Assembly (NCBI GenBank): GCA_900095095.1
Contig: FMBT01000646.1
Span: 1-29,484, forward strand
Source of the DNA: Fragilariopsis cylindrus CCMP1102
Taxonomy: Eukaryota; Bacillariophyta; Bacillariophyceae; Bacillariales; Bacillariaceae
Direction of reading: 5' to 3'
DNA length: 29,484 nt
The position numbers and the translations under genes are program-made. How positions within the stretch are numbered: position 1 is the first letter of the stretch; each line of letters opens with the position of its first letter. The notes beneath the pieces were generated by a model. That model did not search any database, was not told where the DNA came from, and saw only the letters and a list, made by a program, of their open reading frames with translations. Below are positions 1 to 29,484 of this stretch, piece after piece.

Positions 1-1093
1 GCTGCGTTCTTCTGTGTACTACTTCTTTCTCTTTCTCCTCCTCCTTCTCCTCTTCCCAGTCGATACAGAACTGTCCCTGTACCACCGCTTTTACTACCAC
101 TACTACTATCATTATTAGTATTATTATATTATTATTATTCAACAGCATGATTTGTGTCGATGGTGTCATACTTAAATAAGATGCTGCCGCCCATTGAACC
201 TTTGTTCGGTAATCATCATTTCTGATAATAGTAGCATCATGTTCACTAGAATCTTCATCCTCTGACCATTGTTGATTCAATACCGCCGAAGAAGAAGAAA
301 TGGTGTCGACTGCATTTTCCTTGGCGACCGCCGCCGATGATGAGCTAGTATTACCATTATTAGACGACGAAGACGAAGAAGACGATGACGATGGTAGTGG
401 AACAAGACTTTCTTTGACATATTCGATAGCAAATTGAAATAACAGTAAGAGACTAAACACCACTGCCATACCTTCAGAAAATGAAAATCATGTGGCATAA
501 ATCCGAACCAATGATTCGCCGCTGTTCCGGTCAGTAAGACCGTTCCAATGACTACTTTAATTTTAGATCCTTCTAATCCTGGTACAAAAATCCAGATCCA
601 CGTTCAATGGCACCCGAGGGACGCACATACACACCAGCAGTACGACCTAATTTTTATTTTTATTCTTTTTCTTGTTATCGCTGTTATCGTTATCGTTATT
701 ATTGCTGGTTGCAGCCCGAAGTACTGTTGCTGCAATAGCTGTTCTTGCCATCGTCGTTCTCGTCGTCGTCGTTGTTGGCAACAACAATGATTGCTGTTGC
801 TGCCGTATTAGTGGAATCGATAGTGCCATCGGTCTCGGTCTCGACGAAGACGAAGACAACGGCGGTGATAGAAGAAGTGCGTCAACAAAAGTGGTGGTTC
901 CTCCTGTCCAGCACAACATCAACATTGTCGTTGTCGTTGTCGTAGTTGTTGTTACGACAATAATAACAGCACATAAAAACAACCAAACATTCTTGGGCAG
1001 CCGTTGTCGTCGGGTTCGCCGTCGGGACTGCTGTCGCCATGATCGCCGGACCGATGCTTGGTATGCCACTGGCTGTAGTTCGTCTATCTTCAT
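1..1093 (-). CDS. Plastid-type membrane protein resembling cytochrome b6f cofactor-assembly factor (CCB2/CCB4 type); runs off the window; frame interrupted
   Basis: The first ATG is at 1093. The N-terminus has a basic stretch followed by a hydrophobic segment (about residues 35-58) and then a Ser/Thr/Arg-rich region, as in a diatom plastid-targeting presequence. Downstream, in shifting frames, come VYVRPSGAIERGSGF, VPGLEGSKIKVVIGT, GMAVVFSLLLLFQFAIEYV and VQWAAASYLSMTPSTQIMLL. The order (conserved VPGLEG turn, two membrane spans, then a QWA..YL..TP.TQ.LLL block) resembles the thylakoid CCB proteins that attach haem c(i) to cytochrome b6. That match is from memory and tentative. To read through, the frame must change near 648, near 570, near 495 and again in the AAT repeat near 130; three of these fit one missing T in a T-run. 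Ser- and Asn-rich tracts lie between the second span and the last block. The 3' end lies outside the window. Alternatives are an unrelated plastid membrane protein or a pseudogene. Confidence 0.5.
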
Positions 1094-2151
1094 CGTAAGT
1101 TACCTTTAGTACTAGTTTACTTCAATTACAGATATCTCCTTCCAAATTTCACTAGCTAACTGATAATAGTGTACGTAAAATGTAAAATCATATCATCTCG
1201 ATCGGTACAAATTGTAACGACTGAGTAAGTATGTAAAATAAATCTTTCAAAACTTTCATACTAAGTTCTCGACAAAAATTGAGAGATATACCTATTTTCT
1301 CTAACCCCCCTGCCCTACTTATCCATTGTCCATTGTTTGCATGCAGCACATCATTGTATGAATCCATATTGGTTTTTCGCTATCCATGGGCGAACAAGTA
1401 CGTAATACAGCATGGGAAGAAAGCACTAGTATAGTAGTGATAGTGCTGATGATGATGTTGATGATGATGATGGTAGTAGTGAATTGATGGGTTGTCTTTC
1501 TAGTCTTTTCATCTAATAATCAAATCAGCTCATAATTGTACTGCAAAAAGTCAAATAGCTGTTTCCTTTTGCGCAAAGGGGTTTTATGTGAGCATGTATG
1601 TGAATGACCATTCCTTCTTCACCTAAATCATGTAGAAAATGTACTTGGCAGGCTCTACTCGATTTTTCCAACAATATCATTTTATGAAATATTATACTAT
1701 GTTCAAACCCTCACCTCACCTCATCACAACATAACACAGAGTCCAACATCATAGACATATTATTACATCATCTATGATAGTTCTGTCCGTTTGATAGATC
1801 TAAAACTAAACTATGTTAGAAAGAAACTTTTGATAATATCTGCCATCTTAGTTCATCCATCTACTAATATTATGCAGATTTTGGTTCTACTGTAGATGAT
1901 ACCTAACCTGGTGGTGGATTCGATTCTCTGCGCACTACTGTACAATTATCAAATCGGAATGTCCGGGTGACTTACTAGCCGTGAATTAATGGGCTTTGTG
2001 ATTGATTCTTGACACGACTTTCGCCTTTTAAATTTCTGAAAATTTCAATTTCAAAATTCTCTTTCGAATGTACTTGTATCGACTTTGGACTTAATAAAGA
2101 AAGAAATCATAAATAAATAAAGCATTCGAAAACAAGATTCTTTATACAAAA
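1094..2151. other. Intergenic region between divergent genes
   Basis: No reading frame here looks coding. The stretch separates two divergently oriented genes, so it probably carries both promoters. A short GAT/GATGTT trinucleotide tract lies at about 1447-1472. The last 60 bases before the ATG at 2152 are A/T-rich, with AATAAATAAA-like runs. No other element was recognised. Confidence 0.5.
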
Positions 2152-3614
2152 ATGGCCAGTAGTATCACTCGAGAAGGAAATGGTCAGCGAGGAGGACATG
2201 GTAAGACAACAAGGAGTTACGTCGAAACATTCAATGAAGCTTCCACCGACGAGTCTGTGTCGAATAATAAGAAACGACGACGACGACGAAGAATTACAAT
2301 TGATTATTATGATTCTTCAAGACGGTGCGTCATCATAAATAATGAAAAACGAGACAGCATCTGCAAGGGACCGTATATCGACGACGAATATCATGAATGT
2401 GAGTATGATCATGGTCATGATCATGACGATGATGATAATAATAAAAAAGAGGTAACGTTACTACCAACGACCATTGAACTATCCGAAGAACTGTGTAAAG
2501 TTGTGGATCGAGTTCATTATTCCCGTGACGAATCATTGGAAGCCTTGGATACATTATTTGAGTGGGCCTATACCAGGGATACTATTTTTCTGACGAATTT
2601 TTATAAATATGGTGGAGTTATTCGAATTGTCGACTTTCTGAAGACTACTATTATTATGGAAGATGTCGTCGTCGGAGGAGGAGGAGCAGCAATGACGAGT
2701 CGTCTGGAATGTATAGAAATTGTGGTCCGTGTTATTGCTCAGGTAACATATGCTGGAGAAACCAATCACGAAATTGCTACAAAAATTGCCACAGCGGTGG
2801 TGGATTGTGATGGGATACAAATTCTACTTCAAGCTGCGGGGAACAACAAATATACTTCTACCGGCGGCGGAAGTAGTAGTGGTAGTAGTAATGATGTGAA
2901 AATAAAGTTAGAAATTCTTCGTGAAATTGGATCCATCTTCAATAATATCACACATCATTGTGGTGAGTTGCTGGGCCAAGAACTAGCACTCGCTATACTA
3001 GATTTGGGGATGAATAATATCACTGGACTTAATAAAGTCGTTGTTGATGATCATCCTATTGCATTCGATATTGTACGTGCCCTATTCGATACTTTCAGTA
3101 ATATTGTACTCCTCAATAATAATGATTATGTGACAAAGAAATATTTCAAAGATAAAAATATTCTTTCCAAATGCTTAGAAGTATTTATGAAAATGAAAAG
3201 AATAATAATATTGTGAGTTGGATAGGTAGTGGCCGCCGTCACAGCTGTCGTGAGAATGAAGAAAAATTAATGAAAAGTGCCACTCGTTTATTTGCAGTAT
3301 GTGGTCGTAAAAAGTTATTGGATGAATGTGGTTCCGATTACGAAAATCTTTTACCTGTATGCGTCATGAGTTTAAAAGAATATCCAACCAATGAACAAAT
3401 TCGAAAAAATGTTCTTAAATTACTGAATGGAGCATTATGTTGTACAGACGATAATAATGAGGTCCACGTCCACGATGATCATGATCAGAGAGGCACTATT
3501 GAAAAGGCAGGTACCATAGAAGCTCTTTCCTCATTATTAACAACGAAGGGTATTAACGAAGATGAGAAAACGAAAATACGGAAGGTTATTAGCAAGATTA
3601 TTGCACCACCATAA
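2152..3614 (+). CDS. Armadillo-like helical repeat protein, with one frame break or tiny intron near 3190-3245
   Basis: The ATG at 2152 opens a 353-codon frame with a polar, basic N-terminus (KKRRRRRR), then a His/Asp run (HGHDHDDDD), then leucine- and isoleucine-rich helices from about residue 105: LSEELCKVVDRVHYSRDESL, ALDTLFEWAYTRD, YGGVIRIVDFL, and similar. Armadillo/HEAT-like proteins of this style are a large diatom family. The frame closes at 3216, but the protein clearly continues in the -1 frame (LMKSATRLFAVCGRKKLLDE, LLPVCVMSLKEYP, and a C-terminus ending at the stop at 3612-3614). The two parts join if 3213-3244 (GTGAGT...CACAG) is removed as a 32-nt intron, which is very short, or if one base is missing, for example in the A-run near 3190. 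A role in protein-protein contacts is likely; no specific partner can be named. Confidence 0.65.
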
Positions 3615-4106
3615 CAAATGGAGGGGAGAGAGGAGAGGGGAGGGGGGTAGCGTTTTTGATGGTGGAGAAATCAATTATAATCTAATCGGGTATGAGATTA
3701 TGTACTGTAATCGCTTTTGGGAAATTTGATCTCGAGATTTCAAATAATACGATGTATGCGATGCGATGCGATCGCTCAATGTTGTTAATATTATGGTTCA
3801 AGTAAAAATTGACATAGCTGTTTTAATTAACCGACGAATATTGGTAAATATATGGCTAAAAACACGAGAGTAGCTGCAATAGATGAATAGAATTAACAAT
3901 ATATTTCAATCTGAAAACGTCACATGAAAGTTAATTCTTAATAATATATTTTTTCTCTTCCAAGTCCTTAGAATGTCGCCTTCTCTCTCTCTCTCTCTCT
4001 CTCTCTTCGACTGCACTGTCACCGCCACCAAATAATCACAAACCACTCACAGCAAGAGAACTATACATATATTTATTTCACACAAACTTCATTTTTCGTG
4101 GTGGAA
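3615..4106. other. Intergenic region between convergent genes, with a TC dinucleotide repeat
   Basis: No gene is seen. A purine-rich stretch follows the armadillo gene stop (3622-3648). A (TC)n microsatellite of about 26 bases lies at 3981-4006. ATTTATTT/AATAATA runs near 3940-3950 and 4070-4080 could serve 3' end formation of the two convergent genes, but no signal is certain. Confidence 0.5.
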
Positions 4107-4884
4107 TTATTTTGTAATTTCAATATCTCTATTCAACAGTGCTTTTAGTCGTTCCTGGTGTAGTATTATCAATTTCAGTTCCTTCCAGGAATGTTTCGGT
4201 TCTGATTTACATAATGATAAAATTGTGTCATTCTTGGTATCATTTTCATCGAATGTTTTTACTGCCCAATCACATAAACAATCTCGTCCACCGATGGGTG
4301 TCATTTTCTTTTTACCATCAGTGGTTGTTTCTTCGAACCAACAGAATGGACTCGACTTGACATCCGTAAGAATTTTCTTAGATTCCTCCGATAATAACGA
4401 ATCATCGCTGCCGGCAGTTATTTCCAATTTAATAGAATCTAAAAATGTTGGTCGGAATCCACGTGTATCAAAATAAAACCATGTCTCGTACTTCTCTGGA
4501 TAGGATTCCGCTATAGCTGCTGCGACGGCACGTGCACGACCCGTATGGTGTGAAAATCCGAATCCAGAAACCTATATATAGAATAAAAAGTATGTATGGT
4601 CGATTTCAGAAGGGGTTCGAATTCAGTTCAGTTTATGTTATGTTATGTTATGTTATGTTATGTTATGTGGGTGTCCAATGTGCAGTGTGAGAAGAGGAAG
4701 AATGATGCGTTTTGATATTATCATCATTTCAGGGAGGAGGAAATAAACAAATACGAGCATCGAACTCGATCTCGACGCGACAACCAAAAGAAAAACTTAC
4801 ACAAATTCTTGTCGTACCGTCTGGAACGAGAGGACGAGAGAGGGGGACCGATATTGGAAAGATTTTCGAAAGGAAGCCACTCAT
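4107..4884 (-). CDS. Small conserved protein, two exons, possible glutaredoxin/thioredoxin-like fold
   Basis: I assembled this gene by reading the minus strand. Exon 1 runs from the ATG at 4884 to 4801 (28 codons). The intron is 4800-4572 (229 bp, starting GTAAGT and ending TATATATAG). Exon 2 runs from 4571 to the stop at 4107 (154 codons plus stop). Phase is kept across the junction and the product is 182 aa. The sequence reads RICVSGFGFSHHTGRARAVA, then YPEKYETWFYFDTRGFRPTF, then SSPFCWFEE and PIGGRDCLCDWA. An N-terminal strand-helix unit, a later SPF.W strand and an IGGRD..C turn recall the glutathione-site layout of glutaredoxins (IGG.DdL), but no CPYC-type active site is visible, so catalysis is doubtful. 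The intron holds a GTTAT pentanucleotide repeat. The gene structure is well supported; the function is not. Confidence 0.72.
4632..4668 (+). repeat. GTTAT pentanucleotide microsatellite
   Basis: About seven copies of ATGTT/GTTAT in a row, inside the intron of the minus-strand two-exon gene. Confidence 0.9.
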
Positions 4885-6248
4885 TTTGTTTACGGTTGTT
4901 TACTTTGCTTATTTGTAGTATTAGTTGCTATAACAATATGAGCGATAGACAGGTAGTGTTGAAGACCTTTTTTGTTAGCTATTAAATCTTTTGAATTTTG
5001 AATGAGAACTCAGATTACTTAGTAGATTACTTAGATCGCATTTTGATCATAAAGAGCAGGTTGAAGCTGAATCGTGGCATCGGCGGACCGGTGATTTAGT
5101 TTGTACTTAGTTAGTGTCTTTTAATTTCTTGTGAAGGGTCCAGCGAAAAACAAGAAAATCGAAAATCATTGTAAATCAGCATTGAAAAACAAATCGAAAT
5201 TCAAAGCAAATCTAATCCAAAATCGAAGGAATGATCAATCATCTCTTTTTTCTCACAAGCTACAGTATCTCTTTAATCTAGCTAGCGTTGCAATTGACTC
5301 TAAATGTAAACTCGATAATCCAAAAGAGTAGTCATCGTCAACGTAAATAAAAAGAGACGAGCTAGTAGCAATAACAAAAATGAAAATCGTATATGTCATG
5401 TCCTCCATTATTGCCGCCACCAACCGCCACCGATTTGGTGATGAGTCGATCTTATTGTGGGCAGTCGTCAACCATCAGAATATATATTGTTCTATCGTCG
5501 TTGCAATGCTCTCGGATATTTTTCGATTAAGAACATGAACTATGACCGCTGGGTTTACGGTAATGATGTGAAAAAGAAAGTCGATTTTCGCACAAAACTT
5601 ACTAGTTAAATTTGTTCCGAATGTTACTCCTCCTACTACTTTACGTTGGCTTCGAAGTGATTTAACATCAAAATATACGTCAATGCTTCAAATGGAACGA
5701 CCCGGAATCGAATCGAATTGAATTGATTTGAACTGAATTGATTTGAACTGAATTGAATTGAATTGAAGAAAACAAATTAAAAGAATATAAATCATTCGAC
5801 CGGAGGATGTCGCCACCACAATGGTGAATATTCATCCGGTATGAAGAGAACAACTAAGAGAATTATAGATCTTTGTGGGAGGAAGAATCAAAAATGTATG
5901 TGTCGACCAAACAAAAACAAATCGAATCTTAATTAATATTCCTTTTTTACTTCTAATTGGAATTAATAACATCACTATGTAGTTGTGCTTTTGTTACAGT
6001 AAGAATAATACCATGAACAAAATCCCATGACAGCAAGCTATTTTATACAGGACGCGATTTGCAAACACGAACACAAGAAACCACCCACGAAGCTATGAAC
6101 ACGTTTATATCGCCGGAGAACGCTTCCTCCTTTTTCACCGTATCTCGTTACCCGCAGCCAAATCCACTTCCGACACTCTATCTTAGACTTTTTCTTGAAC
6201 GCTTTCTTCCTTATACTCGTCATCCCCCTTCTTTGAAATGAAGTGATT
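4885..6248. other. Gene-free stretch
   Basis: Only short open frames occur and none shows conserved-looking protein. The region upstream of the two-exon gene (4885 on) probably contains its promoter. The remainder is A/T-rich, with a GAATT-type minisatellite (separate entry). Confidence 0.5.
5704..5766 (+). repeat. Degenerate GAATT minisatellite
   Basis: Repeating units of GAATC/GAATT interspersed with GATTTGAACT, about 63 bases in total. Confidence 0.85.
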
Positions 6249-6746
6249 TTAGTCTTTTCTCATACTCTCGTCTTCCTCTTTGAGATAATCCGGATTATAC
6301 TCGCATCGACCTTTTCCATCAAATGATTCCACGTCCAAATGTTCGTGTAGACAATTCTTACAGAATTTATACCCGCAACATTGCAAAGAATAATCGTTGT
6401 TGTTGCCGACACAATCCTGACAGCAGTCATCGTCGCAATTTTTGCATCGTTCCAAACAGTGTCCGATACATTCCTTGCAAAGTTTTTTTCCTGCACGGTC
6501 CTTCGTATGAGATTAGATCACCAACACATTCGTCACATATATGACACCAATGATAGGATCAAAATATCCACGGCAACAATTGTCGCATCATTCTACATAT
6601 CGTTGCAATCATAGCACTTTGTGTTTGCAGTCACGACAAATTCCTTCACCAGCACAATAATTGCATTCCCCATCAACTCTATATCGTTCTGTATCATTCT
6701 TGTAGTCGAGATGATAATCACAGGTATAGCACTTTCTCCACGGCAT
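6249..6746 (-). pseudogene. Relic of a Cys-rich CxxC repeat protein
   Basis: The minus strand from the ATG at 6746 reads MPWRKCYTCDYHLDY, GECNYCAGEGICRDCKHK, CYDCNDM, CDNCCRGYFDP, CHICDECVGDLISYEG, KLCKECIGHCLERCKNCDDD, CCQDCVGNN and FCKNCLHEHLDVESFDGKGR, in that order, but the pieces lie in different frames with at least four shifts and two in-frame stops. The spacing of the CxxC pairs (about every 10-15 residues) suggests a zinc-binding scaffold similar to a multi-copy Cys-rich family I recall from pennate diatoms. The last 68 codons, to the stop at 6249, remain open. Decay or several sequencing indels would both explain the breaks; five or so in 500 bases favours decay. Confidence 0.6.
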
Positions 6747-7393
6747 GATACGGTAGTATTGTAGAATAATATTAGTAATGATAATGATAATATAGCACCG
6801 GAAAGGGGTACTAAATAAGACTGATATATTTAAACATGCAAAAACGCATTGGGGGACGAAGTAAAACTTGAAAATTAATCTCTACTACTTCCTACGATAG
6901 ACGGAGCTGCATCTATTGGATATGTGACAATGATAGACAGTCCCGTCTTTGTGGCAAGAATGCATTTCAATTCAGCATTCTTAGCATGCGTGACATGTCA
7001 ATAGGTCAGCCCAATGAGATTGTGTAAATTAGTCATCCTACTCAATGCTTAAATGATTCCCTACTCAGAGTGGAATAGATTACTAAAGCCAAGAAATTCC
7101 AAGTGACATTGCTGATCTATGTAAAAGTTGATGTTTGTGGGTGGGTGGATGGATGGAAAAACATGTATCTTTATAAATATTCAAGAGACTTCTATGGAAA
7201 AGTTAATGTTGATGTTGATTTTGATGTGTGTGTGTGTGAAAAATGTATCTTTATATGTATATTATAGTGATTTCTATTGTTAGAATATTTCTATGGATTG
7301 TGTATGTGTATGTGTAGGACCTCTATGATGATGATGTAGGTCATATGTTACTATTGTATGTTTGTCTGTTAGTTTGTTTGTTTGTTCCTTTAT
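6747..7393. other. Gene-free stretch with an imperfect tandem duplication
   Basis: No coding frame is seen. Two similar units lie at about 7129-7190 and 7205-7275. Each begins with GTTGATGTT-like sequence, passes through a GT- or GGT-rich part, and contains (A)CATGTATCTTTATA or AAATGTATCTTTATA. Part of the second unit recurs inverted near 26911-26936. Confidence 0.55.
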
Positions 7394-8677
7394 TTATTGG
7401 CGATTCGTTTTGTTGTTGTTATCGCCACCCCCGTGCAGCGATGCCACCAATCGCTTGGCATAATCTTTATTTTGAATCGTGTTTTGTTTTATCGTCGTTC
7501 CCGTATTATTTTTCATCATTGCTGCCACATCACGTTCAATCAGACTTTCTCTCCATGTGGTACGTAATTTTGTATTTGCGACACCACCAATACTATATCC
7601 TGGAATGATTCGTGCAATACGTGCCGCGATGACCGGTACGACACCCTGATATAATTGTCTGGTACGATCGAGTGTGGCCTGGGATGTTGTCATCCCATTT
7701 AACTTTCGATTATACATATCTAAACCCAAATATTGGAATGGACCAGCAATAAATTGTGCGAGTACCGGTAATCCGATTTGACAGATATTATGTGCACGAT
7801 CTTTCTCCATCCCCTGATGTTCCACTAACATTGGTGACACAATATCCGGCAATAAGAATGAGGAACCAATGACACTCAAATCTCTCATCATCCATAATGC
7901 GTAGGTCGATCTTGGAAAGCTTGCAGAAGAAGAAGAACCAGAAAACATTCGTGCATAGGCACGATCCTTCATCATACTTGTTCCACTATTCACAACTGTT
8001 GTACCCACAAATGCACCCAATTTGAACATCCCTAAGTTATTCGTAGTAGTCTGCTGCTTTTGATCACCGACAGAAGATGCTGACGATGATGATGATGAAC
8101 TGGATCGATCATTGCTGTATGTCACATGTTCTTCTAATGTTTTAAATGCATTTGCTGTGGTATAAGTGGCACTATATACCGCCCACATCAGTAAGAACGT
8201 TGGTGATTTAATATATTCCACAGGATTTCTTGCCATATACTTGATAGAATTTATACCGGATTTTATTATTGTATTCGATCCAGCTGCTGATTCGACAATT
8301 GCCTTATCCACCACCGTTAGAAATGGACTCACACAAAATGTCACACCAGTGGCAACAATGGCATCACCAATCAGTTTCGATCCTAGATGTGTTGATGCAG
8401 CTGTTACTGTTGAGATTGACTCTGCTTGTTTCTGTTTTGGTCTTGGTCGTTTTGTCGTGATTTTGATGTCAGTATCGGAAGAAGGAGTAAGTACGGATAT
8501 CCTTCTGGGTAGTTCCGATGTTGTGGTAGATGAGAATAATTTATCATTCGTCCAATTTGGTATTATATCAATGATATTGACTGGATGATGAACTACGGAC
8601 GTTGCCAATAACGCATTATTATTTGATGTTATTGACGACGTTGATGTCGTTGTTGATGTTGCTGTTGACGAAGTCAT
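7394..8677 (-). CDS. Conserved multi-span membrane protein, mitochondrial-carrier-like (tentative)
   Basis: A single open frame of 427 codons from the ATG at 8677 to the stop at 7394. Residues 1-30 are Ser/Thr-rich, followed by a low-complexity linker. The body begins near residue 95 with LGSKLIGDAIVATGVTFCVS and PFLTVVDKAIVES, then SPTFLLMWAVYSATYTTANA, a Ser-rich insert (SSSSSSSSASS), LGAFVGTTVVNSGTSMMKDR, ALWMMRDLSVIGSSFLLPDI, LAQFIAGPFQYLGLDMYNR and ARIARIIPGYSIGGVANTKL. Several segments are apolar helices with conserved charged ends. The pattern recalls a divergent mitochondrial carrier-related family found in fungi and stramenopiles, but I see no clear P-x-[DE]-x-x-[KR] signature. It is the only host gene here without a frame break. 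An inner-membrane location is inferred, and the substrate is unknown. Confidence 0.6.
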   Translation of the reverse strand: MTSSTATSTTTSTSSITSNNNALLATSVVHHPVNIIDIIPNWTNDKLFSSTTTSELPRRISVLTPSSDTDIKITTKRPRPKQKQAESISTVTAASTHLGSKLIGDAIVATGVTFCVSPFLTVVDKAIVESAAGSNTIIKSGINSIKYMARNPVEYIKSPTFLLMWAVYSATYTTANAFKTLEEHVTYSNDRSSSSSSSSASSVGDQKQQTTTNNLGMFKLGAFVGTTVVNSGTSMMKDRAYARMFSGSSSSASFPRSTYALWMMRDLSVIGSSFLLPDIVSPMLVEHQGMEKDRAHNICQIGLPVLAQFIAGPFQYLGLDMYNRKLNGMTTSQATLDRTRQLYQGVVPVIAARIARIIPGYSIGGVANTKLRTTWRESLIERDVAAMMKNNTGTTIKQNTIQNKDYAKRLVASLHGGGDNNNKTNRQ

Positions 8678-9357
8678 GATATACAGTACAGTAGTATTTG
8701 GGATGTTTGTTTATGTTTGTTTGTTTGTTTGTTGTTATTACCAGTAATGAATCATCTAACTTAGGGTGAGAACAAGAAAAAAACTAAATTGTGAGGACAA
8801 ATTCTTCAATTCTCATGTGTTTTTTCTTCTTTCCTTCCATGTCTTCGGGGGAGGAAGTAAAAGCGAGTTTTCAACATGGCGAATGACGACGACGGTTCGG
8901 AGTCGTTCATTCGTATCATTGTCTGCGCTGTCATTTTAGACAAACTACTAGTAGATTTTCTTGCACGTTCGTGGAAATGCAAACCACATACTGGTCGCAC
9001 ACGATGCGCATCAACTTCAAAAAGGCGCAGGACGTGAATTTTGGAGGAAATAACTCGAAGTGAAAAGCTCGTGAGAGGTTTGGTTAATTCTGATTGGCTC
9101 ATTCTTGAGGAGAAATGGCGATGTGGTTTGCAAAATTCTTTCACTTTAATGGTAGATTCCTGCATGCTTTTTTTTTCGCAGCGATGATTGATTGTCCCGA
9201 ATGACAAGTCCATACGATTAAACTCGACATAAATGTGCTTTTGTCGTGTAAGCAGTTACAGTAACTAGAGGAGCATTATTATTTGTCCGTGAGGTTTTTT
9301 GGTACACTGCTTTGAACGGAATAGCGAATGATGGAATCTTGATATCAGAAAATCTCG
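8678..9357. other. Upstream region of the 427-aa gene and gap before the retrotransposon
   Basis: This stretch contains a GTTT tetranucleotide run at about 8706-8732, just upstream of the minus-strand gene. A 135-codon minus-strand frame at 8806-9213 has no recognisable domain and is not called. Element 1 has inserted at its right edge, so the original neighbour continues at 17198. Confidence 0.5.
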
Positions 9358-9362
9358 GTTTG
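9358..9362. repeat. Target-site duplication of element 1, left copy
   Basis: GTTTG directly precedes the 5' LTR; the same five bases directly follow the 3' LTR at 17193-17197. Confidence 0.93.
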
Positions 9363-9753
9363 TGTTGGGGATTCAATTATTTATGGGTCCCGTGAGGTTT
9401 TCACAACAGTCATTTTAAGTCATGTCATGTACGTCGTGACACTTGTGCATGTTGTTTCCTCACAATAAATATATATATGCTGCGCATTATCGTGTGGTTG
9501 ATAATTGAAGAGAAAAGATGTGTCGTATTTACATTGCGTTAATGTAATGTAAGCACCTCCATCGGCACCTCGGATGTCAATCAATGTTGGTCATTATTTA
9601 TTATAGAACTTATGCAATAGGTAAATAATAACAACAAGTTAATAAGCTAGCCATACATAGTATTCAAACCTATATATCATCCTAGTATCTTCAAGCATTA
9701 CGTAATAAGCAACATACCAATATCCACGGCGTTGCGATTACTGTATTTCAACA
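9363..9753 (+). repeat. 5' LTR of element 1 (391 bp)
   Basis: Begins TGTTGGGG and ends TTCAACA (TGTTG/CAACA terminal inverted repeat). I compared it base by base with 16802-17192 and found no difference. An A/T run AATAAATATATATATG at 9463-9478 is a candidate TATA region or polyadenylation signal. Positions 9593-9608 are complementary to the first 16 bases after the LTR. Confidence 0.95.
9593..9608 (+). promoter_or_regulatory. LTR segment complementary to the primer-binding position of element 1 (candidate self-primer)
   Basis: ATTATTTATTATAGAA is the exact reverse complement of 9754-9769. If the RNA folded and were nicked after 9608, the free 3' end would pair with 9754 and be extended over the last base of the LTR (9753), as a primer must be. 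The same segment occurs in the 3' LTR at 17032-17047. Confidence 0.7.
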
Positions 9754-9769
9754 TTCTATAATAAATAAT
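9754..9769 (+). promoter_or_regulatory. Primer-binding position of element 1, self-complementary to its own LTR
   Basis: TTCTATAATAAATAAT begins at the first base after the 5' LTR. It does not start with TGG and does not resemble the plant Copia iMet site (TGGTATCAGAGC). It pairs perfectly with 9593-9608; after one mismatch, two further bases (AC) also pair. Confidence 0.72.
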
Positions 9770-9860
9770 CACAGTCATTGATTAGATTAATCGAATCAAC
9801 AACAACAACCACCTTACAAGATATACCTATTAGTATTCCAATTACTATCACCTTGCAAGA

Positions 9861-12167
9861 ATGGCTGTCACCGACAATAAACCTGCTGACACCACCAGTA
9901 CAACTGGTGGCGCCGGTAATGCCCTCTCTGCCAAAGAGAAGGAAGCGAAGGCTGCTGCTGCAGCTGCAAAGAACACAGCAAACCAAAAGAAGAAAAATCA
10001 TCCATCGAATGCCTCAAACAAGAAGAAACAACAAGTTGCGAAATCCAAGTTTGAAGGTTTAGCCTCCGGTACCAATCCTATGAAAGGAACTGTCATTGCA
10101 TTAGCTAATGGCAATCTACTGGGACAATATCGAACATACCAGAACACGTTGGCAGGATCGGCAGCTGCCGACAAAGCCTATGGACTTGATTCAGTTATCC
10201 TTGATTTGGTTGCTAAAATCGAATCTGATTTTGTTACATCAAAACCAGATCCTTTGCAACATTCAAACGTCGTTACCATCTACAAAAAAGATGCTTTGGG
10301 TGCAGATACTACTACACCAACTGGAGAGAAAAGACTAGTCTGTTTCGATCCTATCCTCAAGGAAAGTACGGATTCAAACTACTTCATCGATGTAAAGATA
10401 CAAAAGGCCAACTGGAATAACTATGACAGGTTCTCCAAAGCATACTATCGTACAGCGATTGGGAATGTAGAGGATGTTATCATCACCTACTGTCGCGCCG
10501 ACAAGAGAATGGCTCTTGTGGAAACTGAAAAAGATTTAATAGGATTCTTACAAATCCTCCGTTCAGTATGTGCACAAACCAATGGCATTGTTAAAGTCGA
10601 TCAAGAATTCCAAAACCTCCACACCTTACATGCTGCAATTGCTTTCAAGCAGGCAGCTAATGTAGATGACTCCACATTCTCAAAACAAGTACAAGATCGA
10701 TACAAATCAGCTATATTCACATGTGGAAAGTTCGCATTCGGACAAGCTTCATTTGACAAGGTACTACAATCAACTCTTCCGGCACCCGTCACTCTCGATG
10801 CTTATCTCAAGCTTACACCGGAAGATCAAGCACCATATGATAAACTTGTTGAAGAGCGAATTGTCGCTCGACTGATTGTGAAGAATTCATTAAATAAGAA
10901 TCTTAAAGCTCATTTAATGACCACTTACTCTACTGCTAAAGGCGATTGTTACCCCAATACAATCAATGACGCGCTAGCGTTGCTATCAACCTTTGCTGGA
11001 CCAGCAAAGAATGCACCTACTGAAGATGCTGTCGTGTCATATCACGAAGCATCATCCGTACCGGATCCAGTGTCATCTATTCAAGAGGAGGCTGAAGAAA
11101 ACTTATCTGATCCAGAACAAGAACTAACAATTGAAGAACTGCCACCGGATGTCATCAGTCCAGTTGAATTCAATGCATCAGTTATGGCGACAGTCATTGC
11201 TGAAGCCACCAAAGAGGCTGATAACGATCGTTTCTTTGGAGCAAGCTTTGCACAACTACAAGATGTCGATGACATCTATGATGACAATGAGCCAGATTTT
11301 GTAACCTGCGCCCATATCGCTGAACGTCCAGGAGATTCAACTGATTTTGACAGTAACTCTGACATTGACCATGCAGGAGACCGACATGGTGATTCAAGTG
11401 ACTGGGACACTGATGAATGGAATCGTGAACTTGATGAAAACAGAAATCGTCCTAAGACTGGAAAATCCCCCATCACCATCAACAAGGCGCATGGCTTTGA
11501 AACAGTTGTCTACCTCACAGCACAACGTGTTAAGAATACAGGAACAGTTCGAATCAAGCACTATGGTATCGACGAGCCAGATCTCATCAGCTATGAATAC
11601 GTTAGTCCTACCCCTGAACACATCATTGACTACTCTGATGTTATCCGTGAGAAATTGAAACTCTCAGGCATTCGTGATACTGAAACACTGGCTGAACTCT
11701 TTGAAGACTGCAGTATTGCAGAAGCCGCTAGAAGACTAGGTCAGCAACTTAGAGATGTCAATCAGACTTCTCTACATGGTGATACAGTCCGCTACCTCAA
11801 AGAGGAAACAGAGAGACACTATGATCATATCAGGTTCTACTCTGCTAGATATGATCGAATGATCACTGAAATTGGTCCAGATGATGAACGCGAGCTCTTT
11901 CCTGCAGCTCATGTGTTGTTGCACCACACAGTGGTGGCTGTATCAATCAATCAACGACGTCGCAAACCCAATCGGTGGATCAATAAAGTGACCCGAAAAT
12001 TGGTCAACTGCGGTGTTAACACAGTTGAGTTGCTTGAGTCCAAACTAAACGATAATACACTAAACCTTGTGCTCCAACGCCATGGGTTACCGAAATTCCA
12101 CATAATGACCATCCATGGATTCAATTTAATCCTAGATACGTCGGATTTTCGTCAGGGCCGTTCTTAA
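9861..12167 (+). CDS. gag: Gag polyprotein of element 1
   Basis: 768 codons; the ATG lies 107 bases after the LTR. The N-terminus is Ala/Lys-rich (KEKEAKAAAAAAKN, NKKKQQVAKSK), followed by FEGLASGTNPMKGTVIALAN, the usual start of a diatom Copia gag core (FEG...L.G.i). Helical capsid-like sequence follows to about residue 380, then an acidic Glu/Asp-rich region (about 390-560). A C-terminal part contains ERHYDHIRFYSARYD and RRRKPNRWINKVTRKLVNCG. No CCHC zinc knuckle is present anywhere in the frame, which is unusual; the basic RRRKPNRW patch near the C-terminus may bind RNA instead (inference). The frame ends TAA at 12165-12167, 11 bases before the pol ATG, which is in the -1 frame. Structural role: particle assembly around the element RNA. 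Confidence 0.88.
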   Translation: MAVTDNKPADTTSTTGGAGNALSAKEKEAKAAAAAAKNTANQKKKNHPSNASNKKKQQVAKSKFEGLASGTNPMKGTVIALANGNLLGQYRTYQNTLAGSAAADKAYGLDSVILDLVAKIESDFVTSKPDPLQHSNVVTIYKKDALGADTTTPTGEKRLVCFDPILKESTDSNYFIDVKIQKANWNNYDRFSKAYYRTAIGNVEDVIITYCRADKRMALVETEKDLIGFLQILRSVCAQTNGIVKVDQEFQNLHTLHAAIAFKQAANVDDSTFSKQVQDRYKSAIFTCGKFAFGQASFDKVLQSTLPAPVTLDAYLKLTPEDQAPYDKLVEERIVARLIVKNSLNKNLKAHLMTTYSTAKGDCYPNTINDALALLSTFAGPAKNAPTEDAVVSYHEASSVPDPVSSIQEEAEENLSDPEQELTIEELPPDVISPVEFNASVMATVIAEATKEADNDRFFGASFAQLQDVDDIYDDNEPDFVTCAHIAERPGDSTDFDSNSDIDHAGDRHGDSSDWDTDEWNRELDENRNRPKTGKSPITINKAHGFETVVYLTAQRVKNTGTVRIKHYGIDEPDLISYEYVSPTPEHIIDYSDVIREKLKLSGIRDTETLAELFEDCSIAEAARRLGQQLRDVNQTSLHGDTVRYLKEETERHYDHIRFYSARYDRMITEIGPDDERELFPAAHVLLHHTVVAVSINQRRRKPNRWINKVTRKLVNCGVNTVELLESKLNDNTLNLVLQRHGLPKFHIMTIHGFNLILDTSDFRQGRS

Positions 12168-12178
12168 AGGAAGACCGA

Positions 12179-15100
12179 ATGCCCTATCATCCGTATGATA
12201 CTGGATGGATTAAAGCAATCTATTCATCCATCTGTTTAGGATGGTTTCTACTCTCCACCGGATTACTACCCAGGTATACATGCTACTCGCTATACAATAA
12301 TGTTTGGATCACATATTGCAAAATCATTGCATATATGTGTGAAGCAATTGGCGACGCTATCATAACAGCTGGTGAAACAATCATGGAGATCGATTCCATT
12401 ATATTCAATAAAATTAACTACATCAACCCGATCTACAATGTGCTTCAACGATTTGAGCACACGCTTTCTAGACTTAATATTTTCACTCATCCAATCATTG
12501 GGATGCGTCCAAAATCCATCTCAAGAAAGCACAACTCCAAGAACAACAAGACCTCCTCCGGAAGCCACCTACATGTCTTCTTTGCGCGCAAACGCAGCCA
12601 TAAGAGGCACTCTGTTATCTCAGGGCCAAACCCACATTTGGCGAATGATAACAGCCGAACCAAGGATCGAACCCATGCTGGCACCCAGTCTCGATCCAAA
12701 ATTCCTCGTATCCCTACACATACGTCCACTTCAGTCATCTATCCTATAGATGACCCATCATGTCAAGATCTCACCTGGTATGATGCCATCTCTCCTTACT
12801 GGACTGGTGGTATGATTTGGGACGGTGCCTATGTCCTTAATCACCAAGTTGTCTCTGTTACAACTGATCCTATCTTTGTTTCTGATTTACTTCCGGCATT
12901 TGAATTGTCTGCTACAATTCAAACACCGAAAGCAAGGAGTGGGGGTAAGCATGTCGGCCCACGGACCACCATTGCTATTGATAGCGGATCTACTATTCAC
13001 ATCTTCAAAGATGCCTTCCTCCTGGCTGACATCCAAGCTGATGAGAACAGTTCTATTTCCGTACGGACTACAGATTCGAAGTTCCAGATCAAGGATATTG
13101 GACGTCTGTGTGATGACCTTGACACTCTGCCTCTCCCATCGGACGGTTACTATTTCTATCCTAATGGAGTAGCAAACTTGCTATCACTAGCCATGCTAAC
13201 TGATACCAAGCGAGTGGTTATGGACAGCGCCATTGACAATGCAATATATGTATTCAATGATGACGGTTCATATATCAGATTTGGTAAGACATCCAATGGG
13301 ATGTACTGTATTGATATCACCACCGATGACGACCACCATATCGTCATGGCACATCAAACTGTAAAAGGGGAGAGTGCACACTTTTCTGCAATCGATTGTA
13401 GAAGAGCTGCAAAAGTCAGGGATCTCCAAGAAGCACTAGCATGCCCTAGTGACTTTGATCTGGCTAATGCAATTGAACATAATGTTATTGGTAACAGCCC
13501 TTTCACAAGGAGGGATGTACGTATTGCCAAACAAATATTTGGACCTGACGTCCCAGCAATGAAAGGAAAGACTGTCAAGAACAAGAGCATTATGCCAAGA
13601 GAGGATGACGTAACAGACATCCCATCTTTCATCATGAAAGAATACTCCAATATCCACTTAGCAATTGACATCATGCATATCAACGGAATCAAATTTCTTA
13701 TATCACACTCCAAGCACATTGGGCTGATACAAACATACTGTGTTAGAAAGAACAATCGAGATGCCATACTGGCATGCATTCTGAAGATAGTACAAACATA
13801 CAAAAGTAGGAGTGTGTTTAAGGTTGTAACAATTGAAGCGGATGGTGCATTCGAATGTATCAAACATGAACTACAAGACAAGCCATACAACATCACTCTA
13901 TCAACATGTGATGCTGACAGGCATGTTGAGACTGTTGAAAGACAAATTAGATTCCTTAAAGAAAGAATCAGAGCAGTAAGAATGATGATGCCATACAAGA
14001 AACTTCCCAAGCGATTCACAGTTGAAATGGTCCTCCGAGTTACAATGCTAATCAACTCACTACCCAAACAGAATGGCATCCATTCCATATTATCTCCACG
14101 AGAAATAGTAACAGGAAAGAAATTCAGATGCCCTACTGTCAAGGTAGGACAATATGTCCAAGGACATACCGGAGGAACTAATAGTACTGATGAAGAAAGA
14201 TCTATCGATGCCCTGTACATCGGTCGTGCCGACAATGGCAGTGGTCATGTGGTGTTCAAGCTGAGCACCAAGCAACCCGTTTCTGTCAACAGGGTTACAA
14301 TCATTCCAACTACTGAAGCCCTGATCAATACTGTCAATGAGATTGGAGAACAAGAAAGACAACCAGAAGGAATTGAATTTGCTGACATCAATGGAAGAGT
14401 TACATTAGACGACTTTGCTGCTAATGTGATCAATGATGATGACAGTAATGCCTCTGATATTGATTTCAAAATGGATGAAGAATATCGAGAGGAGCTTCAA
14501 AAAGAACTGAAGCTGGAAACAAAAGATAAGACTGTTATCGAATCAGATCCGGATTCAAAACAGTTTGGTGGCGACAGTGATGTCCCTGACTCACAAATCG
14601 ACTTCTTCCAGAATCCGATACAGCAACACAACAGGGACACTCTTAATGAAAATGAAGAGGAACCTATTATCCTTGAAAGTCGCACCCGATCTGGCATGAA
14701 TCTAGCTAACTCAATGTCAAAGCAGGAGTGTGGGAAGGATAAGAAGAAGAAGAAGAAGAGAAGAATCATCGTTGAAGATAGTACTAACTTAATTGAAGAT
14801 GATCTTGACGACGATGATATGATGGAATCCAACATAGCATCAGAAGATGACATTATTACTAATGGTACATCTGAAGAAGAAGTAGAAGAAGAAGAACCAT
14901 CCGCTCCACGTGAGCTTGATTCGAACCTGGGTTCATACTGGAACCTAGCACATTCAAAGCAAGCATACGTCCTTAACACCATTGCCTCATATAGTCATGT
15001 AGAGGCATCGAAATCAACTCCACAGTATGGTTTCAATAGGGGGTTAAAGGAATTCGGCGCAATGGGATATGAAGCAACCATGAAGGAACTTGATGACAAC

Positions 15101-16738
15101 CTCCTAGGAATGGGAGCAGTGAAGATGTTATTACCATCGGAAGCAAGCCGTTCGATACGATTCGAAGCCCTAAACTATCTTATGTTCCTAAAAAGAAAAA
15201 GATGTGGAAAGGTTAAAGCAAGAGGATGCGCGGATGGGAGACCCCAGCGTGAATACATATCAAAAGATGAATCCAGCTCACCAACTGTATCTATATACGC
15301 TCTAATGACATCCTGTCTAATGGATGCTATTGAAGGCAGGAAGGTTGCTACATGTGATATACCAGGCGCTTTCCTACAGGCTGATTACCCAGCTGATAAG
15401 GACTGTTACCTCAAGTTCGAAGGAGCAATGGTGACAATGATATGTGCCATTGATCCTAAATACAAGCGTAATATAGTGGAGAGGAATGGAAAAGAATATG
15501 TATATGCGAAACTGACCAAGGCTGTGTATGGTACACTCCTTGGAGCTATCCTATTCTACAAGAAGCTCAGTAAACAATTGATTGAATGGGGATATGAACC
15601 AAACTGCTATGATAGATGTACCTTCAACAAAATGATCGAAGGGAACCAATGCACTATCCAATTTCATGTGGACGATTTGAAAATATCGCACATGAAGCAA
15701 TCTGTAATAGACGCAGTACTTGATGATGTAAACAAAGAATTTGGTACCATCAAGAAGCCATTATCAGCTACCACTGGTGACATACATGACTACCTCGGTC
15801 TAACCATTGACTATAGTGAAAAGAACAAGGTTAAGTTCACTATGTATGACTATCTAGAAGACATACTGGCCGAAATGCCAAGCGATATGAATGGAACCGC
15901 TCCCACACCAGCTAGTGATAATCTGTTTGATGTGGATGAGGAGTCAGAACTATTGAATGAAAAAGAAGCAGATTTCTTCCACCGATCGACAGCTCGGTTG
16001 TTGTTTGCTGCTAAGAGGGCAAGACCAGATCTCCAAGTGGCTGTTGCTTACCTCTGTACGCGAGTCAAAGCCCCTACACGCTCTGACTATCGAAAGTTGA
16101 CCAGAGTGATGAAATATCTGAGGTTAACAATATCCATTCCTCTCGTGTTGGGATGGGATGGAAGTGGAAAACTATTGTGGTCAGTAGACGCATCATTTGC
16201 TATACACAAAGACATGAGAAGTCATACTGGTGCTGTGTTAACATGGGGCCAGGGCGCACTGATGTCGATGTCCTTAAAGCAAAAGATCAACACGAAGAGC
16301 TCCACTGAAGCAGAATTGGTTGGAGTTGATGACGCTATGAATTTTATTGAATGGATTCAATTATTCGTTGGGGAGCAACTCAAGTCAATTAATCCTGATT
16401 CAATCCTCAACAAGATTGGTTCAGACGTTGTCATTCAACAGGACAACACGAGCACAATACAACTCGAGAACAATGGACAAGCGTCTAGTACCAAGAGAAC
16501 TAGACACATCAATATCCGATACTTCTATGTGACAAGCAAGATCAAAGAAGGAAGCATTCGTGTGATATATCATCCCACAAAGGAGATGGTATCGGATTAT
16601 TTGACTAAGCCATTGCAGGGGAGCTTGTTTAGAACTCATCGTAACTCCCTCATGGGCCACGATGAGGATTCGATAGCACAATGTAATAAAGAGTACAATG
16701 ATGCTAAGGCAGCTGCTGCCAAGGACCTTTCTAATTGA
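12179..16738 (+). CDS. pol: Pol polyprotein of element 1 (protease, integrase, reverse transcriptase, RNase H)
   Basis: 1519 codons, uninterrupted. The N-terminus (residues 1-75) is hydrophobic (SICLGWFLLSTGLLPRY, VWITYCKIIAYMCEA), which is odd for a Pol. Protease: IAIDSGSTIHIF with the catalytic Asp at residue 268. Integrase: a module with CPSDFDLANAIEHNVIGNSP and MKGKT in place of a clear HHCC finger, then a core with D497 (LAIDIMHING), D555 (EADGAFE) and E587 (HVETVERQIRFLKER). A Lys run, about 853-861 (KDKKKKKKRR), next to acidic stretches may be a nuclear localisation signal. Reverse transcriptase: CDIPGAFLQADYP with D1060, and FHVDDL with D1165/D1166 (His in place of the usual Tyr of YVDD). 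RNase H: D1337 (WSVDASF), SSTEAELVGVDDA, D1422 (QQDNTST), RHINIRYFYV, DYLTKPLQG. The pol frame is already open from 12056, overlapping gag by 112 bases, so frameshifting is an alternative to reinitiation. Confidence 0.95.
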   Translation: MPYHPYDTGWIKAIYSSICLGWFLLSTGLLPRYTCYSLYNNVWITYCKIIAYMCEAIGDAIITAGETIMEIDSIIFNKINYINPIYNVLQRFEHTLSRLNIFTHPIIGMRPKSISRKHNSKNNKTSSGSHLHVFFARKRSHKRHSVISGPNPHLANDNSRTKDRTHAGTQSRSKIPRIPTHTSTSVIYPIDDPSCQDLTWYDAISPYWTGGMIWDGAYVLNHQVVSVTTDPIFVSDLLPAFELSATIQTPKARSGGKHVGPRTTIAIDSGSTIHIFKDAFLLADIQADENSSISVRTTDSKFQIKDIGRLCDDLDTLPLPSDGYYFYPNGVANLLSLAMLTDTKRVVMDSAIDNAIYVFNDDGSYIRFGKTSNGMYCIDITTDDDHHIVMAHQTVKGESAHFSAIDCRRAAKVRDLQEALACPSDFDLANAIEHNVIGNSPFTRRDVRIAKQIFGPDVPAMKGKTVKNKSIMPREDDVTDIPSFIMKEYSNIHLAIDIMHINGIKFLISHSKHIGLIQTYCVRKNNRDAILACILKIVQTYKSRSVFKVVTIEADGAFECIKHELQDKPYNITLSTCDADRHVETVERQIRFLKERIRAVRMMMPYKKLPKRFTVEMVLRVTMLINSLPKQNGIHSILSPREIVTGKKFRCPTVKVGQYVQGHTGGTNSTDEERSIDALYIGRADNGSGHVVFKLSTKQPVSVNRVTIIPTTEALINTVNEIGEQERQPEGIEFADINGRVTLDDFAANVINDDDSNASDIDFKMDEEYREELQKELKLETKDKTVIESDPDSKQFGGDSDVPDSQIDFFQNPIQQHNRDTLNENEEEPIILESRTRSGMNLANSMSKQECGKDKKKKKKRRIIVEDSTNLIEDDLDDDDMMESNIASEDDIITNGTSEEEVEEEEPSAPRELDSNLGSYWNLAHSKQAYVLNTIASYSHVEASKSTPQYGFNRGLKEFGAMGYEATMKELDDNLLGMGAVKMLLPSEASRSIRFEALNYLMFLKRKRCGKVKARGCADGRPQREYISKDESSSPTVSIYALMTSCLMDAIEGRKVATCDIPGAFLQADYPADKDCYLKFEGAMVTMICAIDPKYKRNIVERNGKEYVYAKLTKAVYGTLLGAILFYKKLSKQLIEWGYEPNCYDRCTFNKMIEGNQCTIQFHVDDLKISHMKQSVIDAVLDDVNKEFGTIKKPLSATTGDIHDYLGLTIDYSEKNKVKFTMYDYLEDILAEMPSDMNGTAPTPASDNLFDVDEESELLNEKEADFFHRSTARLLFAAKRARPDLQVAVAYLCTRVKAPTRSDYRKLTRVMKYLRLTISIPLVLGWDGSGKLLWSVDASFAIHKDMRSHTGAVLTWGQGALMSMSLKQKINTKSSTEAELVGVDDAMNFIEWIQLFVGEQLKSINPDSILNKIGSDVVIQQDNTSTIQLENNGQASSTKRTRHINIRYFYVTSKIKEGSIRVIYHPTKEMVSDYLTKPLQGSLFRTHRNSLMGHDEDSIAQCNKEYNDAKAAAAKDLSN

Positions 16739-16792
16739 ATGGAAGGGACATGTTGATTACATTCGAATCGATGCTAATACATCAATTCAAAT

Positions 16793-16801
16793 GTAGGAGT
16801 G
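16793..16801 (+). promoter_or_regulatory. Polypurine tract of element 1
   Basis: GTAGGAGTG directly precedes the 3' LTR, the expected place for the plus-strand primer. It is short and holds two T residues. Confidence 0.6.
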
Positions 16802-17192
16802 TGTTGGGGATTCAATTATTTATGGGTCCCGTGAGGTTTTCACAACAGTCATTTTAAGTCATGTCATGTACGTCGTGACACTTGTGCATGTTGTTTCCTC
16901 ACAATAAATATATATATGCTGCGCATTATCGTGTGGTTGATAATTGAAGAGAAAAGATGTGTCGTATTTACATTGCGTTAATGTAATGTAAGCACCTCCA
17001 TCGGCACCTCGGATGTCAATCAATGTTGGTCATTATTTATTATAGAACTTATGCAATAGGTAAATAATAACAACAAGTTAATAAGCTAGCCATACATAGT
17101 ATTCAAACCTATATATCATCCTAGTATCTTCAAGCATTACGTAATAAGCAACATACCAATATCCACGGCGTTGCGATTACTGTATTTCAACA
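16802..17192 (+). repeat. 3' LTR of element 1 (391 bp)
   Basis: Identical to the 5' LTR at a constant offset of 7439; TGTTG...CAACA ends. Confidence 0.95.
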
Positions 17193-17197
17193 GTTTG
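17193..17197. repeat. Target-site duplication of element 1, right copy
   Basis: GTTTG, matching 9358-9362. Confidence 0.93.
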
Positions 17198-18224
17198 TGA
17201 ATCTACAGTACAGTGAATGATATTATGATTTTTTCTTGGATGAGATGATATTGTTGTTACTACTGTAGTTTGGAGTAGTACAGTAGGTTGACTAAAAACT
17301 TAGATTAATCAAGTAAGTATGCAGCCAGCAGCTTAAAAAAAAATTGTGACAGAAATAGAATAGACAACCCAAATCTAATGTATACTTAGTGGCATGGTAG
17401 AAGAAATAGCTGGCAAGCTGCCACCATGTGTGATGACGGAAGCATGATGTTATGCAATGCCAAGCCATCATCAATAGTAGTTGGAGGGAGCAAATGTGTG
17501 AAGTAATAATCAGTATTGGAATGGTCTTAACATTAGTACAAGCAAGTGGTGTACCAAGCACTTTAGTAGCTAGGCAGGCTAGGTCACAAAACAACTTCTA
17601 CCTTTGGTAAACAGAAAATTTATCTTCACTACTACTACAGCAACATATTATGTTACGGACATTATTTCTTAGGGGTAAAAGTACAGCATGAAATTGGTTC
17701 TTTTTGAAGAAAGGTGGTATTCTTTTTATTACCCTACAGTGATCACCAGGCTGGCCAAGATGGGTATAAGTAAACACAATATGTATCTCCACAATACTAC
17801 TACTAACTACAGGCAAAATTTATTTTAAATAACGTGAAAAATGTCCTGTGGTACTTGCTACCTGTACCACTCCAGTTTCTGGCATTCTAACCCATCCTAG
17901 AATGTATAAAATCCCAATCAGATGGTATAGTCTGAGCTTGATATGCATAGGGTGGATACCTGGACCAGACTTTGGGGCACACTGGAAGGTGGTAAAGGGT
18001 GTGATGCAGCCTAGGACATGGGAAAATGGCCCATTGGGGGGGGGGGGGGGGTATGTAACCTAGTACACACTCAAAAAGATGAATTGTCCCAAAGTAAGTA
18101 CATGGGGTTGACCATATACACCAAAGGGAATATAAACTTGGCGAGCTATGGGCAGGACTATGCTGATGTGGGTGCTAAAGGGGAAAACCCTGTTTTGGGG
18201 CCTAAATGACCCTTTTGGGAGCTT
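17198..18224. other. Gene-poor block between the two retrotransposons
   Basis: This block was contiguous with 24888 onward before element 2 inserted. No gene is recognised. A minus-strand frame at 17598-17816 contains THLGQPGDHCRVIKRIPPFF and FHAVLLPLRNNV, which look more like decayed protein than chance, but I cannot name a family. A 16-base G run lies at 18036-18051. Confidence 0.5.
18036..18051 (+). repeat. G16 homopolymer
   Basis: Sixteen consecutive G residues. The exact length is likely unreliable in any assembly. Confidence 0.9.
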
Positions 18225-18229
18225 AGTAC
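18225..18229. repeat. Target-site duplication of element 2, left copy
   Basis: AGTAC, repeated at 24883-24887 directly beyond the other LTR. Confidence 0.9.
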
Positions 18230-18550
18230 TATTAGAAGTAAATACGAATACATACAGTAGTTTGTTAACTAGTTAGTATTAGAGTTACAATGATGTTAGA
18301 GATTAAAGTGAGCGCAGTATGTTGTTACATCCTGTGATCTTATCTCATGTGTTTGTGTTTCTTGTGTTCAAAGCTATCTTCATCTATTATTGAGTGATGT
18401 GGCGATACGATAGGTCTTGTATTGGATCTTACAGCCAAGCAAGCCAAGTGTGAATCATATCCCATAACTGTTATTTAACTGCACCTCGGTTGTATCACAG
18501 TTGTTGGATAGTTAATCGAAGTGGTCGACTATCGCGCTAATAATTCAACA
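18230..18550 (-). repeat. 3' LTR of element 2 (321 bp)
   Basis: On the minus strand it starts TGTTGAATTATTAGCG and ends CTTCTAATA, giving TG...TA rather than TG...CA ends. It matches 24562-24882 except at 18350 (t) versus 24682 (a). The stop codon of pol lies 22 bases inside it. Confidence 0.92.
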
Positions 18551-21500
18551 CACCCTTGGATAGTTGTTGGACTTTTATTTTTTATATATAGGTAGATGGG
18601 TCTAACAGTACTATGGTGTTTACCAGAGTGATGTTTAGTCGGATAATCGGCTAGGTTCTCAATACCTGGTCCCCACACATAATCAAATTGTTTTTGTTCA
18701 AACCTGTCTTTTAACCAGTAAAATCTCATGTCAATGGCTTTTGACCTTTTTTGTTTGATAGTACCAGTAATAATACCACGTGCTGTTGTGTTATCTGTTT
18801 TGATTGGTGTAGGTGGTTGTGGGTGTCCCATTTCAATGAGGCAATTTCGTTCTGATACAGCTTCTGTGGCGTTCAGGTAGATACCTGCCACTTCTGCTTC
18901 CGCTGCTGATGCCATAACATTTTTGATAATTTTTGCTAGTACAAGAATGGGTCCATTGAATAATGTGCCGTCCGTGCTTCCTAGATAATGGTAGCCACCT
19001 GCTCTGCTTCTTGCTTCAGGGCGCACTAAATATGCTGCATCTGAATCGATTCTGAGTATCATGTCGCTGGCCCGGTATATGATTTGACCATTTGGATTGC
19101 TTGCAGCATAATTTAGGATATATCTTGTTGCTGCCAATGTTGCTTCAGTACCATTTGCTGTTGATGATGCGATGTCATTAATTGCATGTAGCATAGTGTC
19201 ATCTATAGCTCTGGCGTAAAATAGGAATTTTCCTGTGACGCGTTGTATGAATTTGATTTGATCTTCATCTAACTTATTTGTCAAGTCTTCTTTTACATAT
19301 TGTACTTTGACACCATAATCAGGTCGGTCTATCTTGGAAGGTCCTGAATGTCGTTGTTTTGGGATGATGTGGTTGAATTCCTTCAGTGCTTGTTCTACAT
19401 ATCCATCCATGGAGCAGATGACTTCACGGTCAATATAGTTCCATTTTAGGTGAATCCCGATATATTGTTCGGCTTTCCAATCAACTTTTAATGGGTATTT
19501 ATCTCGTAGTGCGGTAACTAGGTGTTCTACATCTGCTTGTCGGTGTACTTGATACCAAAATCATCCACTACTAGTGTAAAGTTGATGTCGCGTTCCTTGT
19601 GGCTGAATAAGCCATCAGTGCGTTTTTCTTTTACGTAACCATATTTTTCTAAGTGTTGTACCAAGTCATCATGTGCAATCTTACCGGATTGCTTGAGACC
19701 ATACCATGCCTTCTTGATTTTGGCATATACAAATCCATTGACTACTAACTTGTCTAATAAGTAGTGTTTGATTATATTCGGTGGTATCATATCATATTTG
19801 AATCTGACATATTCTTCGTCAGGCAATAGCGAGCACAAGTACATGTTCGATATATCTGCGGTGCAGTACTTGGCACCTGGAGTGGAAACAACTGAGTTCC
19901 AATGCATCTTGATTGTTTCCATTGAAGCTGTATGCGTTGTTACGTTGCCTTCGTAGTCAGTCCTATCACCTCCTGCTGTGATTCTAGTACGGTATGGTTC
20001 TGACTTTTCTGGTCTAACAGCAACTACATATCTTGGGTACGTTACTTGTTTGTTACGGGGTACGTCCCCTTTGCGGATCCAATCCAGTACATCGACTCCT
20101 TCAGTTTCACCATAACCTTGGAATAAACGGGCAAATTCGTTTTCTCCTGATTGGAGCCAACGATTTTTGATTACAGGATCCTTGTGATTGATTAGATCTC
20201 GATACTTCGCCATCTTATTGAGGCCGTCGTCCCAGACGGCGCCTGCAGCTCCGAACGCAAAGTTTGGTTGTAGCTGTTCTACTGCCTTGCTGTATCCATT
20301 GCTAAACCTATTTGGTTGTTGTTGCACTGTAGGATTTCGGTTATATCGGTTCAGACGTTGTACCTTTTTAGGACGTTGGCTTTTGGCTGTAGGCATATTG
20401 TTGATGACGGTGGTTGGTAGACTGTGCCGAATAGGGAGTAGTAGTAATGCTTTCCTGTTGGGTTTAGTATACTTTTGAATCTTCTTCCGGTATTGTTTTA
20501 CTTCATTGTATGACATCTCTTCTGTATCACCATCGCGGTACACTATTTTGTAGTACTGTTCAATCGGGTCATATCTGGTGATTTCACCTTCGTGGAAACC
20601 ACTGCTGAACTTTTGACGTATGATGGTACCGATGACGTACACTTTGTTAGTGGCTGTGGTGGACCTTGTTACACGTTGGGTGTCAGTAGTTATTACTTCC
20701 ACCCTTGGAAGTGGCACAGGGGTTGTTGGTGCAGTAGTTGCGGTGTCATCTGCTTGTAAGCAAAGGATTTTCTGAATTGCAGTGATAGCCGTGTGTAGGT
20801 CCGTACCTTGGTTCATAAAGGGGAAATCACTTGGAGGTTGAGATAGTACTTTGTGGAGGTCCTGTAACACCAAGGTTAGTCGGTCGATAGGTGTAACTTT
20901 GGGTAGGGTACAATGCGATGGAAAGAACTCGACCGTATTGGATATACGATTCTGTTTGGTGTCCCTCATGTAGCAAGTGTAGTTCCTGTAGTGATGGGGC
21001 GCCCGTTCGATATAGAAACCATGGCTTCCATGGTTGTCCCAGCTACCTCGTTCACCTCTTCTGTCATGGACTATGACCTTACAGCCAACTGGGGCCATGG
21101 GAGTGCGATTGAAATCGAATTCGCCATGTACTAGTGTATACGCTGATATTAATGGATTGATTCTTGATGGGCGCATTAGATTCATAGCTAATACTGTTTG
21201 TTTAATAAACAGGTCCCAACAGTTCTTCGGAAAACTCGGATCAGCGCCTTCTCTGAAAGCAATGAGCTTGGACTTGAAGGTTTGAATGGCACGTTCTGCA
21301 TGGTTCAATCTATGGTCTCCTGGCGATACGATCTGGTAGTCTAAATTCAGTTCCCCTATTGCTGCAATAAGTTCTGTCGAGATTTCATTATCTAATCGCA
21401 TTACACGCGCTGTGAAACCTCTTTCCTTGAGTTCATCATAACAAAACTTGAATGCTGCTACGAGTTCGCTTGACTTCCTTGATTTTATAGGCACTGCATT

Positions 21501-22634
21501 GATGTAGTTAGTGTCATAATCGAACATAACCATGATGTATTTGTGGCCTCTTGCTGATGTAATAGGATATCGTCCTGGCAAATCCATTGCAATAAGTTGT
21601 TTCATATCATTACCATCAATTAAGAAGGTACCTATGTCATGTAATTTCTTCTTAAGTTCAATACGTTCTTTTCTAACTGATAGGTCAATGATATTCGATG
21701 TTCTGACGTTCTTCTTGATCATTTTCTGGTTCCCAAGTGTGGTCTGTTCTTTCTTGGTGCAGTGCTTTCGTACTCTATCTGCGCTCAGTCCCGGCCATGA
21801 CTTGAACCAATTGTTGTTGATACAGTTGATCCATTCTGGTATAGAAGGTGAGCCTAACGTCATGTGGAAGAAGTTTGTCAATGCTGCGACTGTTTGCACT
21901 TCGTATGCGCTAGCTGCAGTAGCCATCCCTGCGGAGTTTCCGATGGGATTGATTCGATTCACCCTTGGAAGTGCATTCACCCTTGGAAGTGTATGCGCCT
22001 CGTCGTGTATTGGCACCGAATAGAGTCCATTTTGCCGTCGTCCTTCCATAACGGTTGTACCTGTAAGGATTGGGGCCTTGTCGGTGACTGTCACTTTGTT
22101 TTGTGAAAATAGGACGTGTAAGTTGTTGTCACAGAGTTTTCCCACTGATAAGAGGGGCGTTGATACGTCATCGAACTTGTGGCAGGTACGTGCTAGTGGT
22201 GGGAGCTTCGCGAGCGACAGGACGTCTGTAGATGTGGACGTCATTATGGAGTTATTTGCACACTTCACTTTCATGCCATTGGACGTCGCTTGATGGTTGT
22301 CTCCGCGGTACGTTGTTGGTAAGAAATGGTCTGTTGCTCCAGAATCAATAGCACCTCTTGTTACGGGGTACCTGTCGACCAATACGTTGCAAACTTTTAA
22401 GGCTGCAGATTTTCGTGTTGGTCCACATATTAGATTGGATGGAAACGATACACGGAGTGATCTCCTGTTGGCATTCGGGGTGCATGGTACAAGTTGTTTA
22501 CGATATACGGTAGGCGTACGTGGTTGTTGATATAGATTACTCGAAGGGGATAGATATGTAGTTGCTTTTAACATATAATTATTATTATTATTATTAATGG
22601 TTAATACACAGTCACTACATTTATCAATATCCAT
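18529..22634 (-). CDS. pol: Pol polyprotein of element 2, interrupted by one frame break in reverse transcriptase
   Basis: The first ATG is at 22634, 15 bases after the gag TGA and in the same frame. Protease: GAIDSGATDHFLP, catalytic Asp at about residue 97. Integrase: FFHMTLGSPSIPEW and WFKSWPGLSADRVRKHCTKK, then the core with IAMDLPGRYPIT, MRLDNE and LNHAERAIQTFKSKLIA. Between integrase and reverse transcriptase, about residues 668-717 form a small module (GTIIRQKFSSGFHEGEITRY, YKIVYRDGDTEEMSYNEVKQ) like a Tudor/chromo-type barrel. Reverse transcriptase: CTADISNMYL (Asp about 927) and LVVDDF (Asp pair about 1024-1025). The frame breaks about 10 codons later, near 19537, where one base appears lost; the other frame continues DVEHLVTALRDKYPLKVDW and SMDGYVEQALKEF. 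RNase H: LRIDSDAAYL, SAAEAEVAGIY, KTDNTTARG, RSKAIDMRFYWLKDR, LADYPTKHH. It ends at 18529, inside the 3' LTR. Confidence 0.9.
18551..18557 (-). promoter_or_regulatory. Polypurine tract of element 2
   Basis: On the minus strand AAGGGTG directly precedes the 3' LTR. It lies within the pol coding sequence. Confidence 0.55.
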
Positions 22635-22649
22635 CACCTTCCCACGTCC

Positions 22650-24525
22650 TCATTCTGGATTGTCGTACGGCTTATGATCTACTGGGCTCCACCACTTGTT
22701 ATGGAACTCGTTCCTGGATTCATTACCTCCCATAGGATTCTGCATGGTCGCATCATCTTTATGGTCTTTCTTTTTCTTGAATGAATGGCAACCCTTGCTG
22801 TCATGATTCAAGTTACAGCCACACGAGTAGCACCAGAACTTCCACTGCGCCATACGTTGTACAATTCCTTAGTTGCCTTTTCCTTCCTTCCTCCTTTTCC
22901 ACCACCAGTATTGGTTGATTTCATGGTATTGATTTCAGCTTTTAGAGCCTTCACTTCACGGAGTAGATCGGACATTGCAGCTAACTGCATACCGGATGCA
23001 GCAGTACCCGAAATGGATCCTGATACAGTACCGGTACCGTCGGTGTCAACGACCGATGGGACGCTTGAAGATTGGAAGGCAGTCTCCAAATGTAGTTGGT
23101 TGTTATTGAGGGTTTGCACTTCTGTCTCGTATTTTGATTCAAATGCGTCGACGCGGGCGATGAGGGCTTGTTGAACACTCATGGCACTATTGTCAATACC
23201 ATCTTCGGTTAGTTTCTGCAGTTCCTTAATGTATAGCTGCTTAAACCGTTTCCATCGACCGATGACTGGTTTGTGTAGCATATCGGCTTCCCACTTGTCT
23301 TCAATCAATCGGAGATACGTGTTGTTGTGGCTCCCACTACTACGGATCTTGGTCTGGCAGTTGATGATGAGGGTATCCCATGAATATTCGAATTCAACAT
23401 TGGAACTCCCTGAAAGGATATCGATACAATGTTTATCATGTTCCATTTTCTTCAAGTATGATACCGGTCCTTCAGGTGATGGCACGTACGCTCGTGCAGT
23501 GATGCACCCCATTAGATCGATATATGCTTTCTGTTTCTTAACACGATCTGATACCTTTCCTTCAATGAAGTTGAGAGCTAGGCGGACGGTATAGTTCAAT
23601 GGAAGTGTTCCATAATCATTCATTTGCTCCTTCATGGTTTCGGGAAATCTTCTTACTGTCGCTTGTAGAGCTTCAGCATTCCAATGGGTCTCCTTCTCGT
23701 AGATCTTCTTCAGCGCTTCATACCTTCTCCATGTTCCACTGGCATCGCCGGTGGGTAAGGCCACTTTCTTTGCCGGTGGTGGGAGTCGGGCAAGATCATC
23801 TCCATATCTCTCGCAGTTGCGCTTCAGGGTATCCACCAGATATGCATGTCCTGCATCTCTTTCGGTGTGTTGGCAGCCTTCTAGTGCATTTCCTAATGCC
23901 TCCCGGAATACTACAGCATCAGCAAAGTTGAAGTTGCTCCTTTCTGGTGATTGGTATTCCCTGCCTAGGTGATCATCGATTGATGGTAGATCCTTTCCCA
24001 TACTGCCAATGCTGGATATCAATACAGTTGATGCCGTGTCGTCGTCGTCGTGTGGTGTGTAGAGAGCTGGTAATGATGTCAGGTACTGTCGTGTAGAAGT
24101 TTCTAATATATTATCGATATAGGGTTGGTTACGTAATACGGTATATTCTAATTGGGTTCCCACAGTAGGTACTAATTCTAAGTACTGTCTACTGATGTCG
24201 ATGGTGTGGTATCTTGCACCGGAATCTACTAGGACGCTTGTTGTTGTAGCTGCGATGCTGTTTAATGTTGAAACAGGATCTACTAAGTATGCTGCGTCGC
24301 TGTTGCCTTGTAGTGTTGTATCTACACCAGCGATCGATACGTCGTCGTCTGCACTGGATGTGGTCGATGCGTCGTCTTCTGAGTCGGAACTTCTAATAGA
24401 CCAAATGGGTTGTTGTTGTTGTAATCGATATCTTGATCGTTGTCGTAATCGTTGTCGTCTGGACTGATGGTCCTTCTGTTACGATTTGGTACAGTATTCC
24501 AACCGGTAGGTGTAGTTGGTAACAT
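22650..24525 (-). CDS. gag: Gag polyprotein of element 2, with two frame breaks
   Basis: The likely start is the ATG at 24525, 36 bases after the 5' LTR (MLPTTPTGWNTVPNRNRRT). After about 45 codons the frame shifts near 24389, consistent with one A missing, into SDSEDDASTTSSADDDVSIA and then the long frame through 24163. This includes the helical body YLVDTLKRNCERYGDDLARL, HWNAEALQATVRRFPETMKE and VKALKAEINTMKS. The long frame runs to 22808, but the nucleocapsid-like end is in the -1 frame from about 22855: MAQWKFWCYSCGCNLNHDSK followed by GCH, a Cys-Cys-His-Cys knuckle with spacing C-x2-C-x5-H-x4-C. It then runs to TGA at 22652-22650. An extra DSGA motif (TSVLVDSGARYHT, Asp at 24224-24226) lies in the N-terminal third. 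Confidence 0.82.
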
Positions 24526-24543
24526 GTACTTGTTGTTGTTGTA

Positions 24544-24561
24544 GCTCCTTTAATCTCTAAC
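24544..24561 (-). promoter_or_regulatory. Primer-binding position of element 2, self-complementary to its own LTR
   Basis: On the minus strand GTTAGAGATTAAAGGAGC starts at the first base after the 5' LTR. Its first 14 bases pair perfectly with LTR positions 24640-24627 (sense CTTTAATCTCTAAC); after a one-base bulge, GAGC pairs with GCTC. It does not start with TGG or resemble a tRNA 3' end. Confidence 0.72.
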
Positions 24562-24882
24562 TATTAGAAGTAAATACGAATACATACAGTAGTTTGTTAA
24601 CTAGTTAGTATTAGAGTTACAATGATGTTAGAGATTAAAGTGAGCGCAGTATGTTGTTACATCCTGTGATCTTATCTCATGAGTTTGTGTTTCTTGTGTT
24701 CAAAGCTATCTTCATCTATTATTGAGTGATGTGGCGATACGATAGGTCTTGTATTGGATCTTACAGCCAAGCAAGCCAAGTGTGAATCATATCCCATAAC
24801 TGTTATTTAACTGCACCTCGGTTGTATCACAGTTGTTGGATAGTTAATCGAAGTGGTCGACTATCGCGCTAATAATTCAACA
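24562..24882 (-). repeat. 5' LTR of element 2 (321 bp)
   Basis: One mismatch to the copy at 18230-18550. The edge at 24562 follows from the AGTAC duplication and agrees with the start of the self-complementary primer-binding segment. Confidence 0.92.
24627..24645 (-). promoter_or_regulatory. LTR segment complementary to the primer-binding position of element 2 (candidate self-primer)
   Basis: Sense GCTCACTTTAATCTCTAAC, LTR positions about 238-256. Its last base (24627) pairs with the first base after the LTR (24561), the position needed for priming. Confidence 0.68.
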
Positions 24883-24887
24883 AGTAC
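24883..24887. repeat. Target-site duplication of element 2, right copy
   Basis: AGTAC, matching 18225-18229. Confidence 0.9.
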
Positions 24888-26910
24888 ACCCTGACACCTT
24901 CCTAACCTCCCTAGAGCCCTAAGCAATAGTTGGACCTTGTACCCATAGGTATAATGTTGAGCTCCATATAATATTTCAAGGTTATTAGATCTGTATTGAT
25001 GGTGCATCATGTCCTTGATTACATGCGCACTTGGCACTTAGAGAAATTGTGTGTTTTATTAGCAGTGGGTTTTGACCAGTAACACCCCAAAGATATGCAT
25101 GGTTACCTAAAGCAATGATATAATCCAAAATCTTTATGAATTAGGTTGAAGCCTAACTATTTTATTTGGGACTCAGCATATCTCGTGTGCATTTTGGGAT
25201 ATTTTATGTCTATTGTTCCCCGCCCCACTACACCACCAATATGGCAAAGGTTCCAAGCTTTGTTGGTGTATTTTATCCATATGCATATATGCATATATGG
25301 AAGGTATCTTGGTGCTCAAATCATGGTCCAATTCCTTTTTTTGATGTCGTGGCAGCCTATTTCTGAATGGTACTTTTGGGCATGGAAATATGACATGTTG
25401 GCCAAAATGCAATGTTTGTGTTCTGGAGGCAAGAATAAGGTAAATATGAGGGATCATGACCCGTGGTTCATCCCCTATGGGTATGAGATGGATGACTGGG
25501 TGATATTTTAGTGCACCATGCTGGTTCTGGAACCTAAGAAGAAGTTATTCATCTTATCATTTACCTAAGGAAAAGTTATCCATCTTATTATTCAAAGTTG
25601 TTTAATATTCCAATAACCAAACTCCACTGGAGAATTTGTGGGATAAAAATGATACCAGTCAGAATTACTTTAGTCAAGTACTTTAGTCAAGTGATGATGA
25701 ACCACCAGGGATGGTAGGAGGGAAACACATTAAATCTGTCTAGTACTGTTAAACCATTGTGTTTCATACCAACCTACACCTGGATCTCTTGTTCACCTAG
25801 TTGTTTTTGTGCCCACCACAACAGCAAAATGAATTTTATTCCTCAACCACAGGAACAAAAAAGTTGTAGGAGGCAACCACAATATTCTAATACACAATGT
25901 GGAGGTTTGTGCACCCAACCTATTTGGTGCTGTCCTCTGCAACCCTTTCAAATAAGATATTTTGTGGTTCATCTCTGATCGAAAATCTTATTGTTCGCAT
26001 ACCTATGCTTTGGCTTTTCACAATTTGACAAAAACATCCCGCACACACCACGTATTAGTTGGAGAAGATTTTTTTTTAATACAACACAAAACACAATTGA
26101 GCGTAATGTCAGTGACATCATCTACTGTTTATGCATTCACAAAATGTTGCACAAAACTTGTGGACACAACAAAAGCACCTACAAAAGCACCTACAAAACC
26201 CGTATTCTATAGTTTTTTTGATAAGCAGAAAATGGACAGACAAAGAGATAGAGCCAAGGGTCCACCCTTGGCTGCTATATATATCACTCTTTGCAATGAT
26301 TTCTGTTGTTCTGGTGAGAAATTGGACCTTGACACCCACACTGTATCCCTTAATCTTGGTCTCAATACCACCATCAGCGTTTTAGCTCGCAGATAAATAA
26401 TAGGTTATCATGAACAGCATAAACTTCCTGGAGGACCATTGAGTGTCCAAACAAAACTTGGACTTTCCTATTAATGGAGAGAACTTTTTGTGGTTCAGGA
26501 TGGCACACAAGTTTACAGCCAAGGACATGCCTGCCAATATTATAATATTAATCCCCCCTCTGTGTGGACCAAGGGGGAAAGTTCTATAACAGAAAGAAGA
26601 AAAATATATTCAAGATAGGTCATTTGAGGGATGTGAAATAAATACTTAGAACTGCTACTTGCACCGCTACGGATATGCAGAAAGTGCAGAGAAAAAACTG
26701 TATTGATATTATACCTCCTATGGTTTCAATCTTTTACTTTACTGAAGAAACACCACTGCTTGGTAATTCTATTGCCATCAACAAATCAAAACATGAATAA
26801 CCAAGGTGGGACAAACAATCTATAGCATCAGCAGCATGATTTGAAAACAACGGACAATCTAGATGTAAAGGACGTGTGCACCAACCCACACAGTTTTTTA
26901 AATACAATAT

Positions 26911-26936
26911 ATATAAAGATACATTTTTCACACACA
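26911..26936 (-). repeat. Inverted 26-bp copy of a sequence at 7231-7256
   Basis: The minus strand reads TGTGTGTGAAAAATGTATCT then TTATAT, identical to 7231-7256 on the plus strand. This suggests a dispersed repeat family. Confidence 0.75.
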
Positions 26937-26993
26937 AACGCTGCAATTTTTTGTGACGAGATCTGTCTAAGCTATCATTGCTTTATTTACACG

Positions 26994-27034
26994 TTTTTTG
27001 TTTTGTTTTGTTTTGTTTTGTTTTGTTTTGTTTG
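26994..27034 (+). repeat. TTTTG pentanucleotide microsatellite
   Basis: About seven TTTTG units in a row, shortly downstream of the stop of the carnitine acyltransferase gene. Confidence 0.9.
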
Positions 27035-27060
27035 ATGCAACATTATGACTCATGTTTCTG

Positions 27061-29484
27061 TTATAACATTAGTGAGTCAAAACCTAGCTGCTGTTCCTGC
27101 TCCACCTTCTTGTCACTCTGATCATCGGTGTATTGGCTTAATTCATCCAATAAACCTGGACGTAAAGATGTACTTATTTGACTAGAACGACGATCAGGTC
27201 GAACTGGCATTAAATCAAGACTATCAAGTCGTTTGTGTTTGCCTTTCGTTGTAGAAGGGAAATTATCTGTACCATCACCATCGATATTAGTATCGTCATT
27301 AGCAGTGTCCCCGCCCTCGTCATTTAGGTTTTGGATGACCGGTGCAGGTAGTTCGTCTAAAACGTTGGCCGTAATAATAGCATCAATTTTATTGTTGTTG
27401 TTGGTGATGTTGTTTTCTTCTTTTAATAAACCTGTAGACCAGCGAGAAAGATCCTCAACGTCATTTAGTTTTTTTTGTGACCGGTAAATGTAGTTCATTG
27501 TCTAAATCGTCGACGGTAAGGTCAGCTGTCTTGTTTCCTTCTTCTAAACCTGTAGACCAACGAGAAACTACCTTTTCATCGATAATCGATGGCCTACCAC
27601 CACCATTAGTATTAAAATTATCACCGTCGTCGCTTACCGGCAATTGGAAGGATGATTCTCCCCAGAGGTCTCCATATGAATCGTTGTAGGAGGCTAAGAC
27701 GGATCTTCTCTGTTGTGGAATATCACTATTCTGATCATGAACTTTAGTATTAGAAATAGGTTCGAGGAGACTTGCCATTTCTCGTAATACGCCCTCCAAA
27801 GTCAAGGCGTATCGTTTGGTTTGTCGAATGCTTGCTGCAAATAGAATAATGAAGATTAGATTCTTTGATAATATAACCAATTCCGTATCCGTCGGGGACC
27901 TGTTGGATTATTTCAAAGAGGGGGGGGGGGGGGCAGGGTATAGGAGTGAGACAAATAAAAGACTTACAAAAAAATAATCCGCGTGACTATCTTCAAATAA
28001 GAAGAGCTTACCACAGGACCGAACCCAAACCCTCTCAATGAGGGATTACCACAATTACTTGTTGATAAGATGGTGTGATTCAGCAATTTCCATGGCTCGG
28101 AACGAAAAAATTCCGGAATCGGTAGGTCATTTTTTGCCGCTATACACTTTAGAGAAAAACAAATGTCTATCACAACCTTGACCTTTAGCACATTCCTTGA
28201 CTAGTTTGGAGTGTGCGGTAGTGGCATTCCGTAAAGCGTTTAGTTTTCCCTCTGAACTACTTTTGGGATCACAGAATACCTCACACAATTCTTTTGCTTC
28301 CATCGTTGCGGGTCGCATTGCCTCTGTCCGTCCATGATAGAATGATTTGTTAAGACGGGTTCATATGCGCACACGATTTTCCCATAAAGTTTATAATACG
28401 CTAGTATCATACTCATTTGGACGTATGAATCAGGAGAAAGGTTTATTGAAGGTAATGAAACGTTTACCATAATCGGTAATTCCAACACGTGCGTATCACT
28501 GGCCACAATCTGATCTCCAAGGGCCGTCTCGGCAAAATATATCTTGCGTTTGATCGAATCGGACAGAACGAAGTTGATTTTTTTCGGAAAAAACTAAGGA
28601 AGAAAAGATAACGCAAACGTCGAAGTCGACAAGTTGTAGTACACAATAGAACATATAAAGTAAGCAGCACAATAATCGCGAGCTATCGTCTCAAAAGAAA
28701 AGAGGAATGAATCAATCGAGCATCCTTTTTGAAAATCTTCAATTAACTTACCATCTAAGGTAGTTCGTCCTTGGTCATCCAATGTGACAGCTGCCCGTCT
28801 GATATTAGCTTTAATAAACACTAGGAATCATTCCATCGTGCGCATTGACTAACTTGGTAATAGATTGTGAATGATTAACCGTATTGCTAAAATGTCAGAA
28901 CAAATTCTTAGCTGTGTGTTCCATCAATGGCGATGTTCGAAATTTCATTCCAGCACCACCGTCAGCTGTCACAATGATTTGTAATTTGTCATACCAACGA
29001 TTAGTACATGATCCACTTTGATATTCCTTGTTGTAATCTCCCACACATTGTACTTGTCCTTGTATTTGTTGTTCGGACGATGATAATTCGTACGATCCAT
29101 GTAACATGTTAGCCGCAGCTCATGTTTATTTTTGGGTATGTAATATCCAACACCAACACGAATAACGCTGTATCAACAAGTCTAAAAGCTTCGTATTTTT
29201 GGTAGGAGAATAGGCATCATTTCTTCTCGTGCTTTCGCCCACTGTTTCCGACCAGACTTGTTAATACACCAAGTGCCGAAAGCTGCTTTCATCGCTAGTA
29301 GTTTTGTTTCCTCGGAGAGAACTATTATTTTGGTTGTGAATTTTGTGTGCATGTATACTGATCGCTTGTAATATGTCTCCTATATTCCTCATCGACAGCA
29401 AAATCTCCAATCCTGTGGCATAAGCTTGAAATGAAATAGTTGATTGCAACACATAACGCAACATGATTGGAATATTTGTCTACG
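27061..29484 (-). CDS. Carnitine O-acyltransferase (acetyltransferase-like), 5' end outside window, frame interrupted
   Basis: Reading the minus strand from the window edge, in several frames, gives the choline/carnitine acyltransferase order: AMKAAFGTWCINKSGRKQWA, LLDLVDTALFVLVLD, SCTNRWYDKLQIIVTADGGA (NRW.DK block 29002-28985), an F..H.AIDGTHS catalytic-His region with the frame shifted in it, NHSQSITKLVNAHDGMIPSV, LSDSIKRKIYFAETALGDQI, ILAYYKLYGKIVCAYEPVLT, FYHGRTEAMRPATMEA (28336-28313), ILSTSN (28071-28054), GFGFGPV, then VPDGYGIGYIIKESNLHYS and RQTKRYALTLEGVLREMASL. An intron at 28011-27900 (GTAAGC...AACAG, 112 bp, with a C14 tract) joins GPV to VPDGYG; another probably spans 28751-28594. 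The enzyme moves acyl groups between CoA and carnitine, normally in mitochondria or peroxisomes. At least seven single-base frame breaks occur. After the catalytic part there is a polar extension of about 250 residues with two SRWSTGL repeats, ending at 27061. Confidence 0.82.
27900..28011 (-). other. Intron in the carnitine acyltransferase gene
   Basis: Starts GTAAGC at 28011 and ends AACAG at 27900. It joins GFGFGPV to VPDGYGIGY in phase, restoring a conserved family motif. It contains a run of 14 C on the sense strand (plus-strand G run 27920-27933). Confidence 0.75.

Follow-up and report, generated by a model that had tools for sequence, protein, structure and literature searches.

The window, meaning the whole stretch of 29,484 nucleotides of Fragilariopsis cylindrus CCMP1102 DNA analysed here, holds two LTR retrotransposons, element 1 on the plus strand and element 2 on the minus strand (18225-24887). 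To the left of element 1, an open frame at 7394-8710 matches a Fragilariopsis cylindrus protein at 94% identity across 93% of the frame. The features of the two elements are:

9358-9362, no strand: target-site duplication GTTTG, left copy of element 1
9363-9753, plus strand: 5' LTR of element 1, 391 nt, beginning TGTTGGGG and ending CAACA, the same as the 3' LTR
9593-9608, plus strand: putative self-primer within the element 1 LTR; 9593, the A of TCATTATT, is the predicted RNA 5' end, and the RNase H cut is predicted after 9608
9754-9769, plus strand: primer-binding site (PBS) of element 1, from the first base after the LTR, exact complement of 9593-9608
9861-12167, plus strand: gag-like ORF of element 1 from the first ATG (open frame 9834-12167), without a Pfam match
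12056-16738, plus strand: pol open frame of element 1, 1560 aa, with the RVT_2 reverse transcriptase at ~15200-15880
16802-17192, plus strand: 3' LTR of element 1, with a copy of the primer at 17032-17047
17193-17197, no strand: target-site duplication GTTTG, right copy of element 1
18230-18550, minus strand: 3' LTR of element 2, with a copy of the primer at 18295-18308
18529-24478, minus strand: coding frames of element 2, gag-like at 22808-24478 and pol at 19527-22649 and 18529-19560, with a weak RVT_2 match
24548-24561, minus strand: PBS of element 2, GTTAGAGATTAAAG, exact complement of the primer, from the first base after the LTR
24562-24882, minus strand: 5' LTR of element 2, 321 nt, differing from the 3' LTR at one place; target duplication GTACT at 24883-24887 and 18225-18229
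24627-24640, minus strand: putative self-primer of element 2, CTTTAATCTCTAAC, with TCA directly before it

By its RVT_2 domain, the sole Pfam match in its pol (51.7 bits against a cut-off of 31.6), element 1 is classed as a Ty1/copia-type LTR retrotransposon, and a named Ty1/copia protein of Pseudo-nitzschia multistriata was found as a match at 54% identity. The filing of element 2 under Ty1/copia is less sure, since its RVT_2 match of 17.3 bits falls below the cut-off and it sits on a very long branch in the reverse transcriptase (RT) tree. That tree, built from 22 chosen rows with long branches, places element 2 beside the group of element 1 (93/88) and does not settle whether the two are sisters. 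The target duplications of both elements (GTTTG and GTACT) are 5 bp long, as in Ty1/copia, while the LTRs of element 1 run from TG to CA and those of element 2 end in TAATA. No Pfam match to an integrase core was obtained in either element; in element 2 the RT is preceded by an SH3_retrovirus match that falls below the cut-off. Between this weak match and the RT match, the pol frame of element 2 (19530-22649, minus strand) also carries a Tudor-like domain (PF21743 PTM_DIR17_Tudor, 38.7 bits against a cut-off of 27.2), possibly a chromatin-reading module for target choice.

The two LTRs of element 1, at 9363-9753 and 16802-17192, are identical at 391 of 391 bases and have GTTTG on both sides, which fixes the LTR edge and places the start of the pairing at the first base of the internal region (LTR+1). 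From this base, 9754-9769 (TTCTATAATAAATAAT) is the exact 16-base reverse complement of 9593-9608 (ATTATTTATTATAGAA). An earlier note on this DNA had described both the LTR edge and the complementarity, and direct comparison of the sequences bears out the two observations. Comparison of the same LTR stretch with 28,346 other start positions across the window gave a longest anchored match of 12 bases, at one position. Folding of 9500-9800 as RNA, which the note had suggested, returned the helix in the minimum-energy structure, and the fold was better than all 100 shuffles (z -3.96). The 16-base match is A/T-rich with a single G-C pair, making it weak on its own, so that the case is carried by the relatives of the element.

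Flanking the element 1 helix, 8 further bases are complementary (AATCAATG at 9580-9587 and CATTGATT at 9776-9783; 6 of 1000 shuffles). Complementarity beyond the helix amounts to 3 bases in L075 and does not stand out clearly from shuffles in L080, E2 and L093 (151, 77 and 286 of 1000, respectively). A helix extended past the RNA start was rejected as a common feature, the 8 bases of element 1 having no equal in these four.

The anatomy of element 1 is repeated in element 2 with unrelated letters, the match there being 14 bases long and again starting at LTR+1. Relatives of both elements were found by searching the genome (67.9 Mb, 818 contigs) with RT and gag sequences; among the matches listed, those of element 1 ranged in RT identity from 100% down to ~40%, with a few lower. 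Twenty five-prime regions were taken, 15 from at least 78 element 1 gag matches, two from at least 25 element 2 gag matches and three (L090-L092) from at least 40 matches of the LTR-PBS stretch itself, and the latter three are not an independent sample because that stretch was the query. LTR ends rest on comparison of both LTRs in elements 1 and 2, and on the LTR-end letters CAACA, CATCA, AACA or TAATA elsewhere. An exact 14-16 base complement of the own LTR begins at LTR+1 in 16 of the 17 gag-placed junctions and in two of L090-L092. Together with the two window elements this gives 20 of 22 junctions (18 of 20 without them), a count that leaves out the ~50%-identical element-2 clade and the 40-41% relatives of element 1. 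The two failing junctions are L078, with one G-U, and L092, with a G-U and an A-C at the 3' end of the primer. Two further regions contributed no junction, L099 lying within gag and L100 having none visible.

The pairing is maintained while the letters change. Nine distinct primer/PBS pairs, aligned from the start of the PBS, are Watson-Crick in all 126 cells (9 by 14), and the pair changes at 13 of the 14 positions, each with two to four pair types; the covariation that the earlier note had named as the test for related copies is thus present. In a 13-by-13 cross table, nine families score 14-16 against their own LTR, whereas the 156 off-diagonal cells reach at most 11 (L080 with L085, both ways) and are otherwise 8 or less. 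Related families share ancestry, so the nine pairs are not nine independent events. Further, if the primer rewrites the PBS, the covariation would arise by copying and would require no selection on the helix. The primers are A/T-rich and the duplexes weak (-9.9 to -17.8 kcal/mol). When folded from the predicted RNA start, 11 sequences plus L093 placed at least 14 primer bases on the PBS, with at most two missing; in L093 the U5 gap is 68 and 14 of 14 bases pair. Across the junction rows, the pairing between primer and PBS spans 65-145 nt.

A census of the motifs gives the same arrangement. The element 1 motif, searched with G or A at one place and with mixed arms not distinguished, has 97 exact matches in the genome, of which 28 inverted pairs lie 152-164 nt apart from start to start and 41 matches are unpaired, with no other configuration within 100-250 nt. 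Both arms are kept in 25 of the 27 full junctions listed among the matches of the LTR-PBS stretch. For element 2, 56 matches comprise 16 inverted pairs 79-82 nt apart and 24 unpaired copies, with nothing else within 40-250 nt.

Two side observations concern the bases next to the paired segments. All eight distinct pairs of the element 1 clade have C directly after the PBS (window position 9770 in element 1), where element 2 has G and L093 has A. In ten element-1-clade rows, CTTA, TTTA, TCTA or CCTA (YYTA; 9609-9612 in element 1) comes right after the primer, a possible RNase H site signal.

Beyond these families, no relatives were found among the viral contigs searched. Two contigs filed under bacterial MAGs (Flammeovirgaceae and Rhizobacter; L103 and L104) encode relatives of the diatom Copia pol and are likely eukaryotic contamination of the MAGs. 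L103, at 45% identity, contains an inverted pair of 13 bases at a plausible position (2 of 2000 mononucleotide shuffles) and has no match to phage records; its LTR edges are undefined and it was therefore left out of the junction count. No LTR junction was seen in L104. In an element-2-like copy, L101 (C306:111985-112585), a gag-like frame appears by eye to start after the end of pol with no clear LTR between them, which may reflect tandem copies or an unusual gene order.

The relationship was also used to forecast a PBS. For the C88 family (L102), at 47% RT identity, the 3' LTR alone was read beforehand; it contains TCACTCTTTTTAATTTG, and with the A of TCA taken as the start, the PBS was expected to contain AAATTAAAAAGAGT. 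This 14-mer has 16 exact copies in the genome, against two for the reversed control. At C88 itself, each LTR contains one copy, and a third stands 81 nt beyond that of the 5' LTR, in the forecast orientation. The exact third copy occurs at one of the four family copies and none is listed at the sisters C91, C192 and C613. A search tolerating up to 3 mismatches, with 59 places listed for the 14-mer and 30 for the control, showed CAAATTAAAAAGAG directly after CAACA in all four, with only the last base varying (T, G, C and C). The varying base is the one opposite the A of TCA, so three copies are one base off the forecast. At C617 and C640, degraded fragments contain a variant resembling the PBS; the exact complement of this variant is present at no other place in the genome searched, and the complement expected for it was not found in an LTR.

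These observations are best accounted for if element 1 primes its minus-strand DNA with the 5' end of its own RNA, in the manner of Tf1, a reading to which we give a probability of about 0.85. The earlier note had proposed this principle for element 1, and the covariation, element 2 and the forecast PBS of a distant family now support it. Two Copia-type families in one diatom thus appear, from the sequence comparisons, to self-prime instead of using host tRNA. Under the proposed mechanism, the RNA of element 1 would start at or near A9593, and its first 14-16 bases would fold back over U5 and pair with the PBS at LTR+1. RNase H would then cut the RNA strand after 9608 (9608/9609), and the freed 3' end of the primer would be extended from 9753 back to 9609, followed by transfer to the 3' end of the RNA and the usual synthesis. 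The first strand transfer would need R to extend beyond 9609. As the plus strand would copy the attached primer, the PBS would be rewritten from the primer in each round; complementarity would be kept in this way, a change in one arm being written into the other.

A conventional primer was sought among host tRNAs, using 19 different sequences, some of them alike except at the ends, from 30 of 63 listed loci, the latter being 63 of 2,708 first-look candidates scored. Anchored at its start, the PBS of element 1 matches these 19 sequences over at most 5 bases and those of its relatives over 6 or fewer; the exact motifs of elements 1 and 2 occur in none of the 63 listed tRNAs, and none of the 97 element 1 motif matches lies within 20 nt of any of them. 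Priming of element 1 by tRNA was rejected on the anchored scores and the absence of its motif among these tRNAs. The test is able to find a primer where one exists, as among five other Copia copies (L069-L073), which pair with their own LTR over 3-5 bases at offset 0 and over 4-7 when offsets of up to 3 are allowed, the PBS of L072 and L073 matches the middle of tRNA-Asn over 14 bases. The site of L069 and L070, GGTTATGAGCCC, resembles what we take to be a half-tRNA-iMet (no such tRNA is in the test set, where the best match is 4). The PBS of L071, GGTTAATTTACCCAAATC, has the look of a half-tRNA site and no match over 6 bases among the tRNAs read, and L074, cut by the contig end, has no LTR pair. 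Priming of element 1 by an internally cut host tRNA, which the Asn and presumed iMet sites suggest for other Copia elements of this genome, is most improbable given the low anchored scores and the absent motifs. A related explanation holds that the helix is a structural RNA element, serving packaging, dimerisation or translation control, and that the true primer is another tRNA or host RNA. The stability of the helix would suit such a role, and the tRNAs compared came from 30 of the 63 listed loci. Yet the 3' arm occupies LTR+1, the position of a PBS, in 20 of 20 exact junctions; the nine PBS sequences would require several host RNAs, each of them also matched by the LTR of its own family, and at least two other Copia families of the genome have a recognisable half-tRNA site. 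This explanation is accordingly very unlikely. That an A/T-rich coincidence was passed on to copies is scarcely conceivable: the 16-mer is of low complexity, but different letters pair in different families while off-diagonal matches stay at 11 bases or less, the anatomy recurs in element 2 and a PBS was forecast beforehand.

The remaining alternative accepts self-priming and concerns where the RNA starts, which the earlier note had left between a position near 9590 and one further upstream. Transcription from upstream would make the primer the 3' end of a longer 5' fragment; a TATA-like run at 9463-9478, 121-123 nt upstream of the element 1 primer, would fit such an origin, as would the 8 additional complementary bases of element 1. 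The run is real but has no common counterpart: TATAWA at this distance is absent from the 11 other junction stretches long enough to cover it (12 scanned, L080 being too short), and a TATA-driven start was rejected as a common feature. The extra pairing, too, shrinks to 3 bases in L075 and to the level of shuffles in L080, E2 and L093. In 9 of 12 junctions complementarity stops instead at the A of an initiator-like TCA motif, and in two element-2 rows it stops one base after TCA, with no TC before the primer in L080 and L081; the TCATTAT of element 1 fits the quoted initiator-like motif at 6 of 7 positions. Since the pairing stops at or next to TCA and no TATA is shared, we infer that U3 is 9363-9592 and that the RNA starts at 9593. 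The evidence now leans towards this position, and a primer cut from a longer RNA is unlikely.

If self-priming from the RNA 5' end is taken further, diatom Copia elements may have abandoned tRNA primers, perhaps repeatedly, in the clades of element 1 and element 2. A PBS rewritten every cycle from a capped RNA 5' end would make the DNA a record of the transcription start, with complementarity ending at the initiator A and this base poorly kept, as in the C88 family, where the A faces T, G or C. The C after the PBS in the eight element-1-clade pairs could then be a base added opposite the cap. This extension is speculative and, taken as a whole, doubtful.

Primer choice is a basic step of the LTR-retrotransposon cycle. 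Should the proposed mechanism be true, the primer would be exchangeable within one superfamily, with self-priming beside half-tRNA Copia elements in one genome, and the switch between them would become testable. Such elements would be freed from host tRNA pools, and a simple rule would allow PBS and RNA start sites to be predicted from LTRs. There is also a consequence for annotation pipelines: one diatom genome paper retained only LTR elements with an LTRdigest PBS and PPT (PMC7466962), and filters of this kind call for caution where self-primed elements are concerned.

The closest known systems lie in the Tf1/sushi group of Ty3/gypsy (Tf1, Tf2 and Tj1), where the PBS likewise complements a segment of the own LTR. 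In Tf1 the first 11 bases of the RNA pair with the PBS, and the RNase H cut falls between bases 11 and 12 (PMC7175516), and Tj1 has a PBS complementary to an LTR segment (PMC4600332). The diatom elements differ in being Ty1/copia by RVT_2, in their 14-16 base complement and in being known from sequence alone; as element 1 has RVT_2 and no Ty3/gypsy reverse transcriptase, it would work like Tf1 but is no member of Tf1/sushi. The earlier note knew of no described self-priming Copia element, but self-priming has been predicted for the plant Ty1/copia TAR lineage and was proposed earlier for Houba and Osr-1 (PMC6317226). The TAR prediction, made in plant hosts by complementarity only, used 10 or more bases complementary to the LTR, lying 0-5 bp beyond the 5' LTR (PMC6317226); element 1 has 16 bases and element 2 has 14, both at 0 bp.

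Among diatoms, the Ty1/copia elements CoDiI and CoDiII were studied with sequences from Fragilariopsis and Pseudo-nitzschia (PMC2806351). A word search of the main text of that paper gave no instance of 'primer binding', 'tRNA', 'complementar', 'hairpin' or 'self', and the single 'PBS' is a buffer. No report of self-priming was found for diatom Copia elements, or for stramenopile retrotransposons, in the largely open-access literature searched. The fungal GalEa Copia elements, with their Conserved Hairpin Site, resemble the diatom elements in being without a tRNA-type PBS; their site is a local palindrome, and its authors report having found no complementary repeat in U5 (PMC5445492), whereas the diatom PBS pairs with the LTR over 65-145 nt. 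The half-tRNA Copia elements share the superfamily, the genome and the position of the PBS at the LTR end, and differ in that their PBS matches the middle of a tRNA (Asn). Self-priming Copia elements are thus already predicted in plants, and the diatom lineage would be a new occurrence, with a proposed mechanism and with good support from comparison among its families.
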